Positions 1 through 64,000 of a stretch of 64,000 nucleotides of DNA are shown here, one piece after another. Source of the DNA: Verrucomicrobium sp. BvORR106 (lineage in GTDB: Bacteria > Verrucomicrobiota > Verrucomicrobiia > Verrucomicrobiales > Verrucomicrobiaceae); the NCBI RefSeq assembly GCF_000739655.1, contig NZ_BATR01000102.1, forward strand, positions 1-64,000, written 5' to 3'. A model generated the notes under the pieces. The model had not been told where the DNA came from. It made no database searches and worked only from the letters and a program-made list of their open reading frames with translations. A program made the translations under genes and the position numbers. How positions within the stretch are numbered: position 1 is the first letter of the stretch; every line of letters starts with the position of its first letter.

Positions 1-1364
1 TGGCGGGCAATCGCGCCACCCAGACACTGACGGTCACCGGACAATCCGCCCAGACCACCACCTATCACTGGGATGCGGAGAACCGCCTGGAAGGCGTGAC
101 CCTGCCCAATGCAGACGAGCACGACTATGGCTATGATTACCGGACCCGGCGCATCAGCCGGGTGGAAAACGGGATCGGCACCGCGATCGTGTTCAGCGGT
201 GGCCTGAGCGTGGCCGAGTACGAGTCCCAGGGCATTACGCCCACGGTGGAGTACCTGCGTGGCCCGGACATGGGCGGTGGCGTGGGTGGGATGATGTACA
301 GCCTGCGCAACGGCGGGACGGAGGCGAAGTATGCGATGAGCAACGGCCGTGGGGACGTCGTGGCCCAGAGCAACGACGCCGGAGCCCTGACCTGGACGGC
401 CAGCTACGAAGCGTATGGCAAACGCCCGGTGGAAACCGGGACCAACCTGGATCGGCAGCGAGCCAACACCAAGGAGGAGGACCCGACCGGATTGCTCAAC
501 GAAGGGTTCCGGTACCGAGACATCGAGACCGGCGTCTGGCTGAGCCGCGACCCGGCGGGGTTCGTGGATGGGCCGAACCTTTATGCGTACGTGCGGCAGA
601 ATCCGTGGACCGCGTGGGATCCGGAGGGGCTGGCGGAATATGACAACTCTTGGCTCCAAGTGGGTGGAATGGGCAAAGAGAATGGAAAAATCTTGCCTGT
701 CGCTGGGGCGGGCTACGCAAGCGGCCGTGGGTACGTTGATGCTTTTGGAAACAAACATCGCAGTTTCTGTATGTCGTGCCATGACAATACTCCGGAGGCG
801 CGACGAAACCTGGGTTATTCCATCGACGCCAATGCTGGTGACTGGCGTGCTTTTGGCATTGCTGCATCTCTCAACATTGCAATGTTTGCTGCTACCGAAG
901 TTGTCGCACTAAGGACTGCGGTCAGCGAGGGGAGAGCTGCTTTAACTACAACTGCGAAAGCTGCCGCAGCTGAAGCCGAGCTGACCTCAGCAAAGGCTGC
1001 AACCGAAGTAGCAAAGACGGTCCTACCAGTCGAAGCGACACCTGGCTCGACGACACAGGGCACGAGGGCGTTTTACATGGGCCAGGAAGGACGCAAGGCT
1101 GCTGAGAAGGTTGGGCATCAGGTCTTGCGGGTGTCTCCTGAATTACTTGAACAGGCCGGAAGTGATAACAATGCTGCTTTAGTGCAAGCATGTATCAATT
1201 GGGCAAAGGGTGCCTCGGGAAAGGTGCCAGTTTATGTCTCGAAAGCAGGGCAGGCAGGGAAAGCTGGAGAATATTTTTGGAAACACGAACTTCCGATCCT
1301 CTTGCAAAAGGCCAATAAAGGTGAAGTATCGATCAAATATATTTTCCCAGGGAAATCCTCATGA
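1..1364 (+). CDS. RHS repeat polymorphic toxin, C-terminal part (5' end outside window)
   Basis: The reading frame is open from the first bases, so the gene starts upstream of the window. It begins with YD/RHS repeats (YHWDAENRLEGV around 63-98) and contains the RHS-associated core (YRDIETGVWLSRDPAGF, then NLYAYVRQNPW) ending in DPEGL near 630. In this family the core builds a secreted shell and the variable tail after DPxGL is the toxin. Here the tail is about 244 residues, is visibly less GC-rich than the core, has an Ala-rich middle and a basic C-terminus, and matches no toxin fold that I can name. The stop overlaps the start of the next gene by 4 bp (ATGA), the usual toxin/immunity coupling. 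The RHS assignment is firm; the toxic activity is inferred from the architecture. Confidence 0.9.
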   Translation, partial: AGNRATQTLTVTGQSAQTTTYHWDAENRLEGVTLPNADEHDYGYDYRTRRISRVENGIGTAIVFSGGLSVAEYESQGITPTVEYLRGPDMGGGVGGMMYSLRNGGTEAKYAMSNGRGDVVAQSNDAGALTWTASYEAYGKRPVETGTNLDRQRANTKEEDPTGLLNEGFRYRDIETGVWLSRDPAGFVDGPNLYAYVRQNPWTAWDPEGLAEYDNSWLQVGGMGKENGKILPVAGAGYASGRGYVDAFGNKHRSFCMSCHDNTPEARRNLGYSIDANAGDWRAFGIAASLNIAMFAATEVVALRTAVSEGRAALTTTAKAAAAEAELTSAKAATEVAKTVLPVEATPGSTTQGTRAFYMGQEGRKAAEKVGHQVLRVSPELLEQAGSDNNAALVQACINWAKGASGKVPVYVSKAGQAGKAGEYFWKHELPILLQKANKGEVSIKYIFPGKSS

Positions 1365-1663
1365 GTTCAGAAGCGTATACCATCAAGTTTGAAGGCGACT
1401 TCAGCCTCTCGCACAGCGATCAGACGGGGGTAATCAAATTTCCATTTGATCCCGGCGAGAACTTTCCGGATGACATCACTCTCTACAGCACAGCCTTTGA
1501 CCTAAGCGGGAAAAATCGTATTGCAAAAACGCCTGAAAATATGGATCGTATTGCCACAGCTTTTCAAAGAGTGGTCTCCTATCTCAAAGAGAAGCGTCCA
1601 AATAGAAAAATAACAGTATGGGACGGATGGGACGATGAATGGCCAGAAAGTGAGAACTCGTAG
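1361..1663 (+). CDS. Candidate immunity protein for the RHS toxin tail
   Basis: A 100-residue acidic protein with no signal peptide or membrane segment, consistent with a cytoplasmic antitoxin. Its ATG overlaps the toxin stop codon by 4 bp, so the two are translationally coupled. No immunity family is recognised from sequence. The gene is AT-richer than the RHS core, as expected for an exchangeable toxin/immunity cassette. It ends in an acidic, Trp-containing segment (WDGWDDEWPE). An IS4-family end lies 24 bp after the stop. The role rests on position, size and charge, not on homology. Confidence 0.7.
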   Translation: MSSEAYTIKFEGDFSLSHSDQTGVIKFPFDPGENFPDDITLYSTAFDLSGKNRIAKTPENMDRIATAFQRVVSYLKEKRPNRKITVWDGWDDEWPESENS

Positions 1664-1697
1664 TCGACTGGGTTAACAGATGCAAATAGACAGGCTA

Positions 1698-1888
1698 GAA
1701 TGGTGCTGAGTTAAGCCGCATCCTTTTTGCGGCTCTGCCGCTGGACTCGGTGCGGCGTCTCCCTCATTTCGTGCCTGGGTTTGCTCATGAGCTGGTAGTT
1801 CTTGGGCCGTCGTTTCTTGCATCGCGGCTCCCGTCGATGCGGACTCTCCAGGAGGGGATCGTCGGCGATGCTTTGCAGCATTTCATTC
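1698..1888. mobile_element. Truncated IS4-family end (remnant)
   Basis: These 191 bp are nearly identical to the left end of the intact IS at 4711-6280, starting with GAATGGTGCTGAG against GAATGGCACTGAG. They encode antisense the last part of the same transposase. They are preceded by TAGACAGGCTA (1687-1697), the reverse complement of the 11-bp target repeat of the intact copy. The remnant is cut at 1888/1889 by the IS66 element, and the rest of this IS copy is absent. Confidence 0.85.
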
Positions 1889-1942
1889 GTAAGCGTGACG
1901 CCCAGTGCCTTATGATCTCGCTGGCATCATAGACGTCGAGGT
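1864..1942. other. Junction of IS4 remnant and IS66 left end
   Basis: The stretch holds the end of the IS4 remnant, the IS66 left terminal repeat and the short leader before tnpA. No gene is seen. The precise join (cattTCATTC then GTAAGCG) shows that the IS66 element lies inside or against the older IS4 copy. Confidence 0.6.
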
Positions 1943-2326
1943 TTGAAAGGTATGACGTCTATGACTACGACGTCATTGGTTTTGAAGCAGGGCGGGCTGG
2001 GGTGTGTGCGCACCCCGGCGGCACGACGAGAGGCATTGCTCGCGGAGTTCGCCCGCAGTGGCCTGAGCGGGGCACGCTTCGCGACCTTGGCTGGCGTGAA
2101 CTATCAAACCTTCATGGGCTGGGAGCACCAGCAAAACCGCGGGTCGGGCAAAGCAGTGTCGGCCCAGCGACCACCGCGCTTTGTCGAGGTGGAGGCTGCT
2201 CCCGTCCCGGAGCTAGCGCTGCCGCTGATCATCGAGCTGGCCGCAGGCATCACCCTGCAACTGCACCATGCCAGCCAGGTGCCCCTGGCAGGTGAACTCC
2301 TGCGCAACCTCGCCCGCCCATGTTGA
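1943..2326 (+). CDS. tnpA: IS66 accessory protein TnpA
   Basis: First gene of the IS66 element, 127 residues. The N-terminal half carries a helix-turn-helix-like segment (REALLAEFARSGLSGARFA, then GVNYQTFMGWEH) typical of IS66 OrfA. The function is accessory to transposition and not catalytic. The stop overlaps the ancestral start of tnpB (ATG at 2320). The start could also be the internal ATG a few codons downstream. This gene looks intact, but the element around it is not. Confidence 0.8.
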   Translation: MKGMTSMTTTSLVLKQGGLGCVRTPAARREALLAEFARSGLSGARFATLAGVNYQTFMGWEHQQNRGSGKAVSAQRPPRFVEVEAAPVPELALPLIIELAAGITLQLHHASQVPLAGELLRNLARPC

Positions 2327-2688
2327 GCTTCACCGGTGGTCTCAAGATCTTCGTGGCCCTCTAACCCTGCGATATGCGCAAGGGCTTTGGCAGTCTCTGT
2401 GGGGCGGTTTATGACCAGCTCAAAGAAGACGTGCGCAACGGGGCGCTCTATGTCTTTGCCAACAAGCGGCGCACCCGGCTCAAGATCCTCTACTGCGATG
2501 GCACCGGGATGTGGTTGCTAACCAAGCGGCTGGACGCGGGTACGTTCTTCTGGCCACGCTCCTCCCAGGCGGGCCAGACCAAGATGTCCCTCACCCCGGA
2601 GATCTTTGCGCTGCTGACCGACGGCATCGACCTCCATCAGGCCACGATGCGACCGTGGTATGAGCGACCTCCGGCGGGGCCGGTGTAA
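2320..2688 (+). pseudogene. tnpB: IS66 TnpB with premature stop
   Basis: The ancestral frame starts at ATG 2320, overlapping tnpA, and reads MLSFTGGLKIFVAL before a TAA at 2362-2364. The same frame continues with PCDMRKGFGSL and runs to 2688. IS66 TnpB proteins normally read through here without a break (usually Glu before PCDMRKG), so the TAA is a nonsense mutation. Translation could restart at ATG 2374 and give a 104-residue protein lacking the N-terminus. The remainder has the family motifs (RRTRLKILYCDGTG, GMWLLTKRL). Confidence 0.8.
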
Positions 2689-2729
2689 AAAGGAAACAAC
2701 TTTCCTTGCCACCAGCATGAGGACTCATC

Positions 2730-4276
2730 ATGATGGTGTCCACCATGATGAGTCCCCGCGAAGCCCAGCTGACCCAGGAGGTCGAGGCGCTTCGTCAGGA
2801 AAACAAGCTGCTGCGCGACAAGGTCGACGCCCTCATCAAGCGGCTCTTTGGGGCCAGTAGCGAGAAGCTCGACGCCAATCAGCTGCTGTCGCTGCTGCAG
2901 GGGGATGACGGGCCAAAAAAAGCCGAAGCCTCCAGCGCAAGTTGCGCCGCCCTGGAGGCTGAACTGGCCAAACCCGCACCGGGCCAGCCCAAGCCCGACA
3001 AGCAGCGTCGGGCATCCCAACCCCGTGTACCCGAACATCTGCCCGCCGTGGAAGAGGTGGTGGATCCTATAGAGGTCACCAACAACCCGCAGGACTGGCG
3101 CTGCATCGGTCAGGAGGTCACCGAGCTGCTGGACTTTGAGCCGGGCCGGTTCCTGCGTCGCCTGTTGATCCGCCGCAAGTATGTCCATCGTGATGCCAGT
3201 CATGAACCTCCCGTAATCGCTCCGCTCAACACGCTTCAGGAGCGCAGCATCGCGGCTCCTGAATTGCTGGCCCAGATCATCATCGCCAAGTACTGCGACC
3301 ACCTGCCGTTGTTCCGCCAGGAGCGCATCTACGCCACGCGCCATGGTGTGGAGCTGCCCCGCCAGAGTCTGTGCCGTTGGCTGAAGCTGGCGGTGGAGTG
3401 GTTGCAACCGGTCTATGAGCAGATCAAGGCGGAGGTGCTGGCCGCCGGTTACGTCCAGATGGACGAGACGCACATTGACTACCTGAGCCCCGGGCATGGT
3501 CAGACCAAGACCGCCCAGCTATGGGTCTGTGGCAATCCGCACGGCGGGGTGTTTTACACCTGGCAGCTGGGCCGGGGAGCTGACTGTGTCGCCAATATCT
3601 TGCCGGTGGACTTTGACGGGCCGTGCAAAGCGATGGTTATGCCGCCTACAGTAGCCATGTGGCGCAGAGCGAAGTTGCCATCACCCTGCTGGGGTGTTGG
3701 GCGCATGCCCGGCGTTACTTTGTGGAGGCCAAGGATGAAGCGCCGCAATATGCGGGGCTGATCCTGCTACAGATCCGTCATCTTTACGCCGTTGAAGCCC
3801 GACTGCGAAAGCAGCGAGCCGGGCTTGGCCTGTGTGAGGTGGTGCGCCAGCAGGAGTCTGTGCCCATCTTGGAACGTCTCCACAGGATGATTGAGGTCAT
3901 GAGCCGAAAGGCGCGCTTTACCCCCAAGAGCGCGATGGGGCAGGCATTGACTTATGCACTCAACCAGTGGGAGCGCCTGGTGGTGTATGTGGAGGATGGC
4001 CGGCTGCAGATCGACAACAACCGCATCGAGAACGCGATGCGGCCTGCGGCATTGGGGCGCAAGAACTGGCAGTTCATTGGGGAGGCCGGGGCGGGGCACC
4101 TCACGGCAGTGTGCCTGACGATCATCGAGAACTGTCGCAGGTGGGGGCTCAATCCATTTGAGTACCTTCGCGACCTGCTGAGCCGGATGCCAACGATGAC
4201 CAACCGCCAGATCAAGGACGTGACACCGGCGGCCGTGGCTAGGATGCTGGCCTGGCAACGGCCCCAGGCCGCCTGA
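2730..4276 (+). pseudogene. tnpC: IS66 transposase TnpC, frameshifted
   Basis: The large IS66 DDE transposase is in two frames. The first part (from 2730) has the N-terminal coiled coil (EVEALRQENKLLRDKV), the first catalytic Asp in QMDETHIDYL, and runs to VDFDG. The second part resumes at about 3619 with VQSDGYAAY (second Asp), CWAHARRYF, and the catalytic Glu in NNRIENAMR. Adding one base near 3618-3620 (GAC GGN GCC GTG) restores one continuous protein of about 515 residues. This single-base loss, with the tnpB stop, makes autonomous transposition unlikely. Confidence 0.85.
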
Positions 4277-4325
4277 CCCCTAGGGACGTCAAGTGTTAAA
4301 AGACGGAACCGTCGGTGACGCTTAC

Positions 4326-4379
4326 GAAAAATATGAGCGAAGGAAAAAATCTTGTGATAGAGGTAAACTTCTAAAATGA
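4326..4379 (+). pseudogene. 3' remnant of a displaced toxin tail
   Basis: Directly after the IS66 right end, one frame (EKYERRKKSCDRGKLLK) stays open and stops at TGA 4377-4379, overlapping the next start by 4 bp. This is the same ATGA junction seen between the intact RHS toxin and its immunity gene. A second frame (ending NLVIEVNF, TAA 4372-4374) is an alternative. Only the last 17 or so codons survive; the IS66 insertion removed the rest. The interpretation is inferred from arrangement. Confidence 0.4.
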
Positions 4380-4654
4380 ATATTTCAGATTACGTTGTCG
4401 AGTTTGGATCCGATGCTTGGACAATTGACTATAAAGATGCTTCGGGGAATTACACTTTTGTCTTTGATTGCGACATCGATGAGTTTGCCTTAAACGGTGC
4501 TACAAAACGATTAATCTTGCAATCTGGTCCTCCGCTCAAAAACATGGCACTGTGGAATTGCAGTACTCAGGCCGATCAAGCATATTCAGCGATGATATTA
4601 GATAGAAATAAGAAATATCTCGAATCTTTGGGGTATGAAGTGGAACTAGCGTAG
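4376..4654 (+). CDS. Candidate orphan immunity protein
   Basis: A 92-residue acidic protein with no signal peptide or membrane helix. Its base composition is clearly AT-richer than the flanking IS genes. It begins with MNISDYVVEFGSDAWTIDY and has two Cys (FDCDIDEF, LWNCSTQ). It follows the remnant of a toxin tail with a 4-bp overlap, as expected for an immunity gene left behind after its toxin was displaced. No family is recognised. An IS4-family element begins 56 bp after its stop, within a palindromic target. Confidence 0.6.
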   Translation: MNISDYVVEFGSDAWTIDYKDASGNYTFVFDCDIDEFALNGATKRLILQSGPPLKNMALWNCSTQADQAYSAMILDRNKKYLESLGYEVELA

Positions 4655-4694
4655 GTATTTTCGGCAATTGTGGACGATATGTATCTATGCCAGT

Positions 4695-4710
4695 ACAAAT
4701 AGCCTGTCTA
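4695..4710. repeat. IS4 target: left half of palindrome plus 11-bp duplication
   Basis: ACAAATAG followed by the direct repeat TAGCCTGTCTA (4700-4710). The same 11 bp occur on the other side of the IS at 6281-6291 and continue into TTTGT. Without the IS the site reads ACAAATAG-CCTGT-CTATTTGT, a perfect inverted repeat with a 5-bp centre. Confidence 0.85.
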
Positions 4711-6280
4711 GAATGGCACTGAGTTAAGCCGCATCCTTTTTGCGGCTCTGCCGCTGGGCTCGGTGCGGCGTCTCGCTCATTTCGTGCCTGGGTTTGCTCA
4801 TGAGTTGGTAGTTCTTGGGCCGTCGTTTCTTGCATCGCGGCTCCCGTCGATGCGGTCTCTCCAGGAAGGGATCGTCAGCGATGCTTTGCAGCATTTCAGT
4901 CAGCCTCATCCGCGATTGGCGGGCACTGGAGGCGCTCCACAGGCACCATTGCCACTGATCGAGCCGGTCCCTGCTTCCTTTGAAGCTCAACACCCCGCTG
5001 GAGCCCAGTTCGCGCAGAGGCTGGGCTCGCGCCATCATCAGCCGGACCACATTGTAAGCAATCATGTGCATGAGCAACTCGCGGGCCACCATGTGAGGGC
5101 TGCGCGTGCGCAGCATGTCCATGCCCATCGTGGTCTTGATGTCCGCAAAGAACAGCTCTACTTGCCAGCGCCGCAGATAAAGACTGGCAATGGCTGATGA
5201 ACTCCATTGCCCGGCATCCAAGAGGGTGCTCACCCGCCAGATCTGGCGGGTGCGATGAGCTTTGATGGAGACATCAAAACGGGTCACTCGCACTTCCAGT
5301 TGAGGAGGGAGGTCTTTGAAGTGAACCGTCGCAGCGCTCTTGCCGATCCGTTGAGGTTTGGACCAGCGTTGGACGGAGTCGCTCTTGCCCAGGCGTCGCC
5401 CCTTGCGCAGATCACACTGGCGCGAATGATGCATACGCATGACCACATCAATGCCCCGTTGCTTGAGGACGGCGATGAATGCGTAAGAGCAGAAGCCCCG
5501 GTCAGCCACCAGGATATCCCCGGCACGCAGGTGCTTGAGCAACCGCCAGGCCATGGTTGAATCATGAATGCGCCGGCCCCTTTTGACGGTGGCCAGCCAG
5601 GCGCCGGTACTCAGATCAAAGAGACCCACCAGCTTCATGAGAGGAAAGCCGCAGCCAGGCTTCTGACTGGGGCCATAGGCATAGGCCTCACGATTGGCGG
5701 GAGTATCGGGCAGGGTGATGCCCGTACCGTCCATGACAACGATGCGGCGCGGGTCCTTTGAGCCGGAGGAACCGGCGCAAAGACGTCGAGCCAGCTCCCG
5801 CGAGGCTCGAACCAGAAGCTTGATGGGCAAGCGAGCTCTGGCCCGGCAATAGGCGGCGGTGTCCTCTTCGGGAAGTTCCTGCCGATGGCTGCACATCAAA
5901 GACTTGAGGCGGCAGACGGCGCGAAGGCAGGAGCCGCCGGGATCAAGCACCTGGCTGAGGAATGCCCAGAAGGTGACGGACAAAGTATAAATGCGCTCCC
6001 TGCTGTTGTCGCCTTCCTTTGGTTTGAAGGAGGCGATCAAGCCCGGGAGCCAGTCGCCCAAGAGTACACCCAGCTGGCGTAGACAGAGGGCATCAACCTT
6101 GGATCTGGACTGGCTGAGCGGGGAGCTGTGCCGGGAGGGGGCGCGGCCAAAGAGGATGCGGGAGACGCCGGGAAAGAAGGGGGTTGACGGGCGCATTCGC
6201 AGTAATACATCGAACCGCTCGATCTTCAACGTTCGTGTCGAACTAAAACACCCCAAATATCCCTAAAGTCAGTGCCATTC
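4711..6280 (-). mobile_element. Intact IS4-family insertion sequence, 1570 bp
   Basis: The terminal inverted repeats begin GAATGGCACTGA at both ends (12 perfect bases, then imperfect). The element is flanked by an 11-bp direct repeat, TAGCCTGTCTA, at 4700-4710 and 6281-6291, within the 10-13 bp usual for IS4-family elements. It carries a single full-length transposase gene on the minus strand. Related ends occur at 1698 and 6785 in the same window. Confidence 0.9.
4724..6256 (-). CDS. IS4-family DDE transposase
   Basis: A 510-residue transposase that fills the IS. Catalytic residues can be placed: Asp176 in VVMDGTG, Asp252 in ILVADRGF, and the IS4 signature Y-(2)-R-(3)-E-(6)-K as Y360, R363, E367 and K374 (YLRRWQVELFFADIK). 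The C-terminus is very basic (RREPRCKKRRPKNY, QRQSRKKDAA). No frameshift or stop interrupts it, so the element may be active. Remnants of near-identical ends nearby suggest repeated activity at this locus. Confidence 0.93.
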   Translation of the reverse strand: MGCFSSTRTLKIERFDVLLRMRPSTPFFPGVSRILFGRAPSRHSSPLSQSRSKVDALCLRQLGVLLGDWLPGLIASFKPKEGDNSRERIYTLSVTFWAFLSQVLDPGGSCLRAVCRLKSLMCSHRQELPEEDTAAYCRARARLPIKLLVRASRELARRLCAGSSGSKDPRRIVVMDGTGITLPDTPANREAYAYGPSQKPGCGFPLMKLVGLFDLSTGAWLATVKRGRRIHDSTMAWRLLKHLRAGDILVADRGFCSYAFIAVLKQRGIDVVMRMHHSRQCDLRKGRRLGKSDSVQRWSKPQRIGKSAATVHFKDLPPQLEVRVTRFDVSIKAHRTRQIWRVSTLLDAGQWSSSAIASLYLRRWQVELFFADIKTTMGMDMLRTRSPHMVARELLMHMIAYNVVRLMMARAQPLRELGSSGVLSFKGSRDRLDQWQWCLWSASSARQSRMRLTEMLQSIADDPFLERPHRREPRCKKRRPKNYQLMSKPRHEMSETPHRAQRQSRKKDAA

Positions 6281-6298
6281 TAGCCTGTCTATTTGTGA
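6281..6298. repeat. IS4 target: 11-bp duplication plus right half of palindrome
   Basis: TAGCCTGTCTA (6281-6291) followed by TTTGT completes the inverted repeat begun by ACAAATAG at 4695. The next displaced-toxin fragment opens directly out of this site. Confidence 0.8.
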
Positions 6299-6447
6299 GA
6301 AAGACAATCACCGATGATATTCCTGATGTGCTGATTCAGGGCAAACAGGGCCAGTGGTCTCGTATGGAAAAGCCACTCATTGACTACAACAAGCACCTGT
6401 TGCAGAAAACAACCTGCGGTAGCAAGTCCGACTTTGGTCCCAAATAA
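6295..6447 (+). pseudogene. Displaced toxin C-terminal fragment
   Basis: From GTG 6295 (or simply from the IS junction) a frame encodes about 50 residues: RKTITDDIPDVLIQGKQG, then WSRMEKPLIDYNKHLLQK and KSDFGPK, ending at TAA 6445. It lies 2 bp upstream of the next small gene. It looks like the tail of an RHS-type effector without its core and most of its toxic domain, left by recombination or by the IS insertion. It is too short to name a fold. It could be a short real gene, but the IS boundary at its start argues against that. Confidence 0.5.
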
Positions 6448-6449
6448 CC

Positions 6450-6752
6450 ATGAATCTTGAAAAGGCATTCGAATTGGTGAACAATCTAGACTATAAGGAG
6501 TCACATCGGCGGTTTGCGCCTCAGCATGGTTTATTGCTGTTTGACAGCAGCGGTGAAGTGGTCAGCATATACCGATTCAAGACGACCCCACACGAGGCAG
6601 AGCACATCGAGGCCCTGGCAAAGCATCCAAGATGTCTTCAGATTTCAACTATGCCAAATTGGTTTGCGACGCCAGCCGAATTGAAGGCCAGGATAGATGG
6701 AGATCTTTGGTTGTTCTCTCATATGAAGCCTCGACCGCCGGCTGATGCATGA
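6450..6752 (+). CDS. Candidate orphan immunity protein
   Basis: A 100-residue soluble protein starting MNLEKAFELVNNLDYKE, with no signal peptide or membrane segment. The ATG follows the stop of a toxin-tail fragment by 2 bp, which suggests coupling. The protein is of mixed alpha/beta type by eye, with a middle segment GLLLFDSSGEVVSIYRF. No family is recognised. As with the two other small genes in the island, its stop is followed within about 20 bp by an IS4-type end. The role is inferred from arrangement. Confidence 0.6.
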   Translation: MNLEKAFELVNNLDYKESHRRFAPQHGLLLFDSSGEVVSIYRFKTTPHEAEHIEALAKHPRCLQISTMPNWFATPAELKARIDGDLWLFSHMKPRPPADA

Positions 6753-6768
6753 GTCCTAATATGCAAGT

Positions 6769-6803
6769 ACAAATAGGCAGGCTAGAGTGGAACTGACTTA
6801 AGC
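6769..6803. repeat. Degenerate IS4-family end with target site
   Basis: ACAAATAG is followed by TAGGCAGGCTA-type target sequence (6774-6784) and GAGTGGAACTGACTTAAGC, a diverged form of the IS4 terminal repeat (GAATGGCACTGAGTTAAGC). No transposase sequence follows. It is the third occurrence of this junction after an immunity-type gene. Confidence 0.7.
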
Positions 6804-6919
6804 TGCTGCGGATTCAACTTCAAAGCGCAATGGGGACGGCGACAACATCTGTTGCCAGTTTGAGGGGATCTATCGCAAATGTTCGATATCGTGGCATGGC
6901 GCCCCCCCACATCTTTGCG

Positions 6920-7006
6920 ATCCGATGGTTTCGGTTGTCGTACTACCACTGCATTTCTCGGGTGGTGGAGAGGCAGTTGGCGGTTGGGCCGGAGGAATGC
7001 CAGAAG
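6920..7006 (+). pseudogene. Scrap of REP-associated (Y1/IS200-like) transposase
   Basis: One frame reads WFRLSYYHCISRVVERQL followed by AVGPEECQK. The segment YHCISRVV(E/D)R is characteristic of the N-terminus of Y1/RAYT transposases, which are common in this phylum; normally about 200 or more residues would follow. Similarity is lost after about 30 residues. The assignment rests on a short motif only, but REP-like palindromes nearby agree with it. Confidence 0.4.
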
Positions 7007-7384
7007 ACAGGCTATTCCGGCGGCTGCTTGAAGATCGAGCGGATGCCTTGTCTCAATGAAAATGATCTAGACGATTCAGGCGGTCCGCCTTCTCGAATGC
7101 AAAGAGGGGGCGGTGTGAGACGTGTTTGCGCTGGGTGGAGGTCCTAGAAGGTAAACGTGTGATGAGGGAGGCTTCGATACATCGTGAAGTCGGCTTTTGC
7201 TGCGACCGCGTTGCGGTCGGTTGATGCTTTTCCAATCGGAGCTAGTGGTTGTCAGGCTCCCGCGACCTCCGATTGCCTTCCGGGATGTCTTCGGCATGGG
7301 CGAGGTGCGAAAGACCGCAGTGAGTTCATCAGGCCCGAATAATCATTCCACAGGGCGTTGGCCGAACTTGCTTAGTCAAGGATG

Positions 7385-7428
7385 GGTGGTTTGTGCTTGC
7401 ACAACCGCCGAGGGGAAGCGGAGCGATG
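7385..7428. repeat. REP-like palindrome
   Basis: GGTGGTTTGTGC-TT-GCACAACCGCC forms a stem, followed by GAGGGGAAGCGGAGCG. A second copy with the same order (GGCGGTTTGTGC-CTTAA-GCACAACCGCC, then GATGGTAAGCGAAGCG) lies at 32501-32551. Confidence 0.65.
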
Positions 7429-7523
7429 GGCCGGCGAATTCACTTCGATGTGGAGGCGTTGATGGCGGTGGGGAGGGAAGCGATGGGAGCGGCTTCCACA
7501 CCTGATGTTCGTGGTGTAACCTA

Positions 7524-7591
7524 CCCAGGGTTGACTCGCTTAGGGCTCGTTCAACCACTGGGCTGTGTTAGACATCGCCTTCAGCGATGAG
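7524..7591. repeat. Two-hairpin intergenic element, copy 1
   Basis: The outer stem pairs CCCAGGGTTGA with TCAACCACTGGG around the conserved GACTCGCTTAGGGCTCGT. It is followed by GGGCTGTGTTAGA and a second hairpin, CATCGC-CTTCA-GCGATG. Copies at 7728 and 61032 keep the order and pairing with different bases. Confidence 0.7.
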
Positions 7592-7727
7592 CTTCGGATG
7601 AAGAGAAGGCGGCGAAACGGGAATTACCTGAAATCAACGGGCGAGGTTGATTCTGCCAAGGAACCTCAGGCACGAAAGGCCTCAGACCGCCACAACTCCT
7701 GCGGAGTAGAAACTTCCAACATCCGGA

Positions 7728-7789
7728 CCCAACGTAGACTCGCTGGAAGCTCGTCAACGTTGGGCTTGTAGCCACATCCTCTTCGAGGA
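7728..7789. repeat. Two-hairpin intergenic element, copy 2
   Basis: The outer stem pairs CCCAACG with CGTTGGG around GTAGACTCGCTGGAAGCTCG. The second hairpin is TCCTC-TTC-GAGGA. Both stems differ from the other copies by compensating changes. Confidence 0.7.
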
Positions 7790-7922
7790 AAAACTTCAAC
7801 TGAGCGCGTGGAATTCATCGGTTGCTCGGCGGCCACCCCAAATGCTGGGCGGCAGGTCAGTGCGCCCCACGTCTTAGGTCTTCTGTCTCCCGCTCTTTCA
7901 TCTCCCGAAACGCGGGCACAAA

Positions 7923-7973
7923 AAACCCTCCGTGAAGAGGCGCTGTTGCCAGCGGCTGGATCACGGAGGGTTT
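7923..7973 (-). terminator. Rho-independent-type terminator of urtA
   Basis: AAACCCTCCGTGA (7923-7935) pairs perfectly with TCACGGAGGGTTT (7961-7973), with a smaller CGCTG/CAGCG stem inside. Read on the minus strand, the hairpin is followed by a T run (complement of 7920-7925). It lies just after the urtA stop. Confidence 0.75.
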
Positions 7974-8016
7974 GCAATTCCCGGCTCAGGCCGGGCGCTC
8001 ACCAAACAACAACAAA

Positions 8017-9282
8017 TTACTTTTCCTTGGGTTTGAAGGTGCCTTTGAGGAATGGCTCGCCGACCACGCCTTCATAGGACTTGAGGATCTTGAACTGTCC
8101 GTCGGCCTTGGTTTCGCCGATGTACACGTTCTTGGTCAGGTGGCGGTTCCCCTGAGTGGTGACTTTGCCGCCGGGGCCTTCGAAGGAGATGCCCTTCTCG
8201 AGTTCAGCGTTCACTTTGTCCACGTCGAAGGAGCCAGCCTTTTCCACAGCGGCTTTCCAGAGGTACACGCCATCATAGCTGAGCACCATGGGGGAGCAGG
8301 TCACGCGGCCTTCTTTGACGATGCCGGGGATGTCAGACTTGGCGAGCCAGGCCTTGAAATCCTTCACGAACTTCGCGTTGGTCTTGCTCTTGAGGGACTG
8401 GAAGTAGGTCCAGCAGCCGAGCTGGCCGACGAGCTGCTTGGCGGGAAGGCCGCGGAACTCATCTTCCGACACGGAGAAGCTCACCACCGGGCAGGTTTCT
8501 GCCGTGAGACCAGCCGCAGCGTACTCCTTGAAGAAGGGCACGTTGGTATCGCCGTTCAGGGTGTTGATGATGCAAGCACTGCCGCCCGCGGCGAACTGCT
8601 TGATCTCAGCCACGATCTGCTGGTAGTCGGTATGACCGAAGGGGGTGTACTTGCCGGCGGAGATGATCTTGCCGGAAGCGTCCTTGGTGAAACCGCCGCC
8701 GATGTTTTCAAGCGGCACGCCCTTGCTCAGGAGATACTCCAGAAGCACGAGGTTCGTGGTCTGGGGATAGACGTAGTCAGAACCCAGGAGATAGAACTTC
8801 TTCTTGCCCTGCTCCAGCATGTAATCCACCGCCGGGGTGGCCTGCTGGTTCACCGCCTCAGCGGTGTAGAAAATGTTGGGCGACTTTTCTTCACCCTCAT
8901 ACTGCACGGGGTAGAAGAGGAGGCCCTTCTTCTCTTCAAACACGGGGAGCACGGACTTGCGGCTCACGGAGGTCCAGCAGCCGAAGGTGACGGCGACTTT
9001 GTCCACTTCGAGAAGCTGCTTGGCCTTCTCTGCGAAAAGCGGCCAGTTGGAAGCGCCATCCACGACGACGGGCTCGATCTTTTTGCCGAGCACGCCACCC
9101 TTGGCGTTGATCTCGTCAAACGTGAAGAGGAGGACATCGCGGAGGGAGGTCTCGCTGATGGCCATCGTGCCGCTCAGGGAGTGCAATACGCCCACTTTGA
9201 CGGTCTCTGCCGCCATGACGGGAGTGGCGATGGTGGTGGCCAGCGCAGCGGCCATGAATGCCTGAAAGTACCTTCTGTTCAT
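8017..9282 (-). CDS. urtA: Urea ABC transporter substrate-binding protein UrtA
   Basis: Periplasmic type I binding protein (Peripla_BP_5/Leu-Ile-Val type) of the UrtABCDE urea importer. Family features are [19 protein letters not shown] near the N-terminus, [19 protein letters not shown], and [26 protein letters not shown] signal peptide ([15 protein letters not shown], cleavage near MAAET) supports the ATG at 9282; an ATG at 9315 would add 11 residues. It lies downstream of a barrel protein gene on the same strand, with a hairpin between. The other urt genes are not in the window and a terminator follows, so permease and ATPase genes must be elsewhere. Confidence 0.92.
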
Positions 9283-9319
9283 ACTTGGTTGGTGCTTGTC
9301 GATGTGTGTTTTCATTGAA

Positions 9320-9351
9320 AGCGCGCACCGCCAAGGGTGACGATGCGCGCT
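9320..9351 (-). other. Intercistronic hairpin upstream of urtA
   Basis: AGCGCGCA (9320-9327) pairs perfectly with TGCGCGCT (9344-9351) around a 16-base loop. It lies between the barrel-protein stop and the urtA start with no U run, so attenuation or transcript processing is more likely than full termination. Confidence 0.5.
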
Positions 9352-9387
9352 GGTGAGAGGAATCTGAACCTTTTGAAAAGGGACGGA

Positions 9388-10218
9388 TTAGAACGTGAAC
9401 ACGATGCCGGCGGAACCCACGACGAAGTCGCTGTCAGCGTTCGGGATCACGTCGTCCTGGGTGTGGTAGTAAGTCACACCGAGAGCGAGGGAGATCTGCT
9501 TGTGCAGCGGGATCGAGGCGCCAACACCGGCGGAGACGTAGGCGAAGCCACCGTCACCAGCGTGGAAGCCGTCCGTGTCAAAGGAGACCGTGATCGGGAA
9601 GGAGAGGCTGACCGGGCCCAGCGTGGTGGCGGGAGCGATACCAACCTGGGTCACGAGACCTTCATCATACCCGGGGATCTCAATACCGACGCGACCGTGA
9701 AGGGCCACGAAAGGATTGATGAGTCCGTCGAGGTAGGAGATCTTGCCGTCGATGATGTGCTCCGTCTGGGAAGCGTAGTTCCAGGAACCGTAGCCGAGCT
9801 GGAACTTGAACTTGTCCACGGTGTAGTAGAAGCCGACGTTCACGTCGATTTCCTGCACGTAGTCACCGATGTCACCTTCGACCTGGTCATTGACGTCAGC
9901 CCAGGTGTTGATGTAGAGCTGCAACCCGGGAGCGAGGTTGAAGTCGAGCTCAAGGGAGGGGTGGAAGAACCACTCACCCCAATCATTGCCCACGCCCCAT
10001 ACGTCCTGGCCGTAAGAGATGAAGTGGGTGTCATAGAACAGGGAAAGGTTCCCGGTGATGAGCGGGGTGGGGGCCGGAGGCTCAACCGGGGGCACCACGG
10101 TCTTGCCGGACACGGTGCCAGCCTGAGCGACGACGGGCGAAAGCATGGCAGCAGCGGCCAGCATCGCCCCCTTGTGGGAGAGCAGTTTTCTGAGGTTTCC
10201 AATCAAGGATAGTTTCAT
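9388..10218 (-). CDS. Outer-membrane beta-barrel protein co-transcribed with urtA
   Basis: A 276-residue exported protein: signal peptide (MKLSLIGNLRKLL, cleavage after VVAQAG), then a Pro-rich linker (VVPPVEPPAPTP) and alternating amphipathic strands ending in IVFTF, a terminal Phe as in outer-membrane barrels. Strand pairs such as FYDTHFISYGQDVWG and LQLYINTWADVN are seen. The ATG at 10218 is preferred over 10272 because the sigma-54-type promoter lies at 10279-10296. The family is unknown. Its position before urtA suggests a role in nitrogen-compound uptake, perhaps as a porin; this is inference. Confidence 0.75.
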   Translation of the reverse strand: MKLSLIGNLRKLLSHKGAMLAAAAMLSPVVAQAGTVSGKTVVPPVEPPAPTPLITGNLSLFYDTHFISYGQDVWGVGNDWGEWFFHPSLELDFNLAPGLQLYINTWADVNDQVEGDIGDYVQEIDVNVGFYYTVDKFKFQLGYGSWNYASQTEHIIDGKISYLDGLINPFVALHGRVGIEIPGYDEGLVTQVGIAPATTLGPVSLSFPITVSFDTDGFHAGDGGFAYVSAGVGASIPLHKQISLALGVTYYHTQDDVIPNADSDFVVGSAGIVFTF

Positions 10219-10278
10219 GCGTCTGTTCTTTCTAGGTTGTTGTTGGTTGTCACGACTTGCCGGTCGCAACACGTTCGT

Positions 10279-10296
10279 AAGCAGCGGGGATGCCAG
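10279..10296 (-). promoter_or_regulatory. Sigma-54-type -24/-12 promoter
   Basis: The minus strand reads CTGGCATCCCCGCTGCTT. GG and GC are 12 bp apart as in the consensus TGGCAC-N5-TTGC, with TGGCA and TGC conserved. The implied start leaves a leader of about 50 bases before ATG 10218. About 140 bp upstream lies an inverted repeat, GTTGGC-N8-GCCAAC (10420-10439), a possible activator site. Nitrogen control of a urea importer is a common use of sigma-54. Confidence 0.55.
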
Positions 10297-10496
10297 CTTT
10301 GAATGTATTTCCGATAAATCTTTTACCCGAACATTATCCCTTGTTGCTGCGGGCGGGATGGCGGAGCGGGCGATGGAAAAAACAAGATGAATGCATATCG
10401 AAAAACATTTCTGGTCCGTGTTGGCATTGTGTGGCCAACCGACTTGTATCCTCAGTCTCCGCTGGAAAAAATGGCTGAATGTGGCATGATAAGTCC

Positions 10497-11231
10497 ATGA
10501 AGCCGCTGATCATTGCCCATCGTGGCGCTTCAGCGGAGGCTCCGGAAAACACCTTGGCCGCTTTTCGTCTGGCATGGGAGCAGGGTGCGGATGCGGTGGA
10601 GATGGACCTGCGCATGACCCGCGACAATCAGGTGGCGGTGATTCATGACGCGGACTTGCGCCGGGTAGCGGGCAATGCGCACAAGGTGGCAGCACTGGAT
10701 GCCGTGGACCTGGTGCAGATACAGACGGGGCTGGGCAGGGGCTCAGCCAAACACACGACGGTGCCGTTGCTGGCCCAAGTCTTGAGAGAGGTGCCGAAGG
10801 GGCGGCGGGTCTTCTTGGAATTGAAGGCTGGCGCGGGACTGGTGGAAGGGGTCCGACAGGTGCTGGAGGCCAGCTGGCTGGACCCGGAGCAGGTGGTGAT
10901 CATTGGCTTCGACCATGCTTTGGTGCAGCAGGCCCGGGAGGCGATGCCGGTGGTGGAAACGGCATGGGTGGTGGACTACCCCTCCATCTGGAATTTGACG
11001 CATCTCATTAAGCTGGCAGTGAGCCATCGGATCGGAGGACTGGACTTGCGGGTGGACTGGCCGTTGACCGAGCCGGATGTGGCCCGGGCTCATGAGGCAG
11101 GTCTCAAGCTCTACATCTGGACGGTGGATGATCTGGTGCGGGCCAGGGAGCTGGCGGCGATGAGGGTGAATGGGCTGACGACGAACATCCCAGAGAGGCT
11201 CCGTCGGGCCGTCTTTCCCCCGTCGCGTTGA
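10497..11231 (+). CDS. Glycerophosphodiester phosphodiesterase
   Basis: A 244-residue GDPD-family protein that hydrolyses glycerophosphodiesters to glycerol-3-phosphate and an alcohol. The TIM-barrel motifs are in order: IIAHRGASAEAPENT (catalytic His, Arg), GADAVEMDLRMTRD (metal-binding Glu and Asp), VVIHDADLRR (second His), RVFLELKAG, and LYIWTVDD near the end. No signal peptide is present, so it is cytoplasmic (UgpQ-like). ATG 10497 is chosen over 10479 because homology begins at MKPLIIAHRG. The next gene starts 76 bp downstream on the same strand. Confidence 0.92.
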   Translation: MKPLIIAHRGASAEAPENTLAAFRLAWEQGADAVEMDLRMTRDNQVAVIHDADLRRVAGNAHKVAALDAVDLVQIQTGLGRGSAKHTTVPLLAQVLREVPKGRRVFLELKAGAGLVEGVRQVLEASWLDPEQVVIIGFDHALVQQAREAMPVVETAWVVDYPSIWNLTHLIKLAVSHRIGGLDLRVDWPLTEPDVARAHEAGLKLYIWTVDDLVRARELAAMRVNGLTTNIPERLRRAVFPPSR

Positions 11232-11307
11232 GGTGGGGTGGTTTTCCGTGGTTGCATCCATGCGCAGGGTGGCGAGAATCTTCGCTGCACGCATTCCTGA
11301 CTTTCTC

Positions 11308-12252
11308 ATGAAACCCCTGTCCCTGTTGTCCACCGTCCTTGTCGGCGCTTTGCTGGCATCATGCGCCCCGGAGCAAAAAGCTCCAGACAGCTCCCAGCCG
11401 GCTGAAACGACCCCGCCAACCAGCTCGCACGGTCGCTTGGTGGTGTATGTCGCGAACTATCCCCTGGCGTACTTCGCAGAGCGTATCGGAGGACCTGAGG
11501 TGGAGGTGAAGTTTCCTGCACCCGCAGACGTGGATCCGGCCTTTTGGGAGCCCACTGAGGCTGAGGTGGAGGCCTACCAGTCGGCCGATATCATCCTGCT
11601 CAATGGGGCGAGCTACTCGCACTGGCTGGATACGGTGACCCTCCCTGACTCGAAGACGGTGAACACATCCGCTTCCTTCTCAGACAAATTCATCGTGGTG
11701 AAGGATGCCATCACGCACAGTCACAGCGGTGAGGGCGAGCACTCGCACAGCGGCACGGTGTTCACCACGTGGATTGACTTTGACCAGGCTATTCAGCAGG
11801 CGGACGCGGTTCGCGAGGCCCTGCAGGCAGCACGGACCTCCCAGGTCGAGCTGTTCGCGCTCAACTTCGACCAGCTCAAGACGGACCTTCTGGCGCTGGA
11901 TGCAGACATGAAGAGCGAGGGCACACGGCTTGCCAAGCAGCCGCTCGTGGTGTCTCACCCCATTTACCAGTACTGGGCGCGGCGGTACGGGCTGAATGTC
12001 CAGTCGGTGCTATGGGAACCGGACACCGTCCCTGATGAAGCCCAGATCGAGGCGCTCAAGAAAATCCTCGCCACCCACCCGGCGAAGTGGATGGTGTGGG
12101 AAGGGGTTCCCGCGCCGGAATCGGTGGAGAAGCTCAAGGCTCTGGGAGTCAATAGCGTGGTCTTCGATCCATCAGCCAACGTGCCGGAGAAAGGCACCTG
12201 GCTGGATGTGATGAAGTCCAACATCCAGGAGATCAAGAAGATCATCCCTTGA
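11308..12252 (+). CDS. Metal ABC transporter substrate-binding lipoprotein (ZnuA-like)
   Basis: A 314-residue protein with a lipobox (LVGALLASC) that places it as a lipoprotein. The fold follows the cluster A-I metal binding proteins: YVANYPLAYFAERIGG, VEVKFPAPADVDPAFWEPT, then a His-rich loop (THSHSGEGEHSHSGT) typical of zinc/manganese binders, then VVSHPIYQYWARRYGL and FDPSANVPEKGTWLDVMKSN. ATG 11308 is chosen because the signal peptide starts there; GTG 11233 would give an implausible N-terminus. No permease or ATPase gene is adjacent, so it either serves a system elsewhere or acts alone in metal sequestration. Confidence 0.8.
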   Translation: MKPLSLLSTVLVGALLASCAPEQKAPDSSQPAETTPPTSSHGRLVVYVANYPLAYFAERIGGPEVEVKFPAPADVDPAFWEPTEAEVEAYQSADIILLNGASYSHWLDTVTLPDSKTVNTSASFSDKFIVVKDAITHSHSGEGEHSHSGTVFTTWIDFDQAIQQADAVREALQAARTSQVELFALNFDQLKTDLLALDADMKSEGTRLAKQPLVVSHPIYQYWARRYGLNVQSVLWEPDTVPDEAQIEALKKILATHPAKWMVWEGVPAPESVEKLKALGVNSVVFDPSANVPEKGTWLDVMKSNIQEIKKIIP

Positions 12253-12268
12253 TGAAGGTTATGTAATT

Positions 12269-12994
12269 TCATTGATCCTTGACGTTGGACTTCGGGCTCC
12301 ACCGATAGTGTCCAGTGAGCGGGTAGGTGAACAGGTCGTCCTCCAGCTGTGGTCCGCGGCCGATATTGTGCACCACCCAGGGGCGAGCTCCACCATCTGG
12401 GGCGGGCACGACCATCATGATGTGGGGGAGATGGGGCGGTACCGTGCAGGTGACGATGTCTCCTGGCCGGTAGTCTTCGTCTTTCTGAGTAACGGCGAGC
12501 TCCGCGCCCTGGCGTTTCAGAAAGGTCTGCAGATTGGGGACGCGGCGGTGATCGATGTTGCGGTCCGGTCGGCTCAGGCCCCAGTTTTTGGGGTACTTGC
12601 TGAAGTTCGCTTTCATGTCCTCGTGCACCAGTTTTTGAAGATCTAGGCCGAGGGCGCGACAGGCGCGAATGATCTCGTCCGTGCAGACGCCCGTGGCGGG
12701 ATCGACGTCGCCTCCCGGGTAGGACAGTTTTACGTAGGCGGGCTCATAGCGCACGTCGTGGCGGGTGCGGTCCAGGGCGGCGTGGGCGAGCTTGATGCCA
12801 AAGGAGCCGCCATTTGCTGGAAGTTGCGCCCGAGACTGAGGGGTGAGCCCCCGGTCCGTGAGGGCAGACTTGAGCTCTGAGGGGGCGGGGGCACCCTCTG
12901 GCGCAGGAGCTGCGACGGCGAGGCCACAGGAAAAAATCAGGCTGGCCAGGGCGGGGATCAGGGAGGGAGAGGGGAGAGTGAGGCGTGTTTTCAT
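12269..12994 (-). CDS. DUF1287-family secreted protein
   Basis: A 241-residue protein with a signal peptide (SLIPALASLIFSCGLAVAAPA). The conserved block YVKLSYPGGDVDPATGVC, TDEIIRACRALGLDL, LVHEDMK, KPDRNIDHRR-type motif (here RPDRNIDHRRVPNL), then DIVTC and HIMMVV and WVVHNIGRG define DUF1287. The conserved Cys and His residues suggest an NlpC/P60-like hydrolase; activity is not established here. It is convergent with the preceding gene (16 bp between stops) and divergent from the sulfatase, sharing only about 37 bp upstream. Confidence 0.85.
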   Translation of the reverse strand: MKTRLTLPSPSLIPALASLIFSCGLAVAAPAPEGAPAPSELKSALTDRGLTPQSRAQLPANGGSFGIKLAHAALDRTRHDVRYEPAYVKLSYPGGDVDPATGVCTDEIIRACRALGLDLQKLVHEDMKANFSKYPKNWGLSRPDRNIDHRRVPNLQTFLKRQGAELAVTQKDEDYRPGDIVTCTVPPHLPHIMMVVPAPDGGARPWVVHNIGRGPQLEDDLFTYPLTGHYRWSPKSNVKDQ

Positions 12995-13031
12995 TGTCGG
13001 GAGACGCGTTCTGGGTACACTGCGCCACTTC

Positions 13032-15104
13032 ATGCAAGGCAGGTTCTCCAGGCATTATTTTCTGCGCGGCGCGATGCTGGCGGTCGGTTTGACGCTGGGG
13101 CATGCCCTCGCGTTCAGCGCTCCCAAAGTGACCGTGAAACCGGCCATCGTGCCCAAGGCACAGGCCGCCCGCGCGGACTCGCCCAACGTGGTTTTCATCA
13201 TCGCCGACGACCTCAATGACTGGATTGGCTGGATGGGCGGCCACCCTCAGGCCCGGACGCCGAACATGGACCGCCTGGCCCGCATGGGCATGCGCTTCAT
13301 GAACGCGCACTGCAGCTATGCCCTGTGCAATCCCTCCCGCACCTCTATGCTCACCGGCATTCAGCCGTGGAACAGCGGGGTGGCGGGGAACGAGCAGGAC
13401 TGGCGCAATGCTGAGACGTTGGTGGGCAAGCCCACCCTCCCCGAGTACTTCCGCCAGCAAGGCTACACCACGGCAGCCGGGGGTAAGGTGTTTCACGCCA
13501 GCCACGGTGGCCCTGAAGGGCGGCTTACGGGCTGGCACGGCGGGCGTCGGGGCTTTGAGCAGGACGCCGCATGGGACACGCGCTTCCCTGGGAACGGGGT
13601 GCAGATCCCCGATCTGCCGGTGCACACGGGGCAGAACTTCAACGGGCTGGACATCTGGTATTGGGACTGGGGCACAGTGGACGTGAAGCCCGAGGCTACC
13701 GACGACGGCCAGGTGGTGAACTGGGCCACCCAATACCTCCAGCGCAAGCAACCCCGCCCCTTCTTCCTCACGGTCGGCCTGTATCGGCCGCATGCCCCTT
13801 GGTATGTGCCGCGCCAGTACTTTGCCGAGCGTCCGCTCTCAGAGGTGCGCCTTCCTGAGGTGAAGGAGGATGACCTGGCCGATGTGCCTGCCACGGCCAA
13901 GGCCTATCTCAATGGCGGCTTGCACCGTCAGATGATGGATCGCCAGCTCTGGGCCTCCGCAGTGCGCGCCTACCTGGCCAGCATTTCCTTCTGTGATGCC
14001 ATGGTGGGCCGCGTGCTGGATGCGCTGGAGAGCAGCCCCAACAAGGACAACACGGTGATCGTCTTCGCCAGTGATCACGGCCTGTATCTGGGCGAAAAAC
14101 AGCGCTGGCATAAGGGCGGCCTCTGGGAGCGTGGCACGCATGTGCCTCTGGTCGTGGTGGCCCCTGGTGTGACGCAGCCCGATTCGCAGAGCAGCCAGCC
14201 AGTCAGCCTCATCGATCTCTATCCCACTCTGTGCGAGCTGACAGGCCTGCCCAAGCCTCAACATCTGGACGGCATTTCTCTGGTGCCGCTGCTGCGCGAT
14301 CCCAACTCCACCCGCACCACCCCCGCGCTGACCGCCATGGGTGAGGGGGACAAGGCCAGCTACGCAGTCCGGACGGATCGCTGGCGCTACATCCGCTACT
14401 CCAACGGGAGCGAGGAACTCTACGATCACCAGTCAGACCCGCATGAGTGGACGAATCTCGCGGGCCGGACAAACCTGGCTGCGGTGCAGAAGGAACTGGC
14501 GGCGCAGATTCCTCAGAAGTGGACATCTTCGTCGCGCACGGTGGATCAGGTGAAGGTGGATTCTTCACCCGACGGGATGGTGAGCTACTTCTTCCAGGGG
14601 GGAGATCGCCTGAATGCTGACTCCTCACCGGACATCCTTGAGCGCGCCTTTGATATCGAGGTGGTCTTTGACTACAACCCTGCGATCAACGCGGACAGCA
14701 CGCTCATCAGCCAGGGAGACACTCGCTTGGGCTTCGCCCTGCACCTGGTGGATGGTCGCCCGGCGCTCACGGTGAACTATGATGGCCTGCGATCCACGCT
14801 GAAGTCTGAGGAGCAGCTTGCTCCCGGCCAGATCCGTGTGCGCAGCCTGGTCTCGCTGGATGGCTCCATGTCCCTGGCCGCCACAGGGCTGACCAAGGAA
14901 GTGCGCGGCTACGCTCCCTTTGAAGGCGGCTTTCCCCGCCTTCCCTCTGAGGGGCTCTCGGCCGGAGCCAGCTTTGGCCCATTGCCTGCGAAACTTTTCC
15001 CGAACAGCACCCCCTTTGACGGCCCCTTCCGTCTTCTGCGCATGACCATCCTCCCCGGCGTCACCGAAGATCGCCGCGCGGCCCGCGCCGTGCCAGTGGA
15101 GTGA
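13032..15104 (+). CDS. Secreted sulfatase (iduronate-2-sulfatase-like) with C-terminal lectin-like extension
   Basis: A 690-residue exported type I sulfatase. N-terminal hydrophobic segment GAMLAVGLTLGHALAFSAP; metal site NVVFIIADDLND; sulfatase signature C99-N-P-S-R, whose Cys is converted to formylglycine; later GKVFHASHGG, RPFFLTVGLYRPHAPW, IVFASDHGLYLGEKQRWHKG. This pattern is that of the iduronate-2-sulfatase group that acts on sulfated polysaccharides. Residues after about 520 form an extra domain (FDIEVVFDYNPA, LGFALHLVDGRPALTVNYDG) resembling LamG-like modules attached to sulfatases. ATG 13032 is chosen because it gives the signal sequence; the frame is open further upstream. Confidence 0.9.
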   Translation: MQGRFSRHYFLRGAMLAVGLTLGHALAFSAPKVTVKPAIVPKAQAARADSPNVVFIIADDLNDWIGWMGGHPQARTPNMDRLARMGMRFMNAHCSYALCNPSRTSMLTGIQPWNSGVAGNEQDWRNAETLVGKPTLPEYFRQQGYTTAAGGKVFHASHGGPEGRLTGWHGGRRGFEQDAAWDTRFPGNGVQIPDLPVHTGQNFNGLDIWYWDWGTVDVKPEATDDGQVVNWATQYLQRKQPRPFFLTVGLYRPHAPWYVPRQYFAERPLSEVRLPEVKEDDLADVPATAKAYLNGGLHRQMMDRQLWASAVRAYLASISFCDAMVGRVLDALESSPNKDNTVIVFASDHGLYLGEKQRWHKGGLWERGTHVPLVVVAPGVTQPDSQSSQPVSLIDLYPTLCELTGLPKPQHLDGISLVPLLRDPNSTRTTPALTAMGEGDKASYAVRTDRWRYIRYSNGSEELYDHQSDPHEWTNLAGRTNLAAVQKELAAQIPQKWTSSSRTVDQVKVDSSPDGMVSYFFQGGDRLNADSSPDILERAFDIEVVFDYNPAINADSTLISQGDTRLGFALHLVDGRPALTVNYDGLRSTLKSEEQLAPGQIRVRSLVSLDGSMSLAATGLTKEVRGYAPFEGGFPRLPSEGLSAGASFGPLPAKLFPNSTPFDGPFRLLRMTILPGVTEDRRAARAVPVE

Positions 15105-15152
15105 GCCTTGTTACTTATCCCTTACCCCTCTTCCCTTTTCCCTCTCTCAGCC

Positions 15153-15518
15153 ATGATTTGCCGCCTCGTTAAGGACTATCGTTTTGAAGCCGCCCAGACC
15201 CTTCCTTCCCTGCCCGGGGATCACAAGTGCAAGCGCATGCACGGTCACAGCTTCAAGATCGAGATCGCCGTCGAGGGCGAGGTGGACCCGAAGATCGGCT
15301 GGGTCTATGACCACGCCCAGATCAGCAAGGCGATGAACCCCTTGATGGATCTTCTGGATCACTCCTATCTGAACGAGATCGAGGGCCTGGAGAATCCCAC
15401 GATTGAAAACATGGCCGCCTGGTTCTGGGTGCGTCTGAGCCCGCAACTGCCGGGCCTGTGTGAGATCGTGATTCACGAGACGCCCACGGCGCGCTGTGTG
15501 TTCCGCGGGCAATTTTAG
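15153..15518 (+). CDS. queD: 6-carboxytetrahydropterin synthase QueD-like
   Basis: A 121-residue member of the PTPS/QueD family, which in queuosine synthesis converts dihydroneopterin triphosphate to 6-carboxytetrahydropterin. Motifs: HKCKRMHGHSFKIEI (catalytic Cys26, zinc His30 and His32), VYDHAQI, LLDHSYLNEI, GLENPTIENMA, HETPTARC. The first zinc ligand, usually His in FEAAH, is Gln15 here (FEAAQTLP). Either a neighbouring His (His24) substitutes or the protein belongs to a variant subgroup. ATG 15153 is chosen from the family N-terminus. The other queuosine genes are not nearby. Confidence 0.85.
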   Translation: MICRLVKDYRFEAAQTLPSLPGDHKCKRMHGHSFKIEIAVEGEVDPKIGWVYDHAQISKAMNPLMDLLDHSYLNEIEGLENPTIENMAAWFWVRLSPQLPGLCEIVIHETPTARCVFRGQF

Positions 15519-15611
15519 GCGCTGAAAGCCGCTGAACAGAATCTCTGGGGTCGCTTTCCCCAGAGGGGATTGGACTTGTCGGGAGGTGCGTGCATGCACT
15601 AAAACGAGAGC

Positions 15612-18098
15612 ATGCGTTTTGGTCTCGTCACGTGTCTCTTTGCCATCCTCGCGTCTGCGCCCCTTGCTGCGCAGGATCGGTCTCCGGAGAAGGCGAAGGA
15701 GGAGGCAAGGCAGGCGGATCTGAGCGACGTGGCTGACATCGCATGCTGGCAGGAGGATCTCGCAACCATTCAGAGGCTGATTGCAGAAGGGTGGGACGTC
15801 AACGGTGGAGGCTCAGAGTCAAGGTCCAAACCCTTTTACGTGGCAATCAAAAGCGGAGCCCACGACATCGTTGCTGCGATGGTCGCCGCCGGAGCCCGGT
15901 TGAATGAGCCGGATGCCAATGGCAATACAGCACTGTCGATGGCGGTCGGGAATTCTCACCGCAATCCCTCAGAAGAGTCGTCGTTGAGGATGCTCAACTA
16001 TTTGCTGGAGAATGGAGCTGATGTTCACGCTGGTGGAGAGGCGGCGGTGACCGCGGCAGCGGGAAATAACTTGAACCTGGTGAAACGTCTCGTGGCAGCT
16101 GGTGCCAGGCCCACTCCTGAATCCCTGGCTGCTGCCGTAAGCGACAACAAGGAGGATGTGGTGGACTACCTGCTTCAGCAAAAAGTGGATCCGAAGTCGA
16201 AGCTCAAGAACAACAAGACCCTCTTTCACTCTCTTCCTGAAAAGGCGCTCTTCGAAAGGCTTCTGGCTCTGGGTCTCGATCCTAACGCCGCTGACGACTC
16301 CGGGCGGCGGCCCGTTCACGTTGCCGCTTCGCGAGGAACCCGAAAACTCCCAGTGATGAAGCTGCTGGTGGAGCATGGTGCAGACATCAATGCGGCAGAC
16401 GGGGAGGGGATCACGCCCGTGATGCTCAGCCTTCCCAACAGGTGGATGAGGGAGACCGAGATGATGCACTATTTGGTGGAGCTTGGGGCACGATTGGATC
16501 TGCGCGACAAGCAGGGGCGCACCGTTCTGGACCATGCTTGGGCAAAAGGAAGATGGGAGGACGTCCTGTACTTCAAGCGCCATGGAGCAGGCTTTCCCGA
16601 TCCACGCGAGCGGTTGGACTTTTTCGTCCGGCGGGCTGCCAGTTCAGCGGTGGAATCGTCAACGTCGCGGGAGATCGTGGGGTGGCTGTCCACCAGCGTG
16701 GACCCGATTGCGGATTTCAAGCCTGACGGTCGACCTCTCACCGTCTGGTTTGTCATCATGGGCCATTCTGAACTGTTGGAGTTGTCCATCAAACAAGGTG
16801 TGTCCGTGGACGCCACCGATGGCGAAGGGCGCACGGCGCTCATGTGGGCGGAGATGACCGGCTCCGCTCAGGCCAAGGATCAGCTGTTGGCAAGAGGGGC
16901 CAGGCGGGACATCAAAGATGCCAGCGGGAAAACGGCGGGGGATTGGGCAGACTGGCGTGCGCATTTGGAGAAACATCCCCAATCTGCGGTGTCTGATGGG
17001 GCTCTCGTCTCACAGGTGCCGGACCTCCGCTCCGGTGAGGAGCAGGAGCGTGATGGTTTTTTTGCCGCCATCTATCGCAACCAACCGGAGGAGTTGCGAC
17101 GTCAGTTGTCAAGCAAGCCCGGATTGATGAAACTCGGGCAGGGCGGTCTACCTCCACTGAATCTGGCTGCTGCATTGGGTCGATTGGAGATCATGGATGA
17201 ACTGGTGCGCAGGGGGGCAATGCTGAACGGCAAATCGCCCGATGGAGAGACGCCGATGATCCTGGCGGTTCGGGGCGGACAGATGGCAGCAGTTTCGTGG
17301 TTGCTGAAGAAAGCACCGGGCGTTGTTTTTGGGGAAATGCTGCCTGAGGCTGGAGCGGAAGCGGTGAGCATGAAGCAAAGCGGGATTCTGCGCTTTCTTT
17401 TTGGGGAAGGGTGGCGTCCTGCGCAAGGCGATGCCAGTCTGTTGGCGCTACAAGTGGCTGTAGATCGCGATGATGCAGCCCTGTTTCGTCTGTTGTTGGA
17501 AGGAGGGGCGGAATTGCGCCCAACTCCATCGAAGAACCTCGGCGATGAAAATGAATTCGCGTCTCTCCTGCGAAGTGTCGGGAAGAGCACGGACACTGCG
17601 GTGTTGAAATCCTTTTTTCAGCACCTTGAGCAGCCGGTTCGGGATCAGTACCAGGCGCATCTTGCAGGGCTTTTTCAAAGCAGAGCCAGCAATGGCGATG
17701 TGGCAGGGGTGAAGTTGTGTCTGGAATTGGGAGGGGTGGATGTGAACGCTCGACTCCAGTCTGGTGCGTACACTCCAGGAACCTGGTTTGCGAAGGAAGA
17801 TAATCGGAACTTCACCACTGCCCTGGGTTTCGCGGCGGCTGCCGGACAGTTTGAAACGGTGCAGTATCTCCTGCAGCAGGGGGCCAAGTTGGAAGGTCTG
17901 GGACCGTACGACATTCCGTTGCTGCACGGTGCGGTCGATTCGAAAAATGAAAAACTCGTCGCCCTTCTGATCGAACGTGGCGTGCCCCTTCAGGAGAAGG
18001 ATCGTCAAGGCAGAACGGCGCTCCAACTTGCGGAGTTCAAGGAGCACCAGGCGATTGCGAACTTGCTGCGGAAAGCAACTGCCCGGCCATCCGACTAG
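15612..18098 (+). CDS. Secreted ankyrin-repeat protein (copy 1)
   Basis: An 828-residue protein with a signal peptide (MRFGLVTCLFAILASAPLAAQD), so it is exported. The rest is built of ankyrin repeats, for example VKRLVAAGARPTPESLAAAV, MKLLVEHGADINAADGEGIT, LLARGARRDIKDASGKTA and VQYLLQQGAKLEGLG, with a break near residue 460-480. No enzymatic domain is seen. The start is supported by conservation of CACTAAAACG-RGGCATGCG upstream of copy 2. Its stop is 6 bp from the stop of a convergent secreted-protein gene. The same pair recurs immediately downstream. The role is probably protein binding; the partner is unknown. Confidence 0.88.
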   Translation: MRFGLVTCLFAILASAPLAAQDRSPEKAKEEARQADLSDVADIACWQEDLATIQRLIAEGWDVNGGGSESRSKPFYVAIKSGAHDIVAAMVAAGARLNEPDANGNTALSMAVGNSHRNPSEESSLRMLNYLLENGADVHAGGEAAVTAAAGNNLNLVKRLVAAGARPTPESLAAAVSDNKEDVVDYLLQQKVDPKSKLKNNKTLFHSLPEKALFERLLALGLDPNAADDSGRRPVHVAASRGTRKLPVMKLLVEHGADINAADGEGITPVMLSLPNRWMRETEMMHYLVELGARLDLRDKQGRTVLDHAWAKGRWEDVLYFKRHGAGFPDPRERLDFFVRRAASSAVESSTSREIVGWLSTSVDPIADFKPDGRPLTVWFVIMGHSELLELSIKQGVSVDATDGEGRTALMWAEMTGSAQAKDQLLARGARRDIKDASGKTAGDWADWRAHLEKHPQSAVSDGALVSQVPDLRSGEEQERDGFFAAIYRNQPEELRRQLSSKPGLMKLGQGGLPPLNLAAALGRLEIMDELVRRGAMLNGKSPDGETPMILAVRGGQMAAVSWLLKKAPGVVFGEMLPEAGAEAVSMKQSGILRFLFGEGWRPAQGDASLLALQVAVDRDDAALFRLLLEGGAELRPTPSKNLGDENEFASLLRSVGKSTDTAVLKSFFQHLEQPVRDQYQAHLAGLFQSRASNGDVAGVKLCLELGGVDVNARLQSGAYTPGTWFAKEDNRNFTTALGFAAAAGQFETVQYLLQQGAKLEGLGPYDIPLLHGAVDSKNEKLVALLIERGVPLQEKDRQGRTALQLAEFKEHQAIANLLRKATARPSD

Positions 18099-18104
18099 GG
18101 GGCA

Positions 18105-18992
18105 TCACTGCCCAGTCGCTTTGACGAAAGCGGTGCAGATTTTTGCCTCTCCCGGATAACTGCCGTCCTTAGAGGCGTGCCAGGCTGCGCACAACCATCC
18201 CCCGGTTGTTTTCAGTTCCACGGAGGTGTTCCAATTGCTCATCTCGGGGGATACCGTGTGTTTGAGTTCCTTGCTGGTAGGATTGAAGCTGCTGATTACC
18301 GTCTGCCACGCTTTGAGCGGATCCTTGCGATCTTCGCTGGATTCTGCTTCACGCACCCATGCCACCCACCACTTTCCTCCCGCCCATACAGGTGAGGATG
18401 CCGGTACGAAGCTCTCGATGGTCGCTGGCTCTCCAAGACGCACACTGCTGCCACTGCGGCCACTTTCGACATCTACATGGGAGAGGTGAAGTTGCTGAAT
18501 GCGGTAATCAGGAAATCCCGGGAGGTTCGACCAGTTCGTCCATATAAACCCAACCGTAGATCCGGTGAAATTTGTCCTTTCAACATGGGGATCTTGCTGA
18601 GGATCCAAGGGGAGGGGAAGCTCGACACTCGGCCCATTTGGATCGCTGCGCGTGAGGACAAAACGGGAGACCGTCCCTGCGGGCGAGATGCTGATTACCC
18701 TGTCCTCCTGGTCTCTGCGGTCGGGATTCGATAAATAGACCTCATCTGGCCACTTCTCCAGCCGGTGTCTGGGAACGAGAATTTTGCCATCTGGGGAGTA
18801 GATGATGCGTGAATAGACAGGCTCATCCCGAGCCCCTTGATTTGGCTGCCGTGTGCGGAAGGTCATGATGAATTTTTCATCTGCGACATCAATCATCGGG
18901 GCGGTGTCCCCCGCAGGATCGGAGTGAGCACAAACTTGCCCGTGCATCAATACACACCATCCCAGCGCTAGGAGAGTCCTTGGCAGTGCCAT
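18105..18992 (-). CDS. Unrecognised secreted protein paired with ankyrin protein (copy 1)
   Basis: A 295-residue protein starting MALPRTLLALGWCVLMHG, a signal peptide cleaved near VCAHS. No family is recognised. Trp-rich strands recur (GFIWTNWSNL, VWAGGKWWVAWVREAE, GGWLCAAWHASKDG) as does IIYSPDGKILVPRHR, which suggests a beta-propeller or beta-sandwich with bacterial-neuraminidase-like repeats; this is only by eye. A paralogue lies at 21686-22576 with the same motifs in order. ATG 18992 is chosen because both paralogues share MALP(R/K). It is convergent with the ankyrin gene. Confidence 0.75.
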   Translation of the reverse strand: MALPRTLLALGWCVLMHGQVCAHSDPAGDTAPMIDVADEKFIMTFRTRQPNQGARDEPVYSRIIYSPDGKILVPRHRLEKWPDEVYLSNPDRRDQEDRVISISPAGTVSRFVLTRSDPNGPSVELPLPLDPQQDPHVERTNFTGSTVGFIWTNWSNLPGFPDYRIQQLHLSHVDVESGRSGSSVRLGEPATIESFVPASSPVWAGGKWWVAWVREAESSEDRKDPLKAWQTVISSFNPTSKELKHTVSPEMSNWNTSVELKTTGGWLCAAWHASKDGSYPGEAKICTAFVKATGQ

Positions 18993-19168
18993 CGCGCCAA
19001 AATAGCGGTCCATAGGGTGGCAGGGCAAGTCTTCTCGCCATTTGTTATTTTGTCTGCCTCCGTTTCACCGAGCCTCGGAGCCCTCTTTCGCGCTCGGGCG
19101 ACAACGGGACTGCTCTGTCAGGTGCAATAGGGCTTGTCGAGCGGTGGAGCTTTCCACTAAAACGGGGC

Positions 19169-21682
19169 ATGCGATGGTCCTGTTTGCTCGGTGCTTTCCT
19201 GCTGCTTGGTCCCGCCTGGGCGCAAAGCGGTCCGGCGGCTGCGGCGATTGACGTGGAGCATGAGCAGGTCCAGATGAGGGCCTTGTATGCCGCCTGTGAC
19301 GGCGGCGATCTGGCCAAGGTGCAAGCACTGGTCAAGCAGGGCATCAACGTGAATGGCTACTCCGAGGAGTATCGAGGCAAGCCGTTCTTCGCGGCACTGG
19401 CGCGGGGGTACTCCGATGTGGTGCGCCTGCTGATACTCGCCGGGGCGCGAGTAAATGAAGCGGATCCCGATGGCAAGACGCCCTTGTATCAGGCCACCCG
19501 GCGGGGAGCCAGTCCAGAGTCGGCAGAGCGCATGGTGGAAATCTTGTTGGCGAATGGTGCCGATGTGAGCGCCGCAGGCGGCATGGCCTTGGAGGGCGCG
19601 GCCAGTCAGTCAGTGAACTTGGTGAAACAACTCCTGGCTGCAGGGGCAAAACCGACCATGGGTGCTCTGGCCGTTTCCGTTTCGGAAACGGAGATGGAAG
19701 TGTTCGAGTATTTGATCAAGGAAGGGGGGCTGGATCCGAATGCGCGCGTTGCGTCCCATGGGGGGACATTGTTTCATGAAGCCACCAGGGTTCCCATGGC
19801 TGCACGTCTCCTCAATCTCGGTCTGGATGTCAATGCGCAACGTGACGACGGCCGTACGCCGTTGCTCCTAGCCTCTGAGAAGGGCGATATCGAACTGGCC
19901 GTCTGGCTCCTGGAACAAAAGGCGAATGTTAATCTGGCGGACAAGGAGGGGAGAACGCCTTTGATGGCATCGGTCGGAAGCGGCTCCTACGATGAGCCTC
20001 TGCTGCCCATTTTGTTGAAGGCTGGAGGAGATCCCCAGATCCAAGACCTCAAAGGCAGGACTGTCCTCGACTATGCCTGGGAAGAGGGGGCCTGGGGTAA
20101 TGTCGTGACTTTGCTGGATGCTAAGGCGGAGTTCAAAAACATTGGGGAGACCCTTTGCGCCTTGTTTGCCAGAGCACAATCGTCTGCAGTCTCAGAAGAT
20201 GCCGTGGAGCAGATCGTCGACCGATTGCTGCCTCGGACAGGGACGTTGAACGATCTTCGGGTGGAAGGGCGACCGCTGCTGGCTTGCTCAGTGTTGCTTG
20301 GTCAGCCTCGACTGACGGAGCGATTGCTCAATGCAGGGGCGAAGGTGAATGCGCCGGACTCAACTGGGCGTACCGCGCTGATTTGGTCCGCCATGTGCGG
20401 TAACTCATCAGCCAAGCAACTCCTTGTGAAAGCGGGGGCCAACTCGCATATCAAGGATGCTTCCGGACGGGATGCTGCGGCCTGGGAACGAGAGATGCGG
20501 CAGAGTGCCAAGGGGGAGTCTGGTGGTCGTGACGACGGGAGTTCCTTGAACCCGATTGAGCGTGGGACAACGACTGGGCAGGTGCCAAAGGCGACGCATG
20601 AGGTGTTCTTCAAGTCTGTGATGATCAACGATGCGGCAACCGTGCGGCGTCTGCTCACCGCAGACAAGAATCTGCTAACGGATGAGCAGGGTGGCTTGAG
20701 ACCACTGCATCTGGCCGCCGCGCTGGGGCACATCGAGACGGCGGAAGTCCTCCTGCGCGGTGGGACATTCTTGAATGAAAAGACGTCGGTCGGAGAAACA
20801 CCTTTGGAGCTCGCCGTCCGCGGGGGACGCAGTGAGATGGTGACCTGGCTGCTGGACAAAGCGCCGCCCGTGCTGGCGGTGGACATGCTCCCTGCGGCTG
20901 GCAGAGCTGCCTTGGACTCCTACCAATCGGGTATCTTGACTAAAATGATGCTAAGAGGCTGGACTCCTGAACGATCCCTAGGGGGGCTCAGGCTCGCGCT
21001 CTTCAACGAGGACGTGGAACTCCTCCGTGAATTGCTGGCTGCAGGGAAGGACGCGAAGTCCGAAAAACCTACGGAGCAATGGGGCACGCTTCCGCTGTTG
21101 GATGTGATTGAAAGCCTCGGTTACGTCAAGAACCCGGAGTTGGCCCGGATGCTGATTCGTCATTGGGGGCTGCCTTTGCCTGCTCCAGCGGATATGGCGT
21201 TGGTTGCGGCGATGCAGCAATCCGCGTTGCTTGGGAACACGGCTGTGATGGCCACCTTTATCAAAGAGGCGAACCTCGACATCAACCATGCCCTGCAGAA
21301 AGCCACTGAGCCATCTTGGACACCAACGCCTGAAGAAGGGCAGCCTCGTCCGAAGCTTCGGACCGCATTGAGCCTGGCGGTGGCTGAAGGCAGGCTGGAA
21401 ACAGTGAAATGGCTCTTGGATCGAGGCGCCCAGACCGAGGGCGTGGACGACCGTGGGTGGCCTCCGCTCTGTAGTGCAGCTGCGTCTGGGAACGTGGAGA
21501 TGGTCAAGTTGCTGATCGCAAAAGGAGCATCCCTGCAGACAAAGGATGGCAAGGGCAGCTCAGCCCTCGATCTGGCGGTCGAATTCGGTCACGATGATGT
21601 GGTGGCACTGCTTCGAAGCCAAGAGCTGGGAGAAAAGTCCCTGCCCGTCAAAACGCCCCTCCAGAACGCACCAAAAAACTGA
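19169..21682 (+). CDS. Secreted ankyrin-repeat protein (copy 2)
   Basis: An 837-residue paralogue of the ankyrin protein at 15612. Signal peptide MRWSCLLGAFLLLGPAWAQS. Ankyrin units include VKQLLAAGAKPTMGALAVSV, WLLEQKANVNLADKEGRTPL, LLNAGAKVNAPDSTGRTALI, AEVLLRGGTFLNEKTSVGET and VKLLIAKGASLQTKDGKG. The order of repeats and the central break match copy 1 throughout, so this is a whole-gene duplication. The start is supported by shared upstream sequence. Its stop is 3 bp from the stop of the convergent partner. Confidence 0.88.
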   Translation: MRWSCLLGAFLLLGPAWAQSGPAAAAIDVEHEQVQMRALYAACDGGDLAKVQALVKQGINVNGYSEEYRGKPFFAALARGYSDVVRLLILAGARVNEADPDGKTPLYQATRRGASPESAERMVEILLANGADVSAAGGMALEGAASQSVNLVKQLLAAGAKPTMGALAVSVSETEMEVFEYLIKEGGLDPNARVASHGGTLFHEATRVPMAARLLNLGLDVNAQRDDGRTPLLLASEKGDIELAVWLLEQKANVNLADKEGRTPLMASVGSGSYDEPLLPILLKAGGDPQIQDLKGRTVLDYAWEEGAWGNVVTLLDAKAEFKNIGETLCALFARAQSSAVSEDAVEQIVDRLLPRTGTLNDLRVEGRPLLACSVLLGQPRLTERLLNAGAKVNAPDSTGRTALIWSAMCGNSSAKQLLVKAGANSHIKDASGRDAAAWEREMRQSAKGESGGRDDGSSLNPIERGTTTGQVPKATHEVFFKSVMINDAATVRRLLTADKNLLTDEQGGLRPLHLAAALGHIETAEVLLRGGTFLNEKTSVGETPLELAVRGGRSEMVTWLLDKAPPVLAVDMLPAAGRAALDSYQSGILTKMMLRGWTPERSLGGLRLALFNEDVELLRELLAAGKDAKSEKPTEQWGTLPLLDVIESLGYVKNPELARMLIRHWGLPLPAPADMALVAAMQQSALLGNTAVMATFIKEANLDINHALQKATEPSWTPTPEEGQPRPKLRTALSLAVAEGRLETVKWLLDRGAQTEGVDDRGWPPLCSAAASGNVEMVKLLIAKGASLQTKDGKGSSALDLAVEFGHDDVVALLRSQELGEKSLPVKTPLQNAPKN

Positions 21683-21685
21683 CCA

Positions 21686-22576
21686 TCAGGGGGAGGGGAC
21701 GGCTTTGAATGCGGTGATGATTCTCCCAACGCCCGGGTAGTCGCCATCTTGAGATGCGTGCCACGCTGCGCAGAGCCATCCCTTGGTCGTTTTGAGATCC
21801 AGATGGGCGTTCCAATGACTCTGTCCCGGAAGTCTCTCCTCGGTTAGCTTTCCTGAATTGGGATCGTAGCTGCTCAGAACGGTTTGCCACGCCGTCGTGG
21901 GATTTTGCAGTTCGGCGAGGGTGTTGGCAGCCTTTACCCAGACTACCCACCAGCGTCCACCGGCCCAGACAGGTGGCGAGGCTCGCGGAAAGCTGTAGAC
22001 GAGCGCGGGTTCACCGAGCCGGATTCGACTCCCCGGTTGAGCGCCATCCCGGGCTACATGGGTCAAGTAGAGTGAGGTGGGGGTATCTCCATCGGTTCGG
22101 TCTCCGGTGGAGTCAGTCCAGGTGAACCCGACCCATTTGTCGGTGAAAGTGCAGGCGCTGATCTCGGCATGCTTTTCGGGAGAAACTGGCAGCGGCGTTT
22201 CATGGAGAGGGGTGCCTTCAATTCGAATGCTGGTAAGGACGAAGCGTTGTCCTTCGGCTGTAGGTTTCGTCTCGACGACAAGCCCTGCGACGTTGCTACG
22301 GTGTTCGGCCCACGGGCGTTCGGGTACCTCTTGAGCACGATGTCTGGGAACGACGACCTTTCCGTCGGGCGAATAGATGATCCGGAAAAAGGGATTCTTT
22401 TGGGAGCGAAGTTGCCCGACAGGGGTTTCTTCGATGGCGCGAAATGCCACTGCGAATTTCCCATCGATCACCTCGATGCTGGGGTGGGTCTCCCCGCTGG
22501 GATCTTGATGCCCTTGCGCAATTCCCACGGCCAGCCCAAGCCACGCCAGTTGAAGGACCATTTTGGGGAGTGCCAT
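21686..22576 (-). CDS. Unrecognised secreted protein paired with ankyrin protein (copy 2)
   Basis: A 296-residue paralogue of the protein at 18105. Signal peptide MALPKMVLQLAWLGLAVGIAQG. Shared motifs: FRIIYSPDGKVVVPRHRA, WVGFTWTDSTGD, VWAGGRWWVVWVKAAN, TAWQTVLSSYDPNSGKL and KGWLCAAWHASQDGDYPG. The 90 bp upstream of the two paralogues are also conserved (GGCAAGTCTTCTCGCCAT and ATTTTGTC), so promoter and gene were duplicated together. The function is unknown. Confidence 0.75.
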   Translation of the reverse strand: MALPKMVLQLAWLGLAVGIAQGHQDPSGETHPSIEVIDGKFAVAFRAIEETPVGQLRSQKNPFFRIIYSPDGKVVVPRHRAQEVPERPWAEHRSNVAGLVVETKPTAEGQRFVLTSIRIEGTPLHETPLPVSPEKHAEISACTFTDKWVGFTWTDSTGDRTDGDTPTSLYLTHVARDGAQPGSRIRLGEPALVYSFPRASPPVWAGGRWWVVWVKAANTLAELQNPTTAWQTVLSSYDPNSGKLTEERLPGQSHWNAHLDLKTTKGWLCAAWHASQDGDYPGVGRIITAFKAVPSP

Positions 22577-22725
22577 CGCGCTAAAATACCCAGACCATTG
22601 GCCGAGAGGCAAGTCTTCTCGCCATCGGTCATTTTGTCGCACCCCCGTTTCACCGTTTCCGCCTTGCGCGGACGGGTTTGACCGCTAGTGTGGGCGGGAC
22701 AGTCCGACAGATTGACCTGCCAAGC

Positions 22726-22941
22726 ATGAAGACCACGTTCGTTGCCGCCACTCTCGCTCTCGCCGCCCTTTTCACGACCTCCTGTGAACAGCACAAGTGG
22801 TCCGAGACCAGCAAGCTTTTCAAGGCTCATGGCGGGGAAGAAGGTGCGCATGGCGCCCACGGCGATGCCAAAGGTCACGGTGATGACCACGGCAAGGCTG
22901 ACTCCCATGGCGAGAAGAAGGAAGGCGAAGCCAAGCACTAA
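22726..22941 (+). CDS. Small His-rich lipoprotein
   Basis: A 71-residue protein with a lipoprotein signal (MKTTFVAATLALAALFTTSC) and a mature part dominated by His, Gly, Asp, Glu and Lys (AHGAHGDAKGHGDDHGKADS). The composition suggests metal binding or a low-complexity surface tether. No family is recognised. ATG 22726 is chosen because the signal peptide starts there. It is divergent from copy 2 of the secreted protein. Confidence 0.65.
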   Translation: MKTTFVAATLALAALFTTSCEQHKWSETSKLFKAHGGEEGAHGAHGDAKGHGDDHGKADSHGEKKEGEAKH

Positions 22942-23065
22942 GCTGGGCTGGTCTCCTCTTCATTCCATTCTAGATTTTCGTAAGAGTGGGGGCTGAAAAT
23001 TAGCCCCCACGGCCCGGGAGCGGGTGATATATTGTTAAAGCGGTGACTCAACCGTCCCTCCACCT

Positions 23066-23572
23066 ATGCGTGCTCCCCTCGGCCCTCTCGCCCTGCTGAC
23101 ATTGCTCGGGCTCTTTTTGCTCCCGTTTGTGGAATTCTCCTGCAAGGGACAGAAGGTGATGACCGCCACCGGCTACGAGGTGGCCTTTGGCAAGAACATG
23201 ACGGCGGATCTGCCGATCAGCGACTGGCTCAAAGGGGAGCGAGAGCCCGGAGAACTGGGGAAATCCCGTTCCCGCGATGGCTTTGACCTCACGATCAGCC
23301 AGAAAGAGCGCACCCAGGGACGTCCACTCGTGGCGGCGGCGCTGATTGTGGCCGTGGTGGGTGGGTTGGTGGGGTTCCTCTGGCCCAGCTTGGGTGGTTT
23401 TGCGGGCATGGCCGCGTGTGCGCTGCTTTTGGTATCCCAGAGTGATATGAACAAGGAGATCCAGGAGCAGCAGATCCCTCTTTTGGTGGTGAACTTCCTT
23501 CCTGGATTCTGGGCCTCTTTCTGTGCGGCAGCGGTCGGCGCGGTACTGTGCTTCCTGGGCGGCAAAAAGTAG
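23066..23572 (+). CDS. Small membrane protein of unknown function
   Basis: A 168-residue protein with an N-terminal hydrophobic segment (GPLALLTLLGLFLLPFVEF), a polar loop of about 60 residues (KNMTADLPISDWLKGER), then hydrophobic segments (LVAAALIVAVVGGLVGFLW, GFAGMAACALLLV, FWASFCAAAVGAVLCFL). It is probably an inner-membrane protein with four segments. No family is recognised. It ends 12 bp before the convergent regulator gene. Confidence 0.65.
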   Translation: MRAPLGPLALLTLLGLFLLPFVEFSCKGQKVMTATGYEVAFGKNMTADLPISDWLKGEREPGELGKSRSRDGFDLTISQKERTQGRPLVAAALIVAVVGGLVGFLWPSLGGFAGMAACALLLVSQSDMNKEIQEQQIPLLVVNFLPGFWASFCAAAVGAVLCFLGGKK

Positions 23573-23584
23573 GGCAACCGCCTC

Positions 23585-24709
23585 TCAGCGGCTCCGGTTC
23601 GTGTAGGCCCCGCAGGATTCTCTCACCACCAAGTGGGGAGAGAGCAGCACCATCCGCGGTGGCAGAGTGGGAGAGGTCATGCGCTCCAGCAGCGTGTTGA
23701 ACGCCATGTGCGCGATGTCCCGGCAGGGCTGGTGCATGGTGGTGAGAGGGACGGAGAGCAGGGAGGCCACCTGCACGTCATCAAAGCCCACCACCCGGAT
23801 GTCCTGCGGCACATTGATCTTCAGGTGGGAGAGGGATTGCAGCAGGCGGGCGGCGACGAAGTCCGTCGTGCACATGAGCGCGTCCACCCGTCGTCCTGCC
23901 ACCACCTGCCGGACGAACTTCACATCTCCCGGGTCCCCGGTCTGCACAAAGTCCCGGGGCACTTCCAGACCGTGCGTCATCATGGCGGCCCGGGCTCCCG
24001 CTATGCGCGCATCCGCTGGTGGGGCGGAGAAGGGCATGACCACGTAGCCGAGGTGCTTGGCCCCCAGCTTGATGAGATGCTCCGCGAGGATGTAGCCGCC
24101 GGCAAAATTGTCGAGCCCCACCAGGTCCATTGGGCTGCGCTCGGGAAATGCACCAATATCCCGGTCCACCAGCACGACGGGGATGCCTGCCCCGCGAAGA
24201 CGCTCGATGATGCGGTGATTCGCCGCCTGATTGTACGGGCGGTGCTCGAAGGGGACGAAAAACACGCCCGCCACGCCTTTTTCAATAAACTGCTCACAGA
24301 GGGTCTCCACCTCCTCCACCCGGGTGTCCATTTCCGTCTTGGGGCGGCTGGTGCCTCCCCACCACATGCCGTAGTCGTGCACGCGCGCCAGACCGGATAA
24401 TTCCCCGAAAATACTCTCGAATATTTCGGGTTTTCCGTGGCTGGTGAGGATAAATCCGAGCTGGCGGAAGGAAGTCCGCGTGCCAGCCGCGCCCGGGGGG
24501 CTGACAGATTCCCTGACATACGTCCCGGAACCGGCCCGTCGGTAGATGATGCCCTGGTCCTGCAGGTCGCGCAGCGCCCTGCCCACCGTGGGACGTGAGA
24601 CATTGAACCGCTTAACCAGTTGAGCCTCACTGGGCAGCCGCTCGTTTCCGGCGTGCTTGCCGGCGGCGATTTCGGTCGCGAGTTGGCGGGAGATCTCCTG
24701 ATGTTTCAT
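23585..24709 (-). CDS. GntR-type regulator with LacI-like ligand domain
   Basis: A 374-residue regulator. The N-terminal GntR winged helix is clear: EISRQLATEIAAGKHAGNER, LPSEAQLVKRFNVSRPTVGR, then GIIYRRAGSGTYV. From about residue 85 it has a periplasmic-binding-like sensor of the LacI/GalR type (GVFFVPFEHRP, IPVVLVDRDIG, VGLDNFAGGYILAEHLIKLG, IRVVGFDDVQVASLLSVPLT). This is the AraR-like architecture used for sugar-responsive repression. It is divergent from the polyol/sugar uptake operon at 24904 and is its likely regulator. ATG 24709 is preferred over 24736 since the winged helix starts there. Confidence 0.9.
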   Translation of the reverse strand: MKHQEISRQLATEIAAGKHAGNERLPSEAQLVKRFNVSRPTVGRALRDLQDQGIIYRRAGSGTYVRESVSPPGAAGTRTSFRQLGFILTSHGKPEIFESIFGELSGLARVHDYGMWWGGTSRPKTEMDTRVEEVETLCEQFIEKGVAGVFFVPFEHRPYNQAANHRIIERLRGAGIPVVLVDRDIGAFPERSPMDLVGLDNFAGGYILAEHLIKLGAKHLGYVVMPFSAPPADARIAGARAAMMTHGLEVPRDFVQTGDPGDVKFVRQVVAGRRVDALMCTTDFVAARLLQSLSHLKINVPQDIRVVGFDDVQVASLLSVPLTTMHQPCRDIAHMAFNTLLERMTSPTLPPRMVLLSPHLVVRESCGAYTNRSR

Positions 24710-24903
24710 GCGTGTCACATGGGTGAATCCTGTCACTATCAGGTTTTGAATCAGTCAGGTCAAGTTTCTAAAAGATGACATGACAAGGTGTTCACAGAAT
24801 TGGGGTGGATTTTCTTAATATCTCTTCAGCCGCCGGACACGGGCCCACCGGTGCGCTGAAACCCATTCAATAGAAAATCCAAACTTCCTACCACGACTTC
24901 CTC

Positions 24904-26229
24904 ATGCACTTGAGCCCCATCAAAAAATGTCTCATCGCCGCGGTTATTTCCGGAACCTCCTTCGCATCTTCATCCGCCTCTGAGGGCGGCTACTGGCAGG
25001 GCGAGCACGCGCTCGGGAACTTCCTCGGCATCCGTGATTCCCTTGAAGCCGCAGGGGTCACTTTCTTCGGCAGCTATGAAGCCAACATCGGCGGGAACCC
25101 GGTGGGGGGACGCGAGCGGGGCGTGGCCTACTCGGACAACTTCGATTTCGGCCTGCGGTTTGATCTGGAAAAGCTCGTCGGCTGGGATGGAGCCACCTTC
25201 ACGGTTCAAGGAGTGCAACGTGACGGCACCAGCCTGACCAACGACTATGTGGGCAACTTCTACCAGGTGCAGCAGAACTTCGGAGTGCAGACCACCATGC
25301 TCTACGGGGTGTACTTTGAGCAGAAGTTTCTGGATGACCGCGCCTCGCTGAAGTTCGGCCGGTTTGCCACCAACGACGACTTTGCCACTTCACCCATCTA
25401 CGGTCTCTACATGGGTAATGCCATCGACGGCAATCCCAAGTCACTGGTATCCAGCGGGGCGTTTACTTCGTATCCAGGATCTTCATGGGCGGCACGTTTC
25501 AAATACGAGACGTCTGCCGAAACCAATGTGTCCCTCGGCGTGTATCAGAACACAGACACGGTCTATGATGAAGGCAAGCATGGCCTCGACTGGAGCATGC
25601 GCGGCAATGATGGCGTGATGTTCATCGGTCAGGTGGGTTGGACGCCGGAGTTCTTCCGCAAGCCGGTGGCTTCGGGAACCACCGTGGATGGCAAGTCTGC
25701 GAAGGCAGTGCAGCCGACGACGGAGATGAAAGGTCTGCCTGGTCACTACTGGCTGGGGATGTATTACTCCACCTGGGAAACCCGGGCTTTTGACAGCGAT
25801 GAGCTGCAGGATGGCAAGTATGGTTTCTATGTGCACGCCGATCAGATGGTGTACCAGGAATCCCCAGGCAGTGATCAGGGACTGACTCTGTGGACCGCGG
25901 CGGTCTATCAACCTGATGAGCGGGTCAATATCATCCCTTTCCAGATCAACGGTGGCCTGGTGTACAAGGGGCTCATCCCCGGGCGTGAAGCGGACTCCAC
26001 CATTCTCGGCCTTTCCTACGGCAGCTTCAGCAAGGACTACGCCCGCGAGGAACGGAAGGCGGGGCGCGGCAATCCTGACTACGAGTTCGTGGTGGAGGCC
26101 GGCCATCGCATCCAGCTCACCAAGTTCGCCTACGTGATGCCGGAGCTGCAGTGGATCATCAACCCTGCGGGCACTGGTCAGGTGGATGACGCCCTCGTGG
26201 TGGGCCTGCGGATTGGCATCACCTTCTGA
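24904..26229 (+). CDS. Carbohydrate-selective porin, OprB family
   Basis: A 441-residue outer-membrane protein with a signal peptide (KKCLIAAVISGTSFASSSAS). OprB features are LGNFLGIRDSLEAAGVTFFG near the N-terminus, LKFGRFATNDDFATSPIYG, and a C-terminal strand ALVVGLRIGITF ending in Phe. OprB porins admit monosaccharides and polyols. It is the first gene of a run of five on the plus strand (porin, ATPase, permease, binding protein, dehydrogenase), behind a divergent regulator with 194 bp between the starts. A role in outer-membrane entry of the same substrate is inferred. Confidence 0.88.
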   Translation: MHLSPIKKCLIAAVISGTSFASSSASEGGYWQGEHALGNFLGIRDSLEAAGVTFFGSYEANIGGNPVGGRERGVAYSDNFDFGLRFDLEKLVGWDGATFTVQGVQRDGTSLTNDYVGNFYQVQQNFGVQTTMLYGVYFEQKFLDDRASLKFGRFATNDDFATSPIYGLYMGNAIDGNPKSLVSSGAFTSYPGSSWAARFKYETSAETNVSLGVYQNTDTVYDEGKHGLDWSMRGNDGVMFIGQVGWTPEFFRKPVASGTTVDGKSAKAVQPTTEMKGLPGHYWLGMYYSTWETRAFDSDELQDGKYGFYVHADQMVYQESPGSDQGLTLWTAAVYQPDERVNIIPFQINGGLVYKGLIPGREADSTILGLSYGSFSKDYAREERKAGRGNPDYEFVVEAGHRIQLTKFAYVMPELQWIINPAGTGQVDDALVVGLRIGITF

Positions 26230-26289
26230 TGCCGGCGCCGCCATGGCGTATTGCCTAGAACCTCAATGCATCAATCCCGTGTTTGATTT

Positions 26290-27843
26290 GTGATTTCAGA
26301 ACTTATGAAACAGGAACCCAACCTTGCACCGGGGCACCTCCCGGACAATGGCCCGCCCCTGCTGCTAAGTGCGGATGGCGTCACGAAATCCTTCAACGGC
26401 GTGCCGGCATTGCGCAACGGCGTGCTCAAGCTCCGCCCCGGCAGTGTGCATGCGCTGTGCGGGGGCAACGGGGCGGGGAAGTCGACATTCCTCAGCATCC
26501 TGATGGGCATCCTTCAGCGGGATGGCGGAGACATCCAGGTGGATGGCAGGGAGGTCCACTTCAAAAACCCCCGGCAGGCCCTGGAGGCGGGCATCTCCAT
26601 CATCACGCAGGAGCTGAGCCCGGTGAAAGGCATGACAGTGGCGGAGAACCTGTATCTGGGCCGGGAGCCCCGCCGCCTGGGCTGTTTCGTCAATCACGGC
26701 CGACTCAACGCCATAGCGGCGGAACTGCTGGACCGGCTGGGTTTCAGGATCCAACCCACCAGTCTCATGAGCTCCCTCAGCCTGGCGGAGATGCAATTGG
26801 TGGAGATTGCCAAGGCACTTACCCATGACTCCCGCATCCTCATCATGGATGAGCCCACCTCCGCCATCGGGCAGCACGAGACCGAGCTGCTCTTCAAGGC
26901 GGTGCGGCAGCTGCGCTCCATCGGGGCGGGCATCATCTACGTGACCCACCGCATGACGGAGATCTTCGAGCTGGCGGATGACTACACCGTCTTCCGCGAT
27001 GGAGCATTTGTGGAGTCCGGCGCCATCCGGGATATCGACCGGCGCCATCTCATCCGGCAGATCATTGGGCGTGATGCGGCCTCGCAGTTCCGCTCGGTGG
27101 CCCCCGTGACGGTCAAACGTGAGGACCGCCCCTTGCTGGAGACGCGACACTATGCCTGTGGCAGCAAGTTTGGGGAGGTGAACCTCACTCTGCATCCGGG
27201 GGAGGTGGTGGGCATCTACGGTCTGCTGGGGTCCGGTCGCAGCGAGTTCTTGCAGTCGCTCTTCGGCCTGGAGGCGGGAGTGAAAGGGGAGTTGCGTATG
27301 AATGGAGAAGCGGTGCGCGTGCGATCTCCCCAAGACGCCATGAAACAGGGCATGGCCCTGGTCACCGAGGATCGCAAAGGTTCCGGCCTGGTGCTGCCGC
27401 TTTCCATCACGGAAAACATCGCCATGTCCTCACTGGATCGGTGGTCCATCGCTGGCTTTGTGAACCGCCGACAGGAGGCGCAGGGCGTGCAGGAGATGGT
27501 GGAGAAGTTCAAGATCCGTGCGGCCAGCGTGAACCTGCCCGTGCAGTACATGAGCGGGGGCAATCAGCAGAAGGTCGTGCTGGGCCGATGGCTGCAGACC
27601 CGGCCCCGCCTGCTGCTGCTGGATGAGCCCACCCGCGGCATTGATGAAGGGGCCAAGCAGGAGATCTACCGCTTCATGACCGAGTTCACCTCCGCCGGCG
27701 GGGCCATCATCATGGTTTCGTCAGAGGTGGATGAAGTGCTCGGCATGAGTGACCGCGTGCTGGTCTTCCGCCGCGGCTTTCCCTGCCGGGAGAGCCGTGA
27801 TGGCCCTCTGACCCGCGAGGAACTCGTCCACCTCGCCGCCTGA
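26290..27843 (+). CDS. Sugar ABC transporter ATPase with two cassettes (RbsA/MglA type)
   Basis: A 517-residue protein (512 if the second ATG at 26305 is used) with two fused ABC domains. The first has Walker A GGNGAGKSTFL, an atypical signature (SLAEMQLVEIAKAL) and Walker B ILIMDEPTSA. The second has the degenerate Walker A GLLGSGRSEFL, signature MSGGNQQKVVLGRWL and LLLLDEPTRGID. This arrangement is that of the CUT2 family (ribose, galactose, xylose, polyols), where one fused ATPase pairs with a homodimeric permease. It lies 61 bp after the porin gene. Confidence 0.93.
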   Translation: MISELMKQEPNLAPGHLPDNGPPLLLSADGVTKSFNGVPALRNGVLKLRPGSVHALCGGNGAGKSTFLSILMGILQRDGGDIQVDGREVHFKNPRQALEAGISIITQELSPVKGMTVAENLYLGREPRRLGCFVNHGRLNAIAAELLDRLGFRIQPTSLMSSLSLAEMQLVEIAKALTHDSRILIMDEPTSAIGQHETELLFKAVRQLRSIGAGIIYVTHRMTEIFELADDYTVFRDGAFVESGAIRDIDRRHLIRQIIGRDAASQFRSVAPVTVKREDRPLLETRHYACGSKFGEVNLTLHPGEVVGIYGLLGSGRSEFLQSLFGLEAGVKGELRMNGEAVRVRSPQDAMKQGMALVTEDRKGSGLVLPLSITENIAMSSLDRWSIAGFVNRRQEAQGVQEMVEKFKIRAASVNLPVQYMSGGNQQKVVLGRWLQTRPRLLLLDEPTRGIDEGAKQEIYRFMTEFTSAGGAIIMVSSEVDEVLGMSDRVLVFRRGFPCRESRDGPLTREELVHLAA

Positions 27844-27884
27844 CCCCGACCTTTTTCCAATCTGCCCACCTCACTTTATTTCCT

Positions 27885-28901
27885 ATGATCACGAACACTT
27901 CCAACGTCGCCCTCACCACCCCAGCCACGGGGAGTGAATCCGCACCCTCCCTTTCGCGCCGACAGTCCACCATGACGTACGTGCACCAGTACGGCATCAT
28001 CGTCGCCTTCTTCCTGCTCTGTGTGGGACTGTCGCTTTCCAGTGAGTATTTCCTCACTCCCAAGAACATCATCAATGTGCTCCGTCAGACCTCGATCAAT
28101 GGCATTCTCGCCATTGGCATGACCTTGGTCATCCTGGCTCGTGGGATCGATCTCTCTGTGGGCTCGGTGCTGGCGCTCTCTGGCATTGTGGCCGCGAGCC
28201 TGGCCACAGGCGAAACACCGCAGCCTGCCTGGGTGGCGGTGACCGCCGGGCTGGGCGTAGGCCTCGCCTGCGGGTTGGTGAACGGTCTGGTCATTTCCCG
28301 TCTGAGTGTGCCTCCCTTTGTCGCGACACTCGGCATGTTGAGCGTCGCCCGTGGATTGACCTACATCTACAGCGAGGGCATGCCCATCCCTGATCTGAGC
28401 CAGAGCTTCCTCTGGTTGGGGCAGGGCCGTATTTGGCAGATCCCTGTGCCGGTGCTGTTCCTCGCTGCCACCTTCATCATCTTCTGGGTGGTGTTGAACA
28501 AGACCGTCTTCGGCCGCTACATCTATGCGGTAGGTGGCAACGAACGCAGTGCCCGAACTGCAGGCATCGGCACCAAGAAGGTCCTCGTAGCCGTGTATGG
28601 CCTGGCAGGCATGCTCGCGGGTTTGGGAGGCTTGATCCTCACGGCACGAACCACCGCAGGTTTGCCTCAGGCGGGGCAGTCTTATGAACTGGACGCCATT
28701 GCCGCCGTCGTGATCGGCGGCACCAGCCTCAACGGGGGCGTGGGCACCATCCGCGGCACCTTGTTCGGCGCACTCATCATCGGCGTCATCAACAACGGGC
28801 TGGACCTCCTCGGGGTGTCCTCCTTTTACCAACAAGTCGTGAAGGGCTGCATCATCGTCTGTGCCGTGCTGCTCGATCCCGCCCGCCGCTTCCGCGACTG
28901 A
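27885..28901 (+). CDS. Sugar ABC transporter permease (RbsC type)
   Basis: A 338-residue inner-membrane protein with eight or more hydrophobic segments. CUT2 permease motifs are seen: NIINVLRQTSINGILAIGMT, ILARGIDLSVGSVLALSG, FGRYIYAVGGNERSARTAGI, and DAIAAVVIGGTSLNGGVGT. The first 35 residues are polar and specific to this protein. It follows the ATPase by 41 bp and precedes the binding protein by 51 bp, which indicates one operon. Confidence 0.93.
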   Translation: MITNTSNVALTTPATGSESAPSLSRRQSTMTYVHQYGIIVAFFLLCVGLSLSSEYFLTPKNIINVLRQTSINGILAIGMTLVILARGIDLSVGSVLALSGIVAASLATGETPQPAWVAVTAGLGVGLACGLVNGLVISRLSVPPFVATLGMLSVARGLTYIYSEGMPIPDLSQSFLWLGQGRIWQIPVPVLFLAATFIIFWVVLNKTVFGRYIYAVGGNERSARTAGIGTKKVLVAVYGLAGMLAGLGGLILTARTTAGLPQAGQSYELDAIAAVVIGGTSLNGGVGTIRGTLFGALIIGVINNGLDLLGVSSFYQQVVKGCIIVCAVLLDPARRFRD

Positions 28902-28952
28902 TCCTGAATTCAGGTAACAACTTTTCCTCAAACCAAAGCAACGAACATCCCA

Positions 28953-29963
28953 ATGAAACTAACGAAAAGAACGCTCCTCGCCCTGCTGCTCGGTTCCTGC
29001 ACCTTCGCTGGTCTTTCCAGTGCCCGTGCGGAAAAGCCGGTGAAAGTCGCCGCTGCTGTGTATGGCCTGCGCTCAGAGTTCATGAAAGTGTGGACCGACT
29101 GGCTCAAGGAGCACCCGGAGGTGAAGAACGGCGGCGTGAAGCTCACCGTTTTCGACGGGCGCTATGATCCCAACGTGCAGAACGACCAGTTCGACTCGAT
29201 CATTGTGCAGCAGTTCGATGCCATCATCTTTGTGCCCCTGGATATTGAGGCAGGCGGTCGCACGGTGACGAAGGCCATCAGTGCCGGCATCCCGGTGATC
29301 GGGGCCAATGCCCGTGCCAACTCCAAGGCGCTGACTTCCTATGTCGGCAGCAATGACAACGAGGGCGGTGCCATCGAGGCGCAGTACATCGTGGACAAGC
29401 TGGGAGGGAAGGGGAATGTCGTCATCCTGGAAGGTCCCATCGGCCAGTCCGGCCAGGTGGAGCGTCTCAAGGGCATCATGAGCGTGCTCGACAAGCATCC
29501 GGACATCAAGATCCTGGAGCGCAAAACGGCCAACTGGTCTCGCGCTGAAGCCCTGGCTCTCATGGAAAACTGGCTCACTGCGCACCCTGGCAAGATTCAG
29601 GGCGTCATCGGTGAGAACGATGAGATGGCCATCGGTGCCATCCAGGCGATCAAAGCCGCCGGACTCAATGTGAAAGACTTCGCCATCGTCGGGGTGGACG
29701 GGGTGAAAGACGCGATCCGTGCTGCCAAGGGCGGCGAGATGGTGAGCATCCTCCAGGATGCCAAAGCCCAGGCCCAGGGGGCGATGGACATCGCCCTGCG
29801 TGCGGTGCGTGGCGAAAGCTACCAGCCCCAGTCCGACATCTGGAAGCACTACGGGGACAAGCTGCCCTGGAAGGATGGCATTCAGAAAAACTATGACGTG
29901 CCCTGGACCATCATCACCGAGGCCAATGCCGACGAGGTGATGAAGATGGTCACCAACAAGTAA
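28953..29963 (+). CDS. Sugar/polyol ABC transporter substrate-binding protein
   Basis: A 336-residue periplasmic binding protein of the RbsB type (Peripla_BP_4) with a signal peptide (KRTLLALLLGSCTFAGLSSA; cleavage near ARA). Motifs: QFDSIIVQQFDAIIFVPLD, AGIPVIGANARANSKAL, VVILEGPIGQSGQVERLKG, FAIVGVDGVKDAIRAAKGGE. Substrate cannot be read from sequence. The downstream dehydrogenase resembles erythritol/threitol dehydrogenases, so a tetritol or other polyol is a plausible substrate. A strong hairpin follows the gene. Confidence 0.9.
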   Translation: MKLTKRTLLALLLGSCTFAGLSSARAEKPVKVAAAVYGLRSEFMKVWTDWLKEHPEVKNGGVKLTVFDGRYDPNVQNDQFDSIIVQQFDAIIFVPLDIEAGGRTVTKAISAGIPVIGANARANSKALTSYVGSNDNEGGAIEAQYIVDKLGGKGNVVILEGPIGQSGQVERLKGIMSVLDKHPDIKILERKTANWSRAEALALMENWLTAHPGKIQGVIGENDEMAIGAIQAIKAAGLNVKDFAIVGVDGVKDAIRAAKGGEMVSILQDAKAQAQGAMDIALRAVRGESYQPQSDIWKHYGDKLPWKDGIQKNYDVPWTIITEANADEVMKMVTNK

Positions 29964-29984
29964 GCCCCACCAGCCCTGCTCACA

Positions 29985-30018
29985 CTGCTGCAGGCTGTGG
30001 CAACGCAGCCTGCAGCAG
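29985..30018 (+). other. Perfect 13-bp intercistronic hairpin
   Basis: CTGCTGCAGGCTG (29985-29997), an 8-base loop, then CAGCCTGCAGCAG (30006-30018). No T run follows. A stem here would protect the 3' end of the binding-protein message and lower read-through into the dehydrogenase gene, a common device to make binding protein in excess. Confidence 0.65.
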
Positions 30019-30043
30019 CCAACAATTTGCCCCCAATTCCGAC

Positions 30044-31210
30044 ATGATCGCAACCCTGCCATCGTCCACTCTGTTCGCCAACGAATCCAAAAAAGAAGGT
30101 GCGGACTCTTCCGCGAAAGAAGCCGCCAGTCCCATCCTGCCCGCTACCATGAAGGCCGTGGTGGCCTATGGGCCGGGTGACTATCGCATGGAGACCGTGC
30201 CCACACCGGTGGCTGGTCCGGGCGAAGTCGTGATCAAAGTTAAAAGCACCGGCATCTGTGCCAGTGACATCAAGTGTTACACCGGAGCCCCCATGTTCTG
30301 GGGAGATGGCCAGAAGGAAGGCTACTGTCAGGCCCCCATCACCCCGGGTCATGAATTCGTCGGCGAGGTCGTCGCCTTGGGCGAAGGCTCGGCCGCAAAG
30401 TATGGCCTTGAGATCGGTGATCACGCCATCAGCGAGCAGATCGTGCCCTGCTGGAAGTGCCGCTATTGCGAGCGTGGCGAATACTGGATGTGCGCAGTGC
30501 ATGATATCTATGGATTTCGCCAGCGCACGCCGGGCTCCTGGGCGGAGTATATGAAGTTCCCCGTTGGGGCGCTGAACTACAAGGTGCCGAAGACTCTCCC
30601 TCTGCACCACGCGGTTTTCATCGAACCCCTGGCCTGCTCCATCCACGCCGTGGAGCGTGGGGAGATCAAGTATCAGGATGTGGTGGTCATCGCGGGGTGT
30701 GGACCGCTGGGGCTCGGCATGGTGGCGGCAGCCAAGATGAAAGGGCCTGCCCAGATCATCGCCATGGATCTCAGTGAAGAGCGCCTGGAGTTGGCGCGCC
30801 GCACCGGGGCGGATGTGGGGATCAATCCCCGGACGCAGGACGTGGTTCAAATGGTGAAAGACCTGACCGGCGGCTATGGATGCGATGTGTACATCGAGGC
30901 CACCGGCCACCCCGCCGCGGTGGAGCAGGGGCTCAACATGATCCGCAAGCGCGGCACCTTTGTGGAGTTCAGCGTGATGCGTGAGAAGGTGACGGTGGAC
31001 TGGACGATCATCGGCGACACCAAGGAGCTGAATGTGCACGGTTCCCACCTCGGTCCGCATTGCTACCCTGTGGCGATCCGCATGATTGAGCAGGGACTCC
31101 TGCCCATGGAAGAGATCGTCACGCACCGGATGTCCCTGGATGACTACCAGAAGGGGATCGACATGGTGCTCAGCGGGCTGACCTCGGTGAAGGTGACCCT
31201 GGAGCCTTGA
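30044..31210 (+). CDS. Zinc-dependent alcohol dehydrogenase, erythritol/L-threitol dehydrogenase-like
   Basis: A 388-residue medium-chain dehydrogenase. Catalytic zinc region: TGICASDIKCY and ITPGHEFVGEVV; structural zinc: IVPCWKCRYCERGEYWMC; NAD site: VVIAGCGPLGLGM. The insert GAPMFWGDGQKEG and the run AVHDIYGFRQRTPG resemble tetritol dehydrogenases. Last gene of the uptake operon, so it probably performs the first catabolic step, oxidation of the imported polyol. The first 35 residues are not part of the fold; ATG 30149 (MKAVVAYGPGDY) could be the true start. No kinase or isomerase of the pathway is nearby. Confidence 0.85.
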   Translation: MIATLPSSTLFANESKKEGADSSAKEAASPILPATMKAVVAYGPGDYRMETVPTPVAGPGEVVIKVKSTGICASDIKCYTGAPMFWGDGQKEGYCQAPITPGHEFVGEVVALGEGSAAKYGLEIGDHAISEQIVPCWKCRYCERGEYWMCAVHDIYGFRQRTPGSWAEYMKFPVGALNYKVPKTLPLHHAVFIEPLACSIHAVERGEIKYQDVVVIAGCGPLGLGMVAAAKMKGPAQIIAMDLSEERLELARRTGADVGINPRTQDVVQMVKDLTGGYGCDVYIEATGHPAAVEQGLNMIRKRGTFVEFSVMREKVTVDWTIIGDTKELNVHGSHLGPHCYPVAIRMIEQGLLPMEEIVTHRMSLDDYQKGIDMVLSGLTSVKVTLEP

Positions 31211-31222
31211 TCTCCAAGCTGT

Positions 31223-31259
31223 GAGGCGGGGATGGGCGACTAGCGTCCATTCCCGCCTC
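31223..31259 (+). terminator. Terminator-like hairpin after the uptake operon
   Basis: GAGGCGGG-ATGG-CG on the left pairs with CG-CCAT-CCCGCCTC on the right around a short loop, with single mismatches. It lies 13 bp after the dehydrogenase stop. There is no clear T run. Confidence 0.5.
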
Positions 31260-31301
31260 CCCGTGTAGATTCTCCTGACAAATTCACCTTCAGGATGTCA
31301 G

Positions 31302-32258
31302 ATGGGGATCGTGTCTGCTCCCCGACTCTTGAAGACCCGCAACGCCATCATTCTGCTCATCGCCCTGGTACTCGCGCCAGTGCTGCTGCTGGCGGGGCTG
31401 CTTTATGCGTCCAAGCAGCGGGTGCCGCCTCCTGACACCATTCATTTTCAGGAGGGGGTGGTGTATGGCAAAGGGGGAGATCAGGATCTGAAGCTGGATC
31501 TGGCCCGGCCCAAAGCGGACAGCGCGGCCAAACGACCTGCGATCGTGATGATCCATGGTGGAGGCTGGACCGCGGGAGACAGACGCGATTTTCACGGGCT
31601 GCAGTTTCATCTCGCTCAGGCGGGTGTGGTGTGTGTGACGGTGCAGTATCGCCTGGCTCCGAAGAGCAAGTTTCCAGCTCAGGTGGAAGATGTGAAGTGC
31701 GCCGTGAGGTGGCTCCGGGCTCACGCAGATGAGTACGGGGTCGATCCGGAGCGGATAGCCGCCTTGGGAGCCTCCGCAGGGGCTCATCTGGCCGTGATGC
31801 TGGCCGTCACCTCGGATCAGTCGCAATTGGAAGGCGTCGGGGGGAGTGCGGGGTTCTCGTCCAAGGTCGTGGCCGCCGTAGGCTTGGCTGGCCCTTACGA
31901 TCTGACTCTGGCGTATGCCAACAGTCCCAGGCAACGGGCTCAGGAAGGGCAGGCGGTGCGGGGAATGCTGGAAGGCTTCTTAGGCGGTACTCCTGCTCAA
32001 GTGGCGGAGGCTTATCATGCTGCCAGCCCGGTGAGCTATGTGCGGAAGGAGGTGGCTCCGTTGTTTCTCTGTCACGGCGAGCAGGATCCCCTGGTACCGG
32101 TGGAGCAGGCGGATGTGATGGTGGCCAAACTCCGCGAGGCGGGGGCTGAAGTGGAGTATGTGAAGATCTCGGATGGTTCGCACGACAGTTTCGGCAAGGA
32201 CCAGGAGCAGCACCTGTTGAAGATGGTGGTGTTTTTGCGGCGGAATTTGAAGATGTAG
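31302..32258 (+). CDS. Membrane-anchored alpha/beta hydrolase (esterase/lipase)
   Basis: A 318-residue protein with an N-terminal membrane anchor (AIILLIALVLAPVLLLAGLLY). The hydrolase fold of the BD-FAE/HSL type follows: oxyanion motif MIHGGGWTAGDRR, nucleophile elbow GASAGAH, acid in GEQDPLVPVEQ and catalytic His in GSHDSFG. Substrates are probably esters or acetylated polysaccharides; the sequence does not show which. It is separated from the upstream operon by a hairpin, so it is probably its own unit. Confidence 0.85.
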   Translation: MGIVSAPRLLKTRNAIILLIALVLAPVLLLAGLLYASKQRVPPPDTIHFQEGVVYGKGGDQDLKLDLARPKADSAAKRPAIVMIHGGGWTAGDRRDFHGLQFHLAQAGVVCVTVQYRLAPKSKFPAQVEDVKCAVRWLRAHADEYGVDPERIAALGASAGAHLAVMLAVTSDQSQLEGVGGSAGFSSKVVAAVGLAGPYDLTLAYANSPRQRAQEGQAVRGMLEGFLGGTPAQVAEAYHAASPVSYVRKEVAPLFLCHGEQDPLVPVEQADVMVAKLREAGAEVEYVKISDGSHDSFGKDQEQHLLKMVVFLRRNLKM

Positions 32259-32340
32259 AGCGGGTGTGGAGACGAGGGGCGAACAAGGACCAAACGACGG
32301 ACAGGCTGCATCGCGGGATCACGTGAGGGGCTCGCAATAC

Positions 32341-32443
32341 GATGGGCCTACCGCTCCGCGGTAGCACTGCTTGGGGCTATCCACGGGTAGTCCTCGCTAA
32401 GCTCGGCCGATCCGTGGCTACTCATGGTGAACCCTCCGGGTTC
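32341..32443 (+). repeat. 104-bp composite palindromic repeat, copy 1
   Basis: Begins GATGGGCCTACCGCTCCGCG (hairpin CTACCGC/GCGGTAG), has GTAGTCCTCGCTAAGCTCGG in the middle and ends CATGGTGAACCCTCCGGGTT (hairpin GAACCC/GGGTTC). Two further copies are at 47767-47870 (inverted) and 47927-48032. Confidence 0.8.
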
Positions 32444-32500
32444 GATGCAATCGCACAAGCGGAGGGAGTTTGCCTGTAGAGATGCTGAGAACCAAGGAGC

Positions 32501-32551
32501 GGCGGTTTGTGCCTTAAGCACAACCGCCGATGGTAAGCGAAGCGGGTGATG
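32501..32551. repeat. REP-like palindrome, second copy
   Basis: GGCGGTTTGTGC-CTTAA-GCACAACCGCC followed by GATGGTAAGCGAAGCG; same design as 7385-7428 with small base changes. Confidence 0.65.
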
Positions 32552-32781
32552 TGCCCTTGGTGTTTGATGGTTCTGGACCAGAGGGGCCGGCAGTCCTTGG
32601 ATGACGAATGATGCTGGCGCCGATCAGGGGTAAGGGGACATATCCCCGGCAGGCGAAAGCGGCGTCGAGCCGCCAGCACTCCAAGACGCTTCGCGACACT
32701 TGTGCGCGCTGGTACTAAGGGTGTTTTGCCTGACATGTTCACTCATCGCGGCAGCGTCTTGGAGACGTGTAGCGGGGCACG

Positions 32782-33693
32782 TTACCTCAGCGTCGCTTCA
32801 CGATACTCACGCGGGGTGCAACCGACATGTCTGCCAAACGTTGTTGTCAGATGGCTGTGGCTGGAGAAGCCCGTCTCGTTCGCGATCGTGGTGATATCCT
32901 TCTCCGTCGCAACGAGCAGGTGCTGCGCCCGACGCAGTCGCTGCCGGATCAAGTACTGCCAGGGACTGGTTCCAAAGGTGGAAAGGAATGCGCGGTGCAG
33001 CTGGTGTTCCCCAAGCCGGGCCTCCTGGGCCAGCTCGGCCAGCGTCAGCGGGGCGGAGAGATGCGCGTGCAGATAGCGCCTCAGGCGGCGTGCCTGCGGG
33101 GCATTCAGTGTCGCCCGGTGGAGGCCTTGGCGCTGTGGTAGCGGCTCTAGGGAATAAGCTTGCCGGATCCTCGTGTGCAACTGGTCCACCAGGCTGGAAA
33201 TGGCCGCGGCTTCAAGATCGCTGGTCGGGATGGCGTTGTGCCAGCGGGCCAGTTCCAATAGATTGTGGTGCAGCGCGGGATCGGCGGTGCCCTCCACTGC
33301 GGTCATGTCGGTGACACGCTCTGTTTTGGGGGCTGGAGTATCCAGGCTGGTTGGGGAGAGTGATAGGATGGCATACTCTGCCATTTCGCCGGTGAGGTAG
33401 CTGGCATAGCGTCTTTCCGCTGGGATGGTCCACACTTCACCGGGCAAGGGAGGTCCCGATGAACCTCCGCGTCCCTCCAACTCAGTCTCCAGCGTATCGA
33501 TCCAGCCCCCCAGGTGCACAATGACATGGTGACTGGGCGCTCTCAGCTCCCAGACTTGAGGAGTGGTTACCACGTCCCGGCAAAACCGCACTTCCACCCC
33601 CGGTCTTGACCATTGCCACAGTGTGCCCGTGGCATCGCTTGATGCATGCACGGGATTGTCTGCGTGACAGTGCCGGTGCGGTTGAGCCTGCAT
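32782..33693 (-). CDS. AraC-family transcriptional regulator
   Basis: A 303-residue regulator. The C-terminal domain (about residues 205-300) has the two AraC helix-turn-helix motifs: LTLAELAQEARLGEHQLHRA, then FGTSPWQYLIRQRLRRAQHL and ITTIANETGFSSHSHLTTTF, closing with GCTPREYREA. The N-terminal 200 residues are a cupin-like sensing region with no recognisable ligand. ATG 33693 is preferred; an upstream TTG at 33732 would add 13 residues. It is divergent from the SDR gene with about 180 bp between, so control of that gene is likely. Confidence 0.9.
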   Translation of the reverse strand: MQAQPHRHCHADNPVHASSDATGTLWQWSRPGVEVRFCRDVVTTPQVWELRAPSHHVIVHLGGWIDTLETELEGRGGSSGPPLPGEVWTIPAERRYASYLTGEMAEYAILSLSPTSLDTPAPKTERVTDMTAVEGTADPALHHNLLELARWHNAIPTSDLEAAAISSLVDQLHTRIRQAYSLEPLPQRQGLHRATLNAPQARRLRRYLHAHLSAPLTLAELAQEARLGEHQLHRAFLSTFGTSPWQYLIRQRLRRAQHLLVATEKDITTIANETGFSSHSHLTTTFGRHVGCTPREYREATLR

Positions 33694-33873
33694 GGTGGCA
33701 GTAAGCTGCACCGCATCAACCGGGGGTGGCAAGGCAAAATTTTGCGGGGATTTTGAAAGCGCAAAGCACGGTGCTGAAGTGAAGTCGAGCTATGGCTGGA
33801 AGCGTGTGCGGACCCGCGCCGGTTGCTATCACAACATCGTTCTAGTTATTCCAATTTCATCCCCCCAAGACCT

Positions 33874-34644
33874 ATGAACAACCACAGCATCCATGGTAAA
33901 GTGGCCATTGTCGCTGGTGGTGCCAAAAACCTTGGTGGTCTCCTCAGCCGTGCATTGGCTGAGAGAGGCGCCAAGGTGGTGGTCCACTACAACAGCGCAT
34001 CAACCCAGAAAGATGCGGAGGCGACCGTTGCCGCCGTGCAGGCCCTGGGCTCGGAAGCGATCGCCGTGCAAGGTGATCTCTCCGTGGTGGCCAACAATGC
34101 GACTCTCTTCGAGGAAGCCGTCAAGGCGTTTGGCAGTGTGGACATCGCGATCAACACCGCCGGTCTGGTCATCAAGAAACCGATCGCGGACGTGACGGAG
34201 GAGGACTTCGACCGGAGTTTCAACGTAAACGCCAAGGCGGCCTTCTTCTTCATCCAGGAGGCTGGGAGGAAGCTCAATGACCATGGCAAAATTGTCACCA
34301 TCGTGAGTTCTCTCCTGGCGGGCTACACGGGCTTCTATTCCATCTATCCGGGCAGCAAGTCTCCGGTGGAACATTTCACGCGGGCGGCCTCCAAGGAGTT
34401 CGGTGCCCGGGGCATTTCGGTCAATGCACTGGGGCCTGGTCCCATGGAGACGCCGTTCTTTTACGGTCAGGAGTCGGCAGAGTCCGCCCATTACAATCAG
34501 ACCGCCGCGGCATTGAGCCCATTCACCAAGACCGGTCTCACGGATCCTGGCGACATCGTGCCTACGGTGCTGCACTTGGTGTCAGATGGCTGGTGGATCA
34601 CCGGTCAGACGATCTTTTCCAACGGTGGCTACACGACGAGGTAA
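33874..34644 (+). CDS. Short-chain dehydrogenase/reductase
   Basis: A 256-residue classical SDR. The cofactor loop is VAIVAGGAKNLGGLLSRALA (variant of TGxxxGxG), followed by NTAGLV (NAG motif), the catalytic Ser in IVTIVSSLLAGY, Tyr and Lys in YPGSK, and the late motif ISVNALGPGPMETPFF. The C-terminus WWITGQTIFSNGGYTTR is typical of the FabG-like group. Substrate unknown. ATG 33874 is chosen; the frame is open 17 codons upstream but the fold starts here. A divergent AraC regulator is the likely controller. Confidence 0.9.
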   Translation: MNNHSIHGKVAIVAGGAKNLGGLLSRALAERGAKVVVHYNSASTQKDAEATVAAVQALGSEAIAVQGDLSVVANNATLFEEAVKAFGSVDIAINTAGLVIKKPIADVTEEDFDRSFNVNAKAAFFFIQEAGRKLNDHGKIVTIVSSLLAGYTGFYSIYPGSKSPVEHFTRAASKEFGARGISVNALGPGPMETPFFYGQESAESAHYNQTAAALSPFTKTGLTDPGDIVPTVLHLVSDGWWITGQTIFSNGGYTTR

Positions 34645-34766
34645 TCCCTTCGTTCGAAGCTGGTGATGGTAGGGGAGAACCATTCGGAGATTGACTCTGG
34701 CATGGTTTTCCCTTCCATCGTTGCCTGTGGAGGGCGAGCGTGGCTCTCCGGTTCATCTTGTCGTCT

Positions 34767-36047
34767 ATGAGCGATTCCGAGTCTCTGCCGTCGTCTGCTT
34801 CTGTTGCCTCCTCTCCTTCCGGCCATGGTCATGGGCATTCCCATGGGGCCGCTTTGGGAAAGTTTCGAGTTCCCGGTAGCCTCTTGCGGGTGCGTGATGG
34901 GCATGAGGCTCGGGTTTCGTTCGTCGAGCTCTTCTTCGACCTCATCTACGTCTTTGCGGTCACCCAGCTCTCCCATCATCTGCTCCACGATCTGTCGGTG
35001 TTGGGGGCGCTGGAGACGCTGGTGCTGATGTTCGGAGTGTGGCTGGCCTGGCAGTACTCCTGCTGGATCACCAACTGGTTTGACCCTGAAACCAAGCCAG
35101 TCCGGCTCATGCTCTTTGGTATCATGCTGGCAGGGCTGGTCATGGCGGCCGCCATCCCGCATGCCTTCAAGAACGGTGGGCTGGCCTTTGCCATCAGCTA
35201 CGTGCTCATCCAGGTGGGGCGCACCCTCTTCTGTCTGGCGCACCTGAAGAAGGGCCACGAGTTGACGCCGAACTTTCAGCGCATGCTGGGCTGGCTGGTG
35301 ATCTCGGCCGTGTTCTGGTTGAGTGGTGCCTTCGCCAGTGGCGGTGCCCGGCTCGCTCTGTGGGCGGTTGCGGTCTGCTGCGAGTACTTCTCGCCCATGT
35401 TTGGGTTCTGGCTTCCCAAGCTGGGCCGATCACGCACTTCTGAATGGACGGTGGAAGGCGGTCACATCGCCGAGCGGTGTCAGTTGTTTGTCATTGTGGC
35501 ACTGGGCGAATGTCTCCTCATCACCGGGGCCACGCTGAGCACGGCGAATCACTTTGATTCATCCTTGGTGATCGCCTTCCTGGCGGCCTTTGTCGGCAGT
35601 CTGGCGATGTGGTGGGTGTACTTCGACACCAGCAGCAAAGATGGATCAGAGGCCATCGTGCACTCCAGTGATCCGGGGCGCATTGCGGCCTACTACCACT
35701 ACACCCATGTCACCATGGTCGCGGGCATCATCCTCAACGCCGTGGCCAGCGAACTGGTTGTGGCGCATCCGCATGGACATACCACGCTGACATCAGCCTT
35801 GGTGCTCGGGCTCGCCAACGTGTTCTATCTTGGAGGTAATGCTCTGTACAAGACCGTTGTGTATGGCCGCGTGCCCAGATCTCATGTGGTGGCGGTGCTG
35901 GTACAACTGGCGCTGATTCCCGTGTTCATGAGGTGGCATCTGGCCACCGCCGGAGCCGTGGCCACGGCGTTGTTGTTGGTGGTCGCGGTGTGGGAGGGAT
36001 TGTGCGTGAAGCGGGTGGTGGGGGATGCGGTGAAAATTAGGAATTAG
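34767..36047 (+). CDS. Low temperature requirement protein A (LtrA) family
   Basis: A 426-residue membrane protein of the LtrA family. The hallmark is VSFVELFFDLIYVFAVTQLS near the N-terminus, then about ten hydrophobic segments, FDPETKPVRLMLFGIMLAGL, and AERCQLFVIVALGECLLITG. An N-terminal His-rich stretch (GHGHGHSHG) is unusual for the family and could bind metal. The biochemical function of LtrA is not known. The stop lies inside an AATTAGGA repeat (36035-36062). Confidence 0.88.
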   Translation: MSDSESLPSSASVASSPSGHGHGHSHGAALGKFRVPGSLLRVRDGHEARVSFVELFFDLIYVFAVTQLSHHLLHDLSVLGALETLVLMFGVWLAWQYSCWITNWFDPETKPVRLMLFGIMLAGLVMAAAIPHAFKNGGLAFAISYVLIQVGRTLFCLAHLKKGHELTPNFQRMLGWLVISAVFWLSGAFASGGARLALWAVAVCCEYFSPMFGFWLPKLGRSRTSEWTVEGGHIAERCQLFVIVALGECLLITGATLSTANHFDSSLVIAFLAAFVGSLAMWWVYFDTSSKDGSEAIVHSSDPGRIAAYYHYTHVTMVAGIILNAVASELVVAHPHGHTTLTSALVLGLANVFYLGGNALYKTVVYGRVPRSHVVAVLVQLALIPVFMRWHLATAGAVATALLLVVAVWEGLCVKRVVGDAVKIRN

Positions 36048-36062
36048 GAATGATGAATTAGG
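36035..36062. repeat. AATTAGGA short tandem words
   Basis: Three copies of AATTAGG(A), at 36035, 36042 and 36056. The ltrA stop codon (TAG) is part of the first. Confidence 0.6.
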
Positions 36063-36174
36063 CTGGCGACATCGGAGGCGGGAATCGCAGAGGTTCTGCA
36101 CTTGTCCGGTGGACGGATGTGTCAAAGTCGGTGCTTGTCATGGGCATCTCGTTTTGTGATGATTTCATTCAACC

Positions 36175-36480
36175 ATGAGCACTCCCGCACCCCCGGAGCT
36201 TCCGCCATCGCAACGCCCACCCAACGGCCGTGAGACTTACAACGCGGTCACGGACATTGTAGGAGGGCCCAATGTTCGTCTGAAGGACAACTTGTTCCAA
36301 GGGGGGGCCATTCTTGTGTGCTTGCTGTTGGGAGCTGGCATCGGAGCGTGCTGGACCAGCTCCTGGCCGGGCTCCATCATCATCGGAGCCTTTGGGGGGC
36401 TTCTGGTGGGGTTGTTTGGCAGCGGGATTTTTCTGATGATCTTTCGCGCTGTGCGTCATCAGCAGGGCCGTCATGATTGA
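36175..36480 (+). CDS. Small two-segment membrane protein
   Basis: A 101-residue protein with a polar N-terminus (STPAPPELPPSQRPPNGRET) and two hydrophobic hairpins (GGAILVCLLLGAGIGACW, then SIIIGAFGGLLVGLFGSGIF). No family is recognised. It is followed by a strong terminator at 36522. Confidence 0.6.
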   Translation: MSTPAPPELPPSQRPPNGRETYNAVTDIVGGPNVRLKDNLFQGGAILVCLLLGAGIGACWTSSWPGSIIIGAFGGLLVGLFGSGIFLMIFRAVRHQQGRHD

Positions 36481-36521
36481 GATGGGCATGCCTTGAGCCG
36501 CCGCGGCTTTGCGGCTGGTAA

Positions 36522-36557
36522 ACAAAAAACGGCCGGTCTCGCGACCGGCCGTTTTTG
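36522..36557. terminator. Bidirectional rho-independent terminator
   Basis: A run of A, then ACGGCCGGTC (36529-36538), loop TCGC, GACCGGCCGT (36543-36552) and TTTT. It serves both the small membrane protein gene and the large minus-strand gene. Confidence 0.9.
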
Positions 36558-36586
36558 CAGTTTACATCAATTTCCGGGATCCCCGC

Positions 36587-39500
36587 CTACTTCTTCGACA
36601 GCGCCTGGAGGTAGTCCAGCAGGCTGGCGAATTCCTTAACGGTCAGGTTCATGACCAAACCGGGAGGCATCATGGAGATGGGCAGCTTTTCGCGCTTGGC
36701 GATGTCTGCCACCTTGTAGGTGAACTCCTGGGAGGTGATGGTGCGGATCTTCACCTGGTCAGCGGACTCGAGGGTCACGAAACCAAGCTGCTGGGTGCCG
36801 TCCTTGAGCGCGAACATCTCCGTGGCGAAGCCTTGGGCGATGGTCTTGTTCGGATCAAGGATGGCCATGGCCAGTTCCTCACGCTTGTAGGTCTGGGCGA
36901 TGTTGCCCAGATACGGCCCCTTTTGGGGTTCGTCTTCACGCGTGGTGTGGCAGGCCACACAAGTCTGGCGGGTGAAGAGTTGCTCACCCAGCTCTGCGTC
37001 ACCCTTGGTCTTGAGGACCTGGGCGATCACGTCAGCCTGCTGCAGGGTGCTGATGAGCGGGCCGGATTCCTTGGTCTTCTTCTCCAGCTTCATGGCTTTG
37101 GCGGCATTGGTCGCGGCGGCGGCCACGGCCTTGTCCGAGTCGTCCAGAGCGGCGATCACCTTGTCGGCATAGGGGTTATGCTTGAGCATGGCCACGGCCT
37201 TGAGGATCTGCACACGACGCTGGGGATTCTGCCAGCCCTGATCAAGAGCCTTGCCGGAGAGCTCGCGGGACTCGGGGCTGCCGGTCTTGCGGGCGCTCAG
37301 ATTCAGCAGGGCGGCATCGGCCCAGAGGGCGGCCGGGGTTCCCAGCTTTTCAGCTTCCAACTCGAGGAGTTGATGGTGGTTCTCCAGCTTGGCGGAGTTC
37401 AGGAACGCGTTGCGGGCGGTTTCCTGTTCCTTGCCTGCATCCTTCATCCCGTTCAGGGCCACGAGGGCACCGAGGCTTGCTTTCACACCGTCTGCGCTGT
37501 CCGTTTTGGTCAGGGCCACGATGGCCTGGGACAGGACGGTGGGGGATGCGGGAGGGTTCGAGGAGGCGGCGCTGATGAGCAGCGGGATGCCGGCGGCCGG
37601 GATGGTCTCGGCATTGGCCAGTTGACCCACGGCGTCGGGCAGCAGTTTGCTGTCCTTGGCGGCGAGGGTGAGGATGCGCTCCAGAGCTTCGTTGAACTGG
37701 ATGCGGTTGCGGTTCAGCTCGCTCACCAGATAGGCGGCGTCTTCCGCAGAAGCCTTGGCCAGCGCTTCCTTCAAGGCCGCGGCAACCTTCGGCGACTCAC
37801 CCCAGGCTTCTGGCTGGTAGTAAGGTCCGCGGGTGTCGGGACGCGTGCCCCAGGAATCGCCCTTCCACTCGCCTTCGGTGAAGTGCAGGCGGGCCAGGGC
37901 GGAGAAGATGCCTTTGCGCAGGGCGGGATCGTTGGCCTTGTCCAGGCGGGCGATCAGACCGTCCACCACTTCCGGCTTGTGAATCATCGCCAGTGCGCGC
38001 AGTGCCCCTTTGCGGGCAGTGTCGTCAATGACCTTCTCCACGGAGCTGTCCGTCGGGTTCGCGTCAATAATACCGAAGAGGTCCTTGCTCGCGCCGGACA
38101 TGCCCAGCGCACGAATGGCCACGTGACGGGCCACCTCGTCCTGCTTCGCGTTGAGGAAGCGGGCAATGTTCAGCGGGCCGCGGGGGGCCTTGTCCGAAAG
38201 GGACAGAAGCGTGCGGGCCATCTGCACAGAGAGACGGGAGTCTTCGTAGATGGAGGTCGTTTTGGTGGAAGCCGCGACGTTCACGGTGCCAAAGGGCATC
38301 ACGCTCTCATGCAGTTCGGCGCGGTAGGCATTGGCCACCACCTGCCAGTCAGCCTCGGTCTCGGGGGAGGCCAGGCTGACGACGAAGTCGGACGGATCCT
38401 TGGCGCCCAGGCGCATCGTGTAGATGGCCGCGATGCGGGCTGCAGGGGACAGGTCCTTGTTGCGGAAGGTGCCGGCGAGATCAATTGCGACCTCTTTCGT
38501 GGCCTTGCGACGTACCAGTTCACGCTCGGCCTCGATGCGGCGGCGATAGCTGGGGGAGGACAATTCTTTCACCAGCTCGGCATTGGCAGCCTTGGCGTAG
38601 TTCGGCAGCGGAGCGGCCTTGAAGTCCTTGGGCTTCACACGCACGACATAACCGACGTTGGGGCCTTCCCAGTTGAAGGTCGCACCCTTCCAACTGGCGC
38701 AATAGACGTTGCTGTTGGCGTCCACGTCCGCATCGGTGGGGCGGGTCATCTTGATGAAGGGCTGCGGTGCAGCCGTCTCTTCATAGGTGGAGCCTTTGAC
38801 CTTCACGGTGTGATGCCAAAGGGCACCGGTGCCCCAGTCAGCCGTGAAGGGGGCGTTGCTCCATTTGCCGAAGCCAGGCTCATCAATGTACACGGCGCCG
38901 CAGCCGGAGCCGCCGCCGTAGTCGGCGAGGGGCGTGATGGCCTCGTCCGCGAAGTTCTTGTAGAGACGGGGATAGCCGTGGTTCTCCAGGCCGGTGAAGT
39001 GGTGGAAGCGCACGTTCCAGCCGCCGCCATCGTTCGTGTTGTCGCGGGCAAAGATGTCCATGGTCGGGCTCACGGCCACTTCCAGGATGTTGCGAGTGCC
39101 GGTGGAGTAGATTTCCAGGCCGGTGCCGTCAGGGCGTACGCGGATGACACCGCCGCCACGATGCTGCACCTTGCGACCGTCCGTGCCTTCCGCCTGCATG
39201 AAGCCAAAGTCACCGCCAGCGATGTAGAGCCAGCCGTCCACGCCGAGGCTCAAGCCGTTGGTGGTGTGGTCTGCGGGACGATCCGCAAAGCCGAAGGCGA
39301 GGTTCTTCACCAGCACCTTTTGTTCATCAGAAACGCCGTCGCCGTCCTTGTCGATGAAGACCGAGAGGTGCGGCGGGTGCACGAGATAGAGGCGGTCGTG
39401 ATCCCAAACCAGACCACGGGGGGAGTCCACGTCTTTGACGAACTCCTTCACTTCATCCGCACGGCCATCGCCATCCACATCCTTGAGGCGGATGATGCGA

Positions 39501-41077
39501 CCCCGCTTGGGATTGCGGCCCAGGGAGCCGTTGCCATCGCTGGAGACGTAGAGGGTGCCATCGGGAGCGGCAGCCACATAGACTGGGTAGTTCACTGCGG
39601 GAGGAGAGGCGAACACTGTTGCCTCGAACCCATCCGGAACTTTCACGTCCTTGAGCACCTCTGCTTCCTGCTCGGCCGTCAGCTTCACGATCTTCGGCGT
39701 GATGTTGCCTTCCTTGGCGAACTCGCTGCTGTTTTTCTCGTCTTCCTTCTTGGCCTGCGCCTTATCTTTGGCATCGACCTTGGCTGCGATCGACTTGATG
39801 CCGTCGCCCTTCAGGGAGATTTCTCGCACGCTCACCCAACCAGTGGAGGCTTTGCCCTCCACCGTCAGCTTCACGTACTTCGCATCTTTGGCGATGAAGC
39901 TGTGCTCGGTGTCACCACCTTTGGGGTCCTTCGTCGTGTCTGCCACCACGGTCCAGCTCTTGCCGTCGGCGGAGGTCTCTAGCTTGTGGGGGTAGATAGG
40001 AGCGTTGCTCTCCCAGACGATCTTGGCGCCGCTCAGGTTCTGCGGCTTGTCGAACTCCAACTGCAACCACTGCGGGCGGTCACCGCCGTTGGCGCACCAG
40101 CGGCTGTCCTTGCTGCCGTCCACGGCTTTCCAGGCGAAGTTGGATTTGCCAGTTTCCTCGCTGGATGCGGTGACCTTCACTTGAGTGGCATCCTTGGCGG
40201 CGGCGGGCGGCGCGGCAGGGGCGGGCGCCTCGGCTTTCGGAGCCGGCGGGTTGGCCTTCACGAAGGTCACCTTGTTCTCGCCGGTGTAGGGCACGAGGTA
40301 GGCGGGATCCAGCTTGCCAGCGGCCCAGAGCACCCCGCGGGTGAGCAGATCCAGATAGCGGGCATCGGCCACGGTGTCGTTGTTGTGACCGATGGTGGTG
40401 CTGAAGCTTTTGGCGCCGGACTTCTCATTGGTCCAGGCCACAATGTACTCCACATCCTTCACGCTGCCGTCCTTCTGTTTGATGGACTGCTTGCCCATGG
40501 CCAGCGGGTGGGCATCGAAGATGTTGACGTTGTTGTAGAGCTCCTCCTTGATCGTCGTCCAGTCCTGGAGCGGCTTGGTGATCGGGTGCTCGGAGTCAAC
40601 ATAGCGTATGGCGACAGGCTCCTGCGGACCGTGACCGGTGGACTGCAGGCCCAGGTGCTTGAACCAGGCGTCCGATCCCGTGCGGAAGCTGTGCATGGCG
40701 CAGTGGAGGTGCACGGCGGGTATGGTCTTGTGCGCGTCCAGCACCCGCTGGAGCACGGCGGGATCCTTGGAGCCCGCGGCACATTCATCATGGATGATGA
40801 TGTCATACCCCTTGGCCCAGTCGGCGTTGTCATACAACGGCAGGGGCGGGGTGGTGCTCTTGTCATCCGTCCAGATCACATCAACCTGGACGTTCGCACG
40901 CGACTGGATGCCCTTACTCAGGATCTCCTGTTGTTTGGCGTAGTCATGGCAGCATCCCCCTGCGATCAGGAGAGCCTTGAGCGGCTTGGATTTGGCGTCG
41001 CCCGACTGTGCGGGCAGCATGTGGTAAGAGCTGACCGCAGCCAGCGCGAGTGGTATCAGGAACAGTAGGCGTCGCAT
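36587..41077 (-). CDS. PVC-type multidomain protein: ThuA, discoidin, propeller, HEAT, cytochrome c
   Basis: A 1496-residue exported protein. Order: signal peptide (MRRLLFLIPLALAAVSS); ThuA-like domain from about residue 33 (KALLIAGGCCHDYAKQ, HLHCAMHSFR); F5/8-type discoidin domain from about 300 (VKVTASSEETGKSNFAWKAV); membrane-bound-dehydrogenase-type propeller from about 480 (VPDGFEATVFASPPAVNYPV, KDVDGDGRADE); HEAT-like repeats from about 830; one haem c site CVACH near 1372 with distal Met in MMPPGLV. Such proteins occur in Planctomycetes and Verrucomicrobia and are thought to oxidise sugars in the periplasm. ATG 41077 gives the signal peptide; 41191 does not. Confidence 0.9.
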   Translation of the reverse strand: MRRLLFLIPLALAAVSSYHMLPAQSGDAKSKPLKALLIAGGCCHDYAKQQEILSKGIQSRANVQVDVIWTDDKSTTPPLPLYDNADWAKGYDIIIHDECAAGSKDPAVLQRVLDAHKTIPAVHLHCAMHSFRTGSDAWFKHLGLQSTGHGPQEPVAIRYVDSEHPITKPLQDWTTIKEELYNNVNIFDAHPLAMGKQSIKQKDGSVKDVEYIVAWTNEKSGAKSFSTTIGHNNDTVADARYLDLLTRGVLWAAGKLDPAYLVPYTGENKVTFVKANPPAPKAEAPAPAAPPAAAKDATQVKVTASSEETGKSNFAWKAVDGSKDSRWCANGGDRPQWLQLEFDKPQNLSGAKIVWESNAPIYPHKLETSADGKSWTVVADTTKDPKGGDTEHSFIAKDAKYVKLTVEGKASTGWVSVREISLKGDGIKSIAAKVDAKDKAQAKKEDEKNSSEFAKEGNITPKIVKLTAEQEAEVLKDVKVPDGFEATVFASPPAVNYPVYVAAAPDGTLYVSSDGNGSLGRNPKRGRIIRLKDVDGDGRADEVKEFVKDVDSPRGLVWDHDRLYLVHPPHLSVFIDKDGDGVSDEQKVLVKNLAFGFADRPADHTTNGLSLGVDGWLYIAGGDFGFMQAEGTDGRKVQHRGGGVIRVRPDGTGLEIYSTGTRNILEVAVSPTMDIFARDNTNDGGGWNVRFHHFTGLENHGYPRLYKNFADEAITPLADYGGGSGCGAVYIDEPGFGKWSNAPFTADWGTGALWHHTVKVKGSTYEETAAPQPFIKMTRPTDADVDANSNVYCASWKGATFNWEGPNVGYVVRVKPKDFKAAPLPNYAKAANAELVKELSSPSYRRRIEAERELVRRKATKEVAIDLAGTFRNKDLSPAARIAAIYTMRLGAKDPSDFVVSLASPETEADWQVVANAYRAELHESVMPFGTVNVAASTKTTSIYEDSRLSVQMARTLLSLSDKAPRGPLNIARFLNAKQDEVARHVAIRALGMSGASKDLFGIIDANPTDSSVEKVIDDTARKGALRALAMIHKPEVVDGLIARLDKANDPALRKGIFSALARLHFTEGEWKGDSWGTRPDTRGPYYQPEAWGESPKVAAALKEALAKASAEDAAYLVSELNRNRIQFNEALERILTLAAKDSKLLPDAVGQLANAETIPAAGIPLLISAASSNPPASPTVLSQAIVALTKTDSADGVKASLGALVALNGMKDAGKEQETARNAFLNSAKLENHHQLLELEAEKLGTPAALWADAALLNLSARKTGSPESRELSGKALDQGWQNPQRRVQILKAVAMLKHNPYADKVIAALDDSDKAVAAAATNAAKAMKLEKKTKESGPLISTLQQADVIAQVLKTKGDAELGEQLFTRQTCVACHTTREDEPQKGPYLGNIAQTYKREELAMAILDPNKTIAQGFATEMFALKDGTQQLGFVTLESADQVKIRTITSQEFTYKVADIAKREKLPISMMPPGLVMNLTVKEFASLLDYLQALSKK

Positions 41078-41366
41078 AAAAAGCGGAGAATGGGACAGAA
41101 AAGTACGGAAGTGAATGGCGGATTTTGCTGGGTTTGCCATCTTTGCGAGGAATTGGGCAAAACCAGACACCGACTTGTAACCTTCGGCCACGAAAAAGGG
41201 CCATCCAGTGTGAATGACGCTGGATCTGGAAGTGGGACGTTACTGAGGAATAGGAGCCGATTCCTGGCGGGATTGCTGCTTGATCCTGAGAAGGTTGAGC
41301 GAAATGGTGCGCAGAAGTACCAAGGGTGCTCCAAGTTTTTGCTTTTTTGCCCTGTTCTGATCCTCC

Positions 41367-44133
41367 ATGCCTTTTCCCCCGGTCGCTGACTCTGCCCTGC
41401 CTTCGCGCTGTGCCCGCTGCGGCACGCCGGAGGTGCAGTGGGAGGAGATGACCTTCTGCCCCCGATGCATCCGGGAGTTTTCGGGGTCAGACCGGCTGGG
41501 AAAAATCGGCCCCTATTCGCTGGAGACCCTGCTTGGGCAGGGGGGCATGGGCTATGTCTATCTCGCGTGTCACGACAGCACGGGAAGGACGGTGGCGCTA
41601 AAAACGCCCCGGCTGGAGGGACGGGATCGCGAGTTGTTCTACCGGAGGTTCCTCCAGGAGGCCAAGGCCCTGTCTGCCCTGGACCACCCGGGCATTCTGC
41701 CCATCTACGAGGTGGGGGAGGAGAATGGCGAGCCGTGGTTCGCCATGAAACTGGCAGAGAGTGGCACCCTGGCGGACCTGATGGCCAGTGGGAAGGGGCG
41801 TCTCGATCAACGGGAGGCCGCCTCCATGCTGGCGGACATCGCCAACGCCGTGCAGTACGCGCATGACCGAGGCGTGCTGCATCGGGACCTCAAGCCCCAC
41901 AACATCCTGTTGGACGAGCGCGGCCAGGCCATGGTGGGGGACTTTGGGCTGGCCCGTTGGGAGGGGCAGGAGTCAACCCTGAGCGTGACCCTGCTGGCTC
42001 TGGGGACGCCTGAGTACGCTGCCCCAGAGTTGGCGCAAGGCCGGGCCCCCCTCGGCAGCGGCAGACATCTACTCCCTGGGGGCGGTCTTGTACCATGCCC
42101 TGGCGGGGCATCCTCCCTACCGCGGAGCCAATCCGGCGGGCACCCTCACATTGGCGGTGGAAGGCCGGGTGGAACCCTTGACCCAGCAGGGCATCGCTGA
42201 AGATCTTTGGCAGGTGTGCCGCAAGTGCCTGGAACCAGATCCTGCGGACCGCTACAACACGGCTCGCGAGCTGGAGACAGACCTCCGCTCCTGGCTCGCG
42301 GGAGCGCCGGTCAGCGTGCGTCGTCTCTCGCCCACGGAGAAACTCCGCCGTGTGGTGCGGCGCAATCCCATGGTGACGGCCCTTTCTCTGACTACCGCCC
42401 TCGCTCTCGTGCTGGCTCTGGCGGCGGTCGTGGTGGCGGATCGGCGGGTGCTCAACTATGAGCGGGAGCGGGGTCAGATGGCGGGCCGTCTGGCTGAGGA
42501 GAGGCTCCACACCGCCCGCCTTGCCCAAGTGGAGCTTTTGCTCTCCAGCCAGCGTCCGGGTCAGCGCACCAAGGCGTTGGAGATCGTGAAGGAAGCGTGG
42601 CAACGCAAACCGGAGCCCGGGTTGCGGGAGTTGGCGGTTCGAGCTCTCACCCTGGGAGACTTTGTCCAGCAGGAGGGGCCTACGGTCCTGCCGCGGCGCT
42701 TCAGCCTCCCACCGGGCCCCAAGGAGGTGGTTTCACTGAATGGCCAGCGCCGGGCCAGACTCCGGCCATCAGATGATGACGGGGATCTGGTGCAGATCGT
42801 GAATCCCGCCGGGAACGAGGAAACCCTGCTCAAGCTCGACGGCAAACTCCTGGCGATGACCTGGAATACCGAGGGCGATCAGCTCGTGCTCGCCTGCACG
42901 GCCATGCGGACCTATCGCTGGCGGGCGGGATCGACCGAGATGGAGAACCGACTGCGCCCCAGAGACAGTGCCACCATCGGATTTGTCTGGCATCCTGGCG
43001 GCAGGCACATTGCGTGTGTGGCGGCCGATGGCGTGTTGTGGATCTGGGACCTGGATCGGGCGGATGATGTGATCGCCGAGTCTCTGGGCGCGGTGGTGGA
43101 TCCGCTGCCTGAATGGAAAAGTGAGGGGCGCGAACTCGCCTGGCAGGATGCCAATGGTGCCCGTCGGCAGATGAACGTGGTGCTGCCCACCGGGGTGCGT
43201 GTCCTGCGGCGTCAGAGTGACGGACTGCGGCGCGAGAACTTCTCCACGATCGCGGTCGATGCCCGGCGTGAGCAGGTGCTGTGGTCCACGGGGAATGGCG
43301 TTCAACTGTGGGAGCCAGCGGTAGGTCGGCAACGCCAAGTGGCCCCCAAGAGCGGGCGCGAATGGATGGGGGCCCGCTTTACTGCGGAGGGCATCCAGAC
43401 CTGCGGCTGGAACTCTGGCCTGCGGGGGCTGACGGATGCGGAGCTCGCCAGCGGCGGGGCTCTGCCGGATCGCCCCGGCGTGTCTCCCTACGTCGGAGCC
43501 GTGCTCATGGCGGGATCCGAGAACGGGTGGCTGGCGCTGCTGCAGGGGCCGCTCCAAAGGTTTGCCGTGGTGAAGCCGGGGACCAAGGGCGCTCGTCCCT
43601 TGCCGCAGCCACTGCCCTACTCGGTCACCTTGAATCATGATGGCACCCGCGCCGCCACCAGTAGTTTCCAAAATCCCGGCGTCGTGATCTGGGACATCTC
43701 TGGTCCGGGCATGAGCGCGCGCAAGCTGCAGGAGCTGGCCGAGGTGGAGCCTGCGGCCTCGCTGACGTTTTCACCGGATGGCAGTCGTTTGCTCACGGTC
43801 AGCAATCACCGCGGTGCAGTGTGGAACGTGACGAGCGGGGAGTTGATCGCCAATCTGGGAGCGGGGGAGTCGTTCAACCAAGGGGCGTGGCTGCCCGATG
43901 GTCGTACTGTGGTGGTGCAGAATGGGCGGGGCGCTCAATTCTACTCCGCTGCAGATGGTAATCTCCTGGCCCGGCTCCCGCATCCCGCGCCCCTGGCCGG
44001 GGATGAGCACGTGGCCATGGCGGTGGATTCGAGGAAAAACTGGATCGCGGAACAGCTCGAGGACAGCTCTGTGATTCTGTGGGACTGGGATGAGCTGCAG
44101 CGCGAACTGACTCAGCTCGGCATGTGGGAGTGA
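41367..44133 (+). pseudogene. Ser/Thr protein kinase with zinc ribbon and propeller tail, frameshifted
   Basis: The first part (41367 to about 42050) has a zinc-ribbon (CARCGTPEVQ, CPRC), then a kinase domain: GQGGMGYVYLA, VALKTP, HRDLKPHNILL, DFGLARW, GTPEYAAPELAQG. The second part, in another frame, continues the domain (ADIYSLGAVLYHALAGHPPY, RYNTARELE), then a membrane segment (LSLTTALALVLALAAVVVAD) and a WD40-like propeller to 44133. Removing one C from the run of six at 42046-42051 restores a continuous protein of about 920 residues. Either a recent mutation, a slippage-controlled gene or a sequencing error. Without correction, the product lacks the C-lobe. Confidence 0.88.
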
Positions 44134-44199
44134 TGGCGACGGGGGCGCTGGAGGAGCTTGTCGAATCCGGTAGCTTCACCGCTTAAAAGCCAATGCCAT

Positions 44200-44330
44200 T
44201 GGGGAAGTATGCCGTGGGCAGGCTTGATGAGGCCGGGCCTTCAGCCCTCTGGAGTTTTTTGTGATCAAAACCTTGGGCGTTGCCCAAGGCTGTGATGAGG
44301 CCGGACCTTTGGTCCTCCTGAGGCAAAGCT
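44200..44330. repeat. Paired hairpin repeats
   Basis: Two units start TGATGAGGCCGG: one with GGGC-CTTCA-GCCC (about 44225-44254) and one with GGAC-CTTTG-GTCC (about 44292-44323). Between them lies CCTTGGGC-GTT-GCCCAAGG. The paired bases change together between the two units. Confidence 0.6.
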
Positions 44331-44384
44331 TTTGCACCGACAGGCAAAGCTGGAATCCCATGCCTTTTCTCTGATGGCATTGGT

Positions 44385-44407
44385 CCCTGCCGACGCTTTC
44401 GGCAGGG
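44385..44407 (-). terminator. Hairpin after thrC
   Basis: CCCTGCCGA, loop CGCTT, TCGGCAGGG: perfect 9-bp stem 22 bp beyond the thrC stop. No T run, so termination is uncertain. Confidence 0.5.
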
Positions 44408-44428
44408 GCTGCTTCTCCTTCGCCGGTT

Positions 44429-45787
44429 CTACTCCGCGTGATGCGTGGTGATGAACGCCTTCAGCGCTTCCACATCGGCAGGGAGCGGATTCGTGACCAA
44501 GGGGAGTGCCTTCAGCGCCTCCAGCGTGGGGTGCAGCGGCTCCTGACCAGTGGATTGCGTCACCACCTCGGGGAACTTGGCCGGGCTGGCGGTGGCGAGC
44601 ACCACGCTGGTGCGATCTGTGGCCATGTCGGTGAAGGCGCAGGCGGTATGCGGGTCGGCGACATACTGATACTGCTGCCAGATCCGGGCGATGGTTTGCG
44701 CGATGGCATCGTCCGCCATGCGAGAGGCCCGGAAGGTGCCTTCTGGGGAAGGAAGCAGGACTGGAGCCCCGGACTTCATTGCGCCCATCACATCGCGGAC
44801 GCTCTCTGGATCTTCATCTAGAAGGAAGTAGAGGAAGCGCTCGAAGTTCGAGGCTGCCTGGATGTCCATGCTGGGAGCATAGCTGGGCTGGACCTCACCG
44901 GGCACATATTCGCCCTTCGTGAAGAAGCGGTACAAGATGTCGTTCTGATTGGTCGCCACACGGAAGCCCACGTCCGGCAGGCCCATGCGGTAAGCCATCC
45001 AGCCGGCGAGGACGTTGCCGAAGTTGCCCGTGGGTACCACGAACTCGACGTTCTTGCGGTTTTCCTCTGGCAGACGGAGCCAAGCCCAGATGTAGTACAC
45101 GCACTGGGCGAGCACGCGGGCGATGTTGATGGAATTGACCGCCGAGAGGTGCTGGGATGCGGCAAAGGCGGTGTCGCCAAAGGTCTCCTTCACCATGCGC
45201 TGCGCGTCATCAAAGGTCCCCGGCACCGGAATGGCGAAGACGTTGGCGGCACCCGTGCAGGCCATCTGGCGCTCCTGAAGGGGAGCCACCCGGCCTTGGG
45301 GATAGAGGATGAAGATGTTGATGCCGTCCTGGCCCATGCAGCCGTGGATGGCGGCCGATCCGGTGTCGCCGGAAGTGGCGCCAAGGACGGCCAGCCGATG
45401 GCCGGTGTGGGCGACCTGGCGCTTGTACAGCAGGCCGAGGAGCTGCAGGGCAAAGTCTTTGAATGCCAGGGTGGGGCCGTGGAAAAGCTCCAGCACGAAG
45501 GTGCGGTCATCCAGCTTCTTCAGCGGGGCCACGTCCGGGGAGTCGAACTTCGCGTAGGCCTGAGTGGTCAGCCCCAGCCATTCCTCGTGCGGGATATCGG
45601 GGGCAAAAAGGGTGAAAAACTCCGCGGCCAGTTCGGCATAGGAGAGCGTGGCCCACCCGGCCAGTTTGGTGCTGATGTCCGGCCAGGATTCGGGCAGGAA
45701 CAGTCCGCCATCAGGTGCCAGTCCGGCTTCAACGGCTTCAGCAAAAGTGTGCGGGCGGGTTTGGCCGCGGGTGGAAATGTAGTGCAT
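44429..45787 (-). CDS. thrC: Threonine synthase
   Basis: A 452-residue PLP enzyme that converts O-phosphohomoserine to threonine. N-terminal MHYISTRGQTRPHTFAEAVE and GLAPDGGLFLPESWPD are characteristic of the long (E. coli-type) thrC group. The PLP lysine is in HGPTLAFKDFALQ. Other motifs: VLGATSGDTGSAAIHG, VNSINIARVLAQCVYYIWAW, VPTGNFGNVLAGW. No other threonine gene is adjacent. It is divergent from the ABC-F gene across an AT-rich repeat region (45833-45926). Confidence 0.95.
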   Translation of the reverse strand: MHYISTRGQTRPHTFAEAVEAGLAPDGGLFLPESWPDISTKLAGWATLSYAELAAEFFTLFAPDIPHEEWLGLTTQAYAKFDSPDVAPLKKLDDRTFVLELFHGPTLAFKDFALQLLGLLYKRQVAHTGHRLAVLGATSGDTGSAAIHGCMGQDGINIFILYPQGRVAPLQERQMACTGAANVFAIPVPGTFDDAQRMVKETFGDTAFAASQHLSAVNSINIARVLAQCVYYIWAWLRLPEENRKNVEFVVPTGNFGNVLAGWMAYRMGLPDVGFRVATNQNDILYRFFTKGEYVPGEVQPSYAPSMDIQAASNFERFLYFLLDEDPESVRDVMGAMKSGAPVLLPSPEGTFRASRMADDAIAQTIARIWQQYQYVADPHTACAFTDMATDRTSVVLATASPAKFPEVVTQSTGQEPLHPTLEALKALPLVTNPLPADVEALKAFITTHHAE

Positions 45788-45832
45788 GAGGTGGGCGTGC
45801 AGAGGGGCGGGAAAGGTGCCTCAGAATGGGAA

Positions 45833-45926
45833 AATTCAAACTTCAAAAACCAAACTTCAAGAGGATCGAGCTTCTCGAAGCCCCGGCCATGCTCGTTTGA
45901 ATTTCGGCATTTGAGATTTGAAGTTT
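45833..45926. repeat. AT-rich words in inverted arrangement
   Basis: GGAAAATTCAAACTTCAAA on the left faces TTTGAGATTTGAAGTTTCC on the right. Nearly the same word, GAATTTTGAAGTTTCC, recurs at about 48114-48129. Confidence 0.5.
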
Positions 45927-45986
45927 CCCCGCCGGGGCGTTCGCCATTTGCTTTTCGGCTATTTTGACGGACATAGACGGTCCGCC

Positions 45987-47594
45987 ATGCTGACCCTGCG
46001 CAACGTTACCAAGTCCTTCAACAACCGCGTCCTGTTTAAGGATGCCTCCATGACCATCAACTATGCCGAGCGTGTGGCATTGGTGGGGCCAAACGGGGCA
46101 GGGAAATCCACGTTGTTCTCCCTCATCCTGAAGAATGACACGCCGGATGCGGGTGAGATTGAGCGTGATGAGTGGACGACGATCGGCTACCTGCGCCAGG
46201 AAGCGGAGCCGACGGGGAACGAAACCATCCTCGACGTCGCCACGGGCAAAGCTGGGGAAATGGACCGCCTGGAAGCGATCCTGAAGAAGTGCGAAGCGTC
46301 AGGGGACGTGAGCTCCGCAGAATATCTGGAGGCGCATTCCCAGCATGAAGCGCTGCACAACCCCCAGGCAGAAGCGAAGGCCAAGAAGATTCTGAAGGGA
46401 TTTGGGTTCAGAGACGTCGATCAGGATCGTCCGGCCAAGGAGCTTTCCGGTGGCTGGATCATGCGCGCCCACCTGACCCGCCTGCTGGTGATCGAGCCCG
46501 ATCTCCTGCTGCTGGACGAACCGACGAACCACCTCGACCTCATGTCGCTGCTCTGGTTCCGCAACTACCTCAAGAATTATCCCGGTGCGGTTCTCCTGAT
46601 TTCCCACGATCGCGACTTCATGGATGAGATCATCGAGACCACCTATGACATCGATGAGGGCAAGCTGATCTCCTACACAGGGAACTACTCTGACCATGTG
46701 AAGCAGAAGGAGGAAGCCTGGGAGCGGGCCACTCAGGCCTATCGCAATCAGCAGAAGGAGATCGAGCACATCCAGGATTTCATCGACAAGTTCCGCTCCG
46801 TGGCGTCGAAGGCTTCCCAGGCGCAGAGCCGTGAGAAGCAGCTCGCGAAGATGGAGAAGCTCGACAAGCCCAAGCCGCTACGCAAGGCCTTCCGTTTCAA
46901 TTTCCCGCAACCCACCCGCATCGGCCAGCGCGCCATCGGGCTGGAAGGCATCCACCAATCCTACGGCGAGAAAAAGGTGTACAACGGCCTCGATCTCGAT
47001 ATCGAGCGTGGCGAGCGCACCGTTCTGGTGGGGCCGAACGGCTCGGGTAAATCCACCCTGCTGAAGATCATGGCGGGCGTGGTGCCGTTCCAGAAGGGCG
47101 AGCGCCGTCTGGGTGCCAACGCCAAGCTGGGCTATTTCTCCCAGCACCGCGCGGACACGCTGGATCCGGAGAAGACCATCCTGGATGAGGTGCGTGACTC
47201 TGCCGCGGATCTGCGGGACGACGACATTCGCGCCATTCTGGGCAGCTTCCTCTTCAAGCGGGAGGACGTGTTCAAGAAGACCAAGGTGCTGAGCGGGGGC
47301 GAAAAGAGCCGCCTGAACCTGGTGAAGTTCCTCGTGAACCCGCCCAACCTGCTTCTCATGGACGAACCCACGACGCACTTGGACATCTGGAGCATCGAGG
47401 GCCTGATCCTCGCCCTCCAGCGGTTCGAGGGAACGCTCGTGTTCATCAGCCACGATGTTCACTTCATCCGCTCCCTGGCGACGAAGGTGCTGCACATCAA
47501 CACCGGTCATGTCACGGCGTATGCGGGTGATTATGACTATTACCTGGAGAAGAGCGGCATGGAGGAAGATGCGAGGGCAGCGGCCGTTCTCTAG
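45987..47594 (+). CDS. ABC-F family ATPase
   Basis: A 535-residue soluble protein with two ABC domains and no membrane segments. Domain 1: GPNGAGKSTLFSLIL, LSGGWIMRAHLTRLL, LLLDEPTNHLDL. A charged linker (residues about 240-310, EEAWERATQAYRNQQKEIEH) follows, then domain 2: GPNGSGKSTLLKIM, LSGGEKSRLNLVKFL, LLMDEPTTHLDI. ABC-F proteins act on the ribosome rather than in transport. ATG 45987 (MLTLRNVTKSFNN) is chosen; the open frame extends 23 codons upstream without family similarity. Confidence 0.93.
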   Translation: MLTLRNVTKSFNNRVLFKDASMTINYAERVALVGPNGAGKSTLFSLILKNDTPDAGEIERDEWTTIGYLRQEAEPTGNETILDVATGKAGEMDRLEAILKKCEASGDVSSAEYLEAHSQHEALHNPQAEAKAKKILKGFGFRDVDQDRPAKELSGGWIMRAHLTRLLVIEPDLLLLDEPTNHLDLMSLLWFRNYLKNYPGAVLLISHDRDFMDEIIETTYDIDEGKLISYTGNYSDHVKQKEEAWERATQAYRNQQKEIEHIQDFIDKFRSVASKASQAQSREKQLAKMEKLDKPKPLRKAFRFNFPQPTRIGQRAIGLEGIHQSYGEKKVYNGLDLDIERGERTVLVGPNGSGKSTLLKIMAGVVPFQKGERRLGANAKLGYFSQHRADTLDPEKTILDEVRDSAADLRDDDIRAILGSFLFKREDVFKKTKVLSGGEKSRLNLVKFLVNPPNLLLMDEPTTHLDIWSIEGLILALQRFEGTLVFISHDVHFIRSLATKVLHINTGHVTAYAGDYDYYLEKSGMEEDARAAAVL

Positions 47595-47635
47595 ACAGGA
47601 TTGACAAGATTTTTAAAGGATTAACAAGATTCTCC

Positions 47636-47747
47636 GGGTCTTGGGTCTTGGGTCTTGGGTCTTGGGTCTTGGGTCTTGGGTCTTGGGTCTTGGGTCTTGG
47701 GTCTTGGGTCTTGGGTCTTGGGTCTTGGGTCTTGGGTCTTGGGTCTT
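47636..47747 (+). repeat. Perfect tandem repeat, 16 x GGGTCTT
   Basis: Sixteen uninterrupted 7-bp units (112 bp). Every unit contributes a GGG tract separated by TCTT, so the plus strand can form several intramolecular G-quadruplexes. It lies 41 bp after the ABC-F stop. It contains no spacers, so is not CRISPR. Confidence 0.97.
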
Positions 47748-47766
47748 TCGTGGCGCGTTATCTCAT

Positions 47767-47870
47767 GAACCCGGAGGGTTCGCCATGCGTAGCCATGGGT
47801 CGGCCGAGCGTAGCGAGGACTACCCATGGAACACTGGACGAGGTATTCTACCGCGGAGCGGTAGGCCCAT
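47767..47870 (-). repeat. 104-bp composite palindromic repeat, copy 2 (inverted)
   Basis: Reverse complement of the element at 32341-32443: starts GAACCCGGAGGGTTC, then CGGCCGAGCGTAGCGAGGAC, and ends CTACCGCGGAGCGGTAGGCC. Confidence 0.85.
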
Positions 47871-47926
47871 AGCGGCCAAGAGACGAACTGGGTCCATCGC
47901 GGAATGACCTCGGCGGTCGGCAACAC

Positions 47927-48032
47927 GATGGGCCTACGGCTCCGCGGTAGAGGATGAGGGGGCGCGCATCCATGGGTTTCACTCGCTTCGCTCGCTGCAC
48001 CCATGGCTACTCATGGTGAACCCTCCGGGTTC
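47927..48032 (+). repeat. 104-bp composite palindromic repeat, copy 3
   Basis: GATGGGCCTACGGCTCCGCG, then a centre different from copies 1 and 2 (TTTCACTCGCTTCGCTCGCT), then CCATGGCTACTCATGGTGAA and the GAACCC/GGGTTC hairpin. Confidence 0.85.
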
Positions 48033-48146
48033 GTCACGGGAGGTGGTGGCCGGGTGATTCGCCAGGGAAGATGCCACCCACGCACACCCCCTTGAAAATT
48101 GAAGTTTGAGGTTTGAATTTTGAAGTTTCCGCTTCGATCTTCCCTC

Positions 48147-48380
48147 ATGGCCCTTGGAACCAAGAATCGCCTGCAGCAAACGGCTCAGGAGTGCCGGCAG
48201 TACCTTCGCGAATCTCACGCAGACCAGCGGGAACTCGTGGAGGAGTACATCCTTGAGATCGAGGGGCCTGAACACGCGGCGGATCCCACCCAGTGGAACC
48301 AGTTCGTCGATATCAAACGCAGCCGGGCGGAGATGCTCCAGCGTCTGGATGCGGCTTTTCAGCAATGGCTGAACGGCTGA
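48147..48380 (+). CDS. Small helical protein of unknown function
   Basis: A 77-residue soluble protein, charged and predicted helical (LQQTAQECRQYLRESHADQR, VDIKRSRAEMLQRLDAAFQQ). No family is recognised. ATG 48147 (MALGTKNR) follows an AT-rich word. Codon use is like that of neighbouring genes, which supports it as coding. It lies 101 bp before the DUF4126 gene. Confidence 0.55.
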   Translation: MALGTKNRLQQTAQECRQYLRESHADQRELVEEYILEIEGPEHAADPTQWNQFVDIKRSRAEMLQRLDAAFQQWLNG

Positions 48381-48481
48381 CGGGCTGTCACCGGGAGCCT
48401 TCCTCAGGCTGGCAGCGTCCGGCCGGTCTTTGAACACGGGTGCTGGCGCTCCGTCAGAGGTCATGATAGCTTGGCTCCACC

Positions 48482-49915
48482 ATGCACATCCTGGAACAAC
48501 TTGGTGTCGCGCTCGGGCTCGCCTCGCTGGCGGGGGTGAACTTGTATCTCACGGTCCTGCTGGCTGGTCTGGCGGTGCGGTTTGACTGGCTTCATCTGGC
48601 TGCCCAGCATCAGAGTTTGGAAGTGCTCGGGCACCCCGTGGTGCTGTTCGTCGCAGGCTTGCTCTTCTGCCTGGAGTTCTTTGCTGACAAGGTACCGTGG
48701 GTGGATTCTCTCTGGGACAGTGTGCACACCTTTATCCGTCCGGTGGGCGGCGTACTGCTGGGGCTGGAAGCGGTGGGGGACATGCCCCTCTACGTAAAGG
48801 TCACGGCGGCCCTCCTGGCGGGCGGGGCAGCGCTCACCACTCACGGGGCCAAGGCGGGCACGCGTCTCATCGTTAATCAATCGCCGGAACCTGTCAGCAA
48901 TGTAGCGGTGAGTGTCTCTGAAGATGTGGCGGTGGCTGGTGGGGTGGCTCTGACGCTGCTCAATCCCATGGTGGCGCTGATCACCTTTGGCGGCATCCTC
49001 ATCATCCTGTGGATGCTGCTGCCTCGTCTCTGGCGCGCTTCCAAGGCGGCAGTGTGGCTGGTGTGGAAGAAGCTGCGCATGCCAGGCATGCGACGGGCTC
49101 TGACCCAACCTCTGGAACTTGAACGACGGGTCAACGATGACCTTCGAGATCTGCTACAGCTTCAGGTGGGCATTGATGAAAATGATGTGCTGGCCACGGT
49201 GCGCTGCCTCAGTGGCAAAGGCCGGGGTGTGCGCGGGCTCAGCAGCAACCTGCCAGGTCTGCTGGTGCTCACCCGTCAGAAGGATCACCTCTACTTTGCC
49301 GCCAGCAAGGGCTTGAGTGACCGGGTCTTCCGGCTTCCGCTGGAAGGTGTGGAGATTCAGACAGACTCCCGGTTCTTGAGTGAGAACCTGGTGCTGGAAG
49401 GGGCTGCCTATCGGGCGGTCTTCCGTTTCCCCAGAGGGGAGGGGGACGTGGTCGAGACGCTGGCCCTGCGTCTGCAGGGCGCCCCCTTGCCCCAAGACAA
49501 AGGGGTGGAAGCACCGGTGGTTTCAGGAGGCAAACAGGTCCGGATCAAGCCGGGGACGGGACAGTTGCCCCCCGTTGACCTGGATTCGCCGACTTCACCC
49601 ATGCTGCGGCCCATTCCTGCCCCCTCCGGGGTAGCAGAGGTCGCTGCGCCGTCCGCCCCAATACCAGCTCCGGATCTAGTCAAGGTTCCCGATTCGAAAG
49701 CACCCGAGTCCGTCAGTCTGAAGCCGCTGGTCCTGCCGCGGCCCAGTGTGAGCAGTGAGGTGGTCCTGCGCCCTCTGGATGACCCTCCCGCGATCAGCGA
49801 GATTCAAGCCGATCTCCCAATCCCGACAGAATCCTCAAGTGCCGAGGCCGACAAGCCGACGGCTGGAACGGAGCCCAAGAAAGAGTCCCTGCCTGCCTTC
49901 CCCGCGCTCCCCTAG
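48482..49915 (+). CDS. DUF4126-domain membrane protein with Pro-rich tail
   Basis: A 477-residue protein. The first 190 residues have five or six hydrophobic segments and the DUF4126 pattern (GLASLAGVNLYLTVLLAGLA, FCLEFFADKVPWVDSLWDSV, GAALTTHGAKAGTRLIVNQS). Residues about 215-350 form a soluble domain of unknown type (NLPGLLVLTRQKDHLYFAAS). The last 110 residues are Pro-, Ser- and Glu-rich and probably disordered. The family's function is not known. Confidence 0.8.
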   Translation: MHILEQLGVALGLASLAGVNLYLTVLLAGLAVRFDWLHLAAQHQSLEVLGHPVVLFVAGLLFCLEFFADKVPWVDSLWDSVHTFIRPVGGVLLGLEAVGDMPLYVKVTAALLAGGAALTTHGAKAGTRLIVNQSPEPVSNVAVSVSEDVAVAGGVALTLLNPMVALITFGGILIILWMLLPRLWRASKAAVWLVWKKLRMPGMRRALTQPLELERRVNDDLRDLLQLQVGIDENDVLATVRCLSGKGRGVRGLSSNLPGLLVLTRQKDHLYFAASKGLSDRVFRLPLEGVEIQTDSRFLSENLVLEGAAYRAVFRFPRGEGDVVETLALRLQGAPLPQDKGVEAPVVSGGKQVRIKPGTGQLPPVDLDSPTSPMLRPIPAPSGVAEVAAPSAPIPAPDLVKVPDSKAPESVSLKPLVLPRPSVSSEVVLRPLDDPPAISEIQADLPIPTESSSAEADKPTAGTEPKKESLPAFPALP

Positions 49916-50070
49916 ACTGGGTTGAGCAGGGCTTGTGACTTTTTTGTTGCACAATAGTGCCGCCCAACCTTCGGCTCCTTCCTATATGAAGAGGGATATC
50001 AGCGCTGCGGAGTTTTGACGGTGGTGGACTCTCGTCCGTCGGTCCGACGGCCGGCTGAGCTCCGCCAGTC

Positions 50071-52290
50071 ATGTCCCACCCCCAACGTTCCAAGTCCTCT
50101 GCGGCCACCCCGCCTGTCGTTTCCCGCAAGCTGCCACATCCCTCTGAGTTCCTGGCAGGGTTGGTCACCTCCCTGGTGGGATTGGTTTACAGCATCTCTT
50201 GCGCCGCCCTCGTTTATTCCGGGAACCTGACGCCGTGGCTCAGCTACGGGATGGTCAGTGCCCTGGTGACGGCCGTCATTCTGGGGCTCGCGGTGGCATG
50301 GCGGAGTTCGTTGCCCTTTGCCGTGGCGGGGCCGGACACCCGCGCGGCGGCCATTCTGGCGGTGGCGGTCTCTGCGGTGGCGGGCAAGGTTGGAGGAACC
50401 AACCCCATGACGGCGTTGTGGCTCACCGTCATGACCAGCGGTCTGAGCACGGGCGTCATCCTCTTTCTCCTCGGCCAGTTCAAGGCCAGCCGGTTCATTC
50501 GGTTTATTCCATACCCGGCCGTGGGGGGCTTTCTGGCGGGCACTGGGTGGCTGCTGGTGACGGGGGCCTACAAGGTGATGACGGGGCAGGTCCTGACCTC
50601 ACAATCCCTGACCGCTTTCATGAACAGCCCCTCCACGCCCATCTGGATGGCGGGTCTGGGGTATGCACTGGTGGTCCTGGTCTCGACTCGTCTGATTACG
50701 CACTACTTGACGTTGCCGTTGCTGGTAATCGGCGGACTCGGCGTGGCCTACGCGGTCGCCTGGTGCATGGGGGTAAGCGTGCCGCAAGCCCGGGAGATGG
50801 GGTGGTTTTTTGACATGCCGGCTCCGGTCTCTTTCTGGGAGCCATGGCAGCAGCTTCACCTGGATCCCAATCTGGGATCTCTCATCGCCTCCCAAGCAGG
50901 GAACTTCGTGGCACTCGCGATGGTGATGGCCATCACCATCCTCCTCTCGGCCACAGGGCTGGAACTGAAGACCCGTCGGGATGCGAACCTCGATCTGGAG
51001 TTGCAGGTGAATGGCTGGGGCAACCTGATCTCGGGCATGGCGGGGGGGATGGCTGGTTGTCTCTCGATCAACCGCACTCTGCTCAATCACCAAGCGGGGG
51101 CTCGCACCCGGCTCGCCGGCGTGCTGGTGGCGCTGGTGTGCGCCGCTGTGCTGGCGTTTCAGTGGCCGCTCCTCTCCTACACTCCCAAGCCGCTCCTGGG
51201 GGGGCTGTTGTTATTCCTCGGCCTGAGCCTGTTGCACGAGTGGCTCATCCTCAACTGGAGCCGGCTTTCCAAGGTGGACTATGGGATAGTGGTGGTCATT
51301 CTGTTGGCCGTCGCGAGCTTTGGCTTCCTGCCGGGGATGTTGCTGGGGGTGGTGATTGCGGCCATCTCCTTCGCCGTCAACTACAGCCGGATCAATGTGG
51401 TCAAGCATGCCCTCACCGGCTCTCAGCACCGCAGTAATGTGGAGCGGTCCCCGGCGGCGGAGCGCTACCTCCAGGAGCATGGGCGGGAGATTCAGATCTT
51501 CTGGCTGCACGGGTACCTTTTCTTCGGCACGGCCAACCGGTTGGTGGACGATGTGCGGCGGAAGATTCGCGGCGCGGACGGAAAGCCGCCCGTGAAGTAC
51601 CTCATTCTCGACTTTGCCCGGGTGAGCGGCATGGACTCCTCTTCCGTGCTGAGCTTTGCCAAGATGCGGCAGACCGCTCGTCAGCATGACTCGGTAATCC
51701 TGTTCTCCCGCGTGCCAGTGGCCCTCTCTGAGAAGCTTCATGGAGAGACTCCCAGCAACGAGCGGACGCGAGCCTTTCATGATGTGGACCGGGCGTTGGA
51801 GTGGTGCGAAGACCAACTGCTGGAGCACGCCGACCGGGAGCGGACCCAGTACAACGGCCTGTTGGATCTGGTGAATCAGCAGTTCGGCAGCAACACCATG
51901 GCGCGCTCTTTCATCGAGTATTTGGAGCGTCTGGACGTCACGGCTGGCACTTATTTGTGCCGGGAGGGCGAGGCCTCCACGAGCCTCTTTTTCGTCGAAC
52001 GGGGGAGGATCTCCGTCATTGTGGAGCTGACCAATGGGCAGCAGAAGCGTCTCCGCTCCATGGGTGCGGGCACGGTGGTGGGGGAGATGGGGCTCATTCT
52101 CGGGACGCCACGTTCGGCCGCGGTGGTGGCGGATCTGGACAGCCGGGTGTACCGCCTCACGGCCGAGTCCCTCCGTCTGATCCAGATCGAGGTGCCGGAG
52201 ATTGCCGCAGCCTTCCAACAGTTCCTGCTTCGCCTCCTCGCCAGACGGCTCGTGGCGGCCAATGGAGAAATCAAAGCGCTGCTGGATTGA
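50071..52290 (+). CDS. SulP-family anion transporter with STAS and cyclic-nucleotide-binding domains
   Basis: A 739-residue protein. Residues about 25-450 form the SulP membrane domain (PFAVAGPDTRAAAILAVAVS, NRTLLNHQAGARTRLAGVLV). A STAS domain follows (about 465-585; VKYLILDFARVSGMDSSSVL). The C-terminus (about 610-735) is a cyclic-nucleotide-binding domain (YLCREGEASTSLFFVERGRI, GEMGLILGTPRSAAVVADLD), whose PRSAA segment matches the phosphate-binding cassette. SulP proteins carry sulfate, bicarbonate or similar anions. The cNMP domain implies direct regulation by a nucleotide. It precedes two kup genes. Confidence 0.9.
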   Translation: MSHPQRSKSSAATPPVVSRKLPHPSEFLAGLVTSLVGLVYSISCAALVYSGNLTPWLSYGMVSALVTAVILGLAVAWRSSLPFAVAGPDTRAAAILAVAVSAVAGKVGGTNPMTALWLTVMTSGLSTGVILFLLGQFKASRFIRFIPYPAVGGFLAGTGWLLVTGAYKVMTGQVLTSQSLTAFMNSPSTPIWMAGLGYALVVLVSTRLITHYLTLPLLVIGGLGVAYAVAWCMGVSVPQAREMGWFFDMPAPVSFWEPWQQLHLDPNLGSLIASQAGNFVALAMVMAITILLSATGLELKTRRDANLDLELQVNGWGNLISGMAGGMAGCLSINRTLLNHQAGARTRLAGVLVALVCAAVLAFQWPLLSYTPKPLLGGLLLFLGLSLLHEWLILNWSRLSKVDYGIVVVILLAVASFGFLPGMLLGVVIAAISFAVNYSRINVVKHALTGSQHRSNVERSPAAERYLQEHGREIQIFWLHGYLFFGTANRLVDDVRRKIRGADGKPPVKYLILDFARVSGMDSSSVLSFAKMRQTARQHDSVILFSRVPVALSEKLHGETPSNERTRAFHDVDRALEWCEDQLLEHADRERTQYNGLLDLVNQQFGSNTMARSFIEYLERLDVTAGTYLCREGEASTSLFFVERGRISVIVELTNGQQKRLRSMGAGTVVGEMGLILGTPRSAAVVADLDSRVYRLTAESLRLIQIEVPEIAAAFQQFLLRLLARRLVAANGEIKALLD

Positions 52291-52437
52291 TTTCCCGTGG
52301 AAGCAATGGGGTTTGTTTGCGGTTGAGAATCAATTGGTTGTGATTATGTGTGCAGGTTGCCTCTTGCACAAATCATCCTTCAGTGCATAGATGGCCTTCC
52401 CGAAACATGGGTCGCGGCAAAGCGCGAAACCCCTCCA

Positions 52438-54312
52438 ATGTCACAACAAAAATCTTCGAGCTGGACGCTGGCGCTGGTCGCCCTTGGGGTGGTTTACGGG
52501 GACATTGGGACGAGCCCGCTCTACGCCTTGCGCGAGTGTCTGCATGGTCGCTATGAGGCGGGGAATGCGCTGACGGTCCTGGGTCCGGTCTCCCTGATGA
52601 TCTGGTCGCTGACCATCATCGTGATGATCAAGTACCTGTTCCTCCTGAGCAAGGCGGACAACCAGGGGGAGGGCGGGATCTTTGCCCTTTACTCCTTATT
52701 GCGTCAGCAGAAGGCGGGTTTGAGCAAGCGGGCTGTTTCAGTGTTGAGTCTGATCGCTCTCGTGGGTGCGGCGCTGTTGTATGGCGATGGCATCATCACC
52801 CCGGCCATCTCCGTTTTGGCGGCGGTGGAGGGGATCGAGCGGGTCAGCCCAGGGCTGCCGCATTGGGTCATTCCCGTGATTGCGGCCTGTATTCTCCTGG
52901 GGCTCTTCCTGGTGCAGCGACACGGTACGGGTCGCATCGGGGGCAGTTTTGGTCCGGTGATGCTGGTCTGGTTTTCGGCTTTGGCGGGCCTTGGTCTTTG
53001 GCATCTGCTGCGCGATCCCAGCATCCTCTGGGCGCTCTCCCCTCACTACGGGGTGCAGTACCTTTGGTATGAAGGGGCCCAATCCTTCCACATCATGGGG
53101 ACGGTGCTGCTGGCAGTTACTGGGTGTGAGGCTTTGTATGCGGACATTGGCCACTTCGGCCGGGAGGCGATGAAGCGCTCCTGGGTGTACGTAGCCTATC
53201 CTGCTCTGGTCTTGAACTACCTCGGCCAGGGGGCTCTGCTCCTGAACAATCCCAAGGCTGCGGAGCATCCCTTCTACAGCATGGTGGAAGGTCACCTGCT
53301 GATCCCGCTGGTCATCCTGGCCACGATGGCCACCATTATCGCCTCCCAGGCCATGATCACGGGGGTCTTCTCCCTCACCCAGCAGGCGGTGCAGTTGGGC
53401 TTTGTGCCGCGGCTCAAGATCGTGCATACCTCCACCGATGTCCGCGGCCAGATCTACATGCCGCAGATCAACACGCTGCTCTGCGTGGCGTGTCTGGGAT
53501 TGGTGCTGTACTTCAAGGAATCTTCCGCCCTGGCTTCGGCCTACGGTCTCTCAGTCGCCTCGGACATGGTGCTCAGCAGCATCCTGCTCTTCATGGTCAT
53601 GACCCGCCTGTGGAAGTGGGAGACCTGGAAGGCGGCGATCCCGATCGCGCTCTTCCTGCTCCTCGAGAGTGGCTACTGGCTAGGCAGTATCTTCAAGCTC
53701 TTCCACGGCGCGTGGATCCCGCTCATCATCACCGGCCTGCTCTGGATGCTGATGAAGACTTGGCGGGACGGTCGGGCCATTCTCATCAAGCGGGTCACCC
53801 GCAGTCTGGTGCCGGTGGTGCATCTGGTGGACGAGATCAAGCGCGGCAAGATCCATCGCGTGCAGGGCATTGGTGTGTTCATGTCATCGTCTGGCGATGG
53901 ACTTCCCCTGGTGCTGCTGCACCATCTGAAGCACAACAAGGTGCTGCATGAGGTGGCGGTGTTGCTGACGGTGAAGTTCGAGGAGGAGCCCTTCATCGAC
54001 TCCGAGCGCCGCGTGGAGGTGGTGGACCTGCACGAAAGCTTCTTCCGCGTCATCCTGCACTACGGCTACAGTGAGTCCCCTGAGGTGATGCGCGACATGT
54101 GCCGCGCCCTGAAGGACCGCGGGATCACGAAGCTCAATGATATGAGCTTCTACCAGAGCCGCGAGCTCCTGCTGACCGACGGCAACGGCCGCATGGCCAC
54201 CTGGCGCAAGAAGCTCTTTGTCTTTCTCTCCCGAGTGGCGCGTCCCGCCACGGGCTACTTCCAGCTGCCTTCCCGGCAGGTGATTGAACTGGGTATTCAA
54301 CTCGAACTCTGA
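52438..54312 (+). CDS. kup: Potassium uptake protein Kup (copy 1)
   Basis: A 624-residue KUP/HAK/KT transporter. Motifs: [20 protein letters not shown] at the N-terminus, [37 protein letters not shown], and [20 protein letters not shown], with twelve hydrophobic segments and a cytoplasmic tail of about 160 residues. Kup imports potassium by proton symport. ATG 52438 (MSQQKSSSW) is chosen; the frame is open 30 codons upstream but has no similarity. A paralogue follows 108 bp downstream. Confidence 0.93.
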   Translation: MSQQKSSSWTLALVALGVVYGDIGTSPLYALRECLHGRYEAGNALTVLGPVSLMIWSLTIIVMIKYLFLLSKADNQGEGGIFALYSLLRQQKAGLSKRAVSVLSLIALVGAALLYGDGIITPAISVLAAVEGIERVSPGLPHWVIPVIAACILLGLFLVQRHGTGRIGGSFGPVMLVWFSALAGLGLWHLLRDPSILWALSPHYGVQYLWYEGAQSFHIMGTVLLAVTGCEALYADIGHFGREAMKRSWVYVAYPALVLNYLGQGALLLNNPKAAEHPFYSMVEGHLLIPLVILATMATIIASQAMITGVFSLTQQAVQLGFVPRLKIVHTSTDVRGQIYMPQINTLLCVACLGLVLYFKESSALASAYGLSVASDMVLSSILLFMVMTRLWKWETWKAAIPIALFLLLESGYWLGSIFKLFHGAWIPLIITGLLWMLMKTWRDGRAILIKRVTRSLVPVVHLVDEIKRGKIHRVQGIGVFMSSSGDGLPLVLLHHLKHNKVLHEVAVLLTVKFEEEPFIDSERRVEVVDLHESFFRVILHYGYSESPEVMRDMCRALKDRGITKLNDMSFYQSRELLLTDGNGRMATWRKKLFVFLSRVARPATGYFQLPSRQVIELGIQLEL

Positions 54313-54420
54313 TCGACGTAATACGCCGCCTTGCTGGCATGAACCCTGTTCACAATCCACCCTGCCAAAGCTGAGGGAGAAAATTCTCCCGGACCCAAAA
54401 TTTCTCGGGCCGGGAATGCT

Positions 54421-56298
54421 ATGCACCACAACGACACGTCAAAAAGCTGGCCCCTGGCGCTCGCCGCCTTGGGGGTAGTGTATGGGGACATCGGAACCAG
54501 CCCGCTGTACGCACTGCGGGAGTGTTTGGGAGAGGGGAGATTCCTTTCGACCGATCCGGTGACGGTGCTGGGGCCGGTGTCGCTGATGCTGTGGTCCTTC
54601 ATCCTGATCGTGTCGGTGAAGTATCTGCTCATGCTCACCCGGGCGACCAACCAGGGTGAGGGCGGGGTGTTTGCTTTGCTCTCCATTCTGAAGCAGCCGG
54701 TCGCGGGGCTCAGTTCCAAGGCCATCTCGTGGCTGGGGCTCTTTGCCATCCTCGGGGCGGCGCTCATGTACGGGGACGGCGTGATCACGCCTGCCATCTC
54801 GGTGCTGTCGGCCGTGGAGGGGTTAAAGGAAATCGACCCCCACTTTGAGCAGTACATTGTGCCGGTGGCGGTGGTGATCCTGTTGGGGGTGTTTTTTGTG
54901 CAACGGCACGGCACTCATCGCATCGGAGCCAGCTTTGGCCCGGTGATGGTGGTGTGGTTTGTCGTACTGGCCGGGACTGGGATTGTGAACGTGGTGGAGC
55001 ATCCGGCGGCTCTGAAGGCGCTGTCTCCACACTATGGCGTGCGCTACATCATCGAGCATGGCCATCATGGAATCGGGATCATGGGCTCTGTCTTGCTGTG
55101 CGTGACGGGGTGTGAGGCGCTCTATGCGGACATTGGCCACTTCGGGGCCACGGCTATGCGTCGCTCCTGGTTCCTTCTGGCGGGACCGGCCCTTTCTTTG
55201 AACTACATGGGCCAGGCGGGCCTGGTGCTGGCGAACCCGGAGGCTCACGGCAACCCTTTCTACCGCATGGTGCCGGGCGGCTGGCTGGTGCCGATGGTCA
55301 TCCTGGCCACGATGGCCACCATCATCGCCTCCCAGGCCATGATCACCGGCGTCTTCTCCCTCACTCAGCAGGCGGTACAACTGGGCTACCTGCCACGACT
55401 GAAGATCAAGCACACGAACCCAGATCTTCGCGGTCAGATCTACATGCCGCAGATCAACTCCCTGCTGTGCGTGGCCTGTCTGGCGCTCGTCGTGAGTTTC
55501 AAGAGCTCGGGCGCACTGGCGGCTGCCTACGGCCTCTCCGTCTCTGCCAACATGGTGCTGAGTACCATCCTCTTCTACGCTGTTGCGGTGCGCGTCTGGA
55601 AGTGGTCGCTCTGGAAGGCTCTCATCCCGGTGATCGCCTTCCTGCTGCTGGAGTGCTCCTACGTGGCAGGCAGCCTCACGAAGCTGTTCCACGGGGCTTG
55701 GATGCCGGTGCTGGCCACTGTCGTCCTGTGGATCGTGATGAAAACCTGGCAGGATGGTCGTGCCATTCTCTGGCGGCTGGTCAAGCAGGGGCAATTGCCG
55801 ACGGAACACCTCATCGCCGAATTGGAGAACAACCGGATCACTCGAGTGAAGGGCACAGGCGTCTTCATGAGCGGCACCGCCGATGGTCTGCCATTGGTGA
55901 TGCTCCACCACCTGAAGCACAACAAAGCCCTCCATGAACGGGTGGTGCTGCTGACCATCCAGTTCCACGAGGAGCCGTATGTGAAGGAAGAGAAGCGGGT
56001 CTCCGCGATTGAACTGGCTCCCAAGTTCCACCGCGTGGTGTTGCACTACGGCTTTGTGGAGTCGCCAGATGTGATGCGTGATCTCTGCCACGCTTTGGAG
56101 TTCAAGAAGATGCACGAAATGAGCAACATCAGCTTCTACCAGGCGAGAGAACTTCTCCTGCCCACGGGGCGGGGGAAAATGGCCGAGTGGCGCAAGAAGC
56201 TATTTGTCTCCCTGTCCCGAGCCGCCCGTCCGGCTACCGGCTACTTTGACCTGCCCTCCCGGCAGGTGATTGAGCTGGGCATCCAGATGGAGCTGTGA
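54421..56298 (+). CDS. kup: Potassium uptake protein Kup (copy 2)
   Basis: A 625-residue paralogue of the gene before it. It shares [75 protein letters not shown] and the C-terminal end QVIELGIQ(M)EL. The two proteins are strongly alike along their full length including the tail, but differ at many positions, which points to an old tandem duplication and not a recent one. Different affinity or regulation is possible. Confidence 0.93.
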
Positions 56299-56504
56299 CC
56301 GGCCCGACTCGGGTTGAAACCGAGGCGGTTGGATCTGGCCAAGAGGGGAGGACATCGCCCCTCGGCCGGATCCGAAATCAAAAATCACAATTTCAAAATT
56401 TTCCCTTCACCCCAGCGGCTTCCTCCCGGCGTAAAATATTCCCTTTGCACCGGGGGTTTTCCTTCTATGTTCCGCCGCTCGCCCCAGCAACCATCACCTA
56501 TTTA

Positions 56505-58043
56505 ATGAGCATTCAACGAGCGCTTCTCTCTGTATCCGACAAGACCGGTCTTGCGGATTTTGCCAAAGGTCTGTCTTTGATGGGGGTGGAACTCCTCTCC
56601 AGCGGCGGGACGGCCAAGTTCCTGGCAGCGGAGGGCATCGAGGTGAAGGAAGTCTCCGAGTTCACCGGCTTCCCCGAACTCTTCGACGGACGGGTCAAGA
56701 CCCTGCACCCCAAGATCCACGGTGGTCTGCTCCAGCGTCGCGATCTGCCGGAGCACAAAAAGCAGGCGGAAGAGCACGACATTCCCTGCATCGATCTCGT
56801 GGTGGTGAATCTCTATCCCTTTGAAGAGACGATCTCCAAGCCGGATGTGACCCTGGAAGACGCCATCGAGAACATCGACATCGGCGGCCCCTCCATGCTC
56901 CGCTCCGCTGCGAAGAACTACCAGAGCGTGACGGTCGTCACGGATCCGGCGGATTACTCGACGGTGCTCAAGGAAATGAATCACAACAAGGGGGACACCA
57001 AGCTGTCCACCCGCGAGCGTCTGGCCACCAAGGTCTTCCAGCGGACGGCGGCCTACGACGCCGCCATCGCCCGCTACCTGAACAAGGAGCAGGAGACGGC
57101 CAAGAGTTTCAACCTCAGCCTGCCGCTCTACAGCGAGCTGCGCTACGGTGACAATCCGCACCAGGAAGCCGCTCTGTACGGCAACTTCGGCGACTACTTC
57201 GTGAAGCTGCACGGCAAGGAGCTCAGCTACACCAACGTGCTCGACATCGAGAGCGCGGCGGGGATTGCCCTTGAGTTCCGCCGCCCGACCGTGGCCATCC
57301 TCAAGCACACCAATCCGTGTGGCGTGGGCTGTGCGGATGGGGACCTGCGCGAAGCCTGGGAAAAGGCTTTTGAAACGGACAAGCAGGCTCCTTTTGGCGG
57401 CGTGATCGTCACGAACCGTCCCATGACCCTTGGCCTCGCCAAGATCATCGGGGAGATCTTCACCGACGTGATCATCGCTCCGGACTACGAGGCGGATGCC
57501 CGCGCCCTGCTGCAGAAGAAGAAGAATCTTCGCCTCATCCAGATGCTGCCGAATGTGGCGGAAGCACTCGCTCAGCCGGTGCTTCGCTCCGCCCCTGGCG
57601 GTCTGATGGTGATGGACAGCGATCCCAAGGCCCTCGGCCTCGACAACATCGAGAGCAAGGTCAAGACCAAGCGTCCTCCGACGACAGAGGAAATCGAAGC
57701 CATGCGCTTTGCCTGGCGCGTGGTGAAGCACGTCAAGTCCAACGCCATCGTCTTCGCGTCCAGCGACCGTACGCTCGGCATTGGTGCCGGCCAGATGAGC
57801 CGCGTGGACTCCTGCCGCATTGCGGTGTGGAAGGCCAAGGAAGCGGGCTTGTCCCTTCAGGGCAGCGCCGTGGGCAGCGATGCCATGTTCCCCTTCGCAG
57901 ACGGCCTTGTCGCCTGTGCGGATGCCGGTGCCACCTGCGCGATCCAGCCGGGCGGTTCCATGCGAGACGAGGAAGTCATCGCCGCCGCCAATGAGCGGGA
58001 AATGGCGATGGTCTTCACCGGTTCACGGCACTTCAAACACTAG
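56505..58043 (+). CDS. purH: Bifunctional AICAR transformylase/IMP cyclohydrolase
   Basis: A 512-residue enzyme for the last two steps of IMP synthesis. The N-terminal MGS-like cyclohydrolase domain has [47 protein letters not shown] and [15 protein letters not shown]. The transformylase domain has [28 protein letters not shown] (catalytic Lys and His) and [11 protein letters not shown]. The length is that of the family. ATG 56505 ([12 protein letters not shown]) is chosen since upstream codons show no similarity. Confidence 0.97.
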
Positions 58044-58061
58044 GGAATGAAAGAGTTAGGA

Positions 58062-58170
58062 GTTAAGGGTTAGGTGTTAGGAGGCCGTTGATACCGGTTT
58101 CTTGCGACACCCGCACTCTGGATGATTGTCTGGAGGCCAGACGCTTAACTCATTTCTCATAACCCTTAAC
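58062..58170. repeat. Inverted repeat pair between purH and pdxJ
   Basis: GTTAAGGGTTA (58062-58072) is perfectly inverted at 58160-58170 (TAACCCTTAAC). It sits among further GTTAGG words (58055-58080). It could be a small remnant element or a weak structured leader of pdxJ. Confidence 0.5.
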
Positions 58171-58180
58171 CTCGACTCAC

Positions 58181-58927
58181 ATGCTCTCCCTCGGTGTTAA
58201 CATCGACCACGTGGCCACGCTGCGTCAGGCGCGCTATGCCACAATGCTGGATTCTCCCAATGCTGAGCCTGTGCTGCTGGATGCGGCACGGGAGTCAGAG
58301 GCGGCGGGGGCCCATTCCATCACGGTGCATTTGCGGGCAGACCGCCGGCACATTCAGGATGCGGATGTCTGGCTGCTGAAGCGGGAACTGAAGGTGAAGT
58401 TGAATCTCGAGATGGGCAATACTCCGGAGATTCTGGACATTGCCCTGCATGTGAAGCCGGACTTCGCCTGCCTCGTGCCGGAGAATCGCCAGGAGATCAC
58501 GACCGAAGGCGGACTGGACGTGCCGGGGCACGCCAAGTCGCTCAAGGAAACTACCACCCGACTCAAGGAGAACGGCACCCAAGTCAGCTTCTTTGTGGAT
58601 CCCGTGCTGGATCACATCTACGCCGCTGCTGACTGTGGGGCGAACATGGTGGAACTGCACACGGGAACTTTTGCCAATGCCACGGGGGAAGCCCGTGCGG
58701 TGGAAGTTTCCCGCCTGGTGGCGGCAGCCGCGCTGGCCAAGGATTTGGGCTTGCAGGTCAATGCCGGCCATGGGTTGACCACACGCAACCTCCCTGATCT
58801 CTTCACCGTGCCGCATCTGGCGGAGCTCAACATCGGCCACAGCCTTGTGGCCCGTGCCGTGACCGTTGGTCTGCGCAGGGCCGTGGAAGAGATGCTTGAG
58901 GTGATGGCGACCTACGAGAAACACTGA
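58181..58927 (+). CDS. pdxJ: Pyridoxine 5'-phosphate synthase
   Basis: A 248-residue enzyme that condenses 3-amino-2-oxopropyl phosphate with deoxyxylulose 5-phosphate to pyridoxine phosphate. Motifs: LGVNIDHVATLRQAR, GAHSITVHLRADRRHIQDAD, LNLEMGNTPEIL, CLVPENRQEITTEGGLDV, VNAGHGLTTRN, ELNIGHSLVARAVTVGL. Length and motifs are typical. It is followed by acpS after 66 bp, the common bacterial order. Confidence 0.97.
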   Translation: MLSLGVNIDHVATLRQARYATMLDSPNAEPVLLDAARESEAAGAHSITVHLRADRRHIQDADVWLLKRELKVKLNLEMGNTPEILDIALHVKPDFACLVPENRQEITTEGGLDVPGHAKSLKETTTRLKENGTQVSFFVDPVLDHIYAAADCGANMVELHTGTFANATGEARAVEVSRLVAAAALAKDLGLQVNAGHGLTTRNLPDLFTVPHLAELNIGHSLVARAVTVGLRRAVEEMLEVMATYEKH

Positions 58928-58993
58928 TCATGTTCATTTTCGGGGTGGCGGGAGCTTGTCTCTGCTGCCACCCGCAACTTCGCCTTTTGCCAG

Positions 58994-59377
58994 ATGACAC
59001 CCTTCTCCACCGGTCTGGACCTCGTTGAGGTGCCCCGCATCCGGGCGCTGCTGGAGAAACACGGGAATCGGTTTAAGGAAAGAACGTTCACCTCCGGCGA
59101 GATCGCTTATTGCGATGCCTGCGCGGATCCGGCCATTCACTACGCCGCCCGGTTCGCGGCCAAGGAGGCTGTGGCCAAGGCGTTGGGGACGGGTTTTGCC
59201 GATGGGGTGAGCTGGCAGGACATTGAGGTGCTGAGAGATGGAAAGGGCTGCCCGTCCATCGAGCTTCACGGTGGAGCCGTCCACGTGGCGGAGCTGTCCG
59301 GGATCAAGAAGGTGTTGCTGAGCCTGACCCATACCAAGGAGATGGCCGCCGCCAGTGTGGTGGCTTGCGCTGGGTGA
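58994..59377 (+). CDS. acpS: Holo-[acyl-carrier-protein] synthase
   Basis: A 127-residue phosphopantetheinyl transferase that activates acyl carrier protein. Motifs: STGLDLVEVPRIRALLEKHG (metal-binding Asp), FTSGEIAYCD, and AARFAAKEAVAKALGTGF (WDGK-like F-x-x-KEA motif), with SLTHTKEMAAASVVA at the end. The length is normal. It lies downstream of pdxJ. Confidence 0.95.
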   Translation: MTPFSTGLDLVEVPRIRALLEKHGNRFKERTFTSGEIAYCDACADPAIHYAARFAAKEAVAKALGTGFADGVSWQDIEVLRDGKGCPSIELHGGAVHVAELSGIKKVLLSLTHTKEMAAASVVACAG

Positions 59378-59508
59378 ACTGGGTATCACTGGCTGGGTCG
59401 AGAAACAAGGGGGGAGCCGCTTGATGTCCCGGTTTTGAAACCCAAGAATCGATGGGTCTGTGTGTGATTTCTCATTTGCCCTCCCGGGGAGAACGGCAAG
59501 AATGGGCG

Positions 59509-60717
59509 ATGCTCCCTCGCGAAGATATTGATCAACTGGCTGCCGATACCGTGCAGCGAGCTCCCCATGAGGCTGCCGAACTCCTGACGGGCCACAAGGA
59601 CGAGGACGTGATCGCGGTGTTGGAGCTGGTGAACCCCTTGGTCTGTCAGCAGATCTTGCGTGAACTGGACGATCGCCGTCGGTCAGAACTGCTGGCTTCC
59701 GCACCTGTGGAAAAGGCCCGGCAGTGGATGCGGAACCAAGAGTACCCAGAGGACAGCGTGGGCTGGCTCATGGAACCGCCCGTGGCGGTGTTCCGCGCGC
59801 ACATGACGGTGCGGGAGACCATTGAGGCGATGCGGAAGCTCACCAAGAAGGCCTTCATCACCTACGGCTACGTCACCGACGGCCACAACAAACTCATCGG
59901 GGTGCTGGTCTTCCGTGACCTCATGCTGGCTGAGGCCGACAAGAAGTTGAGCGAGGTGATGTACACCAATCTCTTCTGGCTCAACCCCCAGATGGCGCTG
60001 ACGGACGCCATGAAGAGCACGCTGAACCGGCATTTCCCGGTCTATCCGGTCTGCGACGAGGACGGGCACCTGATGGGCCTCGTCCGCGGGCAGGCCATCT
60101 TTGAAGCCCGGGCCATGGAACTCTCCGCCCAGCCCGGTACCATGGTGGGGGTCAATGAGGAGGAGCGTCTCTCCACTCCCATGCCGCGCAGCCTCTGGAT
60201 GCGACACCCCTGGCTCCAGTTCAATCTCCTCACCGCCTTCATCGCCGCTGCGGTCGTAGGGGTGTTCCAGAAGACCTTGGATGAGATCGTCATTCTTGCC
60301 GCGTTTCTCCCGGTGCTTGCCGGGCAGAGCGGCAACACAGGTTGTCAGGCGCTGGCCGTGTGCTTGCGCGGTCTGACGCTGGGCGATCTCAAACCTGGTG
60401 ATGAAAAAATCCTCTTCGCCAAAGAAGGCGTCCTGGGGCTCCTGAACGGAGCGCTGGTTGGCGTGGTCGCCGGGGTGGGCATGTATGTCTTTGCCCGCAT
60501 GCAGGGCAATGAACACGCCTTCATGCTGGGTGTGGTGGTGTTGATTTCGATGATCGCCAGCTGCGTCATCAGCGGTTTGTCCGGGGCTTTGATTCCGCTC
60601 ACCCTTCGTCGTTTCGGGGCCGATCCCGCCACGGCGTCCAGCATCTTCCTGACCACCGCGACGGATGTCGTGAGCATGGGGACGTTCTTGGGATTGGCCA
60701 CATGGTTGATTCGGTAG
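59509..60717 (+). CDS. mgtE: Magnesium transporter MgtE
   Basis: About 402 residues. An N-terminal cytoplasmic MgtE domain (REDIDQLAADTVQRAPHEAA, RELDDRRRSELLA) is followed by a CBS pair (PPVAVFRAHMTVRETIEAMR, FPVYPVCDEDGHLMGLVRGQ), then a five-helix channel domain with PVLAGQSGNTGCQALAV and AGVGMYVFARM. These features match Mg2+ channels gated by internal magnesium. ATG 59509 (MLPREDIDQ) is preferred, but ATG 59452 would add 19 residues. No M-box riboswitch is evident upstream. Confidence 0.92.
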   Translation: MLPREDIDQLAADTVQRAPHEAAELLTGHKDEDVIAVLELVNPLVCQQILRELDDRRRSELLASAPVEKARQWMRNQEYPEDSVGWLMEPPVAVFRAHMTVRETIEAMRKLTKKAFITYGYVTDGHNKLIGVLVFRDLMLAEADKKLSEVMYTNLFWLNPQMALTDAMKSTLNRHFPVYPVCDEDGHLMGLVRGQAIFEARAMELSAQPGTMVGVNEEERLSTPMPRSLWMRHPWLQFNLLTAFIAAAVVGVFQKTLDEIVILAAFLPVLAGQSGNTGCQALAVCLRGLTLGDLKPGDEKILFAKEGVLGLLNGALVGVVAGVGMYVFARMQGNEHAFMLGVVVLISMIASCVISGLSGALIPLTLRRFGADPATASSIFLTTATDVVSMGTFLGLATWLIR

Positions 60718-61031
60718 AAAGACGCCAGACACCAGACTGCCAGACGCCAGACCTGAGAGTACAGGTGAGTTTGGATCTGCATGGGTGCGGCGACTGAGCC
60801 GGATGGCACATCCGGACTACGCCCGAGGTGCTATGCAGGAGTAGTCCGACGGTCCCCGTCGGTCAGGCCGCGAAGGGATTGAGCAGCAGTCACGAATGTC
60901 TTGCTGACCGCCAGTCGCGGGGAGTGGTGCGGTCGGACAAGGTGCACACCCAATGTCGTGGGTTTCTCTCGCCATCAGGAGACGATGATGACGAGGACGG
61001 CCTTCCCACCTGACCGGTATTGATGCCATTT

Positions 61032-61092
61032 CCCAAGGTAGACTCGCTTGAGGCTCGTCAACCTTGGGCTTGTGGCCTCATCCCCTTCGGGG
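61032..61092. repeat. Two-hairpin intergenic element, copy 3
   Basis: The outer stem pairs CCCAAGG with CCTTGGG around TAGACTCGCTTGAGGCTCGT; the second hairpin is TCCCC-TTC-GGGGA. Same design as 7524 and 7728 with compensating base changes. Confidence 0.75.
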
Positions 61093-61213
61093 AAATGACG
61101 TGGAGGCTGCCGCTTGGGGATTGGCCGGGGAGTGAGGAGTCGGTCGCGCGGCAACTGCCATGCTGGCCGATTTCTGCATCGCTCTCAAGGTGCTCTTGTC
61201 TCCCACCAAACAA

Positions 61214-61237
61214 AGAGGGCGGCCGGAGCCGCCCTCT
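61214..61237 (-). terminator. Terminator-like hairpin downstream of catalase-related gene
   Basis: AGAGGGCGGC, loop CGGA, GCCGCCCTCT: perfect 10-bp stem. On the minus strand it is followed by TTTGTTTGG. Confidence 0.65.
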
Positions 61238-61315
61238 GGGGATTTGATGGGGTGTTTTTTCTTGGGGGGAGGAGTGGCCATTGGGGTTCAGGATCCACTC
61301 ACAGGGGGGAGGAGC

Positions 61316-61636
61316 TCAGGCACTGGCGGGAGCCGGGGCGCACTGGAGCGGCCGACGCTGCGACAAAGCGCGTGGCACGGAAAAACCGAGGGCATTCGCC
61401 AGGCCGATACCGTAGGAGGGATCGGTCCGGAAGATGTCGCAGATCTGGCTAAGCTGGACTTCACGCGGCAGGCCTGCCATGAGTCGGGCGATATTGCCGA
61501 AGAGGCGCTTCTGAAGATCCGCCGTCATGAAGCGGAAAAGATGGCCGGGCTGGCTGAACACTTCCTTCTCCTCGACGGCAGCCATGGTCGCGGACGCGGG
61601 CTGGGGAGCGAACTTGAGTGCAAGAGTGGGTGACAT
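61316..61636 (-). CDS. Catalase-related C-terminal domain, stand-alone or remnant
   Basis: A 106-residue protein whose middle matches the extreme C-terminus of haem catalases (FSQPGHLFRFMTADLQKRLF, NIARLMAGLPREVQLSQICD, DPSYGIGLANALGF). The haem-binding core is absent. The start at 61636 lies 93 bp from the divergent oxyR start, the usual place of katA. Either a catalase gene lost its core in an internal deletion that kept the promoter and end, or this is a small independent catalase-related protein. Its tail (RRPLQCAPAPASA) is odd for a catalase. It cannot have catalase activity. Confidence 0.75.
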   Translation of the reverse strand: MSPTLALKFAPQPASATMAAVEEKEVFSQPGHLFRFMTADLQKRLFGNIARLMAGLPREVQLSQICDIFRTDPSYGIGLANALGFSVPRALSQRRPLQCAPAPASA

Positions 61637-61685
61637 GACGGGAAGATCTTGTCGTCGACTTGCCCATTTTTGTTCAGCGCTTGCG

Positions 61686-61720
61686 ATAGTTAAAATACTA
61701 TGTTCCTATTGCGACTATAG
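61686..61720. promoter_or_regulatory. Candidate OxyR operator
   Basis: ATAGT-TAAAAT-ACTAT (61686-61701) is a perfect 5-bp inverted repeat, followed by CTAT at 61706 and CTATAG at 61715, spaced 8-9 bp. OxyR contacts four ATAG-like half sites at about one-turn intervals. The site abuts the oxyR start and lies in the divergent promoter region. The spacing is one base off the E. coli consensus. Confidence 0.55.
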
Positions 61721-61729
61721 ATACAGCCT

Positions 61730-62599
61730 ATGGAATTGCATCAGCTCCGGTACGTGGTAGCCGTGGCGCGGACCGGGAACTTCAGCCGGGCCGCGCAAAA
61801 CTGCCATGTCTCCCAGCCGTCTCTCAGCCAGCAGATTCAGAAGCTGGAGGATGAGCTGGGGGAGCGGCTTTTTGACCGGTTGCGTCGGCATGCCAAGCTG
61901 ACCCAGGCCGGTGAGCGGTTCCTGCCCCGGGCGGTGCGAATTTTGGAGGAGATGGATGCCGCGACCCGGGAAGCCCGTGCCGCCAACGATCTGGACCAGG
62001 GCCGGATCACGGTGGGCGTGCTGCCCACCATCGCTCCCTATTTGCTGCCAAAACTCATTGCTGCTTTCAGCGCGAAGTATCCCGGCGTGCAGGTGGTTGT
62101 GCATGAAGACACCACTGCCCGTCTCCGGGAACTGACCGCCGCTTGTGAGGTGGATATCGCGATTGCCAGCCTCCCGCTGCAGGATGAGCGGTTTGAGGTG
62201 CGGGAGTTGTTTGACGAGGAACTGCTGCTGGCTCTGCCGAACAACCACCGCCTAGTGGACCAGAAGAAGATCATCCCAGAAGATTTGCTGGAGGAGAAGT
62301 TCATCCTCATGAAGGAAGGGCATTGTCTGGGGGATCAGGTCCTGCACTTCTGCCATCGCCGTGACTTCCATCCTCAAGTGAGCTGTCGAAGCGCGCAGAT
62401 GGAGACGGTGCAGTCGCTGGTCCAGTCTGGCATGGGCATCACGCTCGTGCCCAAGATGGCCCTGCAGGAAGACAGATCCGTGAAGCCGGTCTATCGCTCC
62501 CTCAGCGATCCTTCACCCAAGCGCACCATCGTGGCCTTCTGGCCCAAACAACGCCCTCTGGGCAAGGCGGCCGCGGCCTGGTTGAAGCTGATGGAATAG
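61730..62599 (+). CDS. oxyR: Hydrogen peroxide sensor OxyR
   Basis: A 289-residue LysR-family activator. The helix-turn-helix is at residues 1-60 (MELHQLRYVVAVARTGNFSR, CHVSQPSLSQQIQKLEDELG). The redox pair is conserved as Cys199 and Cys208 in GHCLGDQVLHFC, the same numbers as E. coli OxyR, so this is a peroxide sensor and not a generic LysR protein. Thr100 region VGVLPTIAPYLLP resembles the peroxide pocket. It is divergent from a catalase-related gene. Confidence 0.94.
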   Translation: MELHQLRYVVAVARTGNFSRAAQNCHVSQPSLSQQIQKLEDELGERLFDRLRRHAKLTQAGERFLPRAVRILEEMDAATREARAANDLDQGRITVGVLPTIAPYLLPKLIAAFSAKYPGVQVVVHEDTTARLRELTAACEVDIAIASLPLQDERFEVRELFDEELLLALPNNHRLVDQKKIIPEDLLEEKFILMKEGHCLGDQVLHFCHRRDFHPQVSCRSAQMETVQSLVQSGMGITLVPKMALQEDRSVKPVYRSLSDPSPKRTIVAFWPKQRPLGKAAAAWLKLME

Positions 62600-62616
62600 T
62601 GAAGGAGGCTGCAGCT

Positions 62617-63096
62617 CTATTCCTCGCCCCGGTAGTAGTCATCGTCTTCACCCCGCACCATGCGGCGCTCCGGGGATCGGACCAGCCACTTGTTGCTGTC
62701 CGGATAGTGACAGGATTCGCCGATCGGATTGTCCGCCACCACGTAGATCAGCAGGTCGGTTTCTCCATTGTTGATGAGCTGGTGAGGCTCACCCGGCTTG
62801 AAGACAAAGGCGTCTCCCGATTCAATCGGTTCGATGCCTGCCTCGTGGCGGACCGTGCCTGCGCCCGAGATCACATGGTAAAACTCCCATTGCGCGCTGT
62901 GGGAGTGATACGGATACGGCGTGGCTCCGGGAGGAATGCGCAGGATCTCCACATCGAACGGGTGCCGCTTGAGCAGATCCGTGGACTGGGCATCCCTGCC
63001 CAGGGCAATGGAGAGCGACTTGCTGGAGCCGAGGAACCGGCCTTTGGGGGAGGACCATTCGTCGTCAGCGACGTCTCGGGTGTTGATCTTTTGCAT
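62617..63096 (-). CDS. Cupin-domain protein
   Basis: A 159-residue single cupin. The metal motif is seen as YHSHSAQWEFYHVISG (His-x-His, Glu-like) and GDAFVFKPGEPHQLIN (late His), with IPPGATPYP before. It has an unusual charged C-terminus (RRMVRGEDDDYYRGEE). Substrate unknown; such proteins bind or isomerise sugars or act as dioxygenases. It is convergent with oxyR (17 bp between stops) and shares its strand with the ATP-grasp gene. Confidence 0.85.
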   Translation of the reverse strand: MQKINTRDVADDEWSSPKGRFLGSSKSLSIALGRDAQSTDLLKRHPFDVEILRIPPGATPYPYHSHSAQWEFYHVISGAGTVRHEAGIEPIESGDAFVFKPGEPHQLINNGETDLLIYVVADNPIGESCHYPDSNKWLVRSPERRMVRGEDDDYYRGEE

Positions 63097-63149
63097 GGCG
63101 GAAGCAGTTGGGTGAGATACGTCGCCATGAGTGGGTGGGATGAAAGAGA

Positions 63150-63905
63150 TCAGGGTGGAGGGGATTGGCCTAACAACTCCGCCCAGCGCTCAAACAGCAG
63201 ATCGGTGTAATCTGGGCCACCAATGTGATAGGCTCCCAGCGAAAAAGCATCGTTGGCCTCGACCAGTGCGGTCTCTCCGGTGGTGAGAACGCCAAAATCC
63301 AGCGCATAGGCTGCCGGGGCTTGGCCGGACTGTCGGAAGGTTGTGATCGCTGCCTCAATGCGGGAGGCATCCGGGGGCAACGAAGCGTCGCCGTCGTAGT
63401 GGTCCACGGATAGGATCATGTCCCGCAGGATGTACACGCGAAATTCTGACCTCCATTCAACAGGGTCGGAACACCAGACTGTTTCTTGTCGGCTGATGGA
63501 GGTTACACAGTAGAGATAGTCAGGGCCTTCAAACAACCGTCCAGTAAATACCTTGCGTCGGTCCGCAGGCTTTACAAAGACAGGTTTGATGCCCTCGCGA
63601 ATGTGATCGGCCATTCTGCCCAAAGTCGATCGCCAGACATTGCGATGCAGGAATGGACGTAGACAGTCAGGGTAGTCGTCCAGGGTTCGAGGGTCCAGCT
63701 TGAGCATCTTGAGGGCAATGCCCATGACATCCCCATCTCCGGCCACAAAAGTTTGAGGATCCAGAGGCACTTGACGGCGCTGCATCAGCTTGGCTGGAAA
63801 CAACTTCACTGCAATGTTTCGCCGCAGGCACTCTGCGTGAAGCAGGCTTTCCTCATGCCCCAGCTTTCCCTGGCCAGTTTGTAGAATGTAGGCGCGCTGG
63901 AACAT
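63150..63905 (-). CDS. ATP-grasp protein (R2K clade-like)
   Basis: A 251-residue protein resembling the ATP-grasp R2K clade (DUF4343). Motifs: VFVKPADRRKVFTGRLF (first Lys), EWRSEFRVYILRD, and the metal-binding ALDFGVLTTGETALVEAND. These enzymes form amide bonds using ATP. Members are widespread next to phage and stress genes; the substrate is not known. It is probably co-transcribed with the cupin gene, 53 bp downstream. Confidence 0.8.
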   Translation of the reverse strand: MFQRAYILQTGQGKLGHEESLLHAECLRRNIAVKLFPAKLMQRRQVPLDPQTFVAGDGDVMGIALKMLKLDPRTLDDYPDCLRPFLHRNVWRSTLGRMADHIREGIKPVFVKPADRRKVFTGRLFEGPDYLYCVTSISRQETVWCSDPVEWRSEFRVYILRDMILSVDHYDGDASLPPDASRIEAAITTFRQSGQAPAAYALDFGVLTTGETALVEANDAFSLGAYHIGGPDYTDLLFERWAELLGQSPPP

Positions 63906-64000
63906 GGTCTCTCAAATGGAAGTCCATGGGAAGGCTGAAGACAACGGCAAAGTGGAAGGAGGATGCGGAATGGCAAGAATCCCACCTCTCCGAAGAATGG
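63906..64000. other. Window edge, no feature
   Basis: The last 95 bp lie upstream of the ATP-grasp gene and presumably hold its promoter. Nothing specific is seen. Confidence 0.5.

What the first reader, a model, noticed from the sequence alone, without database searches (positions are those of the whole stretch)
15572..22680. Tandemly duplicated convergent pair: secreted ankyrin protein and unknown secreted protein
Two units of about 3.5 kb each hold a secreted ankyrin gene of about 830 codons and, facing it with 3-6 bp between stops, a gene for an unrecognised secreted protein with Trp-rich motifs. Upstream sequences of both genes are conserved between units, so the whole pair with promoters was copied. 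Both products are exported, so they probably bind each other or a common target. Tail-to-tail genes this close should also influence each other through overlapping transcripts. I know of no described system of this kind.
Basis: partly seen in the sequence, partly recalled or inferred. Interest (0 to 1): 0.6.

Follow-up and report, generated by a model that had tools for sequence, protein, structure and literature searches.

The report
Paired exported ankyrin and beta-sheet proteins
Two bacterial genes that face each other tail to tail, one for an exported ankyrin-repeat protein and one for an unnamed exported beta-sheet protein, stay together in distant relatives at different chromosomal places, so they probably work as one unit whose job is still unknown.

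Summary
Two 3.5-kb units (ank1 15612-18098 +, partner1 18105-18992 -, gap 6 bp; ank2 19169-21682 +, partner2 21686-22576 -, gap 3 bp) are an old tandem duplication (37% and 43% amino-acid identity), with all four genes under purifying selection (dN/dS 0.23-0.29). The genome has no other copy. Verrucomicrobium spinosum (inferred identity) has an empty site there; diverged native flank recurs between the units, so the doubling happened in situ. The same tail-to-tail pair occurs in other genera and a second family of the order, at six different chromosomal sites, usually 3-14 bp between stops. The link is asymmetric: all six full-length ankyrin orthologues in the family face the partner, but the partner also occurs alone in five genomes and survives intact where the ankyrin gene is broken. 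I read the ankyrin as an accessory (holder or maturation factor) of the partner in the periplasm, working like AnkB-KatB, rather than as an antitoxin. The partner has no Pfam or NCBIfam family; it is all-beta, probably a beta-propeller (low-confidence model), with an invariant histidine at the predicted mature N-terminus. Direct binding is inferred, not shown.

The parts
15612..18098 (+). ank1: exported ankyrin-repeat protein, 828 aa
   Evidence: ORF; Ank_2/Ank_4/Ank far above Pfam cut-offs; dN/dS 0.29 against the sister species
18105..18992 (-). partner1: exported all-beta protein, 295 aa, tail to tail with ank1 (6 bp)
   Evidence: ORF; homologous to partner2; no Pfam/NCBIfam match
19169..21682 (+). 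ank2: exported ankyrin-repeat protein, 837 aa; model shows two ankyrin solenoids (26-444, 471-822) with a disordered linker
   Evidence: ORF; Pfam; AlphaFold2 mean pLDDT 78
21686..22576 (-). partner2: exported all-beta protein, 296 aa, tail to tail with ank2 (3 bp)
   Evidence: ORF; low-confidence all-beta model, pLDDT 46.5, matching mostly beta-propellers
15576..15605 (+). promoter-like TTGTCG-18 nt-TAAAAC, 6 bp before the ank1 ATG
   Evidence: read by eye; shared with ank2 (repeat D5); not found by the sigma-70 consensus scan
19134..19163 (+). promoter-like TTGTCG-18 nt-TAAAAC, 5 bp before the ank2 ATG
   Evidence: as for ank1
18999..19054 (-). upstream element of partner1: TTGCCC-18 nt-TATTTT, with GGCGAGAAGACTTGCC overlapping the first hexamer
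   Evidence: 90% identical over 31 nt to the partner2 copy (D6); the 16-mer occurs exactly only twice in the genome
22583..22638 (-). upstream element of partner2: TTGCCT-18 nt-TATTTT, with the same 16-mer
   Evidence: the outer part is native flank shared with V. spinosum
15520..22619 (.). extent of the two-unit block absent from V. spinosum (about 246 bp there)
   Evidence: blastn of the window against L094 and sequence of the empty site

Best explanation
A two-gene module of Verrucomicrobiales, doubled in tandem here. Gene 1 makes an exported ankyrin solenoid; gene 2 makes an exported all-beta, probably beta-propeller, protein that is the working part. Most likely the N-terminal ankyrin solenoid cups the partner in the periplasm and holds, matures or regulates it, while the partner binds or acts on something at the cell surface or in the periplasm. 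Shown: the genes, their homology, conserved tail-to-tail pairing, duplication in situ, purifying selection, and the asymmetry of co-occurrence. Inferred: export (from signal-like N-termini), location in the periplasm, direct binding, the accessory role, the propeller fold. Not known: what the partner binds or converts.
For: Pairing: both genes face each other in G000 (twice), G065 (twice), G047 (13 bp), G023 (14 bp), G097 (7 bp), G073 (136 bp) and G037. In G037 the broken ankyrin gene still ends 4 bp from the partner stop. Neighbouring genes differ in Verrucomicrobium, G047, G023, G037, G073 and G097, so the pair kept together through relocation or transfer. Ankyrin and partner trees agree on the well-supported splits they share; pairwise identities correlate (Spearman 0.66), though shared ancestry alone gives such a correlation. 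Asymmetry: in 68 family genomes all six full-length or half-length ankyrin orthologues (E<=1e-25) have the partner, but the partner stands alone in G021, G070, G266, G197 and G167. G047 keeps only the N-terminal half of the ankyrin, ending where the model of ank2 puts the linker between two solenoids, and keeps the partner. All four genes have dN/dS 0.23-0.29. Precedent: AnkB, a periplasmic ankyrin protein needed for optimal catalase KatB activity (cited in PMC7567364).
Against: No binding data. Tail-to-tail order is unlike the operons usual for subunit pairs. The partner works, or at least persists, without the ankyrin. The propeller reading rests on a model of mean pLDDT 46.5 built from three sequences, and no internal sequence repeat was found. 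Convergent neighbours could have been carried along together without acting together.
Confidence: 0.5

Rival explanations
1. Toxin and immunity: the partner is an exported toxin or effector and the ankyrin protein neutralises it in the periplasm, as the ankyrin-repeat protein Tli neutralises the lipase Tle.
For: Secreted ankyrin proteins do serve as immunity proteins (PMC11470151, PMC10294624). Patchy distribution and relocation of the pair. Unit 1 was recently exchanged between sister species.
Against: The partner is kept where the ankyrin is missing (G021, G070, G266, G197, G167) or broken (G037), the opposite of what a self-toxic protein allows. Both have plain export signals; no toxin family matched.
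Confidence: 0.1
2. Both proteins are independent parts of one surface function (for example binding the same polysaccharide or surface) and do not touch each other.
For: Both look exported. Propeller matches include sialidases, GH43 enzymes and sugar-binding lectins, and many Verrucomicrobiales live on polysaccharides (general knowledge).
Against: No carbohydrate-active gene is regularly beside the pair. Ankyrin solenoids normally bind proteins.
Confidence: 0.17
3. The genes are coupled mainly through their transcripts: tail-to-tail transcription makes each gene damp the other (excludon-like), the products being functionally separate.
For: Gap of 14 bp or less kept in 8 of 9 pairs. Overlapping transcription between neighbours is a described regulatory mode (PMC7154746). 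A weak terminator-like hairpin for ank1 lies inside partner1 (18115-18134), so transcripts could overlap.
Against: 136 bp in G073. Short convergent gaps are common in bacteria (general knowledge); no transcript data. The terminator scan finds only somewhat more sites than shuffles.
Confidence: 0.08
4. Passenger pair: two unrelated exported genes that happened to become neighbours and move together by recombination, with no joint function.
For: Patchy distribution (6 of 68 family genomes; 16 of 387 order genomes). A recombination tract spans unit 1. The partner also exists alone.
Against: The pairing holds across two families and six different sites. All four genes are under purifying selection. 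Every close ankyrin orthologue in the family has the partner.
Confidence: 0.15

Closest known systems
AnkB-KatB of Pseudomonas aeruginosa and ankyrin-KatA/KatE pairs of Campylobacter and Leptospira
   Same: Ankyrin protein (periplasmic in AnkB) encoded beside the protein it serves (cited in PMC7567364)
   Different: The partner here is not a catalase and matches no Pfam family; the genes face each other instead of forming an operon; the ankyrin is 460-1120 aa, much longer than AnkB (size of AnkB from general knowledge)
Tli-Tle (Tle6) lipase-immunity pair of Enterobacter cloacae
   Same: Exported ankyrin solenoid encoded with its client; the solenoid cups the client like a hand (PMC11470151)
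   Different: Tle is a type VI effector and a lipase; here the partner has its own export signal and persists without the ankyrin
Five-bladed propeller glycoside hydrolases (GH43, GH117) and other propellers (sialidase, YncE, BamB, PLL/AAL lectins)
   Same: Foldseek and VIA-align rank these propellers first for the partner model
   Different: Model of low confidence; no sequence similarity detected; catalytic residues not assignable
Excludon-type convergent gene pairs
   Same: Tail-to-tail genes with almost no intergenic DNA (PMC7154746)
   Different: No transcript evidence; here the products share export signals and co-occurrence

Membership tests
Ankyrin-repeat proteins (Pfam Ank clan) | Tandem ankyrin repeats above Pfam cut-offs | tested here: met
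   Ank_2 E 7.8e-58 and 4.2e-84 for ank1 and ank2; helical solenoid model, pLDDT 78
Periplasmic ankyrin accessory proteins (AnkB-KatB type) | Export signal on the ankyrin protein | tested here: inconclusive
   Signal-like N-termini in all orthologues read by eye; no signal predictor available
Periplasmic ankyrin accessory proteins (AnkB-KatB type) | Gene adjacent to a catalase | tested here: not met
   The adjacent partner has no catalase or any other Pfam match
Periplasmic ankyrin accessory proteins (AnkB-KatB type) | Needed for the activity of the neighbour's product | not testable with these tools
   Needs deletion and biochemistry
Tle6-Tli effector-immunity pairs | Partner is a phospholipase effector | tested here: not met
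   No lipase or effector family match for the partner; all-beta model of low confidence
Tle6-Tli effector-immunity pairs | Effector gene always accompanied by the ankyrin immunity gene | tested here: not met
   Partner alone in G021, G070, G266, G197, G167; ankyrin broken beside an intact partner in G037
Beta-propeller proteins | Circular array of four-stranded blades | tested here: inconclusive
   All-beta model at pLDDT 46.5; matches mostly propellers, best Z 8.6 and poor TM-scores; no internal repeats by hhalign
GH43 glycoside hydrolases | Sequence match to the family and its acidic catalytic residues | tested here: inconclusive
   No Pfam match in any of 14 members that names GH43; only weak fold matches
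Histidine-brace copper proteins (LPMO, CopC) | Mature N-terminal histidine | tested here: inconclusive
   All 14 aligned members have A/G-His at the apparent cleavage site; cleavage itself not shown
Histidine-brace copper proteins (LPMO, CopC) | A second invariant histidine ligand | tested here: not met
   His23 is the only invariant His in 14 sequences
Excludon-type regulation | Overlapping antisense transcripts that lower each other | not testable with these tools
   No transcript data; short gaps only

The most novel reading that the evidence does not exclude
The partner is a new exported enzyme family on a beta-propeller scaffold whose mature N-terminal histidine forms an active or metal site, and the ankyrin protein is its dedicated maturation factor, loading a cofactor in the periplasm as ankyrin proteins are thought to do for catalases.
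Probability: 0.08. Interest if true: 0.7.

Novelty: new variant of a known kind. Interest (0 to 1): 0.42.

Why it matters
It gives an uncharacterised exported protein family, restricted in our samples to one bacterial order, a first functional handle: a dedicated ankyrin companion. The natural experiments (companion halved in one genome, broken in another, absent in others, and the pair doubled here) make a clear test of what exported ankyrin proteins do for their neighbours, a question answered so far, to my knowledge, only for a few catalases and one lipase group.

Tried and rejected
Toxin-immunity as main reading: rejected because the partner survives without the ankyrin. Genome-wide regulon for the 16-nt upstream element: rejected; only the two exact copies exist and two-mismatch hits are at control level; part of the surrounding conservation is native flank, and the element could also be read in frame as an N-terminal extension of partner2, so its role is open. 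Plasmid copies of the partner: none. Phylum-wide sample gave no partner outside the order. Solved-structure sequence search gave only chance matches. PADLOC and NCBIfam hits of the ankyrins are generic repeat matches, far below NCBIfam cut-offs. Internal-repeat test of the partner found nothing. The order-wide ankyrin search scored only two candidates per genome and missed G073 and G097, so it cannot give a rate of ankyrins without partner outside the family.

Full report
Observation. The ankyrins (P0001, P0002) are 37% identical nearly end to end and the partners (P0003, P0004) 43%. Stops are 6 and 3 bp apart. Pfam sees many ankyrin repeats in both ankyrins and nothing in the partners; NCBIfam gives the ankyrins only generic repeat matches far below its cut-offs. 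Neither product has another copy in the 8.69-Mb genome.

Origin of the block. The closest relatives held are G065, which corresponds to the record NZ_BATQ01000134 of Verrucomicrobium sp. BvORR034, and G067, a single 8.22-Mb contig that I take to be V. spinosum (inference from size and genus). G067 has the same neighbours (sulfatase and PTPS/queD on the left, a small lipoprotein-like gene on the right) but only about 246 bp between them: an empty site. The sequence right of unit 2, shared with G067 from about 22620 on, recurs in diverged form right of unit 1. So the pair sat at this site as one unit and was then doubled in situ together with about 50 bp of native flank. Whether G067 lost it or never had it cannot be told.

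Selection and exchange. Between G000 and G065 dN/dS is 0.29, 0.27, 0.23 and 0.26 for ank1, ank2, partner1 and partner2: all four are maintained. dS is 0.04-0.07 for unit 1 but 0.16-0.38 for unit 2 and 0.34 for queD. Sliding identity shows about 97.5% from 15.6 to 19.75 kb against about 88% around it, which is best read as recent exchange of unit 1 between the sister species.

Pairing elsewhere. In 68 genomes of the family the partner occurs in six. In the order it is found in 16 of 387 sampled genomes, sporadically, with no hit outside the order in a phylum sample (that sample held few genomes of this order that carry it). Reading the neighbourhoods, the ankyrin faces the partner tail to tail in G000 (twice), G065 (twice, one copy split by a contig end), G047 (13 bp), G023 (14 bp), G097 (7 bp) and G073 (136 bp). 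In G037 the ankyrin reading frame is interrupted, but its 3' end still lies 4 bp from the partner stop. The neighbours differ at each of the six sites: queD; a transporter-like gene and nadA; a large repetitive protein and a cytochrome-type gene; an oxidoreductase and a kinase; DUF1501 and cytochrome oxidase genes; a formyltransferase and an ATPase (names are my reading of the sequences). A pair held together through so many places behaves as a unit.

Asymmetry. Every close ankyrin orthologue in the family (six, E<=1e-25, one of them half-length) faces a partner. The partner, however, stands without an ankyrin in G021, G070, G266, G197 and G167, and next to a broken one in G037; G139, G186, G216 and G005 are cut or damaged and were not counted. 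So the ankyrin depends on the partner and not the other way round. This speaks for the ankyrin as an accessory, and against the partner as a poison held in check by it.

Anatomy of the proteins. The ank2 model (three sequences, pLDDT 78) has two ankyrin solenoids, 26-444 and 471-822, with a disordered linker. G047's ankyrin is about 461 aa and corresponds to the first solenoid only, so this half is enough for the pairing to persist. The partner model is poor (pLDDT 46.5) but all-beta, and both structure searches return mostly beta-propellers: GH43 enzymes, sialidases, WD40 proteins, YncE, BamB and lectins. No internal sequence repeats were found. In all 14 aligned partners the apparent signal cleavage leaves a histidine as first residue, followed by a conserved x-[DN]-P-x-G-[DE] motif with one exception at the proline; His23, Gly28, Pro32, Ser200 and Asn256 are invariant. 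No second histidine is invariant, which argues against a classical histidine brace.

Control regions. Both ankyrins have TTGTCG-18-TAAAAC and both partners TTGCC(C/T)-18-TATTTT, each ending 5-6 bp before the ATG (by eye). The consensus scanner finds no sigma-70 site, so these are only suggestive; if right, the mRNAs would be nearly leaderless. The 16-mer GGCGAGAAGACTTGCC before both partners is found exactly nowhere else in the genome.

Mechanism. I think the partner is the working protein and the ankyrin its periplasmic holder or maturation factor, bound through the N-terminal solenoid. Precedents for exported ankyrins serving a neighbour are AnkB for catalase KatB (PMC7567364) and Tli for the lipase Tle, where the solenoid cups its client (PMC11470151). 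It works like these; it is not a member, since the partner is neither catalase nor lipase by any match found. I put direct binding with an accessory role at 0.5.

Novelty. I found no paper on such a pair (the library is incomplete). The kind, an exported ankyrin next to its client, is known; the client family and the convergent layout are new to me, hence a new variant.

Noticed in passing
15600-19750: Tract about 97.5% identical to the sister species G065 while flanks are about 88%: recent recombination covering unit 1 and the start of ank2.
   Followed up: partly
L021:10488-11786: Ankyrin gene of G037 is interrupted; its remnant 3' end still abuts the intact partner gene.
   Followed up: yes
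L048:4640-7804 and L045:45-4252: Lone partner homologues lie near uvrB in two different families, and near uvrC in L050; meaning unknown.
   Followed up: no
L019:5949-7379: G047 carries a halved ankyrin companion that ends near the linker between the two solenoids of ank2.
   Followed up: partly
11233-15101 and 23588-26226: ZnuA-like zinc-binding protein, a DUF1287 gene and a sulfatase lie left of the block; a GntR/LacI-type hybrid regulator and an OprB porin lie right of it. Ordinary neighbours.
   Followed up: partly
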